Source: Devosia insulae DS-56 (lineage in GTDB: Bacteria; Pseudomonadota; Alphaproteobacteria; Rhizobiales; Devosiaceae). From it: DNA of 64,000 nt. The notes below the pieces were generated by a model. That model saw only the letters and a list, made by a program, of their open reading frames with translations. It did no database searches and had not been told where the DNA came from. Shown piece after piece: positions 1 through 64,000 of the stretch. Location: contig NZ_LAJE02000158.1 of NCBI RefSeq assembly GCF_000970465.2, positions 1-64,000 of the forward strand. Reading direction: 5' to 3'. Both the position numbers and the translations under genes were made by a program. Each line of letters opens with the position of its first letter. Positions within the stretch are counted from its first letter, which is position 1.

Positions 1-54
1 GGGGACAGGGGTGGGGGTCAGCCCGCGCCGGCGCCAGAACAGGGAACGCCGCCC

Positions 55-1398
55 TTAAGCGACCTTCTTGATCGTCGCGGCGATCTCACTGACCACGGCG
101 AGCACCAGCCCCTCGTCGTCGCTCTCGGCCATCACCCGAATCACCGGCTCGGTGCCGGACGGGCGAATGACCAGCCGCCCGGTATCGCCGAGGCGGGCCT
201 GGCTTTCCTTGATCGCCTGCTGCACCAGCTTGTGCTCGAGCGGTTTGCCCTCTTTGTAGCGCACCGACTGTAACAGCTGCGGCACCTTGTCGAAGCGCTT
301 GCAGATCTCGGACACGGCGCGTCCCGCCTGCTTGGCCACGGCAAGCAGTTGCAGGCCGGCGATGAGACCATCGCCCGTGGTGGTGAAATCGGAGAGGATA
401 ATGTGCCCGCTCTGCTCACCACCGACATTGAAGCCCTTGGCGCGCATCGCTTCGAGCACGTAGCGATCGCCCACCTGGGTGCGCTCGAGGCTGAGCCCGA
501 TGCCACCCAGATAGCGCTCGAGCCCGAGATTGCTCATCACCGTGGCGACGAGCCCGCCGCCCTTCAGCTCACCGCGAGCATGCCAGGACTGCGCGATCAC
601 TGCCATGAACTGGTCGCCATCGACGATCTCGCCCTTCTCGTCGACGATGATGACGCGGTCGGCGTCGCCATCGAGCGCGATGCCGATATCGGCGCGCAGC
701 TCCTTGACCTTGGCGATCAGCGCCTCGGGGGCGGTCGAGCCGACCTTGTCGTTGATGTTGAAGCCATCGGGCTCATTGCCGATGACGAAGACTTCGGCGC
801 CCAGCTCCCACAGCGCCGTCGGCGCCACCTTGTAGGCCGCGCCATTGGCGCAATCGAGCACCACACGCAGGCCGCTGAGATCAACGCCCTTGGGCATGGT
901 GCGCTTGGCGTACTCGATATAGCGGGTCTGGGCTGCCTCGTCGCGATGCGCCCGGCCGATGTCGCGGCCGACGCTCAGCTGGCCCAGCATGTTGGAATCC
1001 ATCAGCTGCTCGATATCGTCCTCGAGCGCGTCGGAGAGCTTGTAGCCATCGTGGCGGAACAGCTTGATGCCGTTGTCGTCGAACGGGTTGTGCGAAGCCG
1101 AGATCATCACCCCGAGGTCGGCGCGCAGCGAACGCGTCAGCATGGCGACGGCCGGGGTCGGCATCGGGCCGAGCAGGTAAACGTCCATCCCGACGGCGGT
1201 GAAGCCGGCGGTCAGCGCGCTTTCGATCATATAGCCGGAGCGGCGCGTATCCTTGCCGATGACGACGCGGTTGCGATGGTCGCCGTTGACGAACTTGAGC
1301 CCCGCCGCCATGCCGACCTTCATCGCCAGCTCGGGGGTCAGTTTTTCGCCGTTCGCCAGCCCGCGAATGCCGTCCGTGCCGAAATACCTGCGCGCCAT
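55..1398 (-). CDS. glmM: Phosphoglucosamine mutase GlmM
   Basis: Interconverts glucosamine-6-phosphate and glucosamine-1-phosphate, the step feeding UDP-GlcNAc for peptidoglycan and lipopolysaccharide; cytoplasmic. The 447-aa product has the usual family length. It begins [13 protein letters not shown], carries the phosphoserine loop ISASHNP with the catalytic Ser at residue 102, the metal loop DGDADR near residue 245, and a C-terminal RPSGTEP phosphate-binding motif. An in-frame ATG lies 13 codons upstream, but the start at 1398 matches the family N-terminus and has GAGGG 7 nt before it. It is the last gene of the leftward ftsH region, separated from ftsH by a terminator and a broken methyltransferase gene. 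Confidence 0.97.
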
Positions 1399-1539
1399 AT
1401 CAAGCCCTCGATTGGGATGACGCCAATCTAGCGCCACGCCCTCAGCATACGAAATAGATTGGTGCCGTTTCGTTAACCGGCCGATCCCGGCGGATGTTGG
1501 GCTGATCGTCCGAATGACGTGGAGTGTTGCAGCGGCAGC

Positions 1540-2389
1540 TCAATCCGCCCGGCGTTCCAGCGTCAGGAACCGGTAGGTGTTGTTGGCGATAAACAGCTCC
1601 GGCGTGGGGTACTCGGCCTTCAGCCGGTCGGCAATGCGCTGGCGTTCCCCGGCGCCGACGAACAGCCCGTAGGCCTGCCTCGCCAGCCAGTGCGTGAGAG
1701 GACGCTTGTCCTCCAGGAGGCCGCCGAGCTGGGTCACACCGGCGACAGCACGTCGCGATAGAGCATGCGGTCGATCTCGATCGAGGGCGCGGCGAGCACG
1801 GTGACATCTTCATTGCTGGTGATGGTAAAGCCGGAACTCTCGACAGCTTTGAGAAAGGAGCTGTAGCGGTGCCACCGCCGATCGCCCTGCCCCCCTTAAA
1901 GCCCTCGGAACGGAAGCAGTCGGCGATCACCACCCGTCCACCCGGCGCCAGCAATTCGCCGAGCTTGGCGAAGGAGGCGGCAAGCGGGATGTACTGGTAG
2001 CTTTCGGAGAACAGGCAGACGTCGAAGCGTTTGCCTGGCGCAAAGTCCTCGAGCCGCGACAGGTGCACCGTGGCGGCGCCATCGAGCGTTTCCCGGGCAA
2101 TGCCGACTTGCACTTCGCTGGGGGTCAGCATCTCCACCGTGTAACCGAGTGAGGCCAGCCGCCCAGCCATGGCGCCGGTGCCGCCACCGATATCGAGGAT
2201 GCTTGCCGGCGCCGGCGGCAGCAGCGCCAGGAGCTTGTCGACGTAGCGCTCTTGCGCCTGCCGGACCCTGGGGAAGCTCGGCGTCTCGCCCGCCAGCCAC
2301 AGCCCGTAGTGCAGCCACGGCGTATCGGCGAACACCTTCAGCATGCGGGCGAACAGGTCGAGGTCGGCGTGCTTCTTGGTCGTCTTCAA
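1540..2389 (-). pseudogene. SAM-dependent methyltransferase, two frameshifts
   Basis: Class I methyltransferase fold: the SAM-binding motif ILDIGGGTGAMAGRL is intact in the N-terminal half, followed by a post-I acidic residue and LLAPGGRVVIADCFR. The frame is then lost. Near 1872 one base appears missing; restoring it gives GGGHRYSSFLKAVESSGF. Near 1737 a second base appears missing; restoring it rejoins the tail TQLGGLLEDKRPLTHW, which ends at the TGA at 1540. The repaired protein would be about 283 aa. The start is a TTG at 2389 with CAGGAG 9 nt upstream. Both lesions are single-base deletions in G/C-rich runs, so sequencing error is a real alternative to true decay. Substrate unknown. Confidence 0.75.
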
Positions 2390-2450
2390 GCGCGGTGGCT
2401 CCTGGAGCGCGTTCAGGAAGTGTTGCAGGTTCTCGGGTTTGAAAGCCTGA

Positions 2451-2468
2451 CCAGATCAAAGGATCTGG
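2451..2468. repeat. Small inverted repeat between ftsH terminator and methyltransferase
   Basis: CCAGATC and GATCTGG arms flank AAAG. It lies upstream of the methyltransferase start in the gap after the ftsH terminator. No regulator can be assigned; it may be part of a dispersed intergenic repeat. Confidence 0.35.
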
Positions 2469-2511
2469 AGCGGTTTGGGACAGCCGCGCGCAAAAGACAA
2501 CCGGAAACATC

Positions 2512-2545
2512 CAGAAACAAAAGGGCCGCCCCGAAGGGCGGCCCT
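2512..2545 (-). terminator. Rho-independent terminator after ftsH
   Basis: Read leftward, a perfect 10-bp stem (AGGGCCGCCC / GGGCGGCCCT) with a TTCG loop is followed by TTTGTTTC. It starts 20 bp after the ftsH stop. Confidence 0.9.
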
Positions 2546-2565
2546 GGTGTGGATTTTGGGAAACG

Positions 2566-4500
<1,935 letters not shown>

Positions 4501-4644
4501 CAATCCTGTCCTGAAGTCCGGCACGGGAGAGGCCGGATAGTTGGGGCGAATGTAGGCCTCGCTCCTGGGCCTTACAAGGTATCGGCGGGCCGAAACTGGT
4601 GCGGCGGTTTCACCGAAAAGTCGAGAGAGCTTGCGCTTTTCCGG

Positions 4645-5670
4645 TTAATTCCGTGTCACGGAGCTATCAGGCCTCACGCGGGATTGACGCGCTGCCTGCC
4701 GGCCAGCCTCCCGCACGACGGTGATGGTCACGCCGTCGCTGCCGATCAGACAACCATGCAAACTTGTCCGCTTCAGGGCTGGCTGCAGCCGCAATCGATC
4801 GGCCAGCGCCTCGACCGGCGCGAGATCATGTGGCTTCTGCCAGCCCCCGACCTGGTCGAGCAGCTTGGCCACCACCCGGATCGCCACGGCGCGCGGCAGC
4901 TTGACCAGCGTGGCGTGCGCCATGCTGCTCGAGCCGGTCGCCGGATCGAGGGTGGTCGCCGCCATTGCCGCCATGTCGGCGAGCGCCTGGTCGGCATCGC
5001 GCATCCGGCCGGCGAAGCGCGACAGGCGGTGGGCGTCGAGGCCCAAAGCGGCCAATTGCGGCAGCATCTGGCGCCAGCGGACGCGCTCATAGTCGGTATC
5101 GGAATTGCTGGGATCCTGCGCCGGCACCAGATCAGACGCGGCAACCAGGCTCGCGAGGTCCGCTGGATCGACGCCGAGCAGCGGTCGCACCACGATCAAT
5201 CCGCCGATCTCGGCGAGATAATCCATGCCGCGCAGCCCCTCGATGCCGCTGCCATGCGCCAACCGCATCAGCACGGTCTCGGCCTGATCGGCAAGGTGAT
5301 GCGCGGTGACGAGGACGTCCGCGCCGTCGGCCAGCATCGCGTCGGCGATCAGCCGATAGCGTGCGGTGCGGGCTGCCTGCTGCATGCCGGTCGCCGGCTT
5401 AGGCCCATCCCACCGTAGGGTGTGGGCGGCAAGCCCGAGCTTGCGGGCCGCGGCGGCGACAGAGGCCACCTCCCCCGCCGCCTCGGGCCGCAGCTGATGA
5501 TCGACGGAGTAGACGACGAAGCGGTCGTGCGCGGCATGCCGGCCGGCGAACTCGGCCGCCAGCAGCAACAGCGCCAGGCTGTCGGGCCCGCCGGAAACGG
5601 CGAGCCCGACCCGCCGAAACTCGGCGAGCGGGGCGAAGATCGCCTCGCTGTCGATCACGTCACCGGGCAT
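4645..5670 (-). CDS. tilS: tRNA(Ile)-lysidine synthase TilS
   Basis: Attaches lysine to C34 of the CAU-anticodon tRNA-Ile, switching its decoding to AUA; essential and cytoplasmic. The PP-loop ATP-pyrophosphatase motif SGGPDS is at residues 26-31, followed by YSVDHQLRPEA and the conserved TAHHLADQAETVLMRL. At 341 aa it is a short-form TilS like other alphaproteobacterial enzymes. Its ATG lies inside the 3' end of cpoB (16-bp overlap), which suggests translational coupling to the tol-pal group; ftsH follows. Confidence 0.95.
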   Translation of the reverse strand: MPGDVIDSEAIFAPLAEFRRVGLAVSGGPDSLALLLLAAEFAGRHAAHDRFVVYSVDHQLRPEAAGEVASVAAAARKLGLAAHTLRWDGPKPATGMQQAARTARYRLIADAMLADGADVLVTAHHLADQAETVLMRLAHGSGIEGLRGMDYLAEIGGLIVVRPLLGVDPADLASLVAASDLVPAQDPSNSDTDYERVRWRQMLPQLAALGLDAHRLSRFAGRMRDADQALADMAAMAATTLDPATGSSSMAHATLVKLPRAVAIRVVAKLLDQVGGWQKPHDLAPVEALADRLRLQPALKRTSLHGCLIGSDGVTITVVREAGRQAARQSRVRPDSSVTRN

Positions 5671-6716
5671 TTCGCCTTTTGCGCTTCCTCATCGAGGCGC
5701 TGCGTGAACGCCGCGCTGAGCTGCGGGTAGCGCTGCTTCAGCGTGTAGAAGGTGCGGCACCCCACATCCACCTGGTCTGCACCGATCAGCGCCACCCCGA
5801 GCTTCAGCATCATGTCCGGCGCGCGCTTCGATTCCTTGTGCTTGGTGTAGCCGTCGGCCAGCACCTGCGCCGCATCGGTGAACTGGCCCTGCTGGATCAG
5901 CGCTTCGCCAAGCCAGTTGATGGCATCGGGGGTCTGCGGATCGTCGGGATAGAGGGCGACGAACTGCTGGAACTGGTCCGAGGCGAAGGCATAGTCGCCG
6001 CGGGTCATGGCGTCGTAGCCCGCGTCGTACTGCGCCTTGGCGTCACCGCTCGAAATTCCCCCGCCGTCACCCAGCGACAGATCGAGTGGGCGCCCACCGA
6101 GCGGATCCTCTCCGGACATGGTGCCCAGCTGATCGATGCCGCCCTTCAGCAGCGGGTCGGCCGAGTCGCCGAGACTATCCATCGGCTCGCCGTTGAGATC
6201 TGCCAATGGCAGATCGTCCATCGGCGCGGCGGCGGCCGGCGCCTCCGGCGTGGCGGCGACGGCAGGAGCTTCCTCGGCCGGCGTCTCTACAGCCGGAACC
6301 TGGGTCGAAGTCTGCGGCAGCGTATCGGACGGCGTCACGCCGTCAGTTGGCGCTGCCGCTTGTGGTTTTCCCCCAGCACCGCCTTCCAGTTCCTGGAAGC
6401 GGAACTCGTTGTCCTCGGCCTGCTTGGCGAGCTGCGTCTGCATCTGCGTGAGCTGGAACTCCAGCCCTTCGACGCGACCGGTCAGCGTGCGGATCAGGTC
6501 CTCGAGCTCCTGGATGCGGACGAGCAACTGCGCGCTCGACTGCTGGTTCTGCGCCACATGGATGCGCGTCTCGGCGATTGCCTTGGGTGGCAGCAGCGCC
6601 TCGGTCGGCAGCGGGCTGCTGGCGGCAACCGCCGGCGCGCTCAGCACCGAGGCCAGCAGGGCAGCATAGATCGCGGGTCGGAAGGCCGATCCACGAATTG
6701 GGGGCAGTTTCACCAT
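5655..6716 (-). CDS. cpoB: Cell division coordinator CpoB (YbgF), Tol-Pal associated
   Basis: Periplasmic Tol-Pal partner that links outer-membrane constriction to septal peptidoglycan synthesis. The 353-aa protein has a signal peptide (hydrophobic stretch IYAALLASVLSAPAVAA, cleavage after about residue 32) and a coiled coil (LVRIQELEDLIRTLTGRVEGL). A low-complexity Ala/Pro/Glu linker of about 100 residues follows, then C-terminal TPR repeats beginning AQYDAGYDAMTRGDYAFASD. The ATG at 6716 is preferred over the TTG at 6719 because GGAG sits 5 nt before it. It is separated from pal by a terminator, so it may have its own promoter in the 209-bp gap. Confidence 0.92.
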   Translation of the reverse strand: MVKLPPIRGSAFRPAIYAALLASVLSAPAVAASSPLPTEALLPPKAIAETRIHVAQNQQSSAQLLVRIQELEDLIRTLTGRVEGLEFQLTQMQTQLAKQAEDNEFRFQELEGGAGGKPQAAAPTDGVTPSDTLPQTSTQVPAVETPAEEAPAVAATPEAPAAAAPMDDLPLADLNGEPMDSLGDSADPLLKGGIDQLGTMSGEDPLGGRPLDLSLGDGGGISSGDAKAQYDAGYDAMTRGDYAFASDQFQQFVALYPDDPQTPDAINWLGEALIQQGQFTDAAQVLADGYTKHKESKRAPDMMLKLGVALIGADQVDVGCRTFYTLKQRYPQLSAAFTQRLDEEAQKAKCPVT

Positions 6717-6800
6717 CAAAGCTCCGTCGGGTCCGGGGAGGGGTCAGTGGGGCACGAGCGGCCGTCGACCGCACCAGCTTGGATTAGCGCAGGATTTCGA

Positions 6801-6843
6801 CAAAAAGAAAGCGCCGGGCCCAATTACGCGGCGCCCGGCGCTT
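6801..6843 (-). terminator. Rho-independent terminator after pal
   Basis: Leftward 11-bp stem AAGCGCCGGGC / GCCCGGCGCTT followed by TCTTTTTG. It lies about 80 bp past the pal stop and before cpoB, so it would separate or attenuate pal-cpoB transcription. Confidence 0.88.
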
Positions 6844-6925
6844 ATGCCTCCAGTCGATAAAGCTTCGGGGATTACGCGCGAGACATCGCGTGGCCGCGAC
6901 CTCCGCCCCGAAGCTCGCTCAACGC

Positions 6926-7417
6926 TTACTGTACCACCGTCACAGCACGGCGGTTTTGTGACCAGCACGAGATATCGTTGCAAATGGCCACAGGACGTTC
7001 CTTGCCGAACGACTTGGTAGTGATGCGGCGCTGGTCGACGCCCTTCGACACCAGGTAGTTCACCACGATCGAACCGCGGCGGGCGCCCAGCGCGATGTTG
7101 TACTCGCGGGTGCCGCGCTCGTCGGCATGGCCTTCGATCAGGATGCGGTAGTTGCGGTACTGGTTGAGCCAAGCCGCCTGCTTGTCCAGCGTCGCGATGG
7201 CGGTCGGGGTGAGGTTCGAGGAGTCGGTCTCGAAGAACACGCGGTCGCCGACGCTCACCAGGAATTCCTGCTGGCTGCCGGGGGCGCCGCCGCCGGGCCC
7301 GAGATTGCCGACGCCGGTGCCGCCGGCGCCATTGCGCGAACAGGCCGCCACGGCGACCACGAGAACCACCAGCGCGGCAGCACGCAGCACGGCGAGAAGG
7401 GGCGTTACTGAACGCAT
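6926..7417 (-). CDS. pal: Peptidoglycan-associated lipoprotein Pal
   Basis: Outer-membrane lipoprotein that anchors the outer membrane to peptidoglycan and binds TolB. The 163-aa precursor has a lipoprotein signal peptide with lipobox VAVAAC and lipidated Cys26, then a Gly-rich linker. The OmpA C-terminal domain follows (FFETDSSNLTPTA ... ILIEGHADERGTREYN ... LGARRG) with the peptidoglycan-contacting Asp/Arg residues present. An RBS (AGGAG) is 10 nt before the ATG. It ends the core tolQRAB-pal group. Confidence 0.97.
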   Translation of the reverse strand: MRSVTPLLAVLRAAALVVLVVAVAACSRNGAGGTGVGNLGPGGGAPGSQQEFLVSVGDRVFFETDSSNLTPTAIATLDKQAAWLNQYRNYRILIEGHADERGTREYNIALGARRGSIVVNYLVSKGVDQRRITTKSFGKERPVAICNDISCWSQNRRAVTVVQ

Positions 7418-7570
7418 CCGGGTTGACTCCTAATCGGAAGGATTTGAGACGCCTTTTTTACCGTTGGTAATCTTAAGGCGGGGTTGTCGTCGTTGGTTAA
7501 TTGTTGGTCATTCGGGCGCCAATGTGGCCGGAATCCGGGCTTTTCCGTGATGTTGCCGTGAAGACACGGA

Positions 7571-7706
7571 ATGGTGAGCGAGTAGCGAGTAGCGAGTAGC
7601 GAGTAGCGAGTAGCGAGTAGCGAAAGGGACTAGCTGAGCCACATGCCTCGGCAACCCCCTCTTCTATTCGCTATTCGCTATTCGCCATTCGCCATTCACC
7701 ATTCAC
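7571..7706. repeat. Heptad tandem-repeat hairpin between pal and tolB
   Basis: Six perfect copies of GCGAGTA run from 7578 to 7619. About 50 bp further, from 7664 to 7705, lies a degenerate reverse-complement array (ATTCGCT, ATTCGCC, ATTCACC units). The arms can pair as one long imperfect stem with G-T mismatches every few bases. The array abuts the tolB stop codon at 7707-7709. A similar structure is at 51166-51228. Confidence 0.8.
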
Positions 7707-9014
7707 TCAGCCCCTGAGCGGCGACCAAGCCGGGTCCGACGCAAAGCTCTCGGTCTTGAGGTTGAGCTCGTTCCGGCCCCAGATGTCGATCGAGTGGAGG
7801 CTTGGGCCGGCATCGCCACCCGGATCACGGAAGAAGCCGAGGACGCGGCTGTTCGGCGCCCAAGTCGGACCTTCCTGCACCTGCCCGGAGGACGAGAGGA
7901 TCCTTTCGCCCGACCCATCTGGCTTCATGATGCCGATATGGAACTGGCCGCCCGATTGCCGCGTATAGGCGATGAGGTCGCCGGCCGGCGACCAGACCGG
8001 GGTGGAATAGCTGCCCTCGCCGTAGGAGATGCGCTGCGCCCCGCCGCCGCCGGCACCCATGATGTAGAGCTGCGGGCTGCCGCCGCGATCGCTTTCGAAC
8101 ACGATGCGCGAACCGTCCGGGGAGTAGCAGGGCGAGGTGTCGATCGCCGCGCCGCTGGTCAGTTGGGTCGGATTGCCGCCGCCGGCGCCGGCCGCGTAGA
8201 TATTGGTGGTGCCGCCATTCGACACCGAGAACACCACGGTGCCGCCATCGGGCGAGTAGCGCGGCGCGAACGACATCGGCGCGCCATTGATCAGCTTCTT
8301 GGATGCGCCGCCGAGACCGGCGACGTAAACCTGCGGGTTGCCATCCTCATACGAGGTGAAGGTCACCGAAGCGCCATCCGGCGACAGCCGCGGCGACAGT
8401 GTGAGCGCCTTGCCCGAGCTCAGGTACTGCACGTTGAAGCCGTCCTGGTCCATGATGGCGAGGCGCTTGACACGATTGGCCTTGGGGCCGCTCTCGGCGA
8501 CGTAGAGGATACGGGTATCGAAATAGCCGGTGCCGCCCGACAGCGAGGCATAGATGGCGTCCGAGACGATATGGGCGATGCGGCGATAGTTCTGCGCATC
8601 GGTCTTGTACGATTTGCCGACCACCTGGGCCGAAGCCTGGGTGTCCCAGACGCGCACCTGCGAGCCGACTTCCGCCCCACGCTCCACCGAGCCCATCACC
8701 AGCGCATCGACAGTGGCGGCGCGCCAGGCGGCGAAATCCGGCTCGTTGGTGACGTCGCCGACGCGGATCGGCAGCGATGCAGGATCGAGCGGCACAAACA
8801 GTCCCGAGCGCTTCAGGTTGTCGCGCACGATCTGCGCGATCTCGGCGCCGAAGGCCGGATCGGACGAGGCGAAATCCGGAATGGCGATCGGCAGGGGCGT
8901 GAAGTTGCCGCCGGTGACGACGATCTCGACCAGTGCCTGCGACGGGGTGGCGAGGGCGAACGCGCCGCCCGCAAGGCCGAGTTTCAGCGCGTTGCGCCGG
9001 GTGATCAGGGTCAT
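7707..9014 (-). CDS. tolB: Tol-Pal system beta-propeller protein TolB
   Basis: Periplasmic component of Tol-Pal that binds Pal and TolA during outer-membrane constriction. The 435-aa product has a signal peptide, an N-terminal alpha/beta domain and a C-terminal six-bladed propeller with repeated SPDG-type blades (LSPDGASVTFTSYEDGNPQVY; YSPDGGTVVFSV; YSPDGSRIVFES; WSPAGDLIAYT). The start MTLITRRNALKLG (9014) was chosen because it begins a plausible signal peptide. The next upstream ATG-initiated reading would overlap the end of tolA. The leader contains TRRNALKLG, which resembles a twin-arginine motif. tolA lies 35 bp upstream in the same operon. Confidence 0.96.
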   Translation of the reverse strand: MTLITRRNALKLGLAGGAFALATPSQALVEIVVTGGNFTPLPIAIPDFASSDPAFGAEIAQIVRDNLKRSGLFVPLDPASLPIRVGDVTNEPDFAAWRAATVDALVMGSVERGAEVGSQVRVWDTQASAQVVGKSYKTDAQNYRRIAHIVSDAIYASLSGGTGYFDTRILYVAESGPKANRVKRLAIMDQDGFNVQYLSSGKALTLSPRLSPDGASVTFTSYEDGNPQVYVAGLGGASKKLINGAPMSFAPRYSPDGGTVVFSVSNGGTTNIYAAGAGGGNPTQLTSGAAIDTSPCYSPDGSRIVFESDRGGSPQLYIMGAGGGGAQRISYGEGSYSTPVWSPAGDLIAYTRQSGGQFHIGIMKPDGSGERILSSSGQVQEGPTWAPNSRVLGFFRDPGGDAGPSLHSIDIWGRNELNLKTESFASDPAWSPLRG

Positions 9015-9049
9015 CTTACGTCTCCATCTTTCTCGGGCGTCGGGGTCAC

Positions 9050-10132
9050 TCAGAACTCCCGCGCTGCAAACTGGGCTCGTACGTCCTGCCCGGCGGCCAC
9101 GGTGAACGGGCCGCAACGCTGCAGTGCGCGCGACACCGCTCGGGCATAGGCATCTTCGATCTGGCTGCTCGGCGTGCTCAGCATCTGCGGGCGCCCGCTG
9201 ACCATACCGTCGGCACCGATCGAGAAGGTGAACTCGGCGCGCGCATCGGCATCCTCGGCGCCGGCCGGCAGGGTGATGCAGGCGCGGATCGCGGCGACCA
9301 GCGCGCCGATCTCGGACTGGCTGAGCGTCGCCGAGCGGCCATCCTCCCGACCGAGCGTCGTGGAGCCGCCCTCGCCGGTGGTGGCGCCGCGTGATGCCTC
9401 GTTGTTGATCAGGTTGGCGACTTCATCGGCGACCTGCTTGGCTTCGTCGGCCTTGGCTTGCTCGATCCGCTGCTTTTCCTCGGCGGCCTTGCGCTTCTTT
9501 TCTTCCTCGGCCTTCTTCTTGTCGGCTTCGGCCTTGGCCTTTTCGTCAGCCTGCTGCTGCTTTTCCGCCTGCTGCTGCTTCTTGAACTCGGCGCGCTTCT
9601 GGTCGAGCGAAGCGGTATGCGTCCTCGGCTTGGGGGCGCGGTCGGCGGGATTTGGCGCTTCCGGCGTCGCGACGGGCGTGGGTTCCGCCGGCGTCGGTTC
9701 CTCGACCGGCTCGGGGACCGGTTCGGGTTGGGGTTCGACCACCGGACGCGGCTCCGGGGTCGGTGCGACTTCCGGCTCCGGCTCGACCTCCGGTTCGGCC
9801 GCCGCCTCGGGCGCCGGCGCCGTCTGCTCGGTCGGCGCCGGGGTCGGGTCCGGATTGTCCATCGGCGTCGGCTGGTCTTCCTCAGTGTTGCCGGTCGGCT
9901 GCGCCAGTTCGGCCGGCTTCTCGGCTTCGACCGCCGAGGGCGCCTCGGTCTCGACCACCGTGCTGTCGAGCGACCCCATGCGGATATTGGAGAACTCGCT
10001 GACCGGGATCAGGTCGACGGCGATCGACTCCACCGGCTCCGGATCCATTGGCCGCCCCATGCCGATGCCGACGACCGCGAGAACGATCAGTCCGACATGC
10101 CCGATGGTGGAAACCGTGAACCCGGTGCGCAT
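9050..10132 (-). CDS. tolA: Cell envelope integrity protein TolA
   Basis: Inner-membrane protein spanning the periplasm and connecting the TolQR proton motor to Pal/TolB. In 360 aa it has an N-terminal TM anchor (GHVGLIVLAVVGIGMG), then a long Pro/Glu/Ala-rich stretch (about residues 60-165). A charged Lys/Glu/Ala helix follows (KRAEFKKQQQAEKQQQADEK onward), then a C-terminal TonB/TolA-like domain with a Cys pair (ACITLP ... RCGPF). The start at 10132 (MRTGFTVSTI) lies 4 bp after the tolR stop. The Pro-rich domain between the anchor and the helix is typical of alphaproteobacterial TolA. Confidence 0.93.
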   Translation of the reverse strand: MRTGFTVSTIGHVGLIVLAVVGIGMGRPMDPEPVESIAVDLIPVSEFSNIRMGSLDSTVVETEAPSAVEAEKPAELAQPTGNTEEDQPTPMDNPDPTPAPTEQTAPAPEAAAEPEVEPEPEVAPTPEPRPVVEPQPEPVPEPVEEPTPAEPTPVATPEAPNPADRAPKPRTHTASLDQKRAEFKKQQQAEKQQQADEKAKAEADKKKAEEEKKRKAAEEKQRIEQAKADEAKQVADEVANLINNEASRGATTGEGGSTTLGREDGRSATLSQSEIGALVAAIRACITLPAGAEDADARAEFTFSIGADGMVSGRPQMLSTPSSQIEDAYARAVSRALQRCGPFTVAAGQDVRAQFAAREF

Positions 10133-10136
10133 CAGC

Positions 10137-10601
10137 TCACTGGTCCTGTTGCTGCGCGGCCTGTTCCGTGATGAGGCCGATCTTGGCATAGCCGGCGCCC
10201 GACAGCGCCCCCATAACCTGCATCACCGACCCGTAATTCGCCGCCAGATCGCCGCGCACATAGATGCGATCCTCGGTGCCGTTGACGGCGGCCGCTGCAA
10301 CCTGCGTCGTCAGGTCTTCGAGCGCCACCGGAGTGTCGCCGAGAAAAATCGCGCCTTCGTTGGTGACCGAGATGGTGATCGGCTTCTGCTCGGTGTTGAG
10401 TTGCTTGGCCTGCGTCTGCGGCAGCTCGATCGGCACGCCGACCGTCATCAGCGGCGCCGCCACCATGAAGATGATCAACAGCACCAGCATCACGTCGACC
10501 ATCGGCGTGACGTTGATCTCGCTCATCGGCTTGTTGCCGCCGCCCCGCCGCCGGCCACGACGGCGTCCGCCGCCCCCGCCGCCCGATACTGCCATGGCCA
10601 T
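10137..10601 (-). CDS. tolR: Tol-Pal proton channel subunit TolR
   Basis: ExbD/TolR family subunit of the H+-driven motor. 154 aa, with an Arg/Gly-rich cytoplasmic N-terminus, one TM helix (VDVMLVLLIIFMVAAPLM) containing the essential proton-carrying Asp, and a periplasmic domain. Start and stop codons interlock with tolQ (TGATG, 1-base overlap), indicating coupled translation at fixed stoichiometry. Confidence 0.96.
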   Translation of the reverse strand: MAMAVSGGGGGGRRRGRRRGGGNKPMSEINVTPMVDVMLVLLIIFMVAAPLMTVGVPIELPQTQAKQLNTEQKPITISVTNEGAIFLGDTPVALEDLTTQVAAAAVNGTEDRIYVRGDLAANYGSVMQVMGALSGAGYAKIGLITEQAAQQQDQ

Positions 10602-11314
10602 CAGCGGGCACCCCGCGCTTCGAGCTGCCGGCTGAGGATGGTGGAGAACTCGTCGGCAAAGCCTTCGAGCCGGCCGATCAGCTTGTTGGCATCACCCGAG
10701 AGCTTGTTATAGGCGATAACCGCCGGGATAGCGGCGAGCAGGCCGAGCGCAGTGGCGAACAGCGCTTCGGCGATCGGCCCGGCGACCACGCTGAGATTGG
10801 TGCTCGATGCGGCCGAGATGGCCGTAAATGCGTTCATGATCCCCCATACCGTGCCAAAGAGGCCAATGAAGGGCGAGGCCGAGCCGACGGTGGCGAGGAA
10901 GCCTAGGCGCTTCTCGAGGTTCTCGCTCTCACGGCTGATCGCCACGTCCAGCACCTTGTCGAGACGCCCCTGCACGCCGACGAACGACGAGGCGTTCTGC
11001 TCGTGGCTGCGCTTCCACTCCTTCATCGCCGCAACGAACACGGCGCCCAGCCCCATCGAGGGCTTCTCGCTCATCTGCTGGTAGAGTTCTTCCAGCGACT
11101 GGCCCGACCAGAACACCCGCTCGAAGCGGTTCATCTCGGCCTTGGCGCGCGCATACAGCATGGATTTGTCGACGATGATCGCCCAGCACCATACCGAGGC
11201 CGCGAGCAGCCCGATCATCACCGTCTTGACGACGAGATCGGCCTGCCAGAACAGCGCCCAGATCGAGAGGTCGGCATGCGGAGCGACCGTGCCGACTGCA
11301 TCCATGGCTTCCAT
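10601..11314 (-). CDS. tolQ: Tol-Pal proton channel subunit TolQ
   Basis: MotA/TolQ/ExbB family channel that with TolR uses proton-motive force to energise TolA. 237 aa with three TM helices: near residues 27-47 (VVKTVMIGLLAASVWCWAIIV), and a pair near 140-195 containing the conserved GLFGTVWGIMNAF and LLAAIPAVIAYN segments. It is the first gene of tolQRAB-pal. The usual upstream partner ybgC lies beyond a CHRD gene on the opposite strand, so the tol promoter should be in 11315-11633. Confidence 0.97.
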   Translation of the reverse strand: MEAMDAVGTVAPHADLSIWALFWQADLVVKTVMIGLLAASVWCWAIIVDKSMLYARAKAEMNRFERVFWSGQSLEELYQQMSEKPSMGLGAVFVAAMKEWKRSHEQNASSFVGVQGRLDKVLDVAISRESENLEKRLGFLATVGSASPFIGLFGTVWGIMNAFTAISAASSTNLSVVAGPIAEALFATALGLLAAIPAVIAYNKLSGDANKLIGRLEGFADEFSTILSRQLEARGAR

Positions 11315-11633
11315 GTAAGGGTCCTTCTCAGTCCGGCCCCGACGACCGAAACCTGATCGTCGGGTCGATGCGGTTCAAATTTGTCAAATTTAAGAGAAAA
11401 GCCCGGTTTTCCGGACCTTTGGCAGCGCTGCTCGTGCACTGCCTTACTTATGGTCAAGCAAACGTTAACAAAGCGATTCCTCGCGTTTGCGTGATCGCGG
11501 CAGATCGGCGCGGCGGGCAATGCCACAGGCGTGCCGTGCAACCCTCCGGGGTGATGCGCGTTGTCGTCTCGACTGCCCGTTCGGGGGTTCGCGGTCGTCC
11601 CACGACAATAGCAACAACCAAAGGGAGATCCCC
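11315..11633. other. Divergent intergenic region between tolQ and the CHRD gene
   Basis: A 319-bp gap between divergently transcribed genes. It contains a direct repeat CAAATTT-G-TCAAATTT near 11375-11391 and an AT-richer block with GTTAAC near 11463. Reading toward tolQ, a CTTGAC hexamer near 11452-11457 could be a -35, but no convincing -10 was found. AAGGGAG before 11634 is the RBS for the CHRD gene. No gene seen. Confidence 0.4.
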
Positions 11634-12074
11634 ATGCATCTCGACCTGACACGCACGCTGCTCGCCGCCACGGCGGTGCTCGCCTTCTCGGCCATGCCGG
11701 CTTTCGCCGAGCAGCAGAAGTTCACCGCCGAGCTCACCGGCGCCGCCGAGGTCCCGCCCACGGATTCGACCGGCACCGGCAAGGTGGAAGCCACGTACGA
11801 TACCGACTCCAAGGTGTTCACCTGGACCATCACCTATGATGGCCTGAGCGGCGACGCGGTAGCGGCGCACTTCCACGGCCCGGCCGCCGAGGGCGCCAAC
11901 GCCGGCCCGGTGGTCCCGATTGCCGATCCGCTGGCGAGCCCGATCAACGGCAATGCCACGCTGACCGACGAACAGGCCACCCAGCTGCAGGGCGGCTCGT
12001 GGTACTTCAATCTGCACACGGCGAAGTTCCCGGATGGCGAAATCCGCGGACAGGTAAAGCCCGCTGCGATGTAA
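11634..12074 (+). CDS. Secreted CHRD-domain protein
   Basis: The 146-aa product has a clear Sec signal peptide (LLAATAVLAFSAMPAFA, cleavage near residue 26) and one CHRD domain (chordin-like): FTAELTGAAEVPPTDSTGTG ... HFHGPA ... SWYFNLHTAKFPDGEIRGQV. CHRD domains occur in many bacterial exported proteins of unknown function; the conserved His-rich HFHGP and NLHT segments are present. The start has AAGGGAG 7 nt upstream. It stands alone on the plus strand between two leftward operon blocks. Biochemical role unknown. Confidence 0.85.
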   Translation: MHLDLTRTLLAATAVLAFSAMPAFAEQQKFTAELTGAAEVPPTDSTGTGKVEATYDTDSKVFTWTITYDGLSGDAVAAHFHGPAAEGANAGPVVPIADPLASPINGNATLTDEQATQLQGGSWYFNLHTAKFPDGEIRGQVKPAAM

Positions 12075-12098
12075 GACGCGGCTCTGAAGCAAATCCTT

Positions 12099-12125
12099 GG
12101 GTCGCCGGTTCGCTGGCGGCCCTTT
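12099..12125 (+). terminator. Weak terminator after the CHRD gene
   Basis: Stem GGGTCGCC / GGCGGCCC (one G-T pair) followed by only TTT, 25 bp after the CHRD stop and just before the convergent ybgC stop. Confidence 0.5.
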
Positions 12126-12126
12126 G

Positions 12127-12519
12127 CTATGCCTTGAGCAGATCCAGCAGTTCGCGCGGCATCCGCGCCACCCCGCCGCTGGTCTTGATCGCCACCACCT
12201 GCACCTCGGCCCGGGTGATCTCGACGCCATCGAGGCTGATCGACTGCACCAGGTTGAGCCGCGCCGCAGTGAGCGAGCCGACCTCGGTCGTCACCTCGAG
12301 GAGGTCGTCGATATGCGCGGCCGCCTTGAAGTCGATGCTCATGCTGCGCACCGCAAAGGCGATGCCGTCCTTCACCAGTTCCGAGTGATGCACGCCTCTC
12401 TCGCGAAGGAATTCGGTGCGCGCCCGCTCGAAGAAATGCAGGTACGCCGCGTGGTAGACATTGCCGGAAAAGTCGGTGTCTTCGTAATAGACGCGGGCGG
12501 TGAAATGGCTGCTGGTCAT
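12127..12519 (-). CDS. ybgC: YbgC-type acyl-CoA thioesterase
   Basis: Hotdog-fold thioesterase usually found with tol-pal; hydrolyses short acyl-CoA esters in vitro. 130 aa. The signature YYEDTDFSGNVYHAAYLHFFERARTE carries the catalytic Asp, followed by the family's MSIDFKAAAHIDDLLEV. The start at 12519 overlaps the Nudix stop by 4 bp (ATGA). It closes the long ruvC-to-ybgC overlapping chain. Confidence 0.93.
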   Translation of the reverse strand: MTSSHFTARVYYEDTDFSGNVYHAAYLHFFERARTEFLRERGVHHSELVKDGIAFAVRSMSIDFKAAAHIDDLLEVTTEVGSLTAARLNLVQSISLDGVEITRAEVQVVAIKTSGGVARMPRELLDLLKA

Positions 12520-13013
12520 AGCTCGTTCACGACGACATGGATCGGATGCGGCCCCAGCTCCGCCATGCTGCCGCGCAGTTCGGCCGGGAACAACGGCATC
12601 GCAGCGAGCGTGCCGACATCGTTGCGAACCCACTTGAATTCGAGCATTGCGCCACCATCGGCAACCGTATGGCAGACGGCGTCAGTGGAGAACGGGAAAC
12701 TCAAGGGTATCTCGACCGGGTAGTAGAAACCCATCTCGTGGATCACCTTTCCGCCGTAGCGGAACAGATCCTCCATGACGATGGCCAGTGGGCCGATCTC
12801 GGCCGCGACACCCAGCTCTTCCTCGAGCTCCCGAACCAGGGCCTCGGTGCTGACTTCGCCCATCTCGACCCGGCCGCCGGGCAGTGCCCACGAGTCCTCA
12901 GTGGTCGCGCGGTGGATGAGCACGTAGCCCTCGCGACGGATGATGGCGGCAGCACGGAACTGGAACCGCGTTGTGCCGTGATCGAAGGCGATCATCCGGC
13001 GACCGTCGGTCAT
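12516..13013 (-). CDS. Nudix hydrolase
   Basis: Predicted hydrolase of a nucleoside diphosphate linked to another moiety. 165 aa. A complete Nudix box begins at GGRVEMGE and continues through REL and EEELGV, matching GX5EX7REUXEEXGU. The substrate cannot be read from sequence. Start and stop both interlock by ATGA with the HhH and ybgC genes. A later ATG (MIAFDHGTTRF) is possible but would leave the upstream overlap unexplained. Confidence 0.9.
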   Translation of the reverse strand: MTDGRRMIAFDHGTTRFQFRAAAIIRREGYVLIHRATTEDSWALPGGRVEMGEVSTEALVRELEEELGVAAEIGPLAIVMEDLFRYGGKVIHEMGFYYPVEIPLSFPFSTDAVCHTVADGGAMLEFKWVRNDVGTLAAMPLFPAELRGSMAELGPHPIHVVVNEL

Positions 13014-13213
13014 TTCGCGGGCTCGGCGAACTGCATGCCATGCGCCTCGAGTTCGGCCCTGAGGATGCGGATGGCCTTGGGGCCCACTCCGTGCAGCGCC
13101 AGCAGTTCGCGTTCGTGGCGGCGGGCGACCTGTCCAAGCGTGGTGATGCCGGCAAGCTCTAGCGCCTGTGTGGCGGGCCGGCCGATGTTCGGGATTGGTC
13201 GGTCAGACGACAA
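13010..13213 (-). CDS. Small helix-hairpin-helix protein
   Basis: A 67-aa protein starting at TTG 13213, with GGGAG 7 nt upstream and an 11-bp overlap with the VOC stop. The body [20 protein letters not shown] followed by ELLALHGVGPKAIRILRAEL has two helices flanking a hairpin GVGPKA, as in HhH nucleic-acid-binding domains and the RNA polymerase alpha CTD. A TTG at 13231 is an alternative start. It likely binds DNA, which fits its place in a ruv-linked operon; no precise function is known. Confidence 0.75.
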   Translation of the reverse strand: MSSDRPIPNIGRPATQALELAGITTLGQVARRHERELLALHGVGPKAIRILRAELEAHGMQFAEPAK

Positions 13214-13637
13214 GGTGATGCTCCCGGTCAAACACCCAGACCTCTTCGTGGTCGATCTCGAACAGATGGCCATCGGGATCGCGGAAATAGCCGGCGGTGC
13301 CCCACTGGGTCCTGGTTGCCGGCTTGACGATGCTGCCGCCTGCCCGCTCCGCCTTCGCCAACAACCGGGCGACGTCATCGGGATGCTCGGCGCAGTAGAT
13401 CAGCGCCAGATCGGATGAAGCACCGGGATCACCCGGCTGGCCTACAGCATCCTTGGCCAGGTCGGTTTTGGAGATCAGCGCCAGAGCCATGCCGCCCAGG
13501 TCGAACTTGACGAAACCGGCATGGCTGGTTGGCGCCCGCTGCCAGCCGAGCGCTTCGTAGAACGCCGCCGATCGGGCAACGTCCGCGACGCCGAGCAGGA
13601 TGATGTGGACGCGGGGCCGAAACACCGGATCGCTCAC
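13203..13637 (-). CDS. VOC-family (glyoxalase-like) protein
   Basis: 144-aa vicinal oxygen chelate fold protein. The N-terminal beta-alpha-beta unit is [23 protein letters not shown], and the C-terminal unit is [21 protein letters not shown], with the metal-ligand-type Glu. Enzymatic role (lyase, dioxygenase or resistance) is not deducible. Its start overlaps the ruvB stop by 4 bp. Confidence 0.85.
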
Positions 13638-14674
13638 TCCTCGCCCGGCTCCTCGAACAGGCTGCCCTGCATGCCGACAAAGCCCTGCGGCACGCTGATG
13701 CCCATGTGCTGGAACGCCAGCGCGGTCAGCATCCGGCCACGCGGGGTGCGCTGGATGAAGCCCTGCTGGATCAGGTAGGGCTCGACGATCTCCTCGAGCG
13801 CATCGCGCGGCTCGGACAGCGCCGCGGCGATGGTCTCGATGCCCACCGGGCCGCCGCCATAGAAATCGGCGATCACCTTAAGGTAGCGCCGGTCGAGCTG
13901 GTCGAGCCCGCGCACATCGACGTCGAGCCGCAGCAGCGCCTTGTCGGCGACCGAGCGGGTAATCTCCTTGGCGCCATCGACCAGCGCGAAATCGGTGACC
14001 CGGCGCAGCAGCCGGCCGGCGATACGTGGCGTGCCGCGCGAGCGGCGGGCAACTTCCATCGCTCCATCCGGCGCCATGCCGATGCCGAGCAGCCGGGCCC
14101 CGCGCTCGACGATCTTCACCAGCTCTTCGGGGGTATAGAAGTTGAGCCGGATAGGGATGCCGAAACGGTCGCGCAGCGGTGTGGTCAAGAGCCCGGCGCG
14201 GGTGGTGGCGCCGACCAGCGTGAACTTGGCGAGATCGATGCGCACCGAGCGCGCCGCCGGGCCTTCGCCGATGATCAGGTCGAGCTGGTAATCCTCCATC
14301 GCCGGATAGAGAATTTCCTCGATCGCCGGGTTGAGCCGGTGAATCTCGTCGATGAACAGCACATCGCGTTCTTCGAGATTGGTGAGCAGCGCCGCGAGGT
14401 CGCCGGCCTTGGCGATGACCGGACCGGAGGTGGCGCGGAAGCCGACGCCGAGTTCACGCGCCACGATCTGCGCCAGCGTGGTTTTGCCGAGCCCCGGCGG
14501 GCCGACGAACAGCACGTGATCGAGCGCCGCGCCGCGCTGCTTCGCGGCCTGGATGAACACCTCGAGATTGGCCCGCGCCTCGGCCTGCCCGATGAACTCG
14601 GAAAAGCCGGACGGGCGCAGCGAAACATCGAGCGGGTCATCGCGACCGGCTTGGGCGGAGGTTAGATCGGTCAA
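13634..14674 (-). CDS. ruvB: Holliday junction helicase subunit RuvB
   Basis: Hexameric AAA+ motor that drives branch migration with RuvA. 346 aa: [13 protein letters not shown]-terminal signature, Walker [10 protein letters not shown], Walker [12 protein letters not shown], sensor [19 protein letters not shown], and a C-terminal winged helix ending [23 protein letters not shown] overlaps on both sides. In this genome ruvB is separated from ruvCA by two unknown genes. Confidence 0.98.
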
Positions 14675-15009
14675 GGCTTCAGTATCCGCGCCGCAATCAG
14701 GCCCAAAGCTAGGAGCAGCTTCGCTTCCCGCTCGTGGTCGGTGAAACCGCCGAAGCCATCGACGGAGCCGCGAAACAAGTCCTCATCACCTGCTTCGGGG
14801 TAGCTGACGGACATGCCACCCCACCGCACGCGGACGTAACCGCATGGCACACCGCCCTTGGTGATTGCATACTGCTCCGGCGCATCCCTGCAGGTAAGCG
14901 TCACCACCAGCCCTAGTTCGTTTGCGACAAGCATCACCGCGCCGGGAATCACTAGAGGATCCACCTTCGGGAGTTTTAGCTTTTCGAGATTCTCCATGGC
15001 GGAAGGCAT
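14671..15009 (-). CDS. Hypothetical protein between ruvA and ruvB
   Basis: About 112 aa, family not recognised. It begins [18 protein letters not shown] and ends in a hydrophobic helix ([14 protein letters not shown]). The ATG at 15009 has GGTGA 5 nt upstream; GTG 15018 and ATG 14997 are alternatives. Its stop overlaps the ruvB start by 4 bp. Base composition looks less GC-biased than the flanking ruv genes, hinting at later insertion. Confidence 0.65.
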
Positions 15010-15043
15010 TTTACTCACCCATAGGCGGGGTCTAGGCCGCCGT

Positions 15044-15478
15044 TCAAATCTTGTCTCGCGTTCCGACCCGGGAGGCGATGACCATTATCGCTATGTATTG
15101 AATGGCCAGCCAGGGAAAGGTGGTTACCAGTTCGAAGAAGCGAAGCCCGTCTTGTTTGAATGAGGGGCCCGACGGCAACCAATCGAACCAGCCCCACGAG
15201 ACTGAGGCTGTGCCGACAAACACTGCCAAGCTCAGTGGCAGCAGGACCAGGTGCTCCCATAGGCCAATCGGTGCCCGAAACGCGGAACGTAGAAGAACAG
15301 CAAGGCACCAGAACGCGTAAAGCACCGAGCTTGGCAAGAGAAACGACAGCGCCGAAGCCGTCGGACCATGGATCACCAGATCGACGAAGTACAAAATGGT
15401 TGGCCCCGTCACCAGTAGCAAGGCAAACAGGACGAGGATGCCAACCAGGCGATCGCGCGGTGCTGCACTGCCGATCAC
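15044..15478 (-). CDS. Four-TM membrane protein between ruvA and ruvB
   Basis: 144 aa with GTG start (GTGA overlap with the ruvA stop). Hydrophobic segments lie near residues 10-34 (LVGILVLFALLLVTGPTILY), 43-62, 73-96 (LVLLPLSLAVFVGTASVSWG) and 117-134 (FPWLAIQYIAIMVIA). No family recognised. Membership of a ruv operon may be positional only. Confidence 0.7.
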   Translation of the reverse strand: MIGSAAPRDRLVGILVLFALLLVTGPTILYFVDLVIHGPTASALSFLLPSSVLYAFWCLAVLLRSAFRAPIGLWEHLVLLPLSLAVFVGTASVSWGWFDWLPSGPSFKQDGLRFFELVTTFPWLAIQYIAIMVIASRVGTRDKI

Positions 15479-16089
15479 GAACTGAGTTCCCTGAGCCCCA
15501 GCCGGATCAGTTTGTCGGTCGGCACGTCGTCGCCCTCGCGACCGACCACCCGCGCCACCGCGGCCGAGGCCTGGGCGCTCGAGTAGCCGAGATTGGTGAG
15601 CGCCGAGACCGCGTCGGCAACATTGCCTGCCGCCACACCTTCACCCAAGGCAGCTTGGAGACCGAGAACGCCGGCATCAATGGCGCCCGCTGGCGCCTTG
15701 CCCTTGAGTTCGGTGACGATACGGACCGCCAGCTTGGGGCCGACGCCGTTGGCGCGGCCGACCATTGCCTTGTCCTGCAGCGCAATGGCGCTGGCGAGTT
15801 CGGACGGGGTAAGGACGGAAAGGATGGCCAGCGCCACCCGGCTGCCGACGCCCTGCACCGTCATCAGCGTCGAGAACCAGGCTTTCTCGCCTTCGGTGAA
15901 AAAGCCGTAGAGCCGGATCAGGTCCTCGCGGACGATCATCTCGGTATGGACGACCGCCGCATGGCCGACCTGCGGCAGCGCCGCCAAAGTCTTGGCCGAG
16001 CAGAACACCTGGTAGACCACGCCGTTGACGTCGAGATGCGCAAAATCGTCGCCGAAGCTGTCGACCATGCCCTTGAGTTTGCCGATCAT
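15475..16089 (-). CDS. ruvA: Holliday junction complex subunit RuvA
   Basis: Tetrameric four-way-junction binding protein that loads RuvB. 204 aa: an N-terminal OB fold ([28 protein letters not shown]), two HhH motifs ([33 protein letters not shown]) and a C-terminal UBA-like domain ([22 protein letters not shown]) that contacts RuvB. It overlaps ruvC by 4 bp. Confidence 0.97.
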
Positions 16090-16589
16090 GCAGGAACACT
16101 CAGCTTGCGGATGGCGCGATGGTGGGCATGGCAGACCGCGATGGCCAGCGCGTCGGCCGCATCGGCGCCCTTGAACGTCGCAGCGGGCAGCAGGATCTTG
16201 ATCATCACCTGGATCTGCGCCTTCTCGGCATGACCGGTGCCGACCACCGACTTCTTGACCAGGTTGGCGGCGTATTCACCCACCGGCAGGCCGCGTAAAG
16301 CGGGCGTCATCAGCACGACGCCGCGGGCCTGGCCCAGTTGCAGCGCCGAGCGCGCTCCAGCCGAAACAAAGGTCTCCTCCACGGCGGCTTCCTCAGGTGC
16401 ATATTCGTCGAGCACGGCAGCAATGCCGCGATGCAGCGCCACCAGCCGGTCGGCCAGTAGCCCCTCCACCGGCGGCGTGATGGTGCCGCAGGCGATAAAA
16501 CTCAGCCGGTTGCCGTTGCTCTCGATAATGCCCCAGCCGCAGCGCCGCAGCCCCGGATCGATGCCGATGATTCGCACTGTTTCAGCCAT
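16086..16589 (-). CDS. ruvC: Crossover junction endodeoxyribonuclease RuvC
   Basis: Resolves Holliday junctions by symmetric nicking. 167 aa with the RNase H-like acidic residues: Asp11 in [14 protein letters not shown], the Glu pair in EEAAVEETF, and the C-terminal [17 protein letters not shown]. It is the first gene of the leftward chain ruvC-ruvA-x-x-ruvB-VOC-HhH-Nudix-ybgC, in which nearly every junction overlaps. yebC lies upstream on the same strand, a common alphaproteobacterial neighbourhood, but here the DGC genes intervene. Confidence 0.97.
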
Positions 16590-16744
16590 GGTGAAGCTTT
16601 AGGTCAGGAGCCGAAGCCTACCAAGCGCTTTGTGAACGAAACGGAAACGCTACACCGAATTAGCTGCGATCCATGCCGACGCATTAATCAGCATTCAAGC
16701 ATTGCTCCCGTAAGCCCAAGGCATTCACTCCGGGGGACGCGGAA

Positions 16745-17521
16745 ATGAACAAGCTTGCACTGCCACCTTCCGAATGGCGCATCGTCTGGCAGCGCACGGC
16801 TCTGATCCTCGCCGCATCCACAGCTGGCTCCTGGGTAATGTCCAATCTGGTCATGATGTCCCTCGATGAAGGGATGAACGCGGTGGGTACCGTGCTGGCG
16901 CTTGGCATGCCGACCGCGTTGGGCGGCCCGATCCTGTTGTTCCTGCAGGTGCGCTCGGCGCAGCTGCGCGAGGCCAACCGCAAGCTCGAAACCCTCGCCT
17001 CCACCGATTGGCTGACCGATTGCCTCAATCGCCGCGCCTTCACTTCGCGCGTCACCTCGAGCCTCGGCCAGACCGGCGGCCACGGCACGCTGCTGGTGAT
17101 CGATGCCGACCACTTCAAGACCATCAACGACCGCTTCGGCCATGAGCGCGGCGACGAGGTGCTGCAGCTGATCGCCGGCGCCATTCGCGACAGCGTGCGC
17201 GGCGGTGACCTCGTCGGCCGCATCGGCGGCGAGGAGTTCGGGGTGTTCCTGCAGGATGCGGGCGACGACATTGCCAACGCCGCCGCCGAGCGCATCCGCG
17301 CCGCGGTGAACGCCTTGTTCGTCACTTCCGAGGGCATCGCGCAGCGGCTTTCGGTCAGCATTGGCGGAGCGGTCTGCGCCGGCGACTCCGGTTTCTCGGA
17401 GCTGTTCCAGATCGCCGACCGTCGCCTCTATGAGGCCAAGCACGCCGGCCGCAACCGGGTCGAACTCGGCCGGACGGCCGGGGATTCCGAGCTTGCCGCA
17501 ATGAGCGCCGCGATCGGCTGA
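16745..17521 (+). CDS. Membrane diguanylate cyclase (GGDEF), copy 1
   Basis: Predicted to make cyclic di-GMP from two GTP. 258 aa: two TM helices (about residues 18-38 and 48-68), a short linker (QLREANRKLETLASTDWLTD), then a GGDEF domain with intact active site GGEEF. The inhibitory I-site RGGD sits five residues before it, so product feedback is likely. DADHFKTINDRFGH is the metal/nucleotide segment. No sensory domain beyond the TM hairpin. A near-twin follows at 17633. Confidence 0.92.
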   Translation: MNKLALPPSEWRIVWQRTALILAASTAGSWVMSNLVMMSLDEGMNAVGTVLALGMPTALGGPILLFLQVRSAQLREANRKLETLASTDWLTDCLNRRAFTSRVTSSLGQTGGHGTLLVIDADHFKTINDRFGHERGDEVLQLIAGAIRDSVRGGDLVGRIGGEEFGVFLQDAGDDIANAAAERIRAAVNALFVTSEGIAQRLSVSIGGAVCAGDSGFSELFQIADRRLYEAKHAGRNRVELGRTAGDSELAAMSAAIG

Positions 17522-17632
17522 CCGCCGTCGAGGCGCAATAGATAAAATCCAATCCGGTGGCTTGAGGCGATTTCAACTCGCCCCGCCTATCGTTCCGGCC
17601 CTCTGCGCAGAAGTGCTGAAGGGACGCGAGCC

Positions 17633-18406
17633 TTGGATTTTTCACCCACCGGATGGGGCCGCGCTATCCTCTGGACTGCCCTTGGCGCGTTCGGCTGCGC
17701 CGCCGTCACACTGTTCATCGACTCGTTCAACTTCCACAACCTCGGCCCCGATGCCCTGCGCTGGTCGATCATGCTCGACGTGCTGGTGCCGCTCGGCCTT
17801 GCCGGTCCGATCCTGTTCTTCCTGCTCGGCAAATTGCGCGAGCTGGCGATCGCCCACGAGCTGCTGCGCCGCCATGCGGCGACCGATACCCTCACCGATC
17901 TGTTGAACCGCGGCGCCTTCACCCGCGAAGTCGAGGAAGCCCTGGCCGATGCGCGGTTTGCCGAAGACGGCATGCGCGGCACCTTGCTGGTGGTCGACGC
18001 CGATAACTTCAAGGCGATCAACGATACCTATGGCCACGAGCAGGGCGACGCCGCGCTGCGGCTGATCGCCAGCTCGATCCGTGGTGTCCTGCGCTCCGCC
18101 GACCTGATCGGGCGGATCGGCGGAGAGGAGTTCGCGGTCTACCTGCCCGGCACCACCCTGTTGATCGCCGAGGCAGTGGCCGAACGCCTGCGTCAGGCGG
18201 TCTACGGGGCCGAGTTCGCGCCCGAGGGCAAGCCGCACCAGCTGACGGTGAGCGTCGGCGGCGCCGTGTACGACCGCCACCTGCCCTTCACCGAACTGTT
18301 CCGGCTCGCCGACCAGCAGCTCTACGCGGCCAAGCAGAATGGACGCAACCGCATCGCCGTTGCGTCCATCTCGCACTACGAAACCCTGCCGGCCGCTGCC
18401 GCCTAG
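17633..18406 (+). CDS. Membrane diguanylate cyclase (GGDEF), copy 2
   Basis: 257 aa with the same layout as copy 1: two TM helices (about 11-32 and 46-68), linker (LRELAIAHELLRRHAATDTL), GGDEF domain with GGEEF, and RSAD as I-site. The TTG start at 17633 follows GAAGGGA. The two proteins align along their whole length, consistent with tandem duplication followed by divergence of the membrane part. The TAG stop is shared with the convergent VOC gene through the palindrome CTAG. Confidence 0.9.
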   Translation: MDFSPTGWGRAILWTALGAFGCAAVTLFIDSFNFHNLGPDALRWSIMLDVLVPLGLAGPILFFLLGKLRELAIAHELLRRHAATDTLTDLLNRGAFTREVEEALADARFAEDGMRGTLLVVDADNFKAINDTYGHEQGDAALRLIASSIRGVLRSADLIGRIGGEEFAVYLPGTTLLIAEAVAERLRQAVYGAEFAPEGKPHQLTVSVGGAVYDRHLPFTELFRLADQQLYAAKQNGRNRIAVASISHYETLPAAAA

Positions 18407-18774
18407 TCCGCTGCGGTGGTGGCCACCTCGACGAGGAAGTCGCCGGGCGCCGTGCAGTAGAACGTCGTCGTCCGGCTGCCGCCACGGCTGAACTGCTGCA
18501 CCTCGCCGGGACCATAGGCGGCAGCGACGAGTTCGGCGTGCTTCAACCGCACCTCGGCGACGCTGCCGACGAAGAAGCCGATATGGAAGTTCTTGTGATA
18601 GCTGGCCTCGGCCCTGCCGGTCGCCATGAAGTTGAGGACGAAGCCGCCCTCTCCTGCGAGGACGACGAAATTGTCGTGCGCTTTGCCGACGACGGCGAAA
18701 TCGAAATGCCGGGTGAAGAACTCAGCGGCCGCGCGCACATCGGCGACAGCGAAGTTGGCATGATTGAACTGCAT
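18403..18774 (-). CDS. VOC-family protein
   Basis: 123-aa glyoxalase/bleomycin-resistance-like fold: FNHANFAVADVRAAAEFFTR in the first module, and GGSRTTTFYCTAPGDFLVEV in the second. The start at 18774 was chosen because CAGGA lies 7 nt upstream; ATG 18792 is possible. No substrate assignable. It overlaps tail-to-tail with the second cyclase by 4 bp. Confidence 0.82.
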   Translation of the reverse strand: MQFNHANFAVADVRAAAEFFTRHFDFAVVGKAHDNFVVLAGEGGFVLNFMATGRAEASYHKNFHIGFFVGSVAEVRLKHAELVAAAYGPGEVQQFSRGGSRTTTFYCTAPGDFLVEVATTAAD

Positions 18775-19094
18775 GGTGATGTCCTGATGCATGTGGTGGA
18801 ACGGTCGCGCGACCGGATCCGTGACGCACGCGGCATAAGGGCATGTGGCTGGCGGTGATTGCATCGACCCATATCCCAACAAGCAGCGGGCGCCCGGGGT
18901 CGGACGCTCGTCGGCTTGCCGTGGGTCCTTCGCTCTGCAAGCGGGACAATCTCCCTCGCGGGAGGGCCGGACTCACCTTAACCGGCCTACGTTTTTTCGG
19001 CGTAACGAGCCCGAACTATTGCCCGGGCCCGGATTTGTCAAATGCGCAGGCGAGGTCGCCTTATGCGGCGTCGATCTCAACGTCGAAGCTGCCC
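18775..19094. other. 320-bp gap between VOC gene and yebC
   Basis: No convincing gene. It should hold the promoter of the leftward VOC gene. A local inverted repeat CCCTCGCGGGAGGG lies near 18954-18967. No SRP-RNA or tRNA signature was found. Confidence 0.4.
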
Positions 19095-19844
19095 TTAGGC
19101 GGCTTCGATCTTGCTCATGTCTTCGTCGGAAATATCGAAGTTGGAGTAGACGTTCTGCACGTCGTCGTCCTCTTCGAGGATGCCGATCAGCTTGAGCAGC
19201 GTCGCACCCTTCTCCGCGTCCACCGGCACTTCGTTCTGCGGCTTGAAGATGAACTTGGCCGATTCCGCCTCGCCCAGCACCTTCTCGAGCGCTGCCGCCA
19301 CTTCGTTCAGCTGTTCGAACGAGGTGTAGATCCAGTGGCCGTCCTCATCGCTCTCGACGTCGTCGGCGCCGGCCTCGATCGCCGCCTCCATCACCTTGTC
19401 TTCCGAACCGGCCTTGGCCGGATAGAAGATCTCACCGACCCGATCAAACATGAAGCCGACCGAGTTGGTTTCGCCCAGCGCGCCGCCATTCTTGGAGAAG
19501 GTCGAGCGCACGTTGGAGGCGGTGCGGTTGCGGTTGTCGGTCAGCGCCTCGACGATGACGGCGACGCCGCCCGGGCCATAGCCCTCGTAGCGGATCTCTT
19601 CGTAGTTCTCGGTGTCGGCGCCGCTCGCCTTCTTGATGGCACGCTCGATATTGTCGCGCGGCATCGACTGGGCCCGGGCGTTGATCACCGCCAGGCGCAG
19701 GCGGGAATTGAACGCCGGATCGGGCATCCCGAGCTTGGCGGCGACGGTGATTTCGCGGGCGAGTTTCGAAAACACCTTCGAGCGAGCCGCATCGGACTTG
19801 CCCTTGCGGTGCATGATGTTCTTGGCGTGTGAATGGCCGGCCAT
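19095..19844 (-). CDS. yebC: YebC/PmpR-family regulator
   Basis: 249-aa YebC/TACO1 family protein, described in bacteria both as a DNA-binding regulator and as a ribosome-associated factor relieving stalling. It begins with the invariant [20 protein letters not shown] and carries [23 protein letters not shown] and the NGGALG-type loop. It ends in an acidic tail ([20 protein letters not shown]). Confidence 0.95.
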
Positions 19845-20097
19845 GCGGTCACCCCTGTCTTGGCATGTGGCAATGGTGGTGGGCGGTTATAGGGGCGGCG
19901 GGGCGGAAAATAAAGTGCATGTGACACGAAGCAGCCTGACCCGACACCCCGGCATCATGTTCACGCAAATTCCGCTGTTTTGACGGATCATTAAAAATGA
20001 ACCCGCGATAAATACGGATATCAGCACACATTCAGTCCAACAACCCTATCGGTGTTCATCGACGCGGCATTGGGGCCGCAAGCAGGAAACGCTTGAG

Positions 20098-20925
20098 ATG
20101 GACGCACTTAGAAGATTTTCGCTGGCCTTGGTGGCAGCGGCAGTGGTGGCAGGCACGTCGCCGGCCTTCAGCCAGATGCGGGATACCCGACCAACCGAAC
20201 CGGATCGGCCAGCGATCGAGCGGGCGGAGAACAGTGGCGGTGGCGACCGCGCGGAGCCTGAGCGAGTCAGCCGGCTGCCCGAACCATCGCCAGGAACTGG
20301 ATGCGAAGCGCATGCTGACGGCAACGGCTCCTGGGAGGTCACGGTGATCAACAAAACCGGCAAGACCATTCCTGCCGGAACCGTCCTGACGCTCTACCTT
20401 CAACCGGGCAACGTGCAGAAGACCTTCAAGCTCGAGACTGCTTGGTATTCCGGCACCGAGATCGACGTGACGGTGAAGGCGGGCGAGTTTGAGCTAGGCG
20501 CCAGGTGCGTGGTCAAGGTGATGGCGAAGCGAGCCGACTCCGGCGAGCGCGGCCTGCCGCAACCTGAGGGGGAAGTCCCATGGTACGCGCAAGGACCCGC
20601 GACCTTCCGCTGCATCGAATTGAATGTAATCACCGATTACGCGGTGGTGGTCCGGCTCTTCAACGATGGCGCAACCGCCATCCCGGCCGGCACCAAGATC
20701 GTGTTCCAGCTTCCTGATGGCCAGTGGTACACGCTAATTCTCGAGAAAGACTGGGAAGTGAACACTGACTTGTCGGTGCACATAACGTACACCGATGCTC
20801 TCGAGAAGATCTGGACAGAAAAGTGGCCAGGTTGCCCCTACGTCAAGGTTGAGACCGGCTACAACGGACCTGCGGTCGACGAACAAGGATCGGTACCGCA
20901 GATCGACCCGTCAAAGGTGCCGTGA
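20098..20925 (+). CDS. Secreted protein with two related beta-sandwich repeats
   Basis: 275 aa, not assigned to a named family. Sec signal peptide (SLALVAAAVVAGTSPAFS, cleavage near residue 26), a polar linker, then two similar modules of about 75 residues. The first has WEVTVINKTGKTIPAGTVLT and the second has YAVVVRLFNDGATAIPAGTK. Each pattern is typical of CARDB/Ig-like extracellular domains, and each repeat has a Cys near both ends, so disulfides are plausible. AGGA lies 10 nt before the ATG. The stop is 3 bp from the convergent ymdB stop. Confidence 0.75.
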   Translation: MDALRRFSLALVAAAVVAGTSPAFSQMRDTRPTEPDRPAIERAENSGGGDRAEPERVSRLPEPSPGTGCEAHADGNGSWEVTVINKTGKTIPAGTVLTLYLQPGNVQKTFKLETAWYSGTEIDVTVKAGEFELGARCVVKVMAKRADSGERGLPQPEGEVPWYAQGPATFRCIELNVITDYAVVVRLFNDGATAIPAGTKIVFQLPDGQWYTLILEKDWEVNTDLSVHITYTDALEKIWTEKWPGCPYVKVETGYNGPAVDEQGSVPQIDPSKVP

Positions 20926-20928
20926 CGT

Positions 20929-21744
20929 TCAGAACGCCGGCTCGGCCTGGGCCAGCGATCCACCGACCCGCACGGGAAACAGCTTTGCAACGAGACCGGT
21001 CCGTGGATCGGTCTCGATCGCTATTCCACTCAGCGTCGCCTCGCCCTCTGCCGGGGTGAAGCGTCCGGTCGCGATGCCGGTGAGGAAGCGGTTGAGCGGC
21101 TCATCGACTTCGACCCCGATCACCGAGTCGTAGTCTCCGCACATGCCGGCATCGGCCATCAGCGCCGTACCGCCTTTGAGCACGCGGTGGTCGGCAGTGG
21201 GAATGTGGGTGTGAGTCCCGACGACGAGGCTGACCTTGCCGTCGAGAAAGTGCCCCATCGCCTGGATTTCGGAGGTCGCCTCGGTGTGGAAATCAAGAAT
21301 GATGGCGTCGGCCTGCTCGCCCAGCGGACAGGCCGCCACCGCCGCTTCCACCGCCCGGAACGGGTCGTCGACCGGATCCATGAACACCCGGCCCTGGGCA
21401 TTGATCACCAGCACGCGGTGCCCGGCGCGGCTCTCGTAGAGGTTGGCGCCGCGCCCCGGCGTGCCGGGCGCCAGGTTGATGGGCCTGAGCAGGGTCGGCT
21501 CGCGGGCGATGTAGGTGAGCGTGTCGCGCTGATCGAAGGCGTGGTCGCCCAGCGTCACCACGTCGGCACCGGCCGCCTTGATCTCAGCGAAATGCCCCTC
21601 GGTGAGGCCCCGCCCATGGCTGGCATTCTCGCCGTTGATCACCACGAAATCGAACTTGTGCTTGTCGACCAGCCCGGCCAGGCGGTCGGAAACGGCATCG
21701 CGGCCGGCCTTGCCGACCACGTCGCCCAGGAACAGAACTCTCAC
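20929..21744 (-). CDS. YmdB-family metallophosphoesterase (TIGR00282)
   Basis: 271-aa calcineurin-like phosphoesterase of the YmdB group; members hydrolyse 2',3'-cyclic nucleotides in vitro. Metal-binding motifs in order: FLGDVVGKAG (residues 5-14), VINGENASHGRG, TLGDHAFDQRD, ILDFHTEATSE and VVGTHTHIPTAD. GTG start overlaps the fau stop by 4 bp, so it is translated with fau from the 6S RNA locus. It converges with the secreted protein gene. Confidence 0.92.
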   Translation of the reverse strand: MRVLFLGDVVGKAGRDAVSDRLAGLVDKHKFDFVVINGENASHGRGLTEGHFAEIKAAGADVVTLGDHAFDQRDTLTYIAREPTLLRPINLAPGTPGRGANLYESRAGHRVLVINAQGRVFMDPVDDPFRAVEAAVAACPLGEQADAIILDFHTEATSEIQAMGHFLDGKVSLVVGTHTHIPTADHRVLKGGTALMADAGMCGDYDSVIGVEVDEPLNRFLTGIATGRFTPAEGEATLSGIAIETDPRTGLVAKLFPVRVGGSLAQAEPAF

Positions 21745-22337
21745 GTAACCGGCGCCTTTTTCTCGAAATTGCGCACGCCATGCTCGGTGACGATGGCATC
21801 GAGCGGCACATCGTGCGCCTCGCGCGGGATCAGGTCCATCTCCTGCAGGGCGAAGGCGAAGCCGATCAGCCGGGGGCGTTTCTTGAGCGTCGCCAGCGTG
21901 CGGTCGTAGTAGCCGCCGCCATAGCCGAGCCGGGTGCCGTGCTTGTCGAAGCCGAGCAGCGGCATGATGATAACATCGGGTTCGGCGCGTGGCGCTTCCT
22001 CGGGCGGTGCGAGCGTGCCGAAGCCGGCCTCGTAGAGCGGCGCGCCGTCTTCCCAGATGCGCAATTCGAGCGGCTGCTCATCGCCCAGCACCACCGGCAG
22101 GCAGACCGGCTGGCCGGCATCCATCAGCCGCGCCACTACCGATTTCACATCCATCTCGTCGCGGATCGGCCAATAGCCCGCGACCACTTCGCCCTTGTCG
22201 AGCGCGACGCCCTCGAAGAAATGCGCCGCGGCCGCCTTGGCGGCGTCGTTGCGCAGCGACGGGTGGAAAGCCGCCCGCTTCTTGTGCGCCGCAGCGCGGA
22301 GCGCCGCTTTCGCCTCTTCGATCTTTGCGTCGCTCAT
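21741..22337 (-). CDS. fau: 5-formyltetrahydrofolate cyclo-ligase
   Basis: Converts 5-formyl-THF to 5,10-methenyl-THF with ATP. 198 aa; the family C-terminal signature LGFDKHGTRLGYGGGYYDRTL includes the nucleotide loop, preceded by DVIIMPLL. It lies directly downstream of 6S RNA on the same strand, the classical ssrS-fau linkage of proteobacteria, and is coupled to ymdB. Confidence 0.95.
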   Translation of the reverse strand: MSDAKIEEAKAALRAAAHKKRAAFHPSLRNDAAKAAAAHFFEGVALDKGEVVAGYWPIRDEMDVKSVVARLMDAGQPVCLPVVLGDEQPLELRIWEDGAPLYEAGFGTLAPPEEAPRAEPDVIIMPLLGFDKHGTRLGYGGGYYDRTLATLKKRPRLIGFAFALQEMDLIPREAHDVPLDAIVTEHGVRNFEKKAPVT

Positions 22338-22409
22338 CGGGCTTTCTGGAGCGGGATCCGGAAAAGTTTCAGGCTTTTGCGGTTCGATCCCGCAACTCGG
22401 ACCAACCGA

Positions 22410-22567
22410 GGAATTCAGGTGCCGCCCTGGCCGTGGGATACAGATCCTGGGAACCTACTTACGTAGGTGGGCGCCGTATGTCCGAACCCACGGGTCCGGT
22501 CAGGTACAGCTCCCTTTAGGATCAGTACGGCCCCAGGGAAATAAGATCCAACACGCACCGGGCAGCG
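22410..22567 (-). ncRNA. ssrS: 6S RNA (SsrS)
   Basis: Read leftward, the region has the 6S architecture. A closing stem pairs GGTGC (22559-22555) with GCACC (22422-22418), and CCCT..GGCCGT with ACGGCC..AGGG. The central segment GGGAGCTGTACCTGACCGG and the conserved arm GCGCCCACCTAC...GTAGGTTC follow. Position immediately upstream of fau supports it. 6S RNA binds the housekeeping RNA polymerase as a promoter mimic in stationary phase. Ends are estimated from the promoter and the pairing. Confidence 0.85.
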
Positions 22568-22573
22568 TCGCCA

Positions 22574-22602
22574 ATATAGGGTCGCTCTACCGCCAACGCC
22601 AA
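22574..22602 (-). promoter_or_regulatory. Promoter of 6S RNA
   Basis: Leftward -35 TTGGCG (22602-22597), 17-bp spacer, -10 CTATAT (22579-22574), about 7 nt before the inferred 6S 5' end. It matches the sigma-70 type hexamers of alphaproteobacteria. Confidence 0.7.
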
Positions 22603-22667
22603 GCGCTTCTTTCCTTTTCCACCTCCCCGCCTATATCAGTGCGCATATCGGGCATGAGGGGCGACGC

Positions 22668-24374
22668 ATGGTTTCACAGATCCTCCTGGTGATGATCGCG
22701 GCCATTGCGGTCACCATCTTCGCGGAACGGCGCAACATCCAGGCGCCACTGCTGCTCGCGCTGGTGGGCCTCGCCGCCTCGTTCATTCCCGGCCTGCCGC
22801 GGCTGGAGCTCGAGCCCGAGATCATCCTCACCGTGGTGCTGCCGCCTTTGCTCTTTTCGGCCGCTACCGAGTTCTCGTTCATCAGCTTCATCCGGCGGCT
22901 GCCCTCGATCATCAACCTGGGCGTCATCCTCGTGCTGGTGACCACCTTCGTCGTCGGTGCGGTTTCCGCTTCGATCATTCCCGGCATGACGCTGGCGGTG
23001 GCGACGGTGCTGGCGGCGGTCGTCTCGCCACCCGACGCGGTGACCGCCGTGGCGGTCGGCCGCAAACTCGGACTCCCCAGCCGGATGATGACCGTGCTGA
23101 AAGGCGAGAGCCTGATCAACGACGCAGCGGCGCTGACCCTCTTCGCCTTCGCCACGGCGACGGTAACCGGCCGGCACCTGTTCATCGACAATGGCTTTCT
23201 CTATTTCATTTACGCCGTGGTCGTCGGCATCGTCATCGGCATGGTGATCGGCGCCATCATCCACCGCACCCGGCTGCGCATGACCAACGCCTCGCTGGTC
23301 ACCGTGCTCTCCGTGCTGGTGCCGTTCGCGGCCTACCTGGTGGCCGAGGAGGTCGGCGCCTCAGGCGTCCTCGCCGTGGTCGCGGCGGGCTTTTCGCTCG
23401 GGCACAATTCCACCGAAACCGGCTATGCCGCGCGTATCCAGGAGCGGCAGTTCTGGCGCACTGCCGATGCCCTGCTCGAGGCATTCGTCTTCGCCTATAT
23501 CGGCCTGCAGATGAAGTTCGTCATCGAGGAAGCGACGGCCACCGGCTTCAGCCTGATCGAGCTGCTCGGCCTGTCGCTGCTCGTTCTCGTGGCGGTGATC
23601 CTCGTCCGCATCGCCTGGGTATTCGGCACCGGCTTCGTCTCGCGCTGGCAGACCCGCCGGGTGCGTGAGTCCATCGCCCGCATGCAGGCCGGCGAGGAAC
23701 CACCGCCACGGCTGGGGCGGCTCGGCCGGCGCGATGGTCGCTTCGAGCGCCGCCGCGAAGTGCTGCGGCAGGGCGGCTACGATGTTCCCGAACCGTTCAC
23801 TTGGCAGGAGAACCTGGTGATCTCGTGGACCGGCATGCGCGGCGTGGTCACCCTCGCCGCCGCTGCCGGTATTCCGCTGACGACGCTCGCCGGTGACGCC
23901 TTTCCCGGCCGCGAGGTCATCCAGTTCGTCGCCTTCGCGGTGACCATCGGCACACTGCTGGTGCAGGGCCTCACTCTCCCCTGGCTGATCAGCGTGCTCG
24001 GCATTTCCGACCCGGCTGAAGACAAGTATCGCGCCAGCCAGCACGCTGTCGCCCGCGACATCGCCGACGCCGCCGGCCGCGCCGCCATCACCGCTTTCCG
24101 CGATGGCCAGACCGACGCGAGGGCCCGCGCCGCCGCCGAACAGATGTTGAAGCGCGCCAGCGTCGAGGACGCGGCGGAGCGTCAGTCACATAGCGAGCAC
24201 GACTCCATGGTGCTGGAACTCGGCCGCGCCGTGCTGGAAGCCCGCCGCACCGCCCTGGTCGCCGCCCGCGACGAGCGCAAGCTCGACGACGAAGTGCTGC
24301 GCGAAATCATGGAAGAGATCGACCTGCAGCAGGCCGTGCTGGCGAATTGGGAACCCGGGCGGTTCAGCGGCTAG
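22668..24374 (+). CDS. Na+/H+ antiporter, CPA1 family
   Basis: 568-aa inner-membrane cation/proton antiporter. About 12 TM helices over residues 1-430 include the ion-binding VSPPDAVTAVAVGRKLGLPS and GESLINDAAALTLF segments typical of NhaP/NHE-type CPA1 proteins. A charged loop of about 60 residues (RRVRESIARMQAGEEPPPRL onward) precedes the last TM helices. A cytoplasmic C-terminal helix of about 130 residues follows. GAGGGGCG lies before the ATG. It ends in a CTAG shared with the convergent parE. Confidence 0.9.
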   Translation: MVSQILLVMIAAIAVTIFAERRNIQAPLLLALVGLAASFIPGLPRLELEPEIILTVVLPPLLFSAATEFSFISFIRRLPSIINLGVILVLVTTFVVGAVSASIIPGMTLAVATVLAAVVSPPDAVTAVAVGRKLGLPSRMMTVLKGESLINDAAALTLFAFATATVTGRHLFIDNGFLYFIYAVVVGIVIGMVIGAIIHRTRLRMTNASLVTVLSVLVPFAAYLVAEEVGASGVLAVVAAGFSLGHNSTETGYAARIQERQFWRTADALLEAFVFAYIGLQMKFVIEEATATGFSLIELLGLSLLVLVAVILVRIAWVFGTGFVSRWQTRRVRESIARMQAGEEPPPRLGRLGRRDGRFERRREVLRQGGYDVPEPFTWQENLVISWTGMRGVVTLAAAAGIPLTTLAGDAFPGREVIQFVAFAVTIGTLLVQGLTLPWLISVLGISDPAEDKYRASQHAVARDIADAAGRAAITAFRDGQTDARARAAAEQMLKRASVEDAAERQSHSEHDSMVLELGRAVLEARRTALVAARDERKLDDEVLREIMEEIDLQQAVLANWEPGRFSG

Positions 24375-24661
24375 AACAGCTCGGTCCAGTCGGCCGAATG
24401 ATGCAGCACACGCTGCACGACGACGGTTCCATCGATCAGATCGTAGAACAGGTGGTGGGCCTCGTGGTGCCACAGCCGGATCGGCGGCCGAACTTCATCG
24501 CGCTCTCTTCCCATGAAGGGATGCTCGGCAATGAGAAGTACCGCGCCGCGCAAACTGTTGGTGTAGCTATCCGCCTGCTTCGGGCCGTAGGTCAGGACGC
24601 CGTAGAGGTAGATCTCGTCAATGTCCTGTTGCGCTGCAGGAGATATCCTAGGCGGCGGCAT
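24371..24661 (-). CDS. parE: Toxin of type II system, ParE/RelE family
   Basis: 96 aa. The ParE/RelE-like core is ISPAAQQDIDEIYLYGVLTY, then LRGAVLLIAEHPFMGRERDE and VVVQRVLHHSADW, the usual C-terminal strand. ParE toxins inhibit gyrase and RelE toxins cleave mRNA; the helical N-terminus favours ParE. It overlaps parD by 14 bp, antitoxin first. Confidence 0.88.
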   Translation of the reverse strand: MPPPRISPAAQQDIDEIYLYGVLTYGPKQADSYTNSLRGAVLLIAEHPFMGRERDEVRPPIRLWHHEAHHLFYDLIDGTVVVQRVLHHSADWTELF

Positions 24662-24914
24662 CGCGCGCCTTGAGAGCAGCTATCGCCTTCTTCCGGGCCT
24701 CAGCAAAAATCTCATCCACTGACTTGTCGCTGATCCCGCTGGCGCGGCCCTTGTCGATCTCGGCCTGCAGCCGCGCAATGGCAGCCGACTTCTCCTGCCG
24801 CTCCCGGATGACGTCGCGCATCAGATCGCTGGCATTCGCATACCGGCCGGTCGCGACCTGCTCCTCAACCCATTGCTTCATCTTGTCGGGCAGTGAGATG
24901 TTCATGGTGGCCAT
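24648..24914 (-). CDS. parD: Antitoxin, ParD family (ribbon-helix-helix)
   Basis: 88 aa. N-terminal RHH DNA-binding strand and helices: MNISLPDKMKQWVEEQVATG then YANASDLMRDVIRERQEK. The Lys/Ala-rich C-terminal tail is the toxin-wrapping region. The ATG at 24914 has AAAGGAG 7 nt upstream; ATG 24905 is an alternative. The ParD-ParE complex should repress its own promoter through the palindrome at 24947-24965. Confidence 0.9.
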   Translation of the reverse strand: MATMNISLPDKMKQWVEEQVATGRYANASDLMRDVIRERQEKSAAIARLQAEIDKGRASGISDKSVDEIFAEARKKAIAALKARDAAA

Positions 24915-24946
24915 GGCAAAGCTCCTTTGACGTCAATCTAGCAAAG

Positions 24947-24965
24947 ATTGGCAAACTTTGCCAAT
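24947..24965. promoter_or_regulatory. Predicted ParD operator
   Basis: Perfect 19-bp palindrome ATTGGCAAACTTTGCCAAT with a 1-bp centre, 33 bp upstream of the parD ATG. A partial half-copy (GCAAAGATTGG) precedes it. Spacing fits autoregulation by an RHH dimer array. Confidence 0.75.
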
Positions 24966-25010
24966 TCTCCGACGCTTGCCGGAACCCGGCAGCACAGCCT
25001 AGTTTCCCCT

Positions 25011-25940
25011 ATGCGTGGCAGACTCCTGATCAGCCTCGGCCTGGCACTGGCGATCGCGGCCTTGAGCGGCGCGGTGCACGCTGTCGAAAGCGACGCGGAA
25101 TCGGCCAAGCCCCGCTCCTGTTATGCCGCCGATCCCTCCGCACCGTCCTGGACGGCGGTGTGCATCCGGCAGGACACGTTCTTCCGCGATACCTGCGGCG
25201 CAATCCAGCTGTTCGCCTGGCGCGAGCAACTGCCGGCTGGGTATTTCGCCCGGCTGATCTGGCAGGAGAGCCGCTTCGATCCATTCGCTCTCAGCACCGC
25301 CGGAGCGCAGGGGATCGCCCAGTTCATTCCCTCGACAGCCCGCCTCCGCGGGCTCCGCAACGCGTTCGACCCAAGCGAGGCACTGGCCAAATCGGCGACG
25401 TATCTGCGCTTTCTCACTGACAAGTTCGGCAACCTGGGGCTGGCGGCCGCCGCCTATAACAGCGGCGAGGGACGGACCTCGGGTTACCTCAAGGGTGTCA
25501 ACTATCTGCCGGCCGAGACCCGCTTCTACGTCGAGATCGTCACCGGCCGCGATCCGGATGCCTGGCTGGCCGAGGTCCCGCCCGATGTCGATTACGCCAT
25601 CGGCAAGGACGAGCCCTTCATCGATGCCTGCGTGAAGATGGCGGAGGCCGAGCAGGTGCCCAGCCTCGACCGGCAGCCAAGCGAGTGGAAGCCGTGGGGC
25701 GTCCTGCTGGCGCAGAACTTCTCGCAGGGTGTCGTCATCCGGCGCTTCGAGCGGGTGCAGGCGAACTACCCCAAGGTCCTGGGCAGCGAGAAGCTGATGC
25801 TGCTGATGGCCCGCAACCCCAATTTCGGACCGCGGCTCAGGCACTACGCCATGATCGGCCGCGACAACCGTGCCGAGGCCGATGCGCTCTGCGCCAAGCT
25901 ACTGGCGGCCGGCGGCTCCTGCATCGTGAGAAAAAACTAA
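25011..25940 (+). CDS. Lytic murein transglycosylase (SLT domain)
   Basis: Cleaves the MurNAc-GlcNAc bond of peptidoglycan in the periplasm. 309 aa: signal peptide (LLISLGLALAIAALSGAVHA), then an SLT domain with catalytic Glu in LIWQESRFDPFALSTAGAQG, followed by IAQFIPSTA and LAAAAYNSGEGR. The C-terminal part (SQGVVIRRFERVQANYPKVL ... AAGGSCIVRKN) resembles a SPOR-type repeat that would bind septal glycan. The start at 25011 fits the signal peptide. The stop overlaps convergent zapA by 4 bp. Confidence 0.93.
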   Translation: MRGRLLISLGLALAIAALSGAVHAVESDAESAKPRSCYAADPSAPSWTAVCIRQDTFFRDTCGAIQLFAWREQLPAGYFARLIWQESRFDPFALSTAGAQGIAQFIPSTARLRGLRNAFDPSEALAKSATYLRFLTDKFGNLGLAAAAYNSGEGRTSGYLKGVNYLPAETRFYVEIVTGRDPDAWLAEVPPDVDYAIGKDEPFIDACVKMAEAEQVPSLDRQPSEWKPWGVLLAQNFSQGVVIRRFERVQANYPKVLGSEKLMLLMARNPNFGPRLRHYAMIGRDNRAEADALCAKLLAAGGSCIVRKN

Positions 25941-26314
25941 GCCCCGGCTGCCGCGCCGGTCTCGTCGATGGCGCTCGATATGGCCTCGATCTTGCGTGCC
26001 GCTTCGTTGAGCCGCTTGGCGAACTTGCGTTCCAGTTCCTCGGCCTCATGCGTCAACGCCTCGCCGACCTGGGTGAGGTTGGCGACATCCTGCTTCAGTT
26101 CGGTGATGCGGCGTTCGGCCTCGGCCAGCTCGTCGAGCACCGCGATCCCGGCCATCACCGTCAGCCGGTTGTCGCCGATCTCGCCGAACGTGCCCTTGAA
26201 CTGGTCGATATGCTGGTTGAAGCGGTCGGCGAGCCCAAGCAGATGTTGCTCCTGGCCTTCTTCGCAGGCCATGCGGTACTTGCGGCCGTTGATGTCGACA
26301 TTGACCTCGGGCAT
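25937..26314 (-). CDS. zapA: Cell division protein ZapA
   Basis: FtsZ-bundling Z-ring factor. 125 aa: an N-terminal beta domain (VNVDINGRKYRMACEEGQEQ), the family helix LTVMAGIAVLDELAEAERRI, and a long C-terminal coiled coil. It is downstream of DUF4164 with 5 bp between them. The 6S-fau and zapA linkage common in proteobacteria is loosened here by the antiporter and parDE genes. Confidence 0.93.
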   Translation of the reverse strand: MPEVNVDINGRKYRMACEEGQEQHLLGLADRFNQHIDQFKGTFGEIGDNRLTVMAGIAVLDELAEAERRITELKQDVANLTQVGEALTHEAEELERKFAKRLNEAARKIEAISSAIDETGAAAGA

Positions 26315-26319
26315 CTCAG

Positions 26320-26622
26320 CTATCCCTGTTTCGCCGAACCGTCTTGCGCCAGCACCTCGCGCACCGACTCCATGGCGACGACGAGCCGCCGCGCCACTTC
26401 CGCCGAGCTGTCGTCGAGGCGCTTGGCCTTGGCGCTGACCTTGTCGAGCTCCTGCGCCAGGCGCTGCCGCTCGCTCACCAGCTTCTGTGTATCGGATTCG
26501 ATCCGGCTATGCGCCCGCACCCGGCCATTGAGGCTGCGTACGCTCGCCTCGAGCCGCGCGAACGCCTTGTCGAGCCGGCTGGCGGCGGCTTCGTATCCAT
26601 CCTCGGCGTGCTGCTCGGCCAT
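26320..26622 (-). CDS. DUF4164-type coiled-coil protein
   Basis: 100 aa, almost entirely coiled coil (SRLDKAFARLEASVRSLNGR ... LAQELDKVSAKAKRLDD). The start at 26622 (MAEQHAEDGYEAA) is the natural N-terminus. Leftward promoter hexamers TTGCCA and CTATAG lie about 45-70 bp upstream. This family pairs with zapA in Hyphomicrobiales, so a divisome role is plausible but unproven. Confidence 0.8.
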   Translation of the reverse strand: MAEQHAEDGYEAAASRLDKAFARLEASVRSLNGRVRAHSRIESDTQKLVSERQRLAQELDKVSAKAKRLDDSSAEVARRLVVAMESVREVLAQDGSAKQG

Positions 26623-26816
26623 CCCGACCCCCGTCGTGGAAAAAGGGCGATTCCACTTGGTACTATAGCGCAAAGCTTGCGCGGCATGGCAACGCCCCCC
26701 TGCGGGAGGCGACATTGACAGGTCAAAGGAACCTGCTAAGCGTCAACCCGCCTCGGCAGGAGGGTTCGAGGCGCCCGGATTTCCGGGCTTCTGTCCCTTA
26801 GCCGAGAGCACCCCTG

Positions 26817-28796
26817 ATGACCAACTCCGCCCAAGCCAATGAGATGGCCAATGCCATCCGTTCCCTCGCCATGGATGCGGTGGAGAAAGCCAATTCCGGT
26901 CACCCCGGCCTGCCGATGGGCGTGGCCGACATCGCCACGGTGCTGTTCACCAAGGTGATGAAGTTCGATCCGAAGCACCCCTGGTGGGCCGATCGCGATC
27001 GCTTCATTCTCTCCGCCGGCCACGGCTCCATGCTGCTCTACGCTTCGCTGTACCTGCTCGGCTACGAGGACATGACGATCGACCAGCTGAAGCAGTTCCG
27101 CCAGCTCGGTTCGAAAACCGCCGGCCACCCGGAGTACCATTTCGCCCCGGGCATCGAGACCACCACCGGCCCGCTCGGCCAGGGCATTGCCAACTCGGTC
27201 GGCTTCGCCGTTGCCGAAGCCAAGCTCGCCGCCGAGTTCGGCTCCGACCTCGTCGACCACTATACCTGGGTGATCGCCGGTGACGGCTGCCTGATGGAAG
27301 GCGTGAGCCAGGAGGCGATCTCGCTCGCCGGACACCTGAAGCTCAACAAGCTCGTGGTCATCTGGGACAACAACAACATCACCATCGACGGCCGGGTTTC
27401 CAACGCCGACTCGACCGACCAGATCGCCCGCTTCAAGGCGTGCGGCTGGAACACTATCGAGATCGACGGTCTCGACCAGGCCCAGGTCGAGAAGGCGCTG
27501 CTCGACGCCAAGAAGTCCAAAGACAAGCCGACCCTGATCGCCGCCAAGACCATCATCGGCTTCGGCGCCCCGACCAAGGCGGATTCGCACGGCGTGCACG
27601 GCTCGCCGCTCGGCGCGGCTGAACTCGCCGGCGCCAAGCAGCAGCTCGGCATCGACTACCCGGCGTTCGAGATCCCGAGCCACACGCTCAACGCCTGGCG
27701 CGCTGCCGGCACCCGCTCCGAGAACGCCCGTGGCGATTGGGAAGGCCGCCTCGCCTCGGCCAAGCCCGAACTGCGCGCCGAGTTCGAGCGCCGCATCGCC
27801 GGTAAGCTGCCTGCCAACTGGAACGAGACCATCGAGGCCTTCAAGGCCAAGCTGGTCGCCGACAAGCCGAAGGTTGCCACCCGCAAATCGAGCCAGCTGG
27901 CGCTCGAGGTGATCAACAAGGTGCTGCCCGAGACCATCGGCGGTTCGGCTGATCTGACCGGCTCGAACCTCACCAACACGCCCGAGACGCTACCCTTCAC
28001 CGCCACCGACCGTGCCGGCCGCTACATGCGCTACGGTATCCGCGAGCACGAGATGGCGGCGGCGATGAACGGCATCGCGCTGCATAAGGGCCTCATCCCC
28101 TATGGCGGCACTTTCCTGGTGTTCACCGACTATGCGCGCCCGGCCATCCGCCTCTCGGCGATCATGAGCCAGAAGGTCATCTACGTGATGACCCATGACT
28201 CGATCGGGCTGGGCGAAGATGGCCCGACCCATCAGCCGGTCGAGCATCTCTCGACGCTGCGCGCCATCCCGAACCTGCTGGTCTTCCGCCCGGCCGATGC
28301 GGTCGAAACGCTCGAATGCTGGCAGCTGGCCATCGAAGCCGAGCAGCCCTCGATCCTGGCGCTCAGCCGCCAGAACCTGCCGGCGCTGCGCACCGAAACC
28401 GTCACCGGCAATCCGTCGGCCAAGGGCGCCTATGTCATCGCCGGCGACCAGAACGCCGACGCGGTGATCTTCGCCACGGGCTCGGAAGTGACCATCGCCG
28501 TGCAGAGCCTCGAGCTGCTGAAGGCACAGGGCATCTCCGCCAAGGTCGTCTCGGTCCCGAGCCAGGAGTTGTTCTACGCCCAGTCGCAGGAATACCGCGA
28601 CAGCGTCATCGGCAAGCCCAAGGCCAAGGTGGCGATCGAAGCCGGCATCGAGATGAGCTGGCTGAAGCTGCTCGGCGACAAGGGCCGGTTCATCGGCATG
28701 CACTCGTTCGGCGCCAGCGCCCCGGCCGAGGCGCTGTATGAGCACTTTGGCATTACGTCGAAAGCCATAGTTGAAGCTGTCATGGCGCAGTTGTAA
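26817..28796 (+). CDS. tkt: Transketolase
   Basis: Thiamine-diphosphate enzyme transferring two-carbon units in the pentose phosphate and Calvin-type pathways. 659 aa: the N-terminal domain has the ThDP/Mg2+ motif [13 protein letters not shown] (about residue 155) through VIWDNNN; the middle domain has the catalytic Glu in [13 protein letters not shown]; the C-terminal domain is complete. Leader features are a TTGACA hexamer at 26715 and a GCCCGG-ATTT-CCGGGC hairpin about 30 nt before the start. First gene of the tkt-gap-pgk-fba cluster. Confidence 0.98.
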
Positions 28797-28844
28797 GAAC
28801 CGCGCTCTTCTTCTCTCTCCCTAGAAGTCCCTGAAGGAGCCATC

Positions 28845-29852
28845 ATGGCTGTACGCGTCGCAATCAATGGCTTTGGCCGCATCGGTCGCAATATCCTGCG
28901 CTCCATCGTCGAAAGCGGTCGCAACGACATCGAGGTCGTCGCCGTCAACGATCTCGGTCCGGTCGAAACCAATGCCCACCTGCTGCGCTATGACAGCGTG
29001 CACGGCAAGTTTCCGTTCGAGGTGAAGGTCGATGGTGATGTGATCACCGCCGGCAACCAGAAGTTCAAGGTCACCGCGGTCAAGGATCCGGCGCAGCTGC
29101 CGCACAAGGAGCTGGGTGTCGAGATCGTGCTCGAGTGCACCGGCATCTTCACCAGCCGCGACAAGGCCGCCGCACACCTCGCCGCCGGCGCCAAGAAGGT
29201 GATCGTTTCGGCCCCGGCCGAGAACGCCGACCTGACCGTCGTTTACGGCATCAACCACGCCCTGCTCGGCAAAGAGCACGTGGTGATCTCGAACGGCTCG
29301 TGCACCACCAACTGCCTCGCCCCGATGGCCAAGATCATGAATGACCTGGTCGGCATCGAGAAGGGCATGATGACCACGGTGCACAGCTACACCGGCGACC
29401 AGCCGACGCTCGACACCATGCACAAGGATCTCTACCGCGGCCGCGCCGCGGCGCTGAGCCAGATCCCGACCTCGACCGGCGCCGCCAAGGCGATCGGCCT
29501 GGTGCTGCCCGAGCTGAAGGGTAAGCTGGACGGCATCTCGGTCCGCGTGCCGACCCCGAATGTCTCGCTGGTCGATCTGAAGTTCCTCGCCAAGCGCAAC
29601 ACCACGCCGCAGGAAGTCAACGACGCGCTGATCGCCGCCGCCAATGGCCCGCTCAAGGGCATCATGACCTTCACCACCCATCCGCTGGTGTCGAGCGACC
29701 TCAACCACGATCCGCATTCGTGCACGATCCTGCTCGACCAGACCAAGGTGATTGGCGACAACTTCGTCAACATCATGGGTTGGTACGACAACGAGTGGGG
29801 CTTCTCGAACCGCATGGCCGATATCACGGCCGTCTTCGCCAAAACTCTATGA
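28845..29852 (+). CDS. gap: Glyceraldehyde-3-phosphate dehydrogenase
   Basis: Oxidises and phosphorylates glyceraldehyde-3-phosphate with NAD(P). 335 aa: Rossmann start [17 protein letters not shown], catalytic Cys around residue 153 in [12 protein letters not shown], and the S-loop and C-terminal [12 protein letters not shown] intact. AAGGAG lies 7 nt before the ATG. It follows tkt by 48 bp. Confidence 0.98.
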
Positions 29853-29869
29853 CAAGCAAGACCCTCTAA

Positions 29870-30415
29870 GTGCCTCTCGAGCTCGACCTTCGCTGGCAGC
29901 CAGTCGGTGAGGTCGGGCTCGAACACTGCCGTATCTGGGAGACCCCCGACGGCATCAACGTGCGCAGCGTGCTGATCGGCGAGTTCGAGGGCTTTGCCTA
30001 CGGCGCCCAGTACGACATCCAGCTCGCTCTCGACTGGACCTTCCGTTCCCTCACCCTCCGCCTGCAGGATGGACGCGTGCTGCGGCTCAACTCGAACGGG
30101 CTCGGCGACTGGAAGCGCAATGGCCAGCGCGCCCCCGAGCTCGAGGGCTGCGTCGATATCGACATCTCCGGCACGCCCTTCACCAACACCCTGCCGATCC
30201 GTCGCGCGAAGTTTGCCGATGGCGTGCCGCAGCCATTCGCCATGGCCTGGATACCGCTCGACAGTCTCGAGCCGTTCCGCGACGGCCAGATCTACACCCG
30301 GCTCGATCGCGCCCACTACCGTTACCAGGCCGCCGACGGCAGCTTCGAGCAGGTGCTGACGGTGGATGGAGACGGGTTCGTGGTGGACTACCCGACGCTG
30401 TTCAGCCGGGTGTGA
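29870..30415 (+). CDS. Putative glycolipid-binding protein
   Basis: 181 aa with GTG start, 17 bp after gap. It matches the putative glycolipid-binding family (PF06475): LRWQPVGEVGLEHCRIWET at the N-terminus, LRLNSNGLGDWKRNG, then the conserved DIDISGTPFTNTLPIRR and a C-terminal GFVVDYPTLFSRV. No signal peptide, so probably cytoplasmic. Function unknown. Confidence 0.82.
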   Translation: MPLELDLRWQPVGEVGLEHCRIWETPDGINVRSVLIGEFEGFAYGAQYDIQLALDWTFRSLTLRLQDGRVLRLNSNGLGDWKRNGQRAPELEGCVDIDISGTPFTNTLPIRRAKFADGVPQPFAMAWIPLDSLEPFRDGQIYTRLDRAHYRYQAADGSFEQVLTVDGDGFVVDYPTLFSRV

Positions 30416-30611
30416 CCGGCAATAACTGCCGGTCCAGAACGTTTGTGTTATCAATGGGTTATTTACACTGCCGGCGATTTTGCGGGTTGAGCCAGGCGAT
30501 TGCCTGCCGCATACTCTCGATACATCCGATTCATTGCCAAGGTCGATCCTCAGGATCGGTCCGGATGCCAGCCTCAGCAGTCAGCAGCTGCGTCACGTCG
30601 GGAGAACCACC

Positions 30612-31499
30612 ATGAAAAACCAGGCCATTGCGCTTGGCGCCGCAGCTTTGCTTGCGGCCCCGTTTGCCACCCCAGCCTTGGCCGACCCCACCGGCTTCAT
30701 CTCTATCGGCGCGGGACCGGCCGGCACCGAGATCGAGTTCCCGGGCGGCAGCGACAGCATCGATGGTTACGCCATCGAAGCACTGCTCAGCGGGGCCATC
30801 ATGCTCACCCCGGTGCTTGGCATCCAGGGCGACATCCAGTTCGCCTCGCGCACGCTCGATGAAGCGGGCAACGACGTAACGACGAACAGCTTCGATGGAG
30901 CACTGCACGGCTTCTATCGCGAAGCCGACAAGTTCCTCGTCGGTGGCTTCGTGCAGATCGGTCGCGACGACGTGAGCTACGACTCTCTCAGCGCAGGCAC
31001 CATCGATCGCGCCTATGTCGGCGGTGAAGCCCAGGTGTACTTCGACAACCTCACGCTGTACGGCCAGGCCGGCATGCAGCAATTCGACTCAGGCAGCGGT
31101 CCCATGTCGATCGGCCTCAGCGGCTGGTTCGCCAATGCCGAGGCACGCTACTTCCTGACGCCCAATCTGCGGATCGAAGCGCGTGCCGGCTTTAGCACAC
31201 TGGAACTCGAACTCTTGTCGGCGGCGTTCGACACCGTGAGCATCGGTGCGGGTATTGAATACAAGCTCGAGTCGCTCCCGGTTTCACTGTTCGCGACATA
31301 CGACTACTCGACCTCCTCGTTCGACGTACCGATGGGCGGCGGCGAACCCACAATAGGCGATCACCGCCTCCTGGTCGGTGCCCGCTTTGCGCTCGGCGAG
31401 GACTCCCTGATCGATCGTGATCGCAGTGGTGCTTCGCTCCGTCCGGTGCAGGGTGTGAGCAGCCTCTTCGGAGGCTTCGGCGGCATCGGCGGCCCCTGA
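30612..31499 (+). CDS. Outer-membrane beta-barrel protein
   Basis: 295 aa. Signal peptide (LGAAALLAAPFATPALA, cleavage near residue 21), then alternating amphipathic strands with Gly/aromatic turns (FISIGAGPAGTEIEF; NLTLYGQAGMQQF; LRIEARAGFSTLEL; VSIGAGIEYKLES). It resembles small OmpW/OmpA-type barrels. The final ~40 residues (RDRSGASLRPVQGVSSLFGG) form a Gly-rich tail rather than the usual aromatic end. CGGGAG lies before the ATG. No pore specificity can be assigned. Confidence 0.75.
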   Translation: MKNQAIALGAAALLAAPFATPALADPTGFISIGAGPAGTEIEFPGGSDSIDGYAIEALLSGAIMLTPVLGIQGDIQFASRTLDEAGNDVTTNSFDGALHGFYREADKFLVGGFVQIGRDDVSYDSLSAGTIDRAYVGGEAQVYFDNLTLYGQAGMQQFDSGSGPMSIGLSGWFANAEARYFLTPNLRIEARAGFSTLELELLSAAFDTVSIGAGIEYKLESLPVSLFATYDYSTSSFDVPMGGGEPTIGDHRLLVGARFALGEDSLIDRDRSGASLRPVQGVSSLFGGFGGIGGP

Positions 31500-31656
31500 T
31501 TCAGCGGTCGGCCTATGGACCTCAGGGGCGCCCCACGGGCGCCCCTTTGCTTTGGGCCGCACGGCTGTCATCCACGGTTAACCTCTTCGTCGCCAAAGCG
31601 TTATGTCGGCGCGCTATTATCCATGACCAGTTGATCCCTGATCCGGAGATCGGCCG

Positions 31657-31944
31657 GTGCGTGATATCGAACGGCTTCTCGTTGTCGCCAATGTCGTGGG
31701 TAGCCTTGCCCTGGGGGTGCGGCACGACGCGACCTGGTTCCTGATCCCGTTGGCCGCCTTCGGGCTTTACGTGGTGCTGGCCGACCGGGCGCTGCGCCGC
31801 CGCATCGGGCCGCGGCACTGGCCGAGCGAGGGCTTCGCTCGCTTCACCTTCAACACCAACCTCTACTTCGCGGTGCGCCATATCGGGCTGGGCGCGCTGC
31901 TGTTCGCCCTGTCGGGCACGCTGGCAGGTCTCGTCGGCCTCTGA
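31657..31944 (+). CDS. Small membrane protein
   Basis: 95 aa, GTG start with GGAG 8 nt upstream. Two or three hydrophobic helices (VANVVGSLALGV; FLIPLAAFGLYVVLAD; GLGALLFALSGTLAGLVGL) and a conserved-looking polar turn (RRRIGPRHWPSEGFARF). No named family recognised. Confidence 0.65.
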   Translation: MRDIERLLVVANVVGSLALGVRHDATWFLIPLAAFGLYVVLADRALRRRIGPRHWPSEGFARFTFNTNLYFAVRHIGLGALLFALSGTLAGLVGL

Positions 31945-31948
31945 GCCC

Positions 31949-31973
31949 GGCTGTTGCTCTTGCCGCAACAGCC
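31949..31973 (+). other. Strong hairpin before pgk
   Basis: A 9-bp stem GGCTGTTGC / GCAACAGCC with loop TCTTGCC, followed by a partial direct copy (GCTGTTGCCCTTGCTGCAA). No T-run follows, so it is a poor intrinsic terminator. It could be a leader structure of pgk, or an mRNA 3' end stabiliser. Confidence 0.5.
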
Positions 31974-32040
31974 CCGCTGTTGCCCTTGCTGCAATCCTTG
32001 CTATAGCAGCGGCACCTCTCCCTAGCAGCGGATGCGTTCC

Positions 32041-33240
32041 ATGCCGGCTTTCAAGACCCTCGACGATTTCGACCTTTCGGGTAAGCGCGTGCTGGTGCGT
32101 GCCGACCTCAACGTGCCGGTCGCCGACGGCAAGGTGACGGACGCCACCCGCATCGAGCGCCTGGTGCCGACCATTCGCGAAATCATCAAGGTCGACGGCA
32201 AGGCCATCATCCTCAGCCATTTCGGCCGCCCCAAGGGCAAGGTCGACCCGGAATTCTCGCTTGAGCTGGTGGTGCCGGCCGTCGCCGACGAGACCGGCCA
32301 CCCGGTCGGCTTCATCGCCACCGACTGGACCGATGTGTCGAAGGCGAAACAGGCGATCGACGAGGCCCCTCCGGGCTCGATCCTCGTGCTCGAGAACACC
32401 CGCTTCCATCCGGGCGAGGAGGACAACGATCCGGCGCTCGCCGCCCGCATGGCCGAGCTCGGCGACATCTTCGTCAATGACGCCTTCTCCGCCGCACACC
32501 GCGCCCATGCCTCGACCGAGGCGATCGCGCACCTCCTGCCCTCGGCCGCCGGCCGCGCTATGGAAGCCGAACTGAAGGCGCTCGAAGCGGGCCTCGGGAA
32601 CCCCGAACGTCCGGTGATCGCCATCGTCGGCGGCGCCAAGGTGTCGACCAAGCTCGACCTGCTCGGCAACCTGATCAAGAAGGTCGACGGGCTGGTGATC
32701 GGCGGCGCCATGGCCAACACCTTCCTCCATGCCGGGGGGCTGGGCGTCGGCAAGTCGCTGGCCGAGAAGGATCTGGCGGAAACCGCCAATGATATCCGCG
32801 ACAAGGCGGAAGCCGCACATTGCGCGATCATCCTGCCCATCGACGCCACCGTCGCCTGGCACTTCGAGGCCAACGCCCCGCACCGCTTCTACGGCGTCGA
32901 CGCGATGGATCCCGAAGGCATGATCCTCGATGTCGGCCCGGGCTCGATCGAGCGCATCAAGGGTGCCATCGATGAGGCCAAGACCGTCGTCTGGAACGGC
33001 CCGCTCGGCGCCTTCGAGCTGCAACCCTTCGACCACGGCACGGTCGAGATCGCCCAGTATGTTGCGGCCCGCACCAAGGCCGGCAAGGTGGTCTCGGTGG
33101 CAGGCGGCGGCGATACTGTCTCCGCCCTCGCCCATGCCGGGGTGAAGGACCAGTTCACCTATGTCTCCACCGCCGGCGGCGCTTTCCTCGAATGGATGGA
33201 AGGCAAGCCCCTGCCCGGCGTCGAGGCGCTGAAACGCTGA
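32041..33240 (+). CDS. pgk: Phosphoglycerate kinase
   Basis: Substrate-level phosphorylation step of glycolysis. 399 aa: [20 protein letters not shown], the [10 protein letters not shown] substrate loop, [16 protein letters not shown], and the nucleotide motif [14 protein letters not shown]. The C-terminal [18 protein letters not shown] phosphate-binding loop is also present. ATG 32041 ([10 protein letters not shown]) matches family N-termini; ATG 32032 would add three residues and cannot be excluded. Confidence 0.97.
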
Positions 33241-33259
33241 TCTTGCTGCCGCCCCGGCC

Positions 33260-33287
33260 GTGATATATATCAGGTGATATATATCAC
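33260..33287. promoter_or_regulatory. Predicted VapB operator, two tandem palindromes
   Basis: Two identical 12-bp palindromes TGATATATATCA at 33261-33272 and 33275-33286, separated by GG, lying 15 bp before the vapB ATG. Typical layout for autorepression by a VapBC complex. Confidence 0.8.
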
Positions 33288-33301
33288 CGATGGAGGTGCC
33301 G

Positions 33302-33571
33302 ATGAGTACTGCGAAAGCAAAGGTCTTCTGGACTGGCCGCTCTCAGGCGGTGCGGCTCCCCAAGGAGTTCCGCTTCGACAGCGACGAGGTCAGCATTCGC
33401 CGCGAGGGCAATTCAGTCATCCTCGAACTTCCAAAGGCTGAAGATGACACAAACGACGAGTGGGCCTGGCTGGATAAGCTGCAGCCGTTCGACCCTGATG
33501 TGGTCGCGGCAATTGAGGAGGACGAAGGGCCGTTTGAAGAACGGCCTGAACGTGACGACTTCTTCAAGTGA
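33302..33571 (+). CDS. vapB: Antitoxin VapB (SpoVT/AbrB-type)
   Basis: 89 aa. Swapped-hairpin AbrB domain KVFWTGRSQAVRLPKEFRFD followed by SIRREGNSVILELP; the acidic C-terminal tail would bind the toxin. The ATG at 33302 follows GGAGGTG; the ATG at 33290 overlaps that RBS and is unlikely. Coupled to vapC by a 4-bp GTGA overlap. Confidence 0.9.
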   Translation: MSTAKAKVFWTGRSQAVRLPKEFRFDSDEVSIRREGNSVILELPKAEDDTNDEWAWLDKLQPFDPDVVAAIEEDEGPFEERPERDDFFK

Positions 33572-33960
33572 GCCATTTGCTGGATAGCAACGCGGTCATC
33601 GCACTCTCTGCCAACCACCAATTGGTCGTTCAGAGAGTGCGGCGCATGGGCGTTGGAAGTATCCTGTTGTCGACGCTCGTGATGCACGAATTGTTCTTTG
33701 GCGCCTACAAGGGCACACGAACCAACGAGACGCTGCGCAACATCGATCGCCTGCCGTTTGAGACCCTGCCATTCGAAACGCACGATGCGCAGCGAGCAGC
33801 CGAAGTGCGCGCATATCTGCAGCGGCTGGGAACGCCGATCGGTCCGATCGACACCCTCATCGCCGGCCAGGCGCTCGCCCGCGACCTCACCCTCGTGACC
33901 CGCAACACCCGTGAGTTCCTTCGCGTTCCCGATCTGCGCGTCGAGAACTGGGAAGCCTGA
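33568..33960 (+). CDS. vapC: Toxin VapC (PIN-domain ribonuclease)
   Basis: 130 aa, GTG start. PIN-domain acidic residues are visible: Asp6 in HLLDSNAVIAL, Glu in STLVMHELFFGA, and two Asp in GPIDTLIAGQALARDLTLVT. VapC toxins cleave specific tRNAs or rRNA. No sign of decay. Confidence 0.92.
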   Translation: MSHLLDSNAVIALSANHQLVVQRVRRMGVGSILLSTLVMHELFFGAYKGTRTNETLRNIDRLPFETLPFETHDAQRAAEVRAYLQRLGTPIGPIDTLIAGQALARDLTLVTRNTREFLRVPDLRVENWEA

Positions 33961-34057
33961 ACGCTCAACCCTTCGTCTGATACCTGAACGTCCAATCGCA
34001 CTGCGCGGGCGGGTCTGGCATTGTATCTCCATTGCACAAACGGAGACCCTCCCGCCC

Positions 34058-35083
34058 ATGGCCTCGCTCAATGCAATCGCCAAAAAGCTCGTCGCCAGCG
34101 GCAAGGGCATCCTTGCCGCCGATGAATCCGAAGGCACCATCGCCAAGCGCTTCGCGCTGATCGGCCTGCCGGTGACGCTGGAAACCCGCCGCGATTATCG
34201 CGAGATGCTGTTCCGCTCCACCGAGGCGATGACCGACTACATCTCCGGCGTCATCCTCACCGAGGAGACGCTGGAGCAGAAGGCCAAGGACGGGACGCCC
34301 TTCCGCGAGCTGTTCAATGCCACCGACGTGATCCCCGGCATCAAGGTCGATCGCGGCGCGCTGCCGATGCCCGGCAGCAAGGACGAAAAGATCACCGAGG
34401 GACTCGATGGGCTGCGCCAGCGGCTCGCTCACTATGCCAAGCTCGGCGCCGGCTTCGCCAAGTGGCGCGGCGTCATCGCCATCACCTCCTATGCTCCCTC
34501 CCGCAACGGCATCCGTGCCAACGCCCATGCGCTGGCCCGCTACGCCATGTATTGCCAGGAAGCCGGCATCGTGCCGGTGGTTGAGCCGGAAGTACTGGCC
34601 GATGGCGAGCCGGGCGATCACTCGATCCAGCGCTGCGAGGATGTGACCGGTGAGACGCTCGAGGCGGTGTTCAAGGAATTGCGGCTCGCCGGCGTCGACC
34701 TCTCGGGCATGCTGCTCAAGCCCAACATGGTGACCCCGGGCCTTCGCTCGCGCGACCGCGTCAGCACCGAGGAGGTGGCGCAGCGCACCGTCGAGACGCT
34801 CCGCCGCTTCGTGCCGGCCGCCGTGCCGGGCATCGCCTTCCTGTCGGGCGGCCAGTCCGACGAGGAGGCGACGGCGCACCTGTCGGCGATGAACCAGCTC
34901 GGCGGCCTGCCCTGGGCCCTCACCTTCTCCTATGGGCGGGCGCTGCAGACTTCGGCGCTGGTGACCTGGAACGGCGAGGACCAGAACGTTAAGGCCGCGC
35001 AGAAAGCCTTCACCCACCGCGCCAAAATGAACGCCCTGGCGGCGCTCGGCCAGTACAAGCCGGAACTCGATCTGGCAGCCTGA
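34058..35083 (+). CDS. fba: Class I fructose-bisphosphate aldolase
   Basis: Cleaves fructose-1,6-bisphosphate through a Schiff-base Lys; no metal needed. 341 aa: SGKGILAADESEGTIAKRF near the N-terminus, KWRGVIAIT, VVEPEVLADG, and LLKPNMVTPG containing the Schiff-base Lys. FLSGGQSDEEAT follows, with a C-terminal tail as in eukaryote-like class I aldolases. CGGAG is upstream of the ATG. It carries its own terminator. Confidence 0.96.
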   Translation: MASLNAIAKKLVASGKGILAADESEGTIAKRFALIGLPVTLETRRDYREMLFRSTEAMTDYISGVILTEETLEQKAKDGTPFRELFNATDVIPGIKVDRGALPMPGSKDEKITEGLDGLRQRLAHYAKLGAGFAKWRGVIAITSYAPSRNGIRANAHALARYAMYCQEAGIVPVVEPEVLADGEPGDHSIQRCEDVTGETLEAVFKELRLAGVDLSGMLLKPNMVTPGLRSRDRVSTEEVAQRTVETLRRFVPAAVPGIAFLSGGQSDEEATAHLSAMNQLGGLPWALTFSYGRALQTSALVTWNGEDQNVKAAQKAFTHRAKMNALAALGQYKPELDLAA

Positions 35084-35108
35084 CCTCCAAACGAACTTCC
35101 CGACGACT

Positions 35109-35134
35109 GGGGGCGCCTTGGCGCCCCTTTTCTT
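35109..35134 (+). terminator. Rho-independent terminator after fba
   Basis: 8-bp stem GGGGCGCC / GGCGCCCC, TT loop, followed by TTTTCTT; 26 bp past the fba stop. Confidence 0.9.
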
Positions 35135-35176
35135 GCAAGCTGGGTGTTTCGCCTCAACACCTCACCAAACACGGAC

Positions 35177-35268
35177 GTCATTCCCGCGCAGGCGGGAACC
35201 TAGTGGGATGCTCCTGTTCCCGCTGAGGCTGAAACATCCCACTGGTTCCCCGCCTGCGCGGGGATGAC
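35177..35268. repeat. Palindromic element, copy 1 (92 bp)
   Basis: Lies in the 345-bp gene-free stretch between fba and thiE. The outer arms begin GTCATTCCCGCGCAGGCGGG and, on the other strand, GTCATCCCCGCGCAGGCGGG. Pairing continues through AACC and AGTGGGATG, about 34 bp per arm, around a centre containing GCTGAGGCTGA. Related copies are at 38044 and 57257. The rest of the gap holds a GCGCG/CGCGC hairpin with a T-run near 35330-35350 and no gene. Confidence 0.85.
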
Positions 35269-35428
35269 GCCGGTGGGTGGGGTCGCTTGGGTGTAGCGGC
35301 ACCTCGCCCTTCGGTGACCACTAAGCGCGTTCCACGCGCCCCTTTTTCTTTTCGGCTTCGGTAACCCCTTGCCCAGCTGCGGCCAGAATCCGGCTCCACA
35401 TCGGCGATGGGGCCGCTATAACACCGCC

Positions 35429-35983
35429 ATGTCAGCCGAAATCTTCCTCATCGCACCCACCGATACTCACCCCGACCAGCTCGTAGCCGCGCTGACCACG
35501 ACGCTGGAGCGCGACGATGTCGCCGCCCTGTTGCTGCCGCGCGGCAACCTGGGCGAGAACGCCTACAAGGACCTCGCCAAGCGCATCGTGCCGCTGGCGC
35601 AGGCGAAAGGCGCCGCCGTGCTGGTGGAGGGCGAGCCCGGACTGGTGCGGCTGCTTGGCGCCGATGGCCTGCACGTCCCTGGCGGCATCAAGGCGGTGCG
35701 GGAAGCCGTCGCCGCGCTGAAGCCGAAACTGATCGTCGGCGCCGGTGACATCCACTCGCGCGACGATGCCATGCTGAAAGGCGAGGCGGGGGTCGACTAC
35801 ATCCTATTTGGGCCGCTTTCCGGTTCCATATCCGCCCCTGAGCGCGAAATGGCGCAGTGGTGGGCTGAGACCATGGAGATCCCGAGCGTGCTGTCAGACC
35901 CTGAGGCCGGCCCCGCCAACTACGATGCCGGCGACTGCGAGTTCATCGGCCTGCCGCTGACCCTGCCGGAGCCGGCAAAATGA
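35429..35983 (+). CDS. Thiamine phosphate synthase-like protein
   Basis: 184-aa TIM-barrel protein of the ThiE/TenI superfamily: AALLLPRGNLGENAYKDLAK, GADGLHVPGG in place of the usual GADGVHLGQ, LIVGAGDIHSRDDAM, and GVDYILFGPLSGS for the phosphate loop. It is shorter and more divergent than canonical ThiE, so the name is by fold and neighbourhood rather than proven activity. Start at 35429; a 4-bp ATGA overlap links it to the Sel1 gene. Confidence 0.75.
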   Translation: MSAEIFLIAPTDTHPDQLVAALTTTLERDDVAALLLPRGNLGENAYKDLAKRIVPLAQAKGAAVLVEGEPGLVRLLGADGLHVPGGIKAVREAVAALKPKLIVGAGDIHSRDDAMLKGEAGVDYILFGPLSGSISAPEREMAQWWAETMEIPSVLSDPEAGPANYDAGDCEFIGLPLTLPEPAK

Positions 35984-37095
35984 TGCGCCGCCTTGGGCTT
36001 GCGCTGCTGCTTGCCGGCCTGGCGCTGCCGGCGCTGGCGCAGGCCGGCCGCACCGATTTCGAGGACCTGCGTCCCAAGGACATGCAGTTCCCGGACAATC
36101 TGGGGATGGAAGACCTGCCGATCGGGCCGGTGCCTGAGGAGTTCCTGAACCAGCCGGCTCCCGACGCCCTGACCATCAGCGATTCCATCTTCGGCGAGCG
36201 GGTCGATCCGGCCTATGGCGCCTACCAGCGCGGCTTCTTCCTCACCGCGCTCGACCTGGCGCTGCCGCGCGCCGAAAAGGGCGACGCGCACGCGCAGACG
36301 CTGATTGCCGAGATCTATGCCAAGGGCCTTGGCGTGCCCGAGGATTTCGCCGCCGCCGCCAGTTGGTACGGTATGGCCAGCGCGCATGGCGATGCGCTCG
36401 CCACCTTCGAGCTCGGCATGCTGTGCCAGGAAGGCCGCGGTGTTCCGAAGGATCGCAAACGCGCCTCCGAGCTGTTCAAGACCGCGGCCGACGCCGGCAA
36501 CATGGCGGCCAAATACAATCTCGGGCTGCTGCATGTCGAAGGCGTCTATGCCGAGCCGAGCCTCACCAAGGCCGCGGCGCTGATCGGCGAAGCCGCCAAT
36601 TCCGGTATCACCGAAGCCCGCTACGACTATGCCGGCATGCTGGCGGAAGGCGCCGGCATCGCCCCCGACGCCAAAGCCGCCGCCGAGCAGTTCCGGCTCG
36701 CTGCCGAAGACGGGCTGGCCGCGGCGCAGGTCGAATACGCCACCATTCTCTATCTCGGCAAAGGCGTGCCGGTGGACCGGGCGGCCGCCGCCAGCTGGTA
36801 TGCGCGCGCCGCCGATGGCGGCAACCCGGTCGCGCAGAACCGCTATGCCAAGCTGCTGGCTGCCGGCGCCGGCGTGACCGCCAATCTGGAGGATGCTGCC
36901 ATGTACCGCGCCCTGGCGCGGCGGCAGGGGCTGAAGGATCCGCAGCTCGATAAGATGCTTGCCGCGATCAAGCCCGAGCAGCTCACCCGGGCCGAGGAGC
37001 GCGCCCGCTTCTGGCCGTCACCGCCGCCGACCAAGGTCGCGGCAAACACTGCCCCGACGCCTGCCACGGAGTCATCGGCGCAGCCGGCGAACTGA
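35980..37095 (+). CDS. Secreted Sel1-repeat protein
   Basis: 371 aa with a signal peptide (LGLALLLAGLALPALAQA). After a polar region, roughly six Sel1-like repeats of 36 residues span about residues 90-310, with the LAEIYAKGLGVPED / A..WY pattern (for example GDALATFELGMLCQEGRGVP). A Pro/Ala-rich tail ends the protein. Sel1 proteins act as periplasmic scaffolds; partners are unknown. It sits between the thiE-like gene and suhB. Confidence 0.85.
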   Translation: MMRRLGLALLLAGLALPALAQAGRTDFEDLRPKDMQFPDNLGMEDLPIGPVPEEFLNQPAPDALTISDSIFGERVDPAYGAYQRGFFLTALDLALPRAEKGDAHAQTLIAEIYAKGLGVPEDFAAAASWYGMASAHGDALATFELGMLCQEGRGVPKDRKRASELFKTAADAGNMAAKYNLGLLHVEGVYAEPSLTKAAALIGEAANSGITEARYDYAGMLAEGAGIAPDAKAAAEQFRLAAEDGLAAAQVEYATILYLGKGVPVDRAAAASWYARAADGGNPVAQNRYAKLLAAGAGVTANLEDAAMYRALARRQGLKDPQLDKMLAAIKPEQLTRAEERARFWPSPPPTKVAANTAPTPATESSAQPAN

Positions 37096-37207
37096 GCCCA
37101 CTCGGCGTCTTGTGCCGACGCAGCCACAGCAACCTTGCACTTGCAGGCGTTCTCGGGCACATAGCGGCCCTTCCCACGTTTCCAGTTTCTCGCGCGGAGT
37201 TTTCCCC

Positions 37208-37999
37208 ATGCGCTCGGCGCTTCTCAACGTCATGGTCCAGGCCGCTACCAAAGCCGGCCGCTCGCTCGCCAAGGATTTCGGCGAGGTCGAGAACCTGCAG
37301 GTGTCGGTGAAGGGCCCGGCCGATTTCGTCTCCAACGCCGACAAGCGCGCCGAAGAGATTGTCTTCAACGAGTTGCAGAAGGCCCGCCCTACCTACTCCT
37401 TCCTCGGCGAGGAAGGTACCGAGGTGAAGGGCAGCGATGGCCAGCACCGCTGGATCGTCGACCCGCTCGATGGCACCACCAATTTCCTTCACGGCATCCC
37501 GATGTTCGCCTGCGCCATCGCGCTCGAGCGCAATAATGAGATTGTCGCCTCGGTGATCTACAACCCGGCGATGGAAGAGCTGTTCACTGCCGAAAAGGGC
37601 GGCGGCGCCTGGCTGAACGACCGCAAGCGCCTGCGCGTCGCCAATCGCAAGCATCTCGCCGACGCCGTTGTCGTCACCGGCATCAACTCACGCGGTCGCG
37701 CGCTGGACCTGCTGCAGCTGAAGCAACTGGCGCACGTCGTTCCCGCCGTCTCCGGCATCCGCCGCACCGGCTCGGCCTCGACAGATCTTGCCTGGCTCGC
37801 CGCCGGCCGCTTCGACGGCTACTGGGAAGCCGGCCTCGCCCCCTGGGATGTGGCGCCGGGCTTGCTGATGCTGCGCGAAGCCGGCGGCACCATGACCGAT
37901 TACGCCGGCACCACCGGCTCGGTCTGGAACGGCCAGGTCATCGCCGGCAACGAGACCATCCAGAGCCAGCTGCTGAAGATCGTCAAAGCCGTAAACTGA
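37208..37999 (+). CDS. suhB: Inositol monophosphatase family protein (SuhB-like)
   Basis: 263-aa Mg2+-dependent phosphatase. Metal-binding motifs: LGEEGTE, WIVDPLDGTTNFLHGIPMFA, and the second signature WEAGLAPWDVAPGLLMLREA. SuhB homologues dephosphorylate inositol-1-phosphate, and E. coli SuhB also joins rRNA antitermination complexes. The start at 37208 matches the family; long upstream in-frame readings have no support. Confidence 0.93.
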   Translation: MRSALLNVMVQAATKAGRSLAKDFGEVENLQVSVKGPADFVSNADKRAEEIVFNELQKARPTYSFLGEEGTEVKGSDGQHRWIVDPLDGTTNFLHGIPMFACAIALERNNEIVASVIYNPAMEELFTAEKGGGAWLNDRKRLRVANRKHLADAVVVTGINSRGRALDLLQLKQLAHVVPAVSGIRRTGSASTDLAWLAAGRFDGYWEAGLAPWDVAPGLLMLREAGGTMTDYAGTTGSVWNGQVIAGNETIQSQLLKIVKAVN

Positions 38000-38043
38000 G
38001 CCGCAGCGGAAGCGAAGCGCATCCGTCGGTCCAACCCACCGGC

Positions 38044-38136
38044 GTCATCCCCGCGAAGGTGTTGTGTCCAGTGCGATCTCTCAGCCTCAGCGAGTGCCGC
38101 AGCATCCCACCAGGTTCCCGCCTTCGCGGGAATGAC
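38044..38136. repeat. Palindromic element, copy 2 (93 bp)
   Basis: Ends in GTCATCCCCGCGAAGG and the complement of GTCATTCCCGCGAAGGCGGG, with TCAGCCTCAGCG in the centre, the reverse complement of the copy 1 centre. The left arm has lost part of its match. It lies between suhB and the MotA-like gene; the rest of that 285-bp gap has no gene. Confidence 0.8.
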
Positions 38137-38284
38137 GCTGGTGGACGACAGGTCGACCCGTCACCCTCCAGTCGCATTGTCGGGATTTCATGGGGTTAAC
38201 CCGCATGGCGGGTCGCCGACCGTTGCGCGGATTCGCCGAAGCGCACTATTGTCAGGCCGATTTCATTGAGCATGGGGCCGCGAC

Positions 38285-39280
38285 ATGTCGCAAACTTACG
38301 ACCCGTATCGCCTGGCGAGCCCCGCGGTCTATCTGGTCAAGATCGTCATCTTCCTGGTGCTGGTGGCGCTGGTCGCCGCCATCCTCGCCAACCAGCTGCT
38401 GATCTTCTTCTGGGCCAACCCCTTCATCAACTCGCTGATTCTGCTGACGCTTTTCATCGGCATCATCCTCAGTTTCCGCCAGGTCATCCGGCTGTTCCCC
38501 GAAATCAACTGGGTCAACGCCCTGCAGGAAGGCCGCATGCCGGCGGTGCAGCCGCGCTTGCTCGCGCCAGTGGCGAACCTGTTGCGCGATCGGCTTGGCG
38601 AAGCGGTGATCACCCCGTCTTCGATGCGCTCGATCCTCGATTCCGTCGGCAACCGCCTCGATGAAGCCAAGGACACCTCGCGCTACCTGACCGGCCTGCT
38701 GGTTTTTCTCGGCCTCCTCGGCACCTTTTACGGCCTGCTCGAGACGGTGACCCACGTCGCCTCGACCATCCAGGCGCTGGACGCCACAGCCGGCGACACG
38801 GCGACGCTGTTCTCGAACCTCAAGGAAGGCCTCGCCGCGCCGCTCGGCGGCATGGGCACGGCCTTCTCCGCCTCGCTGCTTGGCCTGTCCGGCTCGCTGA
38901 TCCTCGGCTTCCTCGACCTGCAGGCGAGCCAGGCGCAGAACGCCTTCTACACCGACCTCGAGGACTGGATGACCTCGATGACCGAACTCGACCACCCCGT
39001 CACCCAGATGCAGGCCACCGGCCTCGGCGTCTCCGGTGATGAAATGTCGGCGATGCTGGCGCAGTTCGGCTCGACCCTGCAGAATTCCGGCTCGTCGCAG
39101 AACGCCATCCGCGCCATGGCCGAGCTGGCCCGCGGCATCGATGGGCTGGTCAAGCACATCAAGGCCGAGCAGGAAGACCTGCGCGGCCACATCATCCAGC
39201 AGGGCGAAACCAACAAGAAGCTCCGCGAACTGATGGAAGCCATGCTGCGCGAGGGTGAATCCGACCGGCGGCCGAACTGA
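38285..39280 (+). CDS. MotA/TolQ/ExbB-like proton channel protein
   Basis: 331-aa inner-membrane protein: TM helices near 17-37 and 42-62, then a conserved channel pair with YLTGLLVFLGLLGTFYGLLE (about 137-157) and GMGTAFSASLLGLSGSLILG (about 192-212). A long cytoplasmic C-terminal helix follows. The layout matches the MotA/TolQ superfamily but not flagellar MotA. It is fused by TGATG to the OmpA-like partner. Probably a cell-wall-associated H+-driven complex separate from Tol-Pal. Confidence 0.85.
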   Translation: MSQTYDPYRLASPAVYLVKIVIFLVLVALVAAILANQLLIFFWANPFINSLILLTLFIGIILSFRQVIRLFPEINWVNALQEGRMPAVQPRLLAPVANLLRDRLGEAVITPSSMRSILDSVGNRLDEAKDTSRYLTGLLVFLGLLGTFYGLLETVTHVASTIQALDATAGDTATLFSNLKEGLAAPLGGMGTAFSASLLGLSGSLILGFLDLQASQAQNAFYTDLEDWMTSMTELDHPVTQMQATGLGVSGDEMSAMLAQFGSTLQNSGSSQNAIRAMAELARGIDGLVKHIKAEQEDLRGHIIQQGETNKKLRELMEAMLREGESDRRPN

Positions 39281-40305
39281 TGGCGAGCTCCACCCGCTCC
39301 CGCCGCTCGCAAGTCACCAATTACTGGCCGGGCTTCGTCGACGCCCTGTCGAGCCTGTTGCTCGTCATCATCTTCCTCCTCTCGCTGTTCATGCTGAGCC
39401 AGTTCTTCCTTGGCCAGGAAATCAGCGGCAAGGACACGGCGATGAGCCGGCTCAACGCGCAGATCGCAGAACTGACCGAACTGCTGCAGCTCGAGAAGGT
39501 GAACTCGAGCGACCTCGAATCAACCATCGCCACGCTCTCGGCGACGCTGACCTCGGCCACCAGCGAGCGCGACCAGATGGCGGCGCAACTGGCCGGCCTC
39601 GGCGCCGGCGGCGACGGCAAGGATGCCACTATCGCCCAACTCGAATCCGATCTCACGGCGCAGCAGGACCTGTCGCGCGAAGCAGCGGCGCAGGTGGCGC
39701 TGCTCAACCAGCAGCTCGCGGCGCTCCGCACCCAGCTTGCCGCCCTTGAACAGGCGCTGCAGGCCTCCGAGGCCACCGACACCGAGAACCGCACCCAGAT
39801 CGCCGATCTCGGCCGCCGGCTGAACCTGGCGCTGGCCCAGCGCGTGCAGGATTTGAGCCGCTACCGCTCGGATTTCTTCGGCAAGCTGCGCCAGGTGCTG
39901 GAAGGCCGCGCCGATGTGCGTGTCGTCGGCGACCGCTTCGTCTTCCAGTCCGAAGTGCTGTTCGACGCCGGCGAGGCGGCCATCTCGCCCGAAGGCCAGA
40001 CCGAATTGGCCAAGCTCGGCGCCGCCATCAAGGAGCTGCAGGCGCAGATCCCAGCCGATGTAAACTGGGTGCTGCGCATCGACGGGCACACCGACAAGCG
40101 GCCGATCAACACGCCCGAATTCCCCTCGAACTGGGAGCTCTCGGCGGCGCGTGCCATTTCGGTGGCCAAGTACCTGATCACCCAGGGCGTCCCGGCCAAC
40201 CGGCTCGTCCCCGCCGGCTTCGGCGAATTCTCGCCGATCGATCCCGGCGACAGCGACGAAGCCTATCGCCGCAACCGCCGCATCGAGTTCAAGCTGACGG
40301 AATAG
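39280..40305 (+). CDS. MotB/OmpA-like peptidoglycan-binding partner
   Basis: 341 aa: one N-terminal TM helix (FVDALSSLLLVIIFLLSLFM) containing an Asp where MotB/TolR carry the proton-accepting residue. A coiled coil of about 130 residues (rich in Leu, Ala and Gln, e.g. LLQLEKVNSSDLESTIATLS) comes next. The C-terminal OmpA-like domain has LRIDGHTDKRPINTPEFPSN and a final RRIEFKLTE. The architecture equals MotB with an extended periplasmic stalk. Overlaps the convergent NmrA-type gene by 17 bp. Confidence 0.88.
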   Translation: MASSTRSRRSQVTNYWPGFVDALSSLLLVIIFLLSLFMLSQFFLGQEISGKDTAMSRLNAQIAELTELLQLEKVNSSDLESTIATLSATLTSATSERDQMAAQLAGLGAGGDGKDATIAQLESDLTAQQDLSREAAAQVALLNQQLAALRTQLAALEQALQASEATDTENRTQIADLGRRLNLALAQRVQDLSRYRSDFFGKLRQVLEGRADVRVVGDRFVFQSEVLFDAGEAAISPEGQTELAKLGAAIKELQAQIPADVNWVLRIDGHTDKRPINTPEFPSNWELSAARAISVAKYLITQGVPANRLVPAGFGEFSPIDPGDSDEAYRRNRRIEFKLTE

Positions 40306-41149
40306 GCCGCGCCCAGCTCGGCGCCGCCTTCGCGGCATAGTCGGCAAAGGTGCGCGCCGGCCGGCCGGTAAGGCGCGGGACCGTATCGCTGATCGCCGAA
40401 CCAAATCCGTCGCGGATCGCCAGCTGGTTGCCGACGACGATCGCCGCGTAGTCCGGCGCCAACCCCGCCCCGACCAGGAGCTGCGTGAACTCTTCGCCGG
40501 TGATCTGCCGGTGCGCGATGCTCCGTCCGGCGGCCTGCCCAATGATCGCTGCCGCCTCGGCAAAGCTCATCGCCTCGGGCCCCGTCACATCGTAGATTTT
40601 GCCGGTGTGTCCCTCGTCGAGCAGCGCGGCTGCCGCCGCCGCGGCGATATCCTCGGCATCGACGAACCCGACGGCGCCGTCGCCGGTGGCGGTCGCGATC
40701 ATGTCGGCTCCGAGGATACCGGGGAGAAAGAAGTCCTCAGAGAAATTCTGGTTGAAGCCCGATGGCCTGAGGATGGTCCATTCGAGGCCGGAAGCCATCA
40801 CCTGCTGCTCGAGCTCATATCGTCCCGTCCCCGGCCCTTCGTTGGGAAACGCCACCCCCATCGAAGTTACGGCGACGACCCGCTCGACCCCTGCCTGAGC
40901 GGCGGCGGCAAGAAACGGCCCAGTGTGCCCGGTCGGGTCCACCACCAGCTCTGGCGGCGTCAGATAGACCGCGTCGACGCCGGCCAGGGCTGCTTCAAAT
41001 GTGTCGGGCTTGTCCCAATCGAAATAGGCCGTACCGGCAATGCCGCGGCGGCTCGCGGCCCGGACCTTCACCTCCTGCTCCCTGAGCAACGGGACGAGAC
41101 GGCGACCAGATTTGCCGGTGGCACCGAGAACCAGAACAGAGCGTGTCAT
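40289..41149 (-). CDS. NmrA-like NAD(P)-binding protein
   Basis: 286-aa atypical short-chain dehydrogenase: Rossmann motif VLVLGATGKSGRRLVPLL, then AVTSMGVAF and WTILRPSGFNQNF, as in NmrA/azoreductase-type redox sensors. There is no catalytic YxxxK. Substrate unknown. It is divergent from the AraC-type gene across 80 bp, suggesting that regulator controls it. Confidence 0.85.
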   Translation of the reverse strand: MTRSVLVLGATGKSGRRLVPLLREQEVKVRAASRRGIAGTAYFDWDKPDTFEAALAGVDAVYLTPPELVVDPTGHTGPFLAAAAQAGVERVVAVTSMGVAFPNEGPGTGRYELEQQVMASGLEWTILRPSGFNQNFSEDFFLPGILGADMIATATGDGAVGFVDAEDIAAAAAAALLDEGHTGKIYDVTGPEAMSFAEAAAIIGQAAGRSIAHRQITGEEFTQLLVGAGLAPDYAAIVVGNQLAIRDGFGSAISDTVPRLTGRPARTFADYAAKAAPSWARPIPSA

Positions 41150-41229
41150 TTGCAGCTTTCCTTGACCTTGACTGCGCCATGACCTACGGCTCTCATCCGA
41201 TCTCTTCGATGGTTGAAACACTCGATATC

Positions 41230-42201
41230 ATGTTCAAACGTCTCGATTCCCGTGCCGATGTGCTGAGCGAGGTGCTGGATGCGGTGCAGCTGGGCAGCGT
41301 CCTCTCCTCACGCAACGAATTGCGCGCGCCGTGGGCCCTGCATGCCGGCCAGACCAGCCACCGGGCCGGTTTCCATGTGGTGGTCAGCGGCCATTGCTGG
41401 GCCCGCGTCGATGGCAGTGACACCCCGGTCGCCCTGGGGCCCGGCGACATCGTGCTGTTCCCGCACGGCTCCGGCCACACGCTGGGTGATACACCTGAGA
41501 CGCCTGCCGTCGAGTTCGAGAGCCTGCTGGGCGGCCTCGCTCCGGGCGAGGCGATCGAGTTCCCTGCTGGCACGGACGGCGAAACCACCGTGCTGCTCTG
41601 CGGCTCCTATTCCTTCTCGGCTGCAGGCACCAATCCGCTGCTCCGCGGCCTGCCCAGCCTCGTCCACCTCACCGGTAGCCAGACCCGCGGGACCGGTCTT
41701 GAAGCCGCCATTGCGCTGCTCGCCGCCGAAGCGGAAAGCCGGGGGTCGGGTACCGCTATGGTCGTCGACCGGCTGGTCGACCTGATCTTCGTCTACACGC
41801 TTCGCACCTGGCTCGAAGCGCAGCGTCGTTCACAGTCGTCCAGTTGGTTCGGTGCTCTGGCCAATCCGCAGGTAGCACCAGCCTTGCGCGCCATCCACGA
41901 CGATCCCGCGCATCCCTGGACCGTCGCCATGCTGGCCACGAGGGCAAAGCTGTCGCGCGCCGTGTTTGCCCGGCGCTTCTCCGAAGCGGTCGGCGAAGCA
42001 CCGCTCAGCTATGTCACCCGCTGGCGGATGACCGTCGCGGCGAGCCTGCTCGAACAGGGGCACCGCATCGCGGCCGTGGCGCCGCGGGTCGGCTACGAGA
42101 ACGAGTTCGCCTTCGCCAAGGCTTTCAAGCGTATCCGCAACATCGCGCCCGGCCAGTTGCGCGCCGCCAACCGCAACACGCTGCCGCGGCAGAGCGGCTG
42201 A
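41230..42201 (+). CDS. AraC-family regulator with cupin domain
   Basis: 323 aa: an N-terminal cupin_6 ligand domain (FHVVVSGHCWARVDGSDTPV; LGPGDIVLFPHGSGHTLGD), then two C-terminal HTH motifs (WTVAMLATRAKLSRAVFARR; IAAVAPRVGYENEFAFAKAF). ATG 41230 was taken for its fit to the family (MFKRLDSRADVLSEVLDAV); ATG 41209 is equally open and no RBS discriminates. Probable regulator of the divergent NmrA-like gene, as in many such pairs. Confidence 0.88.
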   Translation: MFKRLDSRADVLSEVLDAVQLGSVLSSRNELRAPWALHAGQTSHRAGFHVVVSGHCWARVDGSDTPVALGPGDIVLFPHGSGHTLGDTPETPAVEFESLLGGLAPGEAIEFPAGTDGETTVLLCGSYSFSAAGTNPLLRGLPSLVHLTGSQTRGTGLEAAIALLAAEAESRGSGTAMVVDRLVDLIFVYTLRTWLEAQRRSQSSSWFGALANPQVAPALRAIHDDPAHPWTVAMLATRAKLSRAVFARRFSEAVGEAPLSYVTRWRMTVAASLLEQGHRIAAVAPRVGYENEFAFAKAFKRIRNIAPGQLRAANRNTLPRQSG

Positions 42202-44046
42202 CTATTCCGCCACTTCGCGCTGCAGCTCGGCGCGGAACTGCAGCTTGGCCAGTTCGGCGTACTTGCCGCCCTTCCGCACCAACTGGTCGTGCGTGCCCTG
42301 GTCGATCAGCCGGCCCTTCTCGAGCACCAGGATGCGGTCGGCGTCGCGGATAGTGGCGAGGCGGTGGGCGATCACCAGCGTGGTGCGCCCGGTCATCAGG
42401 CGCTGCAGCGCCAGCTGCACCAGCCGCTCGCTTTCGGCGTCGAGAGCCGAGGTGGCTTCGTCCAGCAGCAGGATCGGCGCGTCCTTGAGCAGGGCCCGGG
42501 CGATCGCCAGCCGCTGCTTCTGTCCGCCCGACAGCATCACCCCGCGCTCGCCGACGATCGAATCGTAGCCATTGCTGAGCTCGGCGACATAGTCATGCAC
42601 CAGCGCCGCCCTGGCGGCGGCCTCGATCTCGGCGAACGTCGCTTCGGGCCGGCCGAAACGGATATTGTCGGCGATGGTGCCGGCAAAGATCGTCGGCTCC
42701 TGCTCGACATAGGCGAAGCGGCGGCGGAGCTGCTCGGGCTCGACATCCCGCACATCGAGGCCATCGACGAGGATACGCCCGGCGGTGACGTCATAGAAGC
42801 GCTGCACCAGCGCGAACAGCGTCGACTTGCCGGCGCCCGACGCGCCGACCAGCGCCACCGTCTCGCCATGCGCGATCGAAAAACTCATGCCCGAGATCAC
42901 CGTCTCGCTGTCGCGGGTCTCGTAGGCGAAGCCGACATCCTCGAAAGCGACCGTGCCGAGCGCCGGCACCGGCAACGCCTGTGGGTTGGCCGGCGGCTTG
43001 ATCGCCGGCTCGGTGTCGAGGATCTCGACCAGCCGTTCGGTGGCGCCCGACACCGTGTGCAGCAGGCCCATGATCTCGGAGAGGTTGGTCAGCGCATTGC
43101 TGGCCATCAGCGCGTAGATCATGAACTGCGCCAGCTCGCCGACCGTAACGACGCCGGTGAACACCGCATTGGCGCCCCACCAGACCAGCACCACCAGCGC
43201 CGAGGTGGAGAGAAACAGCAGCCCGCCAAGCAGCGCGGCGCGCGCCCCCACCCGGCTGACTTCCGCCTCGAACGATTCCTCGGCGCGCGAGCCGTAGAGC
43301 CTCGACTGCTCGGGCTCCTGCACGAAGCTCTTGATGGTCTTGCTGGCGCCCAGCGCCTCGGTGGCCATCGCCGACATGTCGGCCAGTGCATCCTGGGTGC
43401 GCCGCGACATCCGCCGCAGCCGGCGGGCATAGAGCATCACCGGGATGAGGATGGCCGGCCCGACGATGACGATGGTCAGCGCCAGGTATGGGCTGGTGAG
43501 GAACATCAGCGTCACCGCGCCGATCAGCGTCACCGCGCCGCGCAGCATGATCGAGAGGCTCGTGCCGATGGCGCCGCGGATTGTCGCCACGTCGCCATTG
43601 AGCCGCGAGGTGAGTTCACCCACCCGGTGCAGGTCGAAGAACGCCGAATCGAGGGTCAACAGGTGGTCGAACACCTTGCGGCGGAGGTCGGTGAGCACGC
43701 GCTCGCCGAGCACCGAAATGAAATAGAAGCGGCCGGCGCTGGCCAGCGCCATCACCAGCGCCACGCCGATGGCGATCATGCCGTACTGGCCGACCATCGA
43801 CAGGTTCTGCTCGACGAAGCCCTTGTCGATGATCTTGCCGGCCAGCGCCGGGATCACCAGCGACGACAGGGTCGAGACGAGGAGGAAACCGATGGTGAAG
43901 GTCAGGCGCCACGGATAGCGCAGTACGAACGGCATCAGCCGGCGGATCGGCTTGATGTCCTGCGGCCCGGTCCTCAGGGCTTCGCCCTTGCTGCCGAGCC
44001 TGCTGGTCGGGGCCGCCCCGGTGGTGCTGCGCGTGGTGCTTTTCAA
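42202..44046 (-). CDS. ABC transporter, fused permease/ATPase
   Basis: 614-aa half-transporter exporter of the MsbA/MdlB type. The membrane domain (about residues 35-310) has six TM helices (FTIGFLLVSTLSSLVIPALA; VGQYGMIAIGVALVMALASA). The nucleotide-binding domain has Walker A GASGAGKST, signature LSGGQKQR, Walker B ILLLDEATSALD and an H-loop IAHRL. The start is uncertain: TTG 44046 with GAGGG just upstream is preferred over the long reading from 44169, which runs toward the rpmE promoter. Substrate unknown. Confidence 0.88.
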   Translation of the reverse strand: MKSTTRSTTGAAPTSRLGSKGEALRTGPQDIKPIRRLMPFVLRYPWRLTFTIGFLLVSTLSSLVIPALAGKIIDKGFVEQNLSMVGQYGMIAIGVALVMALASAGRFYFISVLGERVLTDLRRKVFDHLLTLDSAFFDLHRVGELTSRLNGDVATIRGAIGTSLSIMLRGAVTLIGAVTLMFLTSPYLALTIVIVGPAILIPVMLYARRLRRMSRRTQDALADMSAMATEALGASKTIKSFVQEPEQSRLYGSRAEESFEAEVSRVGARAALLGGLLFLSTSALVVLVWWGANAVFTGVVTVGELAQFMIYALMASNALTNLSEIMGLLHTVSGATERLVEILDTEPAIKPPANPQALPVPALGTVAFEDVGFAYETRDSETVISGMSFSIAHGETVALVGASGAGKSTLFALVQRFYDVTAGRILVDGLDVRDVEPEQLRRRFAYVEQEPTIFAGTIADNIRFGRPEATFAEIEAAARAALVHDYVAELSNGYDSIVGERGVMLSGGQKQRLAIARALLKDAPILLLDEATSALDAESERLVQLALQRLMTGRTTLVIAHRLATIRDADRILVLEKGRLIDQGTHDQLVRKGGKYAELAKLQFRAELQREVAE

Positions 44047-44120
44047 AGTGCCCTCGATATAGGCAGGCAGCGCGCGCGCCGCAACCGAATTGCCAGCCCC
44101 GCGACAACGCGCGGCTTTCG

Positions 44121-44149
44121 CTTGCAGAGGGGCGGGATTTTCTCTATGT
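44121..44149 (+). promoter_or_regulatory. Promoter of rpmE
   Basis: -35 CTTGCA (44121-44126), 17-bp spacer, -10 CTATGT (44144-44149), reading toward rpmE. It lies between divergent ABC transporter and rpmE genes. Confidence 0.65.
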
Positions 44150-44179
44150 ACCCGGCCAATCCGTATCAATCGTTTCGTC

Positions 44180-44197
44180 CGGGCGCCGTGGCGCCCG
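44180..44197 (+). promoter_or_regulatory. Leader hairpin before rpmE
   Basis: Perfect 8-bp stem CGGGCGCC / GGCGCCCG closed by 2 nt, followed by TTTGATTT, 20 bp before the rpmE ATG. It lies inside the rpmE leader, so it could be an autoregulatory or attenuation structure rather than a terminator. Confidence 0.55.
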
Positions 44198-44216
44198 TTT
44201 GATTTGAGGCAGCGCC

Positions 44217-44438
44217 ATGAAGAACGACATCCATCCCGACTACCACATGATCACCGTGGCGATGACCAACGGCACGACCTACCAGACCCGTTCGACCTAC
44301 GGCAAGGAAGGCGACACCCTGCAGCTCGACATCGACCCGACCACCCACCCGGCCTGGACCGGCGTGCAGGGCAACCTGATGGACCGCGGTGGCCGCGTCA
44401 CCCGCTTCAAGGACAAGTTTAAGGGCCTCGGCTTCTAA
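44217..44438 (+). CDS. rpmE: 50S ribosomal protein L31
   Basis: 73 aa; begins [20 protein letters not shown] and ends FKGLGF, as in alphaproteobacterial L31. The product contains no cysteine at all, so it is the zinc-independent C- form. RBS GAGGC before the ATG. Followed by a strong terminator, so transcribed alone. Confidence 0.96.
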
Positions 44439-44461
44439 GCCTGACGGCACCGACGACGACC

Positions 44462-44492
44462 AAAGCCCGGCCATTGCGCCGGGCTTTTTGTT
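44462..44492 (+). terminator. Rho-independent terminator after rpmE
   Basis: 9-bp stem AAGCCCGGC / GCCGGGCTT with a short loop, then TTTG. Confidence 0.92.
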
Positions 44493-44541
44493 GCGCCTGG
44501 AAGGTGCAGCATCCTCCAGCGTGGCGAGGCCACGACGATCC

Positions 44542-44955
44542 TCACACCCGGTTCGTCTCGTACGCCGTGAGCGACGGATCGATCTCGGCCCAGTCGACGC
44601 GCGAGCGCATCCAGGCCTGGCGGTTGGGCTTGACCACACTGGGATCATCGAGGCTGCCGGCCTTGATGAACACCACCTCGGGGTGCAGAGGTGGCAGGGT
44701 GTAGAGCGGCGAGCCGCAATCGCCGCAGAAAAAGCGCGCCACTGGCCGGCCACTGTCGCCTGCCTTGACGAAACTCTTGGGCGTGCCTTTGCTAATGCTG
44801 AAGCCGGCGGCAGCAACCCGCACGCTGACGCCGAAGGCGCTGCCCGAAACCCTGCGGCAATCCTCGCAATGGCAATAGCCGGCGGCGCCGACTTCACCCT
44901 GGTAGGTGTAGCGAACGGCGCCGCAGAGGCACCCACCTGTCAATGTCTCGGTCAT
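44542..44955 (-). CDS. GFA-family zinc-binding protein
   Basis: 137-aa GFA/CENP-V domain protein (PF04828): TGGCLCGAVRYTY, YCHCEDCRRVSGSAFG and RFFCGDCGSPLY supply the Cys ligands for two zinc ions. Related to glutathione-dependent formaldehyde-activating enzymes, but family members vary in activity. Convergent with rpmE. Confidence 0.9.
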   Translation of the reverse strand: MTETLTGGCLCGAVRYTYQGEVGAAGYCHCEDCRRVSGSAFGVSVRVAAAGFSISKGTPKSFVKAGDSGRPVARFFCGDCGSPLYTLPPLHPEVVFIKAGSLDDPSVVKPNRQAWMRSRVDWAEIDPSLTAYETNRV

Positions 44956-44998
44956 TGTCCCACCCCGGTCAGATCGACCGATGGTAGCGACTGGCGGC

Positions 44999-45523
44999 CT
45001 ATTCCTTCAACCGGCCGAATGCTGCCTTGAGCCGCGCCAGCTGATCGGCAATGCCGCCTTCGCCGCTTGGGGCATATTCCGGCACGCCGCCGCGCTCGAG
45101 CTTGTCGAACTGCTGCACCCGGTCGAACAGCCGATCGCCCTTGGCGATGAACTCGCGGAGCCGATCCGGCAGCTCGGTGTAGCCGGGGCCGCCGCGATCG
45201 CTTGGCGTGGCGGAGAAGCGAACCTTCTCCTTTTCGGTGCGGGCATTCTCGGCAGTGAGCTCGCCTTCATTTACAGCGCGCTGCAGCAGCAACCATGAGG
45301 CAAGCTGCATCAGCCTGGTGGTGAGGCGCATGCTTTCGGAGGCATAGAGGAACGAAGCTTCGCGCGGCAGGCCGCGACTCTCCGCGCGGCCATCGCCGTC
45401 GAGATAGGAGGCGACCTCCTCGATCAGCACCATGCCCTCGCGATAGAGCATGTCGAACCCGCCCGACGCAACGATGCGCGGCCCGATGGCCACCGGCTTC
45501 TGCTTCTGCCTGCTGTCGTCCAC
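44999..45523 (-). CDS. rcdA: RcdA, regulator of CtrA degradation (DUF1465)
   Basis: 174-aa alphaproteobacterial adaptor that, in Caulobacter, helps deliver CtrA to ClpXP during the cell cycle. Conserved core: FDMLYREGMVLIEEVASYLD, then SESMRLTTRLMQLASWLLLQ and RAVNEGEL, with a disordered C-terminal half ending in KAAFGRLKE. Its upstream region contains a candidate CtrA box and sRNA. Confidence 0.9.
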   Translation of the reverse strand: MDDSRQKQKPVAIGPRIVASGGFDMLYREGMVLIEEVASYLDGDGRAESRGLPREASFLYASESMRLTTRLMQLASWLLLQRAVNEGELTAENARTEKEKVRFSATPSDRGGPGYTELPDRLREFIAKGDRLFDRVQQFDKLERGGVPEYAPSGEGGIADQLARLKAAFGRLKE

Positions 45524-45630
45524 GCTGTTGCTGCCCGGGTAACGGAAAATTGCGACCGGCGCCTGCTGCCGGATACCCCGTTATGCGCTCGCCCCCTTGC
45601 CGTTGGCTTAACGGACCATTGGCAACGGCA

Positions 45631-45659
45631 CAAAAGAAAAGAGCCGTCGAAACGGCTCT
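45631..45659 (-). terminator. Rho-independent terminator upstream of rcdA
   Basis: Leftward 8-bp stem AGAGCCGT / ACGGCTCT, TTCG loop, then TTTTCTTTTG. It lies 160 bp past the DUF1192 stop and 107 bp before the rcdA start. It may end a DUF1192 transcript or the candidate sRNA. Confidence 0.85.
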
Positions 45660-45735
45660 CGAAAGTTAACAGGGAGGCGTCAAACAGAGGGAGAAACCAC
45701 TCTGCAAAATCCAGAGAACTGGATACGATCTAAGT
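45631..45735 (-). ncRNA. Candidate small RNA with anti-Shine-Dalgarno loops
   Basis: Read leftward: a CTCTG...CAGAG stem-loop (45716-45700), then an unpaired stretch holding CTCCC (45693-45689) and CCTCCC (45677-45672), both complementary to ribosome binding sites, then the terminator stem with T-run. This layout matches alphaproteobacterial sRNAs that block translation starts. It could instead be the 3' UTR of DUF1192. Ends are estimates; the 297-bp gap has no protein gene. Confidence 0.4.
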
Positions 45736-45748
45736 TAACGGCAATGTG

Positions 45749-45764
45749 TTAATTTGAGGTTAAC
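45749..45764. promoter_or_regulatory. CtrA-type box TTAA-N7-TTAAC
   Basis: TTAATTTGAGGTTAAC matches the full CtrA consensus TTAA-N7-TTAA. Further TTAAC motifs lie nearby (45734, 45778). It lies 226 bp upstream of rcdA and just upstream of the candidate sRNA. Confidence 0.5.
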
Positions 45765-45820
45765 GAGACTCGCTTTCTTAACCTTGCCATTCCGTCACCA
45801 GCGCGACGCCCGGCGGCGCC

Positions 45821-46006
45821 TCACAGCTTGAACAGCGATTCCGCCTCCGAGCGGGTTTTGTTGCGCGCCGCGATTGCCTGCTCGAGGCGAGCGATCTCGG
45901 CCTTCAACAGGCCAATCCGCTCCTCGAGTTCCTCGACCGACATCGTGTCGATCAGCATGCCGACCTCGTGCCCTCTCGGCTTTTTGACTGCGTCGTCGTC
46001 GAACAT
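45821..46006 (-). CDS. DUF1192 protein
   Basis: 61 aa. MFDDDAVKKPRGHEVGMLID then TMSVEELEERIGLLKAEIAR: a short amphipathic coiled coil, the DUF1192 pattern. The start at 46006 matches the family. It is a conserved neighbour of rcdA and the quinone oxidoreductase in alphaproteobacteria; function unknown. Confidence 0.85.
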   Translation of the reverse strand: MFDDDAVKKPRGHEVGMLIDTMSVEELEERIGLLKAEIARLEQAIAARNKTRSEAESLFKL

Positions 46007-46172
46007 GATGTTCTCCCGGCTTGGGTTTTTCCGAATTTTAGACCTCCTGCCGAGGCGTGCAACCCTGAGACTCCGGAGCGTCACCTTTGACGTCTCCCCA
46101 GGGCGTCGGCTTCGACGTCCCCCAACGATTAGCCGATTGCCAGCGCCCGCAGCATGGTCCTAGCTAAAGGCC

Positions 46173-47216
46173 ATGCCAATCCCGCAAGAAATGACCGCTA
46201 TTTCCATCACCGAGTTCGGCGGCCCCGAGGTGCTGCAGCCGGTGCGCCTGCCAGTGCCGCAACCGGGACCGGGCGAGGTGTTGATCCGTGTCGCGGCCGC
46301 CGGGCTCAACGCGCCCGATCTCGGCCAGCGCCGCGGCACTTACAACCCGCCGCCCGATGCCTCGCCGCTGCCCGGTCTCGAGGTCGGCGGCGAGATCGCG
46401 GCAATCGGCCGGGGTGTGCGCGGCTGGTCGCTCGGCGATCCGGTGGTGGCGCTGACTCATGGCGGAGGCTATGCCGAGTACGTCGCGGTGCCATCCGGGC
46501 AGGTGCTGCCGGTTCCCACCGGCTGGTCGATGCTCGCAGGTGCGGCGCTGCCTGAGACCTTCTTCACCATCGAGCAGACGCTGGTCATGCGGGCCGGGCT
46601 GGCGCCGGGCATGCAGGTGCTGATCCATGGCGCGGCCGGCGGCATTGGCGGGGCGGCGATCCAGATCGCCCGGCTGCACGGCGCCAATCCCATCGCTATC
46701 GTCTCCGGCCCGGAGAAAGCCTCCTATGCCCGTGCGCTTGGCGCCGCCGAAACCATCGACCGCTCGAGCGAGGATTTCGTCGCCCGGACGCTGTCGATCA
46801 CTGGCGGCAAAGGCGCCGACCGCATCGTCGACATTGTCGGCGGCGATACGCTGGAAAAGAATATCCGAGCTGCGGCCCGCTTTGGCCACATCGTCATCGT
46901 CTCGACGCTCGGCGGGCCGAAATCCGAGATCAATGCCAGCCTGATCCTGATGAAGCAGCTGACGCTCTCGGGCTCGACGCTCAGGCCACAGAGCCGCGAG
47001 GTAAAGGCGGCAATCGCCCGCAGCCTCGCAAAATCGGCCTGGCCGGCGCTTGCCGATGGCCGCATCGTCCGCCCGCGGATCCGGGCCCTGCCGCTCGCCG
47101 AGGCGGCTCGCGGTCATGTCGAACTGGAGCAACCCGGCAATTACGGCAAGCTGATCCTCGTTACGCCATGGGGCGAGACTGCTGAAGATAGCGACAATCC
47201 GATTGAATCGGCCTGA
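46173..47216 (+). CDS. Zinc-independent quinone oxidoreductase (MDR family)
   Basis: 347 aa medium-chain dehydrogenase/reductase: a GroES-like N-terminal domain (PGPGEVLIRVAAAGLNAPDL) and a Rossmann domain with VLIHGAAGGIGGAAIQIARL. Lacks the zinc-binding Cys/His set, as in quinone oxidoreductases and PIG3-like enzymes. ATG 46173 is used; ATG 46191 (MTAISITEFGGP) is also plausible. Divergent from DUF1192. Confidence 0.9.
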   Translation: MPIPQEMTAISITEFGGPEVLQPVRLPVPQPGPGEVLIRVAAAGLNAPDLGQRRGTYNPPPDASPLPGLEVGGEIAAIGRGVRGWSLGDPVVALTHGGGYAEYVAVPSGQVLPVPTGWSMLAGAALPETFFTIEQTLVMRAGLAPGMQVLIHGAAGGIGGAAIQIARLHGANPIAIVSGPEKASYARALGAAETIDRSSEDFVARTLSITGGKGADRIVDIVGGDTLEKNIRAAARFGHIVIVSTLGGPKSEINASLILMKQLTLSGSTLRPQSREVKAAIARSLAKSAWPALADGRIVRPRIRALPLAEAARGHVELEQPGNYGKLILVTPWGETAEDSDNPIESA

Positions 47217-47311
47217 GCCCGCAGGTATATAGGCGCATTATTCCCCCTCAGGATGACGACGAGGCGGGGCGGACCGGAAGAACCCGGCCGCGCCTCAAGG
47301 AGAGATTTATC

Positions 47312-48034
47312 ATGGCCACGCCCCTACTGATGCCCAAGGCAACCGCCGTCTGGCTGGTCGACAACACCGCGCTCTCGTTCGAGCAGATCGCCGCTTTTTG
47401 CGGGTTGCACCCGCTTGAAGTGCAGGGCGTCGCTGACGGCGACGTGGCCAGCGGCATCATGGGCGTCAACCCGATCCAGAACGGCCAGCTGACCCGCGAG
47501 GAGATCGAGAAGGCCGAAGGCGACCCGAGCTACCGCATGAAGATCTCGGACCCCAAGGTCCGCGTCGCCGCGCCCAAGCGCAAGGGCCCGCGTTACACCC
47601 CGATCTCGCGCCGCAACGAGCGCCCCAACGCCATCAAGTGGCTGCTGCGCAACCACCCCGAGATGAAGGACGCGCAGATCATGCGCCTCGTCGGCACCAC
47701 CAAGTCGACCATCGACGCGGTGCGTGAAGGCACCCATTGGAACAATGCCAACATCACCCCAATGGACCCGGTGACGCTCGGCCTCGCCAGCCAGATCGAC
47801 CTCGATCTGGAAGTGAGCCGTGCCTCGAAGGGCGCTGCGCCGGGCGATATCGCCGAACAGGGCACCATGCTGCTGACCGCTGAGGAAGCGCTGGCCGGCG
47901 CCCATGGCCGTGCCGGCATGGACCATGCCGAGGACGACGAGCACACCGAACGCCGCCCCGAGCGCGAAGAAGAGCTGGACGCGGACTCGGTGTTCGCCAA
48001 GCTGAAGTCGCTGAAGGGCGATTCCGAAGAGTAA
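47312..48034 (+). CDS. DUF1013 cell-cycle regulator (TrcR-like)
   Basis: 240 aa. MATPLLMPKATAVWLVDNTA at the N-terminus, then RRNERPNAIKWLLRNHPEMK and a helix-turn-helix-like DAQIMRLVGTTKSTIDAVRE. The tail is acidic (RRPEREEELDADSVFAKLKS). DUF1013 proteins are restricted to alphaproteobacteria and databases name them cell cycle transcriptional regulator TrcR; that name is taken from family knowledge. Confidence 0.88.
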   Translation: MATPLLMPKATAVWLVDNTALSFEQIAAFCGLHPLEVQGVADGDVASGIMGVNPIQNGQLTREEIEKAEGDPSYRMKISDPKVRVAAPKRKGPRYTPISRRNERPNAIKWLLRNHPEMKDAQIMRLVGTTKSTIDAVREGTHWNNANITPMDPVTLGLASQIDLDLEVSRASKGAAPGDIAEQGTMLLTAEEALAGAHGRAGMDHAEDDEHTERRPEREEELDADSVFAKLKSLKGDSEE

Positions 48035-48057
48035 GACGTCGAGCGCGGGCAGCAGAG

Positions 48058-49947
48058 ATGGAAATCAACCTGCTGCTCGCCATCTTTGTTCTTCTCGCCG
48101 CCACGGTATTGCTCGTCCCGCTGTTCAAGTGGGCCGGGCTCGGCACCATCCTCGGCTACCTCGCCGCCGGTGTGCTGATCGGCCCCTACGGGCTGGCGCT
48201 GGTTTCCGACACCGACCTGATCCACCAGATCGCCGAATTCGGCATCGTCATGATGCTGTTCCTGATCGGCCTCGAGGTCGATGGCAGCGAACTCTGGCGC
48301 ATGCGCAACAAGGTGTTCGGCCTCGGCCTCACCCAGATGGCGGCGACCACCATCGTCGTCACCGTGCTGGCGCGGCTGATCGGCTTCGTCTGGGCCGACG
48401 CCGTGGTGGTGGGCCTGGCGCTGGCGATGAGCTCCACTGCCATCGCCATGCAGTCGGTGGATCAGCGCAACATCACCAAGACCGACACCGGTCGCGCTTC
48501 GCTGGCGATCCTCTTGGTGCAGGACGTGGCGGTGATCCCGATCCTCGCCATCATCCCGCTGCTCAGCGCCATGGGCGGCTCGCCCATCGAGGCGATCGGC
48601 GAGAACGTGCTCGAGGCGGTGGACAACCCGATCGACTGGTGGATCGCCCTGGTGGTGGTCGGCGCCTTTGCCGCGGCGCTGCTCGGTTCGCGCTTCGTCA
48701 TCCGGCCACTGATGAGCTGGCTCGCCCGCACCCGCGTCCCCGAAGCGTTCACCGCTTTCGCGCTGGCGCTGGTGATCGGCGCCGCGCTGGTCACCGAGAG
48801 TTTTGGGCTGTCGCCGGCGCTTGGCGCTTTCTTCGGTGGCGTGCTGTTGGCCGACAGCGAGTACCGGCACGAGCTCGAGAGCAACCTGCAGCCATTCAAG
48901 GGCCTGCTGCTGGGGCTGTTCTTCATCACCGTGGGCATGTCGATCGCCTTCAACGTGGTGATCGAGAACCCGCTGCTCGTGCTGGCCTTGGTCGTGGCAC
49001 TGATCAGCCTCAAGATGCTGGTGCTGTTCGTCCTTGCCACCTTCTTCAAGATGCACGTCGCCGAGCGGCTGCTGCTCGCGGTGCTGCTCAGCCAGGCCGG
49101 CGAGTTCGCCTTCGTCGTGCTGCAGTTCGCCCGCACTGCCGGCAACCTCTCGGGGCCCGAGGTGGAGCTGCTGACCGTGGTGGTGGCGCTCTCGATGGCA
49201 ACGACGCCGTTCCTGATCTTCCTCTACGATCGGCTCTGGGCGCCGCGGCTCAACCGCAATGGCAGCGACGAAACCGAGCTGCCGCCCGGTCCCGACGTGC
49301 CCAACCCGCATGACCGGGTGATCGTCCTCGGTTATGGCCGCTTCGGCCAGATCGTCACCCGGCTGCTGCGCGCCCAGGGTTTCGAGATGACGCTGATCGA
49401 CGACGATCCGGCGCAGATCGAGCTGGTCAAGCGCTTCGGCGTCAAGGTGTTCTATGGCGATGGCGGCCGCCTCGAGATCCTCCGCGCGGCCGGTGCCGAC
49501 AAGGCGCGGATGATCGTCATTGCCGTCGCCGGCGCCGAGCGCATCCTCGGGATCGCCGAGCTGATCCGCCGTAACTACCCCAACGTCATTGTCGCGGCCC
49601 GCGCCGTCGACCGCTCGCATGCCCACGATCTGATGGCGCTCGGCGTGCAGGTGATCGAGCGCGAGACCTTCCGCGCCGCCATCAAGCTCGGCGAAGAGGC
49701 GCTGCTCGCCCTCGGCCGCGACGCAGCGGAGGCCCACCGGGTGGCTGAGGCGTTCGAGCAGCACGACACCCGCATGCTGCGCGAGAGCTACGTCGTGCGG
49801 CACGACCAGGCCGCCTATATCGGCTTTGTCCGCCGCTCCACTGAAATGCTCGACGCGGTGATGAAGGCGGATCGCGAACAGCAGCCGGAACCGGGGCATT
49901 CTGCTGAAGGCGATATTGACAACAAGGCGCCACGGGCCTCCGAGTAG
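48058..49947 (+). CDS. CPA2 cation/proton antiporter with RCK domain (Kef-type)
   Basis: 629 aa: about 12 TM helices (ILGYLAAGVLIGPYGLAL; LALAMSSTAIAMQSV; FGLSPALGAFFGGVLLADSE), then a TrkA-N/RCK domain starting VIVLGYGRFGQIVTRLL with LIDDDPAQIE and FYGDGGRLEIL. Domain order equals KefB/KefC glutathione-gated K+ efflux systems, though the gating partner KefF/KefG is not nearby. It starts 24 bp after the DUF1013 gene. Confidence 0.93.
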   Translation: MEINLLLAIFVLLAATVLLVPLFKWAGLGTILGYLAAGVLIGPYGLALVSDTDLIHQIAEFGIVMMLFLIGLEVDGSELWRMRNKVFGLGLTQMAATTIVVTVLARLIGFVWADAVVVGLALAMSSTAIAMQSVDQRNITKTDTGRASLAILLVQDVAVIPILAIIPLLSAMGGSPIEAIGENVLEAVDNPIDWWIALVVVGAFAAALLGSRFVIRPLMSWLARTRVPEAFTAFALALVIGAALVTESFGLSPALGAFFGGVLLADSEYRHELESNLQPFKGLLLGLFFITVGMSIAFNVVIENPLLVLALVVALISLKMLVLFVLATFFKMHVAERLLLAVLLSQAGEFAFVVLQFARTAGNLSGPEVELLTVVVALSMATTPFLIFLYDRLWAPRLNRNGSDETELPPGPDVPNPHDRVIVLGYGRFGQIVTRLLRAQGFEMTLIDDDPAQIELVKRFGVKVFYGDGGRLEILRAAGADKARMIVIAVAGAERILGIAELIRRNYPNVIVAARAVDRSHAHDLMALGVQVIERETFRAAIKLGEEALLALGRDAAEAHRVAEAFEQHDTRMLRESYVVRHDQAAYIGFVRRSTEMLDAVMKADREQQPEPGHSAEGDIDNKAPRASE

Positions 49948-49985
49948 CGCCCAGTCTTCTTCCCCACCGGTCACCCCCTTTCCCC

Positions 49986-50756
49986 ATGCCCGATCTCTAT
50001 TTCTGGACCGTCGCAGTCCTCGCGGTCTTCATTGTCGCCCTGAGCAAATCCGGGCTGGTGGGCAGTCTCGGGCTCGTCGGGGTGCCGCTCCTCAGCCTGG
50101 TGATGCCGGCGCGCGACGCCGCCGGGATGATGCTGCCTTTGCTGCTGGTCATGGACGCCATCGCCGTCTGGACCTACCGCAAGGATGCCGACTGGCGCAT
50201 CCTCAGGATCATGCTGCCTGGCGCCTTCGTGGGGACCGTCGTCGGCTGGGTGCTGTGGAGCTTTGTCTCCGACGCCATGGTGCTGCTGTTCGTCGGTATT
50301 CTGACGCTGCTGTTCATCCTCGATGCGCTGCTGCCGCTGCGCAAGAAGCTCGAGGGGCTGCCGCCGTCGCGGCCATGGGGTACGTTCTGGGGCGGCGCGG
50401 CCGGCTTCACCAGCTTCATCAGTCACACCGGTGGGCCGCCCTTCCAGATCTACGTGCTGCCGCAGAAGCTGACGCCGGTGATCTTTTCAGGCACCACCGC
50501 GTTCTTCTTCGCCATCGTCAACACGGCCAAGCTGGTCCCCTACTTCTTCCTCGGCCAGCTCAACGTTGCCAATCTGGAACGGGCCGCGATTCTCGCCCCG
50601 CTCGCCATTGCCGGGGTGATCGTCGGCGTCTGGCTGGTGCGGCGGATTTCGGTGAAGCGGTTTTATCAGCTTACGTATTGGCTGGTGTTCCTGCTGTCGC
50701 TGAAACTGATTTATGATGGCGCGGTCGGGGTGTTCTTCCCTGCCGCTGTGGCCTGA
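49986..50756 (+). CDS. TauE/SafE-family transporter
   Basis: 256-aa membrane protein of the sulfite/sulfoacetate exporter family (PF01925): about eight TM helices, family motifs VGVPLLSLVMPARDAAGMML and GFTSFISHTGGPPFQIYVLP. Substrate is unknown; homologues move sulfite and other organosulfur anions. It is closely followed by a VOC gene. Confidence 0.9.
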   Translation: MPDLYFWTVAVLAVFIVALSKSGLVGSLGLVGVPLLSLVMPARDAAGMMLPLLLVMDAIAVWTYRKDADWRILRIMLPGAFVGTVVGWVLWSFVSDAMVLLFVGILTLLFILDALLPLRKKLEGLPPSRPWGTFWGGAAGFTSFISHTGGPPFQIYVLPQKLTPVIFSGTTAFFFAIVNTAKLVPYFFLGQLNVANLERAAILAPLAIAGVIVGVWLVRRISVKRFYQLTYWLVFLLSLKLIYDGAVGVFFPAAVA

Positions 50757-50773
50757 GGCACAAGAAGCAGAAT

Positions 50774-51160
50774 ATGAGCATCGACTATCGCCTCGACCAC
50801 ATCGCGCTGCTGGTTCGCGACCTCGACGAGACGGCGAAGTTCCTCACCGAGGTGCTGCAGATCCGCGAGGTGCCCGATCCGATGGGCGGCACTCATATCC
50901 GCTGGTTCGAATTCGGCAACAGCCAGCGCTTCCATATCCAGGCCGGCGACATCAGCCGCACCCATGTGGAAAAGCGCACCCACTTCGCCCTCTCCGCTCC
51001 CGATTTCGAGGCCGTGCTGGAGCACCTCAGGGCACGGGGCACGCCGTTCTCCGACATGCAGGGCAACCCGGGCGCGGTAAACACCCGCCCCGACGGCATG
51101 CGCGCCGTGTTCGTAGAGGATCCGAACGGCTACTGGTTCGAGATCAACGATTTCAAATGA
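50774..51160 (+). CDS. VOC-family (glyoxalase-like) protein
   Basis: 128 aa: DYRLDHIALLVRDLDETAKF and MRAVFVEDPNGYWFEINDF modules; putative metal ligands are His in the first strand and Glu in WFEI. Starts 17 bp after the transporter gene, so probably co-transcribed. Substrate unknown. Confidence 0.87.
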   Translation: MSIDYRLDHIALLVRDLDETAKFLTEVLQIREVPDPMGGTHIRWFEFGNSQRFHIQAGDISRTHVEKRTHFALSAPDFEAVLEHLRARGTPFSDMQGNPGAVNTRPDGMRAVFVEDPNGYWFEINDFK

Positions 51161-51165
51161 GCGAA

Positions 51166-51228
51166 CAGTGAGTGGCGAATAGCGAGTAGCGCTCCAACCA
51201 CTCGCTACTCGCTACTCGCCATTCGCTC
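51166..51228. repeat. Heptad-repeat hairpin after VOC gene
   Basis: Left arm of about four GCGARTR-type heptads (GCGAACA, GTGAGTG, GCGAATA, GCGAGTA), a short loop, and a right arm that is their complement (CACTCGCTACTCGCTACTCG). Same heptad family as at 7571-7706. Lies between convergent genes. Confidence 0.75.
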
Positions 51229-51233
51229 CCCAA

Positions 51234-51265
51234 AATGAAAAAAGGCCGCGGCGCTTGCCGTGGCC
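51234..51265 (-). terminator. Rho-independent terminator of DUF465 gene 1
   Basis: Leftward 9-bp stem GGCCACGGC / GCCGCGGCC, AAGC loop, then TTTTTTC. Confidence 0.92.
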
Positions 51266-51296
51266 CTCACAACTGCATGGGATTCTGTTTGTTTCC

Positions 51297-51467
51297 TCAG
51301 GCCTCGCTGAGCATTCGCGTCAGCTCGTCCTTGATCTCCAGTTTCTTGCGCTTCAGTGCCGCGACGTACAAATCATCGTGGCTGGGGTGGCTCATTTCAT
51401 CCTCGATCTTCCGGTCCAATTCCCGGTGACGCCGCTCGAGCGATTCGACGTGGCCTTCAGTCGTCAT
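51297..51467 (-). CDS. DUF465 (YdcH-type) small protein 1
   Basis: 56 aa: HVESLERRHRELDRKIEDEM then LKRKKLEIKDELTRM, a single helical hairpin/coiled coil typical of DUF465. The ATG at 51467 is chosen; an upstream in-frame ATG lacks support. Divergent from a second DUF465 gene. Confidence 0.85.
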   Translation of the reverse strand: MTTEGHVESLERRHRELDRKIEDEMSHPSHDDLYVAALKRKKLEIKDELTRMLSEA

Positions 51468-51645
51468 GACAACTCCTCTCCAGCTTTTCGACGCAGTGAT
51501 CGTCACAAAAATTTCACGCGCTGTCGATGTGCAAGACTGCAACACATCGTCGCCGGTGCAAAATCAGGTGCAAATCTCCGACCGATCGGCTAACCCTTTT
51601 CGCACAGGCATTTCGCCTCGCTGAGGGACCTCGTCAACCGCTGCG

Positions 51646-51861
51646 ATGCTGCCGCTCACCAAGGAACAAGAAGCCGCGCTGGGTCTGGAACTGGCTGCAA
51701 AACGCCAGGAACATGCCGACCTCGACGCCGCCATTCACACCCTCTCATCGTCCGGCTACTCCGACCAGATGCTGATTCAGCGCATGAAGAAGCGGAAGCT
51801 CACCCTCAAGGATCGCATCGTACAGCTCGAGAACATCCTGCTGCCTGACATCATCGCCTGA
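51646..51861 (+). CDS. DUF465 (YdcH-type) small protein 2
   Basis: 71 aa: KRQEHADLDAAIHTLSSSGY then LIQRMKKRKLTLKDRIVQLE, the DUF465 pattern of DxAI followed by a basic KKRKL helix. Paralogue of the divergent 51297-51467 gene. Function unknown; such proteins are small cytoplasmic helical hairpins. Confidence 0.85.
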   Translation: MLPLTKEQEAALGLELAAKRQEHADLDAAIHTLSSSGYSDQMLIQRMKKRKLTLKDRIVQLENILLPDIIA

Positions 51862-51944
51862 CGATTCGCAGACTGCCGGGATCAGCACCCACCTGCGTCG
51901 GCGCGCCGCGCTCCCCTTTCATCGCCGACCATGCTACACAACCT

Positions 51945-51963
51945 GACCGACCGCTGGTCGGTC
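51945..51963. promoter_or_regulatory. Predicted TetR operator
   Basis: Perfect palindrome GACCGACCGCTGGTCGGTC (8-bp arms, 3-bp centre) 39 bp before the tetR-type ATG. The ACCGACC half-site is common for AcrR/TetR regulators. Confidence 0.8.
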
Positions 51964-52002
51964 CTCGGTTTTGACGCGTGCGACTGTCCTTGGGAGGGCG
52001 GA

Positions 52003-52719
52003 ATGCCGTTTCCTCGAATTGTGAAGAGCGCCCCTGCGCGGCGCGACGAAATCCTTGATGCGGCGCAGCGATTGTTTGCCGGCAACGGCTACGACTCGAC
52101 CTCGGTCAGCCAGATCATCGCCGCCGTCGGCGTCTCGAAGGGCGCCTTCTACCACCACTTCGAATCGAAGGAGGACCTGGTCGAGGCCCTCGCCTGCCGC
52201 TATGCGCGCCAGACCGCAGCGCTGACCGAAGCGGAACTCTCCGACCCGACCCTCGATGCCTTCTCCAAGCTCGCCGGCTTTCTCGGCACCATGCGCCGTC
52301 ACAAGACCGAGACCGCGGCGGAACTGCGCGCCACGTTCGAGCCGATGTTCCGGGCCGAGAACCTGCAACTGTTCGAGCGCACCCAGCGCGCCGTCACCGA
52401 AGTGGTGCGGCCGATCCTGACCCGCATTATCGTTGAGGGGGTTGCCGAGCAGACCTTCGATACGCCCGATCCGGAAAGCGCCGCCGAGACCATCATGCAC
52501 CTGATGACCTCGAACCGGGAACTGATCGTCGAGCTCTACCAGACCCGCGACCGGCTGCATTTCGAGCGGCTGTCGCAGCGCCTGCTCGACAAGATGGAGT
52601 ATCTGGGCACCGTCATCGACCGTATCCTTGGGCTGCCGGAGGGCTCGATCGAGCTGGCCGACCGCAGCGCCCTCGATGCGTTGGCCTGTGCCCTCGACCG
52701 GCCGCCGACGGCTGCCTGA
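52003..52719 (+). CDS. TetR/AcrR-family repressor
   Basis: 238 aa: N-terminal HTH ARRDEILDAAQRLFAGNGYD then TSVSQIIAAVGVSKGAFYHH; the C-terminal ligand domain is helical and not assignable. The start at 52003 has GGGAGGG upstream. The perfect palindrome just upstream suggests autorepression; no divergent efflux pump is adjacent, so its other targets are elsewhere. Confidence 0.9.
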   Translation: MPFPRIVKSAPARRDEILDAAQRLFAGNGYDSTSVSQIIAAVGVSKGAFYHHFESKEDLVEALACRYARQTAALTEAELSDPTLDAFSKLAGFLGTMRRHKTETAAELRATFEPMFRAENLQLFERTQRAVTEVVRPILTRIIVEGVAEQTFDTPDPESAAETIMHLMTSNRELIVELYQTRDRLHFERLSQRLLDKMEYLGTVIDRILGLPEGSIELADRSALDALACALDRPPTAA

Positions 52720-52864
52720 GTAAAGCACGAGGGCTAGCCGCTTGCGCTCAGCGGAGCTCTTACATATGGGTGAGAATTCGGAGCGTAGTCAGCAAAAGTT
52801 GCAAGCTTTGCGGTTCGACTGCGCGACAAAACTAGGCATGAGCCGCGCCTTCCGGGGGACCTAA

Positions 52865-53359
52865 GTGCCGACCTCGCCACCCGTCGCCATCATCATGGGC
52901 AGCCAGTCGGACTGGCCGAACCTGCGCCATGCCGCCGAGACGCTCGACGCGCTGAAGATCGACTACGAAGCGCGCATCATCTCGGCGCATCGCACGCCCG
53001 ACCGCATGTACGAATTCGCGAGGGGTGCCAAGGCCGAGGGCTTTCAGGTGATCATCGCCTCGGCCGGTGGTGCCGCGCATCTACCCGGCATGGTGGCCGC
53101 GCTGACCCCCCTGCCCGTGCTCGGCGTGCCGGCGCAGACCGCGGCGCTCGGCGGTGAGGATAGCCTGCTCTCGATCGTCCAGATGCCGCCCGGTATCCCG
53201 GTGGGCACGCTGGCCATCGGCCGCGCCCGCGCCATCAACGCCGCCCTGCTGGCCGCCGCCATCCTCGCGCTCTCCGACCCCGAGATTGCTTCAGCACTCG
53301 ACGATTTCCGCGCCGACCAGACCGCTTCCATCCCCGAGTTTCCATCCGACGATGTCTGA
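52865..53359 (+). CDS. purE: 5-(carboxyamino)imidazole ribonucleotide mutase PurE
   Basis: Purine biosynthesis step converting N5-CAIR to CAIR. 164 aa, GTG start after CGGGGGA. Core motifs: [39 protein letters not shown] and [15 protein letters not shown]. It overlaps purK by 8 bp. Confidence 0.97.
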
Positions 53360-54440
53360 CGTCTCGCCGCTGCCACAGGGCAGCACCATCGGTATCCTCG
53401 GCGGCGGCCAGCTCGGCCGCATGCTGGCGCTCGCCGCCGCCCGGCTGGGGATGAAGACCCATATCTACTGCCCGGATCCCGACAGCCCGGCCTTCGACGT
53501 CACGCCGCTGAAAACCGTCGCCGCCTATGACGACGAAGCGGCGCTCGCCGCTTTTGCCGCCGGTGTCGATGTCGTCACCTATGAATTCGAGAACGTCCCG
53601 GCCAAGACTGCCGCCTTCCTCGCCAATTTGAAGCCGCTGCGCCCCGGCGCCAATGCGCTGGCCGTGTCGCAGGACCGGCTGGCCGAGAAGGCCTTCCTCA
53701 CCATCAACCGCATCCCGGTGGCGCCGTTCGCAGCAATCGCCGATCTCGACCGGCTCGAGGCCGAGCTCGAGGAGATCGGCACGCCCGCGGTGCTGAAGAC
53801 CACTCGGCTCGGCTATGACGGCAAGGGCCAGCGCATCGTCAACAATATGGAAGATGCCGCCCTCGCCTGGGAACTGCTGTCGCCCAAACCACTGGTGCTG
53901 GAAGGCTTCATCGCCTTCGACAAGGAAATCTCGGTGGTGGTGGCGCGCAACGCGCAGGGCGAAGTCGCGGCGTTCGATCCGGCCGAGAATGTCCATCGCG
54001 ACCATATCCTCAAGACCAGCACAGTGCCGGCCGACATCAGTTCGAAGACCGCGAAGAAGGCGGTCGAGATCGCGTCTGAGATCGCCACGGCGCTCGATTA
54101 TGTCGGGGTGCTCGGCGTCGAGTTCTTCGTGCTGCCGGGCGGCAAGCTGCTGGTCAACGAGATCGCGCCGCGGGTGCACAATTCCGGGCACTGGACCGAG
54201 GCCGTGGCCATCACCGACCAGTTCGAGCAGCATATCCGCGCCGTGCTCAACTGGCCGCTGGGCGACCCCGGCCGCATGGCCGACGTGGTGATGGAGAACC
54301 TGATCGGCGACGAAATCAGCGCGATTCCCGAGCGGCTTGGCCCCAGCATTCGGCCGCATGCCTATGGCAAAGCCGAGTCGCGCCGCGGCCGGAAAATGGG
54401 TCACATCAACCGCGTTGCGTTGAAAAAGCGCGCAAAATGA
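53352..54440 (+). CDS. purK: 5-(carboxyamino)imidazole ribonucleotide synthase PurK
   Basis: ATP-grasp enzyme that makes N5-CAIR from AIR, bicarbonate and ATP. 362 aa: [40 protein letters not shown] and [20 protein letters not shown] inside the purE 3' end gives translational coupling. Confidence 0.97.
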
Positions 54441-54463
54441 GCGATTTCCGACGCTTGGTGGTG

Positions 54464-54492
54464 TGGACAAGCCGTTTCGATTGGCCTATATA
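54464..54492 (+). promoter_or_regulatory. Promoter of rpsU
   Basis: -35 TGGACA (54464-54469), 17-bp spacer, -10 TATATA (54487-54492). Strong sigma-70 type; a GACCGG-TTCAG-CCGGTC hairpin follows at about 54506-54522 in the leader. Confidence 0.75.
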
Positions 54493-54583
54493 GCCGCCCA
54501 CGAATGACCGGTTCAGCCGGTCGGCGCTCCTTTGGGGGCGCTCACCTCAAACAGTTCTGACTGATTACGAAGGGCGGTTGCGC

Positions 54584-54826
54584 TTGCAAGTAGTTGTTCG
54601 CGATAACAATGTTGACCAGGCGCTGCGCGCACTGAAGAAGAAGCTCCAGCGCGAAGGTGTCTTCCGCGAGATGAAGCTTCGCAACTACTACGAGAAGCCG
54701 TCCGAGAAGAAGGCGCGCCAGAAGGCCGAGGCCGTGCGCCGCGCCCGTAAGCTTGCCCGCAAGCGCGCCCAGCGTGAAGGCGGTCTGCCCGCCCCCGCCG
54801 CGGCAGCGCGTCCCGCACGCCCGTAA
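54584..54826 (+). CDS. rpsU: 30S ribosomal protein S21
   Basis: 80 aa: starts [20 protein letters not shown] and has the basic helix [19 protein letters not shown]; the Ala/Pro-rich tail is longer than in E. coli. TTG start at 54584 is preferred to TTG 54578 because AGGG lies 9 nt upstream and family members begin QVxVRDNN. Own promoter and terminator. Confidence 0.95.
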
Positions 54827-54849
54827 GAGGCGTTCAGATTTGGTTCAGG

Positions 54850-54880
54850 AACGCCGCCTCACAAGGGCGGCGTTTTTGTT
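54850..54880 (+). terminator. Rho-independent terminator after rpsU
   Basis: 9-bp stem AACGCCGCC / GGCGGCGTT, then TTTGTT. Confidence 0.92.
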
Positions 54881-54936
54881 ACGTACCGCCAGAATTCGCT
54901 CATATTTGTGCAGTTTGTGCGCAACCGGATGAGGCC

Positions 54937-54964
54937 TTGTGCCGTTGGCGGCAACGGATAGACT
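54937..54964 (+). promoter_or_regulatory. Predicted promoter of the DUF992 gene
   Basis: -35 TTGTGC (54937-54942), 16-bp spacer, -10 TAGACT (54959-54964), about 50 bp before the ATG. Confidence 0.45.
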
Positions 54965-55016
54965 CCCGATCCACTCTGGGTCGACTATAAACGCGTCAAA
55001 CATTGGGGACTCCAAC

Positions 55017-55481
55017 ATGAAGAAGTTCATCGCCGCGGCCGCCGCTGCCGTCATGCTCATGACCGCCGGCGCCGCCCAGGCCGCCACCCAGGTCAAGGTC
55101 GGCGTACTCAGCTGCTCCGTCGAAGCCGGTATCGGTTTCATCATCGGCTCGTCCAAGGATATGACCTGCCGCTTCAAGCGCGACGGCTACAAGACCGAGC
55201 GCTATCAGGGCAACATCAAGAAGCTCGGCATCGACATCGGCGTCACCGGCCGCACCGAGATCGTCTGGCTGGTGTTCTCGGCCTCCAACACCAAGTACGG
55301 CAAGGGCTCGCTGGCCGGCACCTACGTTGGCGGTTCGGCTGAAGCCACCATTGGCGTCGGCCTCGGCGGCAACTGGCTGATCGGCGGCTCGCGCAAGGGC
55401 TTCGCCCTGCAGCCGTGGTCGATCCAGGGCCAGACCGGCCTCAACTACTCGGTCGCCTTCTCGGGCCTGACCCTGTACTGA
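55017..55481 (+). CDS. Exported DUF992 protein
   Basis: 154 aa with a signal peptide (AAAAAAVMLMTAGAAQA, cleavage near residue 22) and a DUF992 domain: VGVLSCSVEAGIGFIIGSSK, TCRFKRDGYKTERYQGNIKK, and repeated Gly-rich strands (GSAEATIGVGLGGNWLIGGS). Family restricted largely to alphaproteobacteria; function unknown. Two Cys could form a disulfide. It ends 24 bp before a terminator. Confidence 0.87.
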   Translation: MKKFIAAAAAAVMLMTAGAAQAATQVKVGVLSCSVEAGIGFIIGSSKDMTCRFKRDGYKTERYQGNIKKLGIDIGVTGRTEIVWLVFSASNTKYGKGSLAGTYVGGSAEATIGVGLGGNWLIGGSRKGFALQPWSIQGQTGLNYSVAFSGLTLY

Positions 55482-55504
55482 GCCGACACATAACGCTGAA
55501 ATTG

Positions 55505-55535
55505 AAACGCCGGTCCCTGGGGGCCGGCGTTTTCA
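55505..55535. terminator. Bidirectional terminator between DUF992 and hydrolase genes
   Basis: Stem AACGCCGG..CC / GG..CCGGCGTT. TTTTC follows on the right. The left flank is only AT-rich, so it terminates mainly rightward. Confidence 0.85.
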
Positions 55536-55559
55536 TTTTGGCCGGTGCGGACCGCGCAT

Positions 55560-56378
55560 CTAGCGCACCCCAGCCTCTGCCCGCTGAAAGAACCCCTTCG
55601 CCCGCTCCCACAGTCCTCGCGCCCACATATCGCTGTGCCCTGCCCCAGGTTCGATCCAGAGCTCATCCGGGTTCGGCGCCAGCGCATAGACCCGCTCCCC
55701 GTGGTTGACGCCAATGGTGCGATCGGCCGTGCCGTGTGCCACATAGACTGGCTCGGTCACATCCTTGATCCACTGGTCCACCGGAAACTGGTCGGCCATC
55801 AGCAGCCCGACCGGAAGGAACCAGTAACGGTCGGCGGCAACCGAGACCGCGGAGTCGAACGGCGTCTCCAGCAGCAACGCATCGGCCTCCCTGAGGCTCG
55901 CCACATAGGTGGCGGGCCCCGAGCCGAGCGAACGCCCCCAGAGGACGATCGGAAAACCTTTGTCGGCCGCCCAGTCATAGGCCGCGAGGCCATCGGCGAG
56001 GATGTTCGCCTCGCTCACCTCGCCGGGCGAGCCGGGAAAGCCACGATAGTCGAAGGCGAGGAAACCATAGCCATCGGCGACGAACGCCGCAAAGCGCTCA
56101 TGCTCACGCGAGAAGCTCTGCGCATTGCCGCGGAAATAGACGATCAGCGGCTTGCCGGCAGCCGGCGGCTGGTACCAGCCGGTGAGGGACGAGCCATCGG
56201 CGGTCGGGATGCTCACCAGCTCCGCCGCGGTGAGCTTCGTCTCGCTCAAACCGAACAGCCGCCCGCTGCGGTCGTACTGAAAATCGCGCTGGAAAAAATA
56301 CATGGCGCCCAGCACCATGGCATAGGCCAGCACCGCGACGATGCCGGCCCCGATGGCGATCCGTCCCAGCCGCTGCAT
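55560..56378 (-). CDS. Alpha/beta hydrolase, membrane-anchored
   Basis: 272 aa: N-terminal TM anchor (IAIGAGIVAVLAYAMVLG), then a hydrolase fold with FRGNAQSF oxyanion segment, YRGFPGSPGEVSEAN, nucleophile elbow VLWGRSLGSG (Ser in GRSLG), acidic residue in HGTADRTI, and catalytic His in GAGHSD. Similar to Bem46/YfhR-type hydrolases. Start at 56378 with GGAGGG 6 nt upstream. Substrate unknown. Confidence 0.88.
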   Translation of the reverse strand: MQRLGRIAIGAGIVAVLAYAMVLGAMYFFQRDFQYDRSGRLFGLSETKLTAAELVSIPTADGSSLTGWYQPPAAGKPLIVYFRGNAQSFSREHERFAAFVADGYGFLAFDYRGFPGSPGEVSEANILADGLAAYDWAADKGFPIVLWGRSLGSGPATYVASLREADALLLETPFDSAVSVAADRYWFLPVGLLMADQFPVDQWIKDVTEPVYVAHGTADRTIGVNHGERVYALAPNPDELWIEPGAGHSDMWARGLWERAKGFFQRAEAGVR

Positions 56379-56426
56379 CTCATACCCTCCGTTGCCGAAA
56401 GGGCATGCCATGGCGGCGGAGTGATG

Positions 56427-57086
56427 TCAGCCCTGCGCGGCCTTCATCTTCTCGGGATCGAGGGCAAACTCGAGGGCCCGGTCGAACACTTCGGCCGGCT
56501 GGCAGCCGGATACGGCGAACTTGTTGTCGAACACGAAGAACGGCACGCCCTGGATGCCCTGCTGCGCCGCGGCAACCGCCAGTTCGTGGGTGATCGCCAG
56601 CTCACGCGGGTTTCGCACAGCGTCGAGAGCCTCAGCATGAGTGAAGCCGTGCTGTGTCGCAACGCCAGCCAGCACTTCGTCGTCATTGATCAGCTGGTGA
56701 TCCATGAAATAGCCCCAGGCGATGGCATTGGCCAGCGCGTGCTGGGTGCCCTTGGCCTTGGCGAGCCGCACCAGCGTGTGGCCCTTGCGGGTGGGGAACG
56801 AGCGCGGCTGCTGGCTGAGATCGAGGTCGATGCCGGACTTTTTGGCCTCGCCCTCGACGCGCGCCCACATCTCCTTGGGGTCGCGGCCATACTTCTCGCG
56901 CAGCATGTCGGCCACCACCACGCCTTCCTCGGGCGTGTTGGGATCGAGATAGAACGGATGGTTCTCCACCTCGACCACCACGTCATCCGGCAATGCGGCG
57001 ATCGCCTGGTCGAGCCGCGCCGAGCCGACGAGGCACCACGGGCAGACGGTGTCGGTAAACAGGTCGATCTTGACGGTGCGCGGCAC
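56427..57086 (-). CDS. DsbA-family oxidoreductase (FrnE-like)
   Basis: 219 aa with a thioredoxin-fold start VKIDLFTDTVCPWC (Cys15, Cys18) and C-terminal GVPFFVFDNKFAVSGCQPAE. FrnE-type proteins lack a signal peptide, as here, so it probably acts in the cytoplasm on thiol redox or polyketide-like substrates. GTG start at 57086 with GAGGA upstream; longer reading frames run into the tandem repeat at 57129 and are unlikely. Confidence 0.88.
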   Translation of the reverse strand: MPRTVKIDLFTDTVCPWCLVGSARLDQAIAALPDDVVVEVENHPFYLDPNTPEEGVVVADMLREKYGRDPKEMWARVEGEAKKSGIDLDLSQQPRSFPTRKGHTLVRLAKAKGTQHALANAIAWGYFMDHQLINDDEVLAGVATQHGFTHAEALDAVRNPRELAITHELAVAAAQQGIQGVPFFVFDNKFAVSGCQPAEVFDRALEFALDPEKMKAAQG

Positions 57087-57128
57087 GGTGGTCCTCGTTG
57101 GCTGAACCGGCCACACATGGCGGCTGAG

Positions 57129-57236
57129 CCCCGGCGGCGCAAGAACGCACACCGAGGTAACCTGCATCCTCCGACCTGCCTGCCCCGGCGGCGCATGACC
57201 GCACCCCGAGGTAACCTGCATCCGCCAAACTGCCTA
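57129..57236. repeat. Two tandem 54-bp direct repeats
   Basis: Copies at 57129-57182 and 57183-57236 share CCCCGGCGGCGCA and CGAGGTAACCTGCATCC with a few substitutions. Part of the 305-bp gene-free gap between dsbA-like and membrane protein genes. Confidence 0.85.
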
Positions 57237-57256
57237 TCGAACTCCCTACCCGCGGT

Positions 57257-57339
57257 GTCATCCCCGCGAAAGCGGGGATCTGCGTTTGCGATGGTGGCGC
57301 GGCCAAGAAAACCGAGGTTCCCGCTTTCGCGGGAATGAC
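57257..57339. repeat. Palindromic element, copy 3 (83 bp)
   Basis: Outer ends GTCATCCCCGCGAAAGCGGG and, on the other strand, GTCATTCCCGCGAAAGCGGG. The interior differs from copies 1 and 2, lacking the CTGAGGCTG centre. Confidence 0.8.
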
Positions 57340-57391
57340 CCGGTGGTTACGTCCAGGGCCAGACTTCGGTGCGGTCCAATCGCGAGATGCC

Positions 57392-57796
57392 TTAGTTGAA
57401 TGCCATAACGGCGCTGATGACGATGCCGGCCATGGCGAGCCGGGTGATCCAGCCCATTACCTGTGGGCTGATGGTGCCCGGCTTGGCGACGATGCCGATG
57501 ATCATGGCGATCAGCACGACGACCACCAGCCCCATCTTGATGAAGAACCAGATGCTCTGCCCTTCGAACCCGCCATAGCGGACATAGACCATGGCGATGC
57601 CGGTGATCAGCAGCAGGCCGAAGGCGATGCGGGCGTTGATGGAAAGGCGTTTGCCGATGCCGCCGAGCAGCGGTCGTGCATCGGGCGGCGCCGCGGCGAT
57701 ACGGCTGCCGATCAGCGGCGCCGCGATGGTGGTGGTAATGGCCAGCCCGAAGGCCGCGAGATGAATGATGAGAAGGATATTGAACGTGAGATCCAT
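57392..57796 (-). CDS. Four-TM membrane protein behind a SoxR-type promoter
   Basis: 134 aa: hydrophobic helices near residues 5-30 (ILLIIHLAAFGLAITTTIAA), 52-70 (INARIAFGLLLITGIAMVYV), 80-102 (WFFIKMGLVVVVLIAMIIGI) and 112-132. It resembles short DUF2269/CopD-like membrane proteins, with His in TM1 (IIHLAAFG) as a possible heme or metal contact. The promoter architecture implies induction by redox stress. Confidence 0.72.
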   Translation of the reverse strand: MDLTFNILLIIHLAAFGLAITTTIAAPLIGSRIAAAPPDARPLLGGIGKRLSINARIAFGLLLITGIAMVYVRYGGFEGQSIWFFIKMGLVVVVLIAMIIGIVAKPGTISPQVMGWITRLAMAGIVISAVMAFN

Positions 57797-57827
57797 GACG
57801 GCCGTGCCCTTTGCTGGAAAGGCAGAC

Positions 57828-57858
57828 TGGATACGACCTCAAGTGAAGTTGAGGTCAA
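57828..57858 (-). promoter_or_regulatory. SoxR/MerR-type promoter
   Basis: Leftward -35 TTGACC (57858-57853), a 19-bp spacer, and -10 TATCCA (57833-57828). The spacer holds most of a perfect inverted repeat GACCTCAA / TTGAGGTC separated by 6 nt (57835-57856), close to the classic SoxR box with arms CCTCAAGT and ACTTGAGG. Confidence 0.75.
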
Positions 57859-58046
57859 TAGGGAGATCACCAGAGTGATGGCACAGCGGTGGCAGGCCGG
57901 GTGGCGACGACCAGCAGGGGCCGAACCACTCGGCACGATGACAGCTCCGCTGGCACGGAGGAGATTGATCGGGCCAGTCCAGAAGTGCAGAGAGCCGCCC
58001 TCGGGCGACTCTCGTTCGGCATTGGCGATGACGGAAGTCGGCTGAT

Positions 58047-59453
58047 CTAGTGCCCGAGCGCCTTGACGATGTCTTCGGTGACCTTCTTGGCGTCACCGAA
58101 CAGCATCATGGTGTTGTCGCGGAAGAACAGCTCGTTCTGGACGCCGGCATAGCCGGCCGCCATGCCGCGTTTGATGAACAGCACCGTGCCGGCGTCTTCG
58201 ACGTTCAGCACCGGCATGCCGTAAATCGGCGAGGTCTTGTCGGTCTTGGCCGCGGGGTTGGTGACGTCGTTGGCGCCGATGACGAAGGCGACATCGGTCT
58301 GGGCGAACTCGGAGTTGATGTCCTCGAGCTCGAACACCTCGTCATAGGGCACGTTCGCTTCGGCGAGCAGCACGTTCATGTGGCCCGGCATACGGCCGGC
58401 CACCGGGTGGATAGCGTACTTCACTTCGACACCCTCGGCCTTCAGCAGGTCGGCCATTTCGCGCAGCGCATGCTGGGCCTGGGCCACGGCCATGCCGTAA
58501 CCGGGGACGATAATGACCTTGCCGGCGTTCTTCATCATGAAGGCCGCGTCCTCGGACGAGCCCTGCTTGACCGGCCGCGTCTCTTCTTCGCCCGCGCCGG
58601 CGGCGGCGCTGTCGCCGCCGAAACCGCCGAGGATCACCGAGATGAAGCTGCGGTTCATCGCCTTGCACATGATGTAGCTGAGGATGGCGCCGGACGAACC
58701 CACCAGCGCCCCGGTGATGATCAGCGCGGTATTGCCCAGCGTGAAGCCGATGCCAGCCGCCGCCCAGCCCGAATAGGAGTTGAGCATCGAGACCACCACC
58801 GGCATGTCGGCGCCGCCGATCGGGATGATCATCAGCCCGCCCAGCACCAGCGCGACGACGGTGATGGCCCAGAACCACAACGGATCGACGGTGACCGCGA
58901 AGGCCCAGATCAGCACCAGCAGCAACAGCCCGAGGGCGATGTGTATGATATGGCGGAATGGCAGGATGATCGGCTTGCCGCTCATATTGCCGTTGAGCTT
59001 GGCGAAGGCGATGACCGAACCGGTGAAGGTGAAAGCGCCGATGGCGACGCCGAGACTCATCTCGATCAGCGCCTGGGCGTGGATATGGCCGACCGTGCCG
59101 ATGCCGAAGGCCTCGGGCGCATAGAGCGCCGCAGCCGCCGCGAACACCGCGGCGAGGCCGACCAGTGAGTGGAACGCGGCGACCAGTTGCGGCATGTCGG
59201 TCATCTTGACCTTGCGCGCCAGCACCGCGCCGATGCCGCCACCAATGGCGAGGCCGCCGATGATCAGCACCCAGCTCAGCCAGTCGGAAACGCCGGCCAC
59301 CAGCAGCGTGGTGACGATGGCGATGCCCATGCCGACCATGCCGAAAGTGTTGCCCTGCCGCGACGAGGCCGGGCTCGAGAGCCCGCGCAGCGCCAGGATG
59401 AACAGCACGCCCGAGACGAGGTAGAGAACGGCGGCGAAACTGGCGTCGATCAT
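58047..59453 (-). CDS. pntB: NAD(P) transhydrogenase subunit beta PntB
   Basis: 468 aa: N-terminal membrane domain (about residues 1-260, nine TM helices) and C-terminal NADP-binding domain (VIIVPGYGMAVAQAQHALRE ... GRMPGHMNVLLAEANVPYD ... VIGANDVTNPAAKTD). Couples proton entry to hydride transfer from NADH to NADP+. Starts in a 4-bp ATGA overlap with the preceding exported-protein gene. Confidence 0.97.
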   Translation of the reverse strand: MIDASFAAVLYLVSGVLFILALRGLSSPASSRQGNTFGMVGMGIAIVTTLLVAGVSDWLSWVLIIGGLAIGGGIGAVLARKVKMTDMPQLVAAFHSLVGLAAVFAAAAALYAPEAFGIGTVGHIHAQALIEMSLGVAIGAFTFTGSVIAFAKLNGNMSGKPIILPFRHIIHIALGLLLLVLIWAFAVTVDPLWFWAITVVALVLGGLMIIPIGGADMPVVVSMLNSYSGWAAAGIGFTLGNTALIITGALVGSSGAILSYIMCKAMNRSFISVILGGFGGDSAAAGAGEEETRPVKQGSSEDAAFMMKNAGKVIIVPGYGMAVAQAQHALREMADLLKAEGVEVKYAIHPVAGRMPGHMNVLLAEANVPYDEVFELEDINSEFAQTDVAFVIGANDVTNPAAKTDKTSPIYGMPVLNVEDAGTVLFIKRGMAAGYAGVQNELFFRDNTMMLFGDAKKVTEDIVKALGH

Positions 59454-59995
59454 TCCGTAACGGGCTCCATGCTGCCGGTGGGGAACTCCACATCGACGAA
59501 GGCGGGGTAGACTTCCTTGAGGATCGCCACCTGCTGCGCATCTTCGACGCGCACCAGGTACCAGGTCTCTTCATCGAACATGCCGAGGGTCGACGACGTG
59601 GCCTTCACCTTGCCGCCGGCCTCGCCCAGATCCATCACCGTCTCGGTGGGGATCAGCGCATAGGGGGTGCCGTCGGCGGTTTCGAAATACTCAGCCGCTT
59701 CGAGGTCCATGGCGAAGGAAACGATTTCCACATCCTTCATCACCTGGTCCATCTGCTGCTGCGTCGCTTCAATCAGCTGCTCGGTGGTGACGTTGAAGTT
59801 GGCGGCGATCTTGTCGAGCACCTTGGGCGGCACGACGTCCATCACCTCGGACATGTCGCTGGCCTTCATCGCCGCATCAAAGCTCTCGATCCGGGCGGCG
59901 AGCCCCTCGAGCTGCTCGTCGGTGAACTCGGCGGCAAAGACCGGCGTGCTGAGGGTGGCGATGACCGCAATGGCGGCGATAAAGCGCTTGAACAT
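59450..59995 (-). CDS. Exported protein embedded in the pnt operon
   Basis: 181 aa: signal peptide (FIAAIAVIATLSTPVFA, cleavage near residue 20), then a soluble mixed alpha/beta domain rich in acidic residues (VVPPKVLDKIAANFNVTTEQ; LGMFDEETWYLVRVEDAQQV). No family recognised. Starts by TGATG with pntAb and ends by ATGA with pntB, so it is translated as part of the transhydrogenase transcript. Periplasmic location opposite the cytoplasmic nucleotide domains makes a direct catalytic role unlikely. Confidence 0.8.
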   Translation of the reverse strand: MFKRFIAAIAVIATLSTPVFAAEFTDEQLEGLAARIESFDAAMKASDMSEVMDVVPPKVLDKIAANFNVTTEQLIEATQQQMDQVMKDVEIVSFAMDLEAAEYFETADGTPYALIPTETVMDLGEAGGKVKATSSTLGMFDEETWYLVRVEDAQQVAILKEVYPAFVDVEFPTGSMEPVTE

Positions 59996-60384
59996 CAGTG
60001 TTTTCCCGTCTTGCCGGCCGGCGCTTCCTTCTTCTTGTACATCGCCAGCATGCGCTGGGTGACAAGGAAGCCGCCGAAGATGTTGACGCTGGCGAGCACC
60101 AGCGCGAGGAAACCGAAGAGTTTTGACACCCAGTTGCTGTCGGCGGCGAGCGGCACGCCGACCGCGAGCAGCGCACCGACCACGATCACCGAAGAGATGG
60201 CGTTGGTGACGCTCATCAGCGGCGTATGCAGCGCCGGGGTGACGCTCCACACCACGTAGTACCCCACGGCGATGGCGAGAACGAAGATCGACAGGCGGAA
60301 GACGAACGGGTCGATGGCGCCACCGGTGGCGGCGCTGACCGCCACAGTGATGGCATCCGCAGTGTGCGCAGCGGTCTGTTCCAT
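59995..60384 (-). CDS. pntAb: NAD(P) transhydrogenase membrane subunit PntAb
   Basis: 129 aa corresponding to the C-terminal TM part of E. coli PntA: three to four TM helices ([56 protein letters not shown]). Split PntAa/PntAb is normal in alphaproteobacteria. Confidence 0.95.
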
Positions 60385-61857
60385 TTACTTCTTCCCCTTG
60401 GCAGTCGAGGGTTTTGCCGCAGCCGGTTTGGCCGCCTTGGCGGCGACAGGCTTGGCAGCAGCTTTCGCGGCCGCCGGCTTGGCAGCAGCCTTCTTGGGCG
60501 CAGTCGCGTCCTTGGGCGCCGCGGCCTTGGCGATCGGCGCGACAATCGGCGCAGCCTTTTTCACCTTGCCGCCGATGGCTTTGGCCACTGCTGCGGTCTT
60601 GGCGGGGGCGGATGGTGCCGCCTCCGCCTTCGGCGCTGCAGCCGGCTTGGGCGCCGCGGCCTTGCTTGTGGCACCGGCCTTATTCGGCTCGGCGGCCTTT
60701 ACGGCCGCGGGCTTCGCAGCCGCCAGGACCGCATCGACCTTGATGTTGGGATGGACGATGGCGCCGTCGCGGGTGAGCACGGTCGCCTTCACCAGCTCGT
60801 CGTCCCAGTTCACCGCCAGCACCTTCTCCTTCTTGTCGATCAGCGTCTCGAGGAAGGAGACGAGGTTGCGCGAATAGAGCTGGCTGGCCGAAGTGGCGAG
60901 CCGGCCGGCGACATTGGTGAAGCCGATGATCGTCGCGCCGTTGACCGTAGTGACGGTCTTGCCCGGCTGGGTCAGTTCGATATTGCCGCCACGCTCAGCC
61001 GCGAGATCGACCAGCACCGAACCCGGCGCCATCGACTCGACCATTGCCCTGGTCACCAGCTTGGGTGCCGGGCGGCCGGGGATCAGCGCCGTGGTAATGA
61101 CGATGTCCTGCTTGGCGATATGACCGGCAACCAGCTCGGCCTGCGCCGCCTGCTCGTCCTTGGTCAGCTCACGCGCATAGCCGCCAGTGCCCGAGGCATC
61201 CTTCAGCGCCTCGGTCATGATGAACTTGGCGCCGAGCGATTCCACCTGCTCGCCGGCGGCGGCGCGCACGTCGGTGGCGGTAACCACAGCGCCGAGGCGC
61301 TTGGCGGTAGCGATGGCCTGCAGTCCGGCGACGCCGGCGCCCATCACGAACACCTTGGCCGGGCGAACCGTGCCGGCGGCGGTCATCATCATCGGCATGG
61401 CGCGGTCGAACGCCCCGGCGGCATCGATCACCGCCTGGTAGCCGGCAAGGTTGGCCTGGCTCGAGAGAATATCCATCACCTGGGCGCGGGTGATGCGCGG
61501 CATGAACTCCATGGCGACGGTGGTGACGCCGGCCTTGGCCAGCGACGCGATCTCGGCCTCGTTGCCATAGGGGTCCATCGCGCCGATCACCAGCGCGCCG
61601 GCAGTTGCGCCGGCAAGGCTGCTGGCAGTGGGGCGGCGCACCGTAAGGACGATATCGGCGCCCTTGATGGTTGCCGCGGCATTGCCGATGCTGGCGCCAG
61701 CAGCGGCGTAGTCCTTGTCCGGGAAGCGGGCCAGTTCGCCTGCCCCCGCCTCGATGGCGACTTCGGCGCCGAGCCCGATCAGCTTGGTGACCGTCTCGGG
61801 CGTCGCCGCGACACGCGTCTCCCCGTCGGCGCGTTCCCGCAACACTGCAATCTTCAT
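60385..61857 (-). CDS. pntAa: NAD(P) transhydrogenase NAD-binding subunit PntAa, with basic tail
   Basis: 490 aa. The first ~378 residues are a canonical alpha-1 subunit: MKIAVLRERADGETRVAATP, the NAD fold VFVMGAGVAGLQAIATAKRLG and VDLAAERGGNIELT. A ~112-residue tail (379-490) of Ala, Lys and Pro follows (for example AAAKPAAAKAAAKPVAAKAA), resembling histone-H1-like tails and absent from standard PntAa. The pntAb ATG at 60384 follows its stop directly. Confidence 0.95.
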   Translation of the reverse strand: MKIAVLRERADGETRVAATPETVTKLIGLGAEVAIEAGAGELARFPDKDYAAAGASIGNAAATIKGADIVLTVRRPTASSLAGATAGALVIGAMDPYGNEAEIASLAKAGVTTVAMEFMPRITRAQVMDILSSQANLAGYQAVIDAAGAFDRAMPMMMTAAGTVRPAKVFVMGAGVAGLQAIATAKRLGAVVTATDVRAAAGEQVESLGAKFIMTEALKDASGTGGYARELTKDEQAAQAELVAGHIAKQDIVITTALIPGRPAPKLVTRAMVESMAPGSVLVDLAAERGGNIELTQPGKTVTTVNGATIIGFTNVAGRLATSASQLYSRNLVSFLETLIDKKEKVLAVNWDDELVKATVLTRDGAIVHPNIKVDAVLAAAKPAAVKAAEPNKAGATSKAAAPKPAAAPKAEAAPSAPAKTAAVAKAIGGKVKKAAPIVAPIAKAAAPKDATAPKKAAAKPAAAKAAAKPVAAKAAKPAAAKPSTAKGKK

Positions 61858-61903
61858 GGAAGTCTCCAGAGCGTCAGTCGCCGACCGTGTCGGTCACCGG
61901 ATA

Positions 61904-61933
61904 GAAAAATCCCGCCGTCAGCTGCGGCGGGAT
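61904..61933 (-). terminator. Terminator overlapping the COX IV stop
   Basis: Leftward 9-bp stem ATCCCGCCG / CGGCGGGAT followed by TTTTTC; the loop contains the stop codon of the 61918-62163 gene. Confidence 0.88.
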
Positions 61934-62163
61934 CCCATCACCATCACACCGACGATGAGCACTGGAATGGCCAGCAGCAGCAACGCCCCGATGATCGGCT
62001 GATGCGCCTCGATGAAGGCGTAGAGCGACAGCGCCACGAACACCATCGACACGATGCCCCACTTCACGAAAGTGATGAAGCCGGCATAGGTCGCCTCATG
62101 CTGGGCGTAATCCATAGCGGGCGGCAGTTCGTGCGTGGCAGCGGCGGCGGGTTTCTTGGCCAT
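61918..62163 (-). CDS. aa3-type cytochrome c oxidase subunit IV
   Basis: 81 aa matching PF07835: DYAQHEATYAGFITFVKWG before the helix SMVFVALSLYAFI, and a second hydrophobic helix (IGALLLLAIPVLIVGVMVMG) that single-helix homologues lack. A small accessory subunit of the aa3 oxidase. Its N-terminus is Ala/Lys/Pro-rich. It precedes the pnt operon and has its own terminator. Confidence 0.88.
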   Translation of the reverse strand: MAKKPAAAATHELPPAMDYAQHEATYAGFITFVKWGIVSMVFVALSLYAFIEAHQPIIGALLLLAIPVLIVGVMVMGSRRS

Positions 62164-62350
62164 AGGTCCTCAGTCCATTGATCGTCTTTCGGGACACCGA
62201 TCCCCAAACCATCACGTCGCGATAGCACGCGAACGCCGAAGATCAGACCGCCCCACTCCGCCTCTCATACTTCGCGCGGCAGTGCCGCACAAGCGCAGCG
62301 CGGCGGTTGGCCACGCTGCACCATTTGCCAGGCCGCCCGCCACATCAGCC

Positions 62351-64000
62351 TCAGGCCGGTTGCGTCGCTTCCAGCTCGTTGATCAGCCGCTCGATCATCC
62401 CCAGCCCGAGCGACCAGAAGTCCGGGTCGCGGGCGTCGAGGCCGAAGGGCGCCAGCAGCTCGGAGTGGTGCTTACTGCCACCGGCCTTCAGCAACTCGAA
62501 ATACCGCTCTGCAAAACCTTCGCTCGACTTCTCGTACTGCGCGTAGAGCGAGTTCACCAGGCAATCGCCGAAGGCATAGGCGTAGACGTAGAACGGCGAA
62601 TGGATGAAGTGCGGGATATAGGCCCAGAAGATGTCGTAGCCTTCATTGAGCTTGATCGCCGGCCCAAGGCTTTCTGCGCCGACCTCGAGCCAGATCTGGT
62701 TGAGGTCGGCCGTGGTCAGCTCGCCCTGTTTGCGCCGCGTATGGACCTCGCGCTCGAAGGTGTAGAAGGCGATCTGCCGCACCACGGTATTGAGCATGTC
62801 CTCGACCTTGCTCGACAGCATGGCGAAGCGCTGCGTCGGGTCGGTGGTGTTCTTCAGCATCGAGCGGAAGGTCAGCATCTCGCCGAACACCGAGGCGGTC
62901 TCGGCCAGGGTCAGCGGCGTCGGCGCCATCAGCGCCCCCTGCGGGCCTGCCAGCACCTGGTGCACGCCGTGCCCGAGCTCATGCGCCAGCGTCATCACAT
63001 CGCGTGATTTACCGAGGTAGTTGAGCATCAGGTAGGGATGCGCCGAAGGCACCGTCGGGTGCGCGAAGGCGCCCGGCGACTTGCCGTCCTTGGTCGGCGC
63101 GTCGATCCAGCCCTTTTCGAAGAACGGCTCGGCGATCTCGGCCAGCTTCGGCGAGAAGGCGGCGTAGGCCTCCATCACCGTATCCCTCGCGGTCGGCCAG
63201 TCGTAGATGCGATCGTCACTGCTCGGCAGCGGTGCGTTGCGGTCCCAGGCGTTCAGCTGGGCCTTGCCGAACCACTTGGCCTTCATGGCGTAATAGCGGT
63301 GGCTGAGCCGCGGGTAGGCAGCGCGCACCGCCGTCTGCAGCGCATCGACGACTTCACGCTCCACCGAGTTCTCGAGGTGGCGGCTGTCCGCGATATCCTT
63401 GAAACCATGCCAGCGGTCGGCGATTTCCTTGTCCTTGGCGAGGACATTGGTGATGTGGGTGAACAGCTTCTCGTTGCCGTGCAGCGTCTTCGACAACCCG
63501 TTGAACGCCGCCTCGCGCTTCAGCTCATCTTTGTCGGACAGGTAGTTGAGCGTCGATTCGAGGTTCAGCTCCTCGCCGTCGACATTGAACTTGAGCGCGG
63601 CCATGGTCTCGTCGAACAGCCGGTTCCAGGCGCCGGCGCCGGTCACCGATTTCTCGTGGAACAGCTCTTCGATTTTGTCCTCGAGCTGGTAGGGCTTGGC
63701 CTTCCTCAGCTCGGCAAACCACGGGCGGTAGCGGCCGAGCTCGGGGCTACCGTCGAGCGCCGCTTCCAGCACCGCTTCGTCGATGCGGTTGAGCTCGAGG
63801 CCGAAAAAGATCAGCCCGGTCGAGAGATCGGTGAGCGCCTGGCTGAGATCACCGAGGAACTTGACCTTGTCCGGATCCTGGGTGTTCCGCACATATTGCA
63901 GGAACGCGTAGGAGCCGAGCTTGCCGCTGAGATCGCCGAGCGCCTCGTAACGCTTGATTGCATCGAGCAGCTTGCCCGCCTTCGCCAGCCCCTCGAGCTT
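62351..64000 (-). CDS. M3-family oligoendopeptidase (PepF-like), 5' end missing
   Basis: 549 residues inside the window; the frame stays open to 64000 (KLEGLAKAGKLLDA...) so the start lies beyond it. Zinc site HELGHGVHQ with the downstream Glu in LAETASVFGEM; also HPTVPSAHPYLMLNY. Cytoplasmic metallopeptidase acting on short peptides. Roughly 60-70 N-terminal residues are missing compared with PepF. Confidence 0.93.
   Translation of the reverse strand, partial: KLEGLAKAGKLLDAIKRYEALGDLSGKLGSYAFLQYVRNTQDPDKVKFLGDLSQALTDLSTGLIFFGLELNRIDEAVLEAALDGSPELGRYRPWFAELRKAKPYQLEDKIEELFHEKSVTGAGAWNRLFDETMAALKFNVDGEELNLESTLNYLSDKDELKREAAFNGLSKTLHGNEKLFTHITNVLAKDKEIADRWHGFKDIADSRHLENSVEREVVDALQTAVRAAYPRLSHRYYAMKAKWFGKAQLNAWDRNAPLPSSDDRIYDWPTARDTVMEAYAAFSPKLAEIAEPFFEKGWIDAPTKDGKSPGAFAHPTVPSAHPYLMLNYLGKSRDVMTLAHELGHGVHQVLAGPQGALMAPTPLTLAETASVFGEMLTFRSMLKNTTDPTQRFAMLSSKVEDMLNTVVRQIAFYTFEREVHTRRKQGELTTADLNQIWLEVGAESLGPAIKLNEGYDIFWAYIPHFIHSPFYVYAYAFGDCLVNSLYAQYEKSSEGFAERYFELLKAGGSKHHSELLAPFGLDARDPDFWSLGLGMIERLINELEATQPA

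Follow-up and report, generated by a model that had tools for sequence, protein, structure and literature searches.

The question raised by this locus is whether a promoter of the SoxR type controls the gene of an uncharacterised membrane protein, and what such a protein may do for the cell. The window, a 64,000-nucleotide stretch of the Devosia insulae DS-56 genome, carries the gene, its promoter and a possible transcript end on the minus strand (Table 1). Sequence comparison supports the promoter architecture, its conservation, the linkage to soxR and a remote resemblance to a known protein superfamily, and the best explanation overall, which is considered probable, is a SoxR-activated and probably single-gene transcription unit for a membrane effector against redox-active compounds.

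Table 1. Features of the promoter, the gene and its possible transcript end in the window.
Feature	Position	Strand	Basis
SoxR box ACCTCAACTTCACTTGAGGT	57836..57855	-	Read from sequence; upstream in 17 orthologs, the window's own counted
-35-like hexamer TTGACC	57853..57858	-	Read from sequence; identical in 17/17 promoters
-10-like hexamer TATCCA, 19 bp from the -35-like hexamer	57828..57833	-	TA at equal distance in 17/17
Gene for a predicted four-helix membrane protein, likely remote HemJ/CopD-superfamily relative, 134 codons, stop included	57392..57796	-	ORF, orthologs, AlphaFold2 model, Pfam CopD below cut-off
Terminator-like hairpin, possible transcript end	57318..57335	-	Consensus match only; within a larger imperfect inverted repeat, 57247-57349

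A near-consensus SoxR box within a 19-bp spacer had been proposed in the sequence-only reading of this DNA, and the description was borne out. The spacer between TTGACC and TATCCA (57852–57834, minus strand) measures 19 bp and encloses the palindrome ACCTCAACTTCACTTGAGGT, which agrees at 16 of 18 positions with CCTCAAGTTAACTTGAGG, the SoxR consensus of E. coli given in PMC4411124, and lies 39 bp from the start codon of the 134-codon gene. When the SoxR-box pattern was scanned with at most three mismatches, this was the single site in the window, and 100 shuffles gave no match. With the 14 fixed bases alone, the window contained one site with no mismatch, and the next best site had four. No support was found for reading the palindrome as a chance match; in view of the empty shuffles, the absence of matches to a reversed control pattern genome-wide and the retention of the site in 17 orthologs, this reading has a negligible probability.

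The search of the 5.75-Mb assembly for soxR, proposed together with the promoter, recovered a clear homologue. Among 10 MerR-type domains, a single one exceeds the NCBIfam SoxR cut-off (201.5 bits against 116.9), and the C-terminus of this protein contains CIGCGCLSTSSC, the CX2CXCX5C cluster motif of SoxR. Its gene is encoded elsewhere in the genome, not adjoining the window gene, and has an MFS transporter gene as divergent neighbour with a box in between. Only four boxes with at most three mismatches are present in the whole genome, against none for the reversed control pattern, and all four are oriented towards a gene: the window gene, the MFS gene, a SnoaL-like gene that passes NCBIfam TIGR02246 (SgcJ/EcaC family), and an ABC exporter gene (ABC_tran 116.4 bits, ABC_membrane 62.1 bits). 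The boxes at G000:C90:12435-12454 and G000:C386:14832-14851 precede the SgcJ/EcaC-type SnoaL-like gene and the ABC exporter gene. With 10 MerR-type domains in the cell, the site might be used by another MerR-family regulator instead of SoxR. However, just one of these domains reaches the SoxR cut-off, and the same box type adjoins the genome's own soxR and the soxR of 12 orthologous loci, which renders such a regulator highly improbable.

Relatives of the window protein were sought in 19 genomes of the genus, 136 of the family, 297 of the order and 385 of the class, the order and class sets being even draws, so that the order may hold more members. Four other genomes of the genus encode orthologs at 90–98% identity, Devosia sp. 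Root413D1 (locus L051) has a copy at 98%, and a box was found before 17 orthologs including the window's own (L021–L027, L068, L070, L087–L094), among which the identity to the window protein falls to about 34%. Sixteen of these belong to the family, and one (L068) comes from another family of the order. Their boxes have 0–1 mismatch in the 14 fixed positions and lie 36–132 bp upstream of the matched start, and on the gene strand all 17 promoters follow the pattern TTGACC, 19 bp, TA. A palindrome of 18–20 bp between the -35 and -10 elements, an over-long spacer of 19 bp, a SoxR in the same cell and conservation of the site in relatives, the features by which a SoxR promoter is recognised, are thus all found here.

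Beyond these orthologs, relatives of the protein occur without the box. Across the family, 68 places were found at E<=1e-15, of which 16 have the box and 52 have none in upstream scans. When 77 loci of relatives were scanned over their full length, the best site in any of them had four mismatches. The class-wide search (385 genomes) gave two weak relatives outside the order at E<=1e-8, with 4–5 mismatches in the best sites of their loci, and the plasmid collection gave no match to the L068 relative at E<=0.001. A tree was inferred from 55 distinct rows: 62 of 66 loci yielded a row (four gave none), and seven identical rows were dropped. Some loci contain the same gene twice under two identifiers, L093 (G708) was retained despite an in-frame stop, and another two soxR-linked proteins were deliberately excluded. 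A branch with a support of 97/98 separates all 17 box rows from the others, and the 52 family-wide places without a box correspond to the opposite branch; the tree is unrooted, and "one clade" here denotes one side of that branch. The box state changes once on the tree, compared with a mean of 14.7 changes after shuffling, and none of 500 shuffles was as low. At G000:C219:18005-18838 (L047, L080, L140), two box-less relatives of the window protein are encoded in tandem, with UPF0093 scores closer to the cut-off, and tandem pairs also occur elsewhere in the genus.

In 12 of the 17 box loci (L026, L027, L068, L070, L087–L094), soxR is the immediate divergent neighbour, with the box in between. 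The five close copies including the window's (90–100% identity) have no adjacent soxR, so the box is the one tie of this clade (5/17) to SoxR. Viewed from the regulator, 40 matches above the SoxR cut-off were found in the family, and neighbours were viewed for 31 soxR loci (30 family loci and the window genome's own). The divergent partner is a window-type protein in 11 of these and an MFS protein in another 11, while an FMN reductase (G773) occupies the position once and a glyoxalase-family protein twice (G756 and G757, Pfam having been run on G757). Gene-first and soxR-first searches agreed on 11 of the 16 family box genes. The two genes also co-occur: among the 136 family genomes, 16 carry the box gene and 15 of these have SoxR, whereas only 24 of the remaining 120 have it (Fisher p = 9.5e-9, inflated by shared ancestry), and the single box-gene genome without a SoxR match, G010, is an 82% complete draft. 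Genomes with box-less relatives only are not clearly enriched in SoxR, at 11/40 against 13/80 (p = 0.16, likewise subject to inflation by shared ancestry). The proposal of a SoxR-type promoter therefore has strong comparative backing, with the box in 17 orthologs and soxR as divergent partner in 12 of them, and these comparisons make control of the window gene by SoxR highly probable. Because the SoxR box is present in 17 genomes and the promoter region is common with soxR in 12, these small membrane proteins, taken as a clade, very likely serve as dedicated effectors in the response to redox-active chemicals.

Other arrangements were observed at further soxR loci of the family. In G773 (L110), the FMN_red gene is divergent to soxR and the box has no mismatch. 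A different small membrane protein is divergent to soxR in G294 (L121) and G788 (L122), where the box has 1–2 mismatches; this protein has an HYxHIVSG stretch at its start and weak DUF2269/CopD matches, and is perhaps an independent recruitment of a similar kind of protein. In G711 (L117), a box with one mismatch lies 4 bp from the soxR start, and the divergent frame opens with a PAN domain. In G766 (L114), G765 (L118) and G735 (L123), the best site before soxR has three mismatches and there is no evident divergent partner. The palindrome in these three genomes contains AGCTCAA-N6-TTnAGCT in place of ACCTCAA-N6-TTGAGGT, and their SoxR might have a shifted site preference.

The pairing with soxR could also be read as feedback, in which the protein would be induced by SoxR, return membrane electrons to SoxR and so replace Rsx/RseC. 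There is a precedent in E. coli, where Rsx/RseC reduces SoxR, as stated in the accessible part of PMC11729352. The divergent position of the window-type gene in 12 of 17 loci agrees with such a role, as does the lack of an Rnf/Rsx-type subunit (PF02508) in the window genome and in 15 of 16 family box-gene genomes; the profile gave no match in the window genome and a positive E. coli control. It should be noted that PF02508 cannot separate Rnf from Nqr. However, most genomes of the family (110/136) have no Rnf-Nqr, and this absence shows no enrichment among those with the box gene. The subunit was found in 26 of 136 family genomes, including 1 of 16 box-gene genomes against 25 of 120 others (p = 0.31; p = 0.63 among SoxR-positive genomes), and 34 of 39 SoxR-positive family genomes are without it. 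A replacement of Rsx by the window-type protein was accordingly rejected as uncorrelated. Moreover, no cysteine is conserved among the 17 box orthologs and the window protein has none, which leaves no apparent route for electrons through Fe-S clusters or thiols. At 11 of the 31 soxR loci viewed, an MFS protein takes the divergent place instead, so this place is not set aside for a reducer. A SoxR-reducing device is therefore regarded as improbable.

A related and more speculative proposal, to which we give an equally low chance, is a new kind of partner for SoxR: a membrane protein which, with a tetrapyrrole or quinone as ligand, would sense or drain electrons at the membrane and set the redox state of SoxR in bacteria that have no Rsx. 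If true, soxR and its divergent partner would form a two-gene redox circuit, and the protein of G294 and G788 would be an independent recruitment. Rnf-Nqr is, however, present in those two genomes, and across the family its absence is not correlated with the window-type gene; both points speak against this proposal. For studies of SoxR resetting where Rsx is missing, the window-type protein is a candidate.

The window gene had been described as the only gene behind the promoter. The terminator-like hairpin of Table 1 lies between it and the next gene, which encodes a DSBA-domain protein about 300 bp downstream, and therefore the window gene is probably alone in its transcription unit. The description is thus likely to be correct, yet falls short of proof; two terminator-like sites were detected over a scanned length of 1.3 kb, for which shuffled sequence gave 0.7 on average. 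A DSBA-domain gene follows in 16 of 17 box loci, but it was not counted into the unit, and co-transcription with it was set aside, because the distance between the two genes ranges from about 0.1 kb to 1 kb across these loci. The imperfect inverted repeat at 57247–57349 has 41-nt arms, 78% complementary, on either side of GCGAAAGCGGG; as a guess, it resembles a dispersed REP-type element. Also between the two genes, a 54-nt repeat is present at 57128–57235 in two tandem copies that are 89% alike. Directly upstream of the window gene lies pntB, encoding a transhydrogenase beta subunit (58047–59453), which is near the locus in several orthologs too, with soxR in between in some.

The membrane protein itself had been described as having four transmembrane segments with a histidine in the first, and structure prediction agrees on both counts. 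The AlphaFold2 model, computed from an alignment of 15 sequences (mean pLDDT 88.9, pTM 0.78), consists of four long helices at residues 2–33, 41–74, 82–103 and 111–132, with lengths of 22–34 residues. His12 is located in the first helix and is the sole histidine of the protein, as it is in all 17 box orthologs, in which F5, L9, P27, L62, G66, M69, W83, F84 and K87 are also invariant.

Profile searches point to a distant family. The window protein scores 19.5 bits against Pfam CopD (PF05425; cut-off 32.1) and 11.6 bits, again below the cut-off, against DUF2214, and it has no match to UPF0093 (PF03653) at E<=1. Weak matches to CopD were obtained for 8 of 9 orthologs and to UPF0093 for 3 of 9; the box-less relatives match UPF0093 in 17 of 18 cases and CopD in 15 of 18, with a best E of 7.4e-10. 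Given these weak matches among orthologs and box-less relatives alike, distant kinship with the HemJ/CopD superfamily is likely for the whole group, though below threshold for the window protein. Profile alignment by hhalign gave a probability of 4.6 (E 0.0088) against the genome's own HemJ and 1.0 against the other soxR-linked protein, compared with 0.4 for an unrelated transhydrogenase-type subunit used as control. A sequence profile search of the PDB yielded no match at E<=1, and of 505 Foldseek matches at E<=10 none reached E<=0.001. The best Z in the fold search was 13.9, and the matches were generic helical bundles throughout, including heme-binding designs and cytochrome b6, and were given no weight as evidence. 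One weak PADLOC match to KwaA (E 0.016) was dismissed.

HemJ, in the 2018 work of Skotnicova, is said to be a protoporphyrinogen oxidase with bound heme b. An inducible HemJ-like oxidase that backs up heme synthesis under redox stress may be considered, and the UPF0093 resemblance, seen in 17 of 18 relatives without the box and in 3 of the 9 orthologs, lies in this direction. The window protein is also like HemJ (UPF0093) and CopD in size, in the helix count of its model, in the first-helix histidine and in a W..K pattern in the third helix, as judged from the genome's own HemJ frame. Yet its profile matches stay below the curated cut-offs and it keeps one histidine, whereas the genome's HemJ frame has more (the helix positions being our reading). 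The cell already has a true, separate HemJ at 199 bits, so the window protein was rejected as the cell's HemJ, and a back-up oxidase appears very improbable.

Drawing on the known biology of SoxR, a mechanism may be outlined by analogy for the preferred reading of a SoxR-activated membrane effector. In Stenotrophomonas, redox-active compounds oxidise SoxR, which activates the 19-bp-spacer promoter of mfsA, according to the accessible part of PMC4411124. Similarly, such compounds would oxidise SoxR of the window genome at its [2Fe-2S] cluster, and the oxidised regulator would remodel the over-long 19-bp spacer and allow RNA polymerase to transcribe the window gene, while reduced SoxR would keep it off. 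The product, a small four-helix protein of the inner membrane, would act against redox-active small molecules or their damage, lowering the concentration of these compounds or the harm done, and may bind a tetrapyrrole or quinone near the invariant His12 and the W83-F84-x-x-K87 motif. That it is a membrane redox or ligand-binding effector is a tentative suggestion, in which the ligand and the biochemical role are put forward on weak grounds. The earlier proposal of a new redox-stress effector is thus reasonable in its regulatory part, given the conserved box and the soxR link.

MexG has a role in the SoxR-controlled mexGHI-opmD operon of Pseudomonas, and by analogy the window protein could be a small accessory protein that helps to export or bind drugs. 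Of the genome's other boxes, two precede exporter genes, one of the MFS and one of the ABC type. Transporters also belong to the SoxR regulons described for P. aeruginosa and S. coelicolor in the accessible text of PMC4146615. Nevertheless, no exporter gene adjoins the gene in the loci with listed neighbours, except for a frame read as LysE-like upstream in L051, and neither the window protein nor its orthologs have a DoxX match in Pfam. An accessory role in export is thus judged unlikely.

Among the literature matches listed, nothing in the titles and the beginnings of the abstracts ties a MerR-type SoxR to this protein family or to Devosia. The papers naming both SoxR and Devosia, as far as their accessible parts go, concern an ArsR-type sulfur regulator that is also called SoxR, and resistance genes on plastic waste. 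If the gene is a dedicated effector, it would offer a one-gene handle on how soil Alphaproteobacteria cope with phenazines, quinones and similar compounds.

In comparison with known systems, the partner of soxR in E. coli is an AraC-type regulator, whereas the partner here is a membrane protein. Like the orthologous loci, E. coli soxR-soxS is a divergent pair with a shared box, and the box of L068 contains the E. coli consensus, as given in the accessible part of PMC4411124, letter for letter. The soxR-mfsA pair of Stenotrophomonas maltophilia has a box of the same type (ACCTCAACTGCAGTTGAGGT), a 19-bp spacer and a divergent layout, as in 12 of the 17 orthologs; binding of SoxR to the box before mfsA, which is divergent from soxR, is reported there from gel shift and box mutation (PMC4411124, accessible part). 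In contrast to that pair, the window gene has no soxR beside it, and in place of an MFS pump it encodes a predicted four-helix membrane protein. The SoxR targets named for P. aeruginosa and S. coelicolor (PMC4146615) and for Stenotrophomonas (PMC4411124) in the accessible parts of these sources are of two kinds, exporters and enzymes that modify small molecules. For P. aeruginosa and S. coelicolor, that part of PMC4146615 names no four-helix protein of the HemJ/CopD type; each regulon there comprises a handful of targets, with transporters among these, and the four-box regulon of the window genome resembles them in size and, the window gene apart, in rough flavour. In addition, the FMN-reductase gene divergent from soxR in G773 recalls the flavoprotein reductase target of Streptomyces coelicolor.
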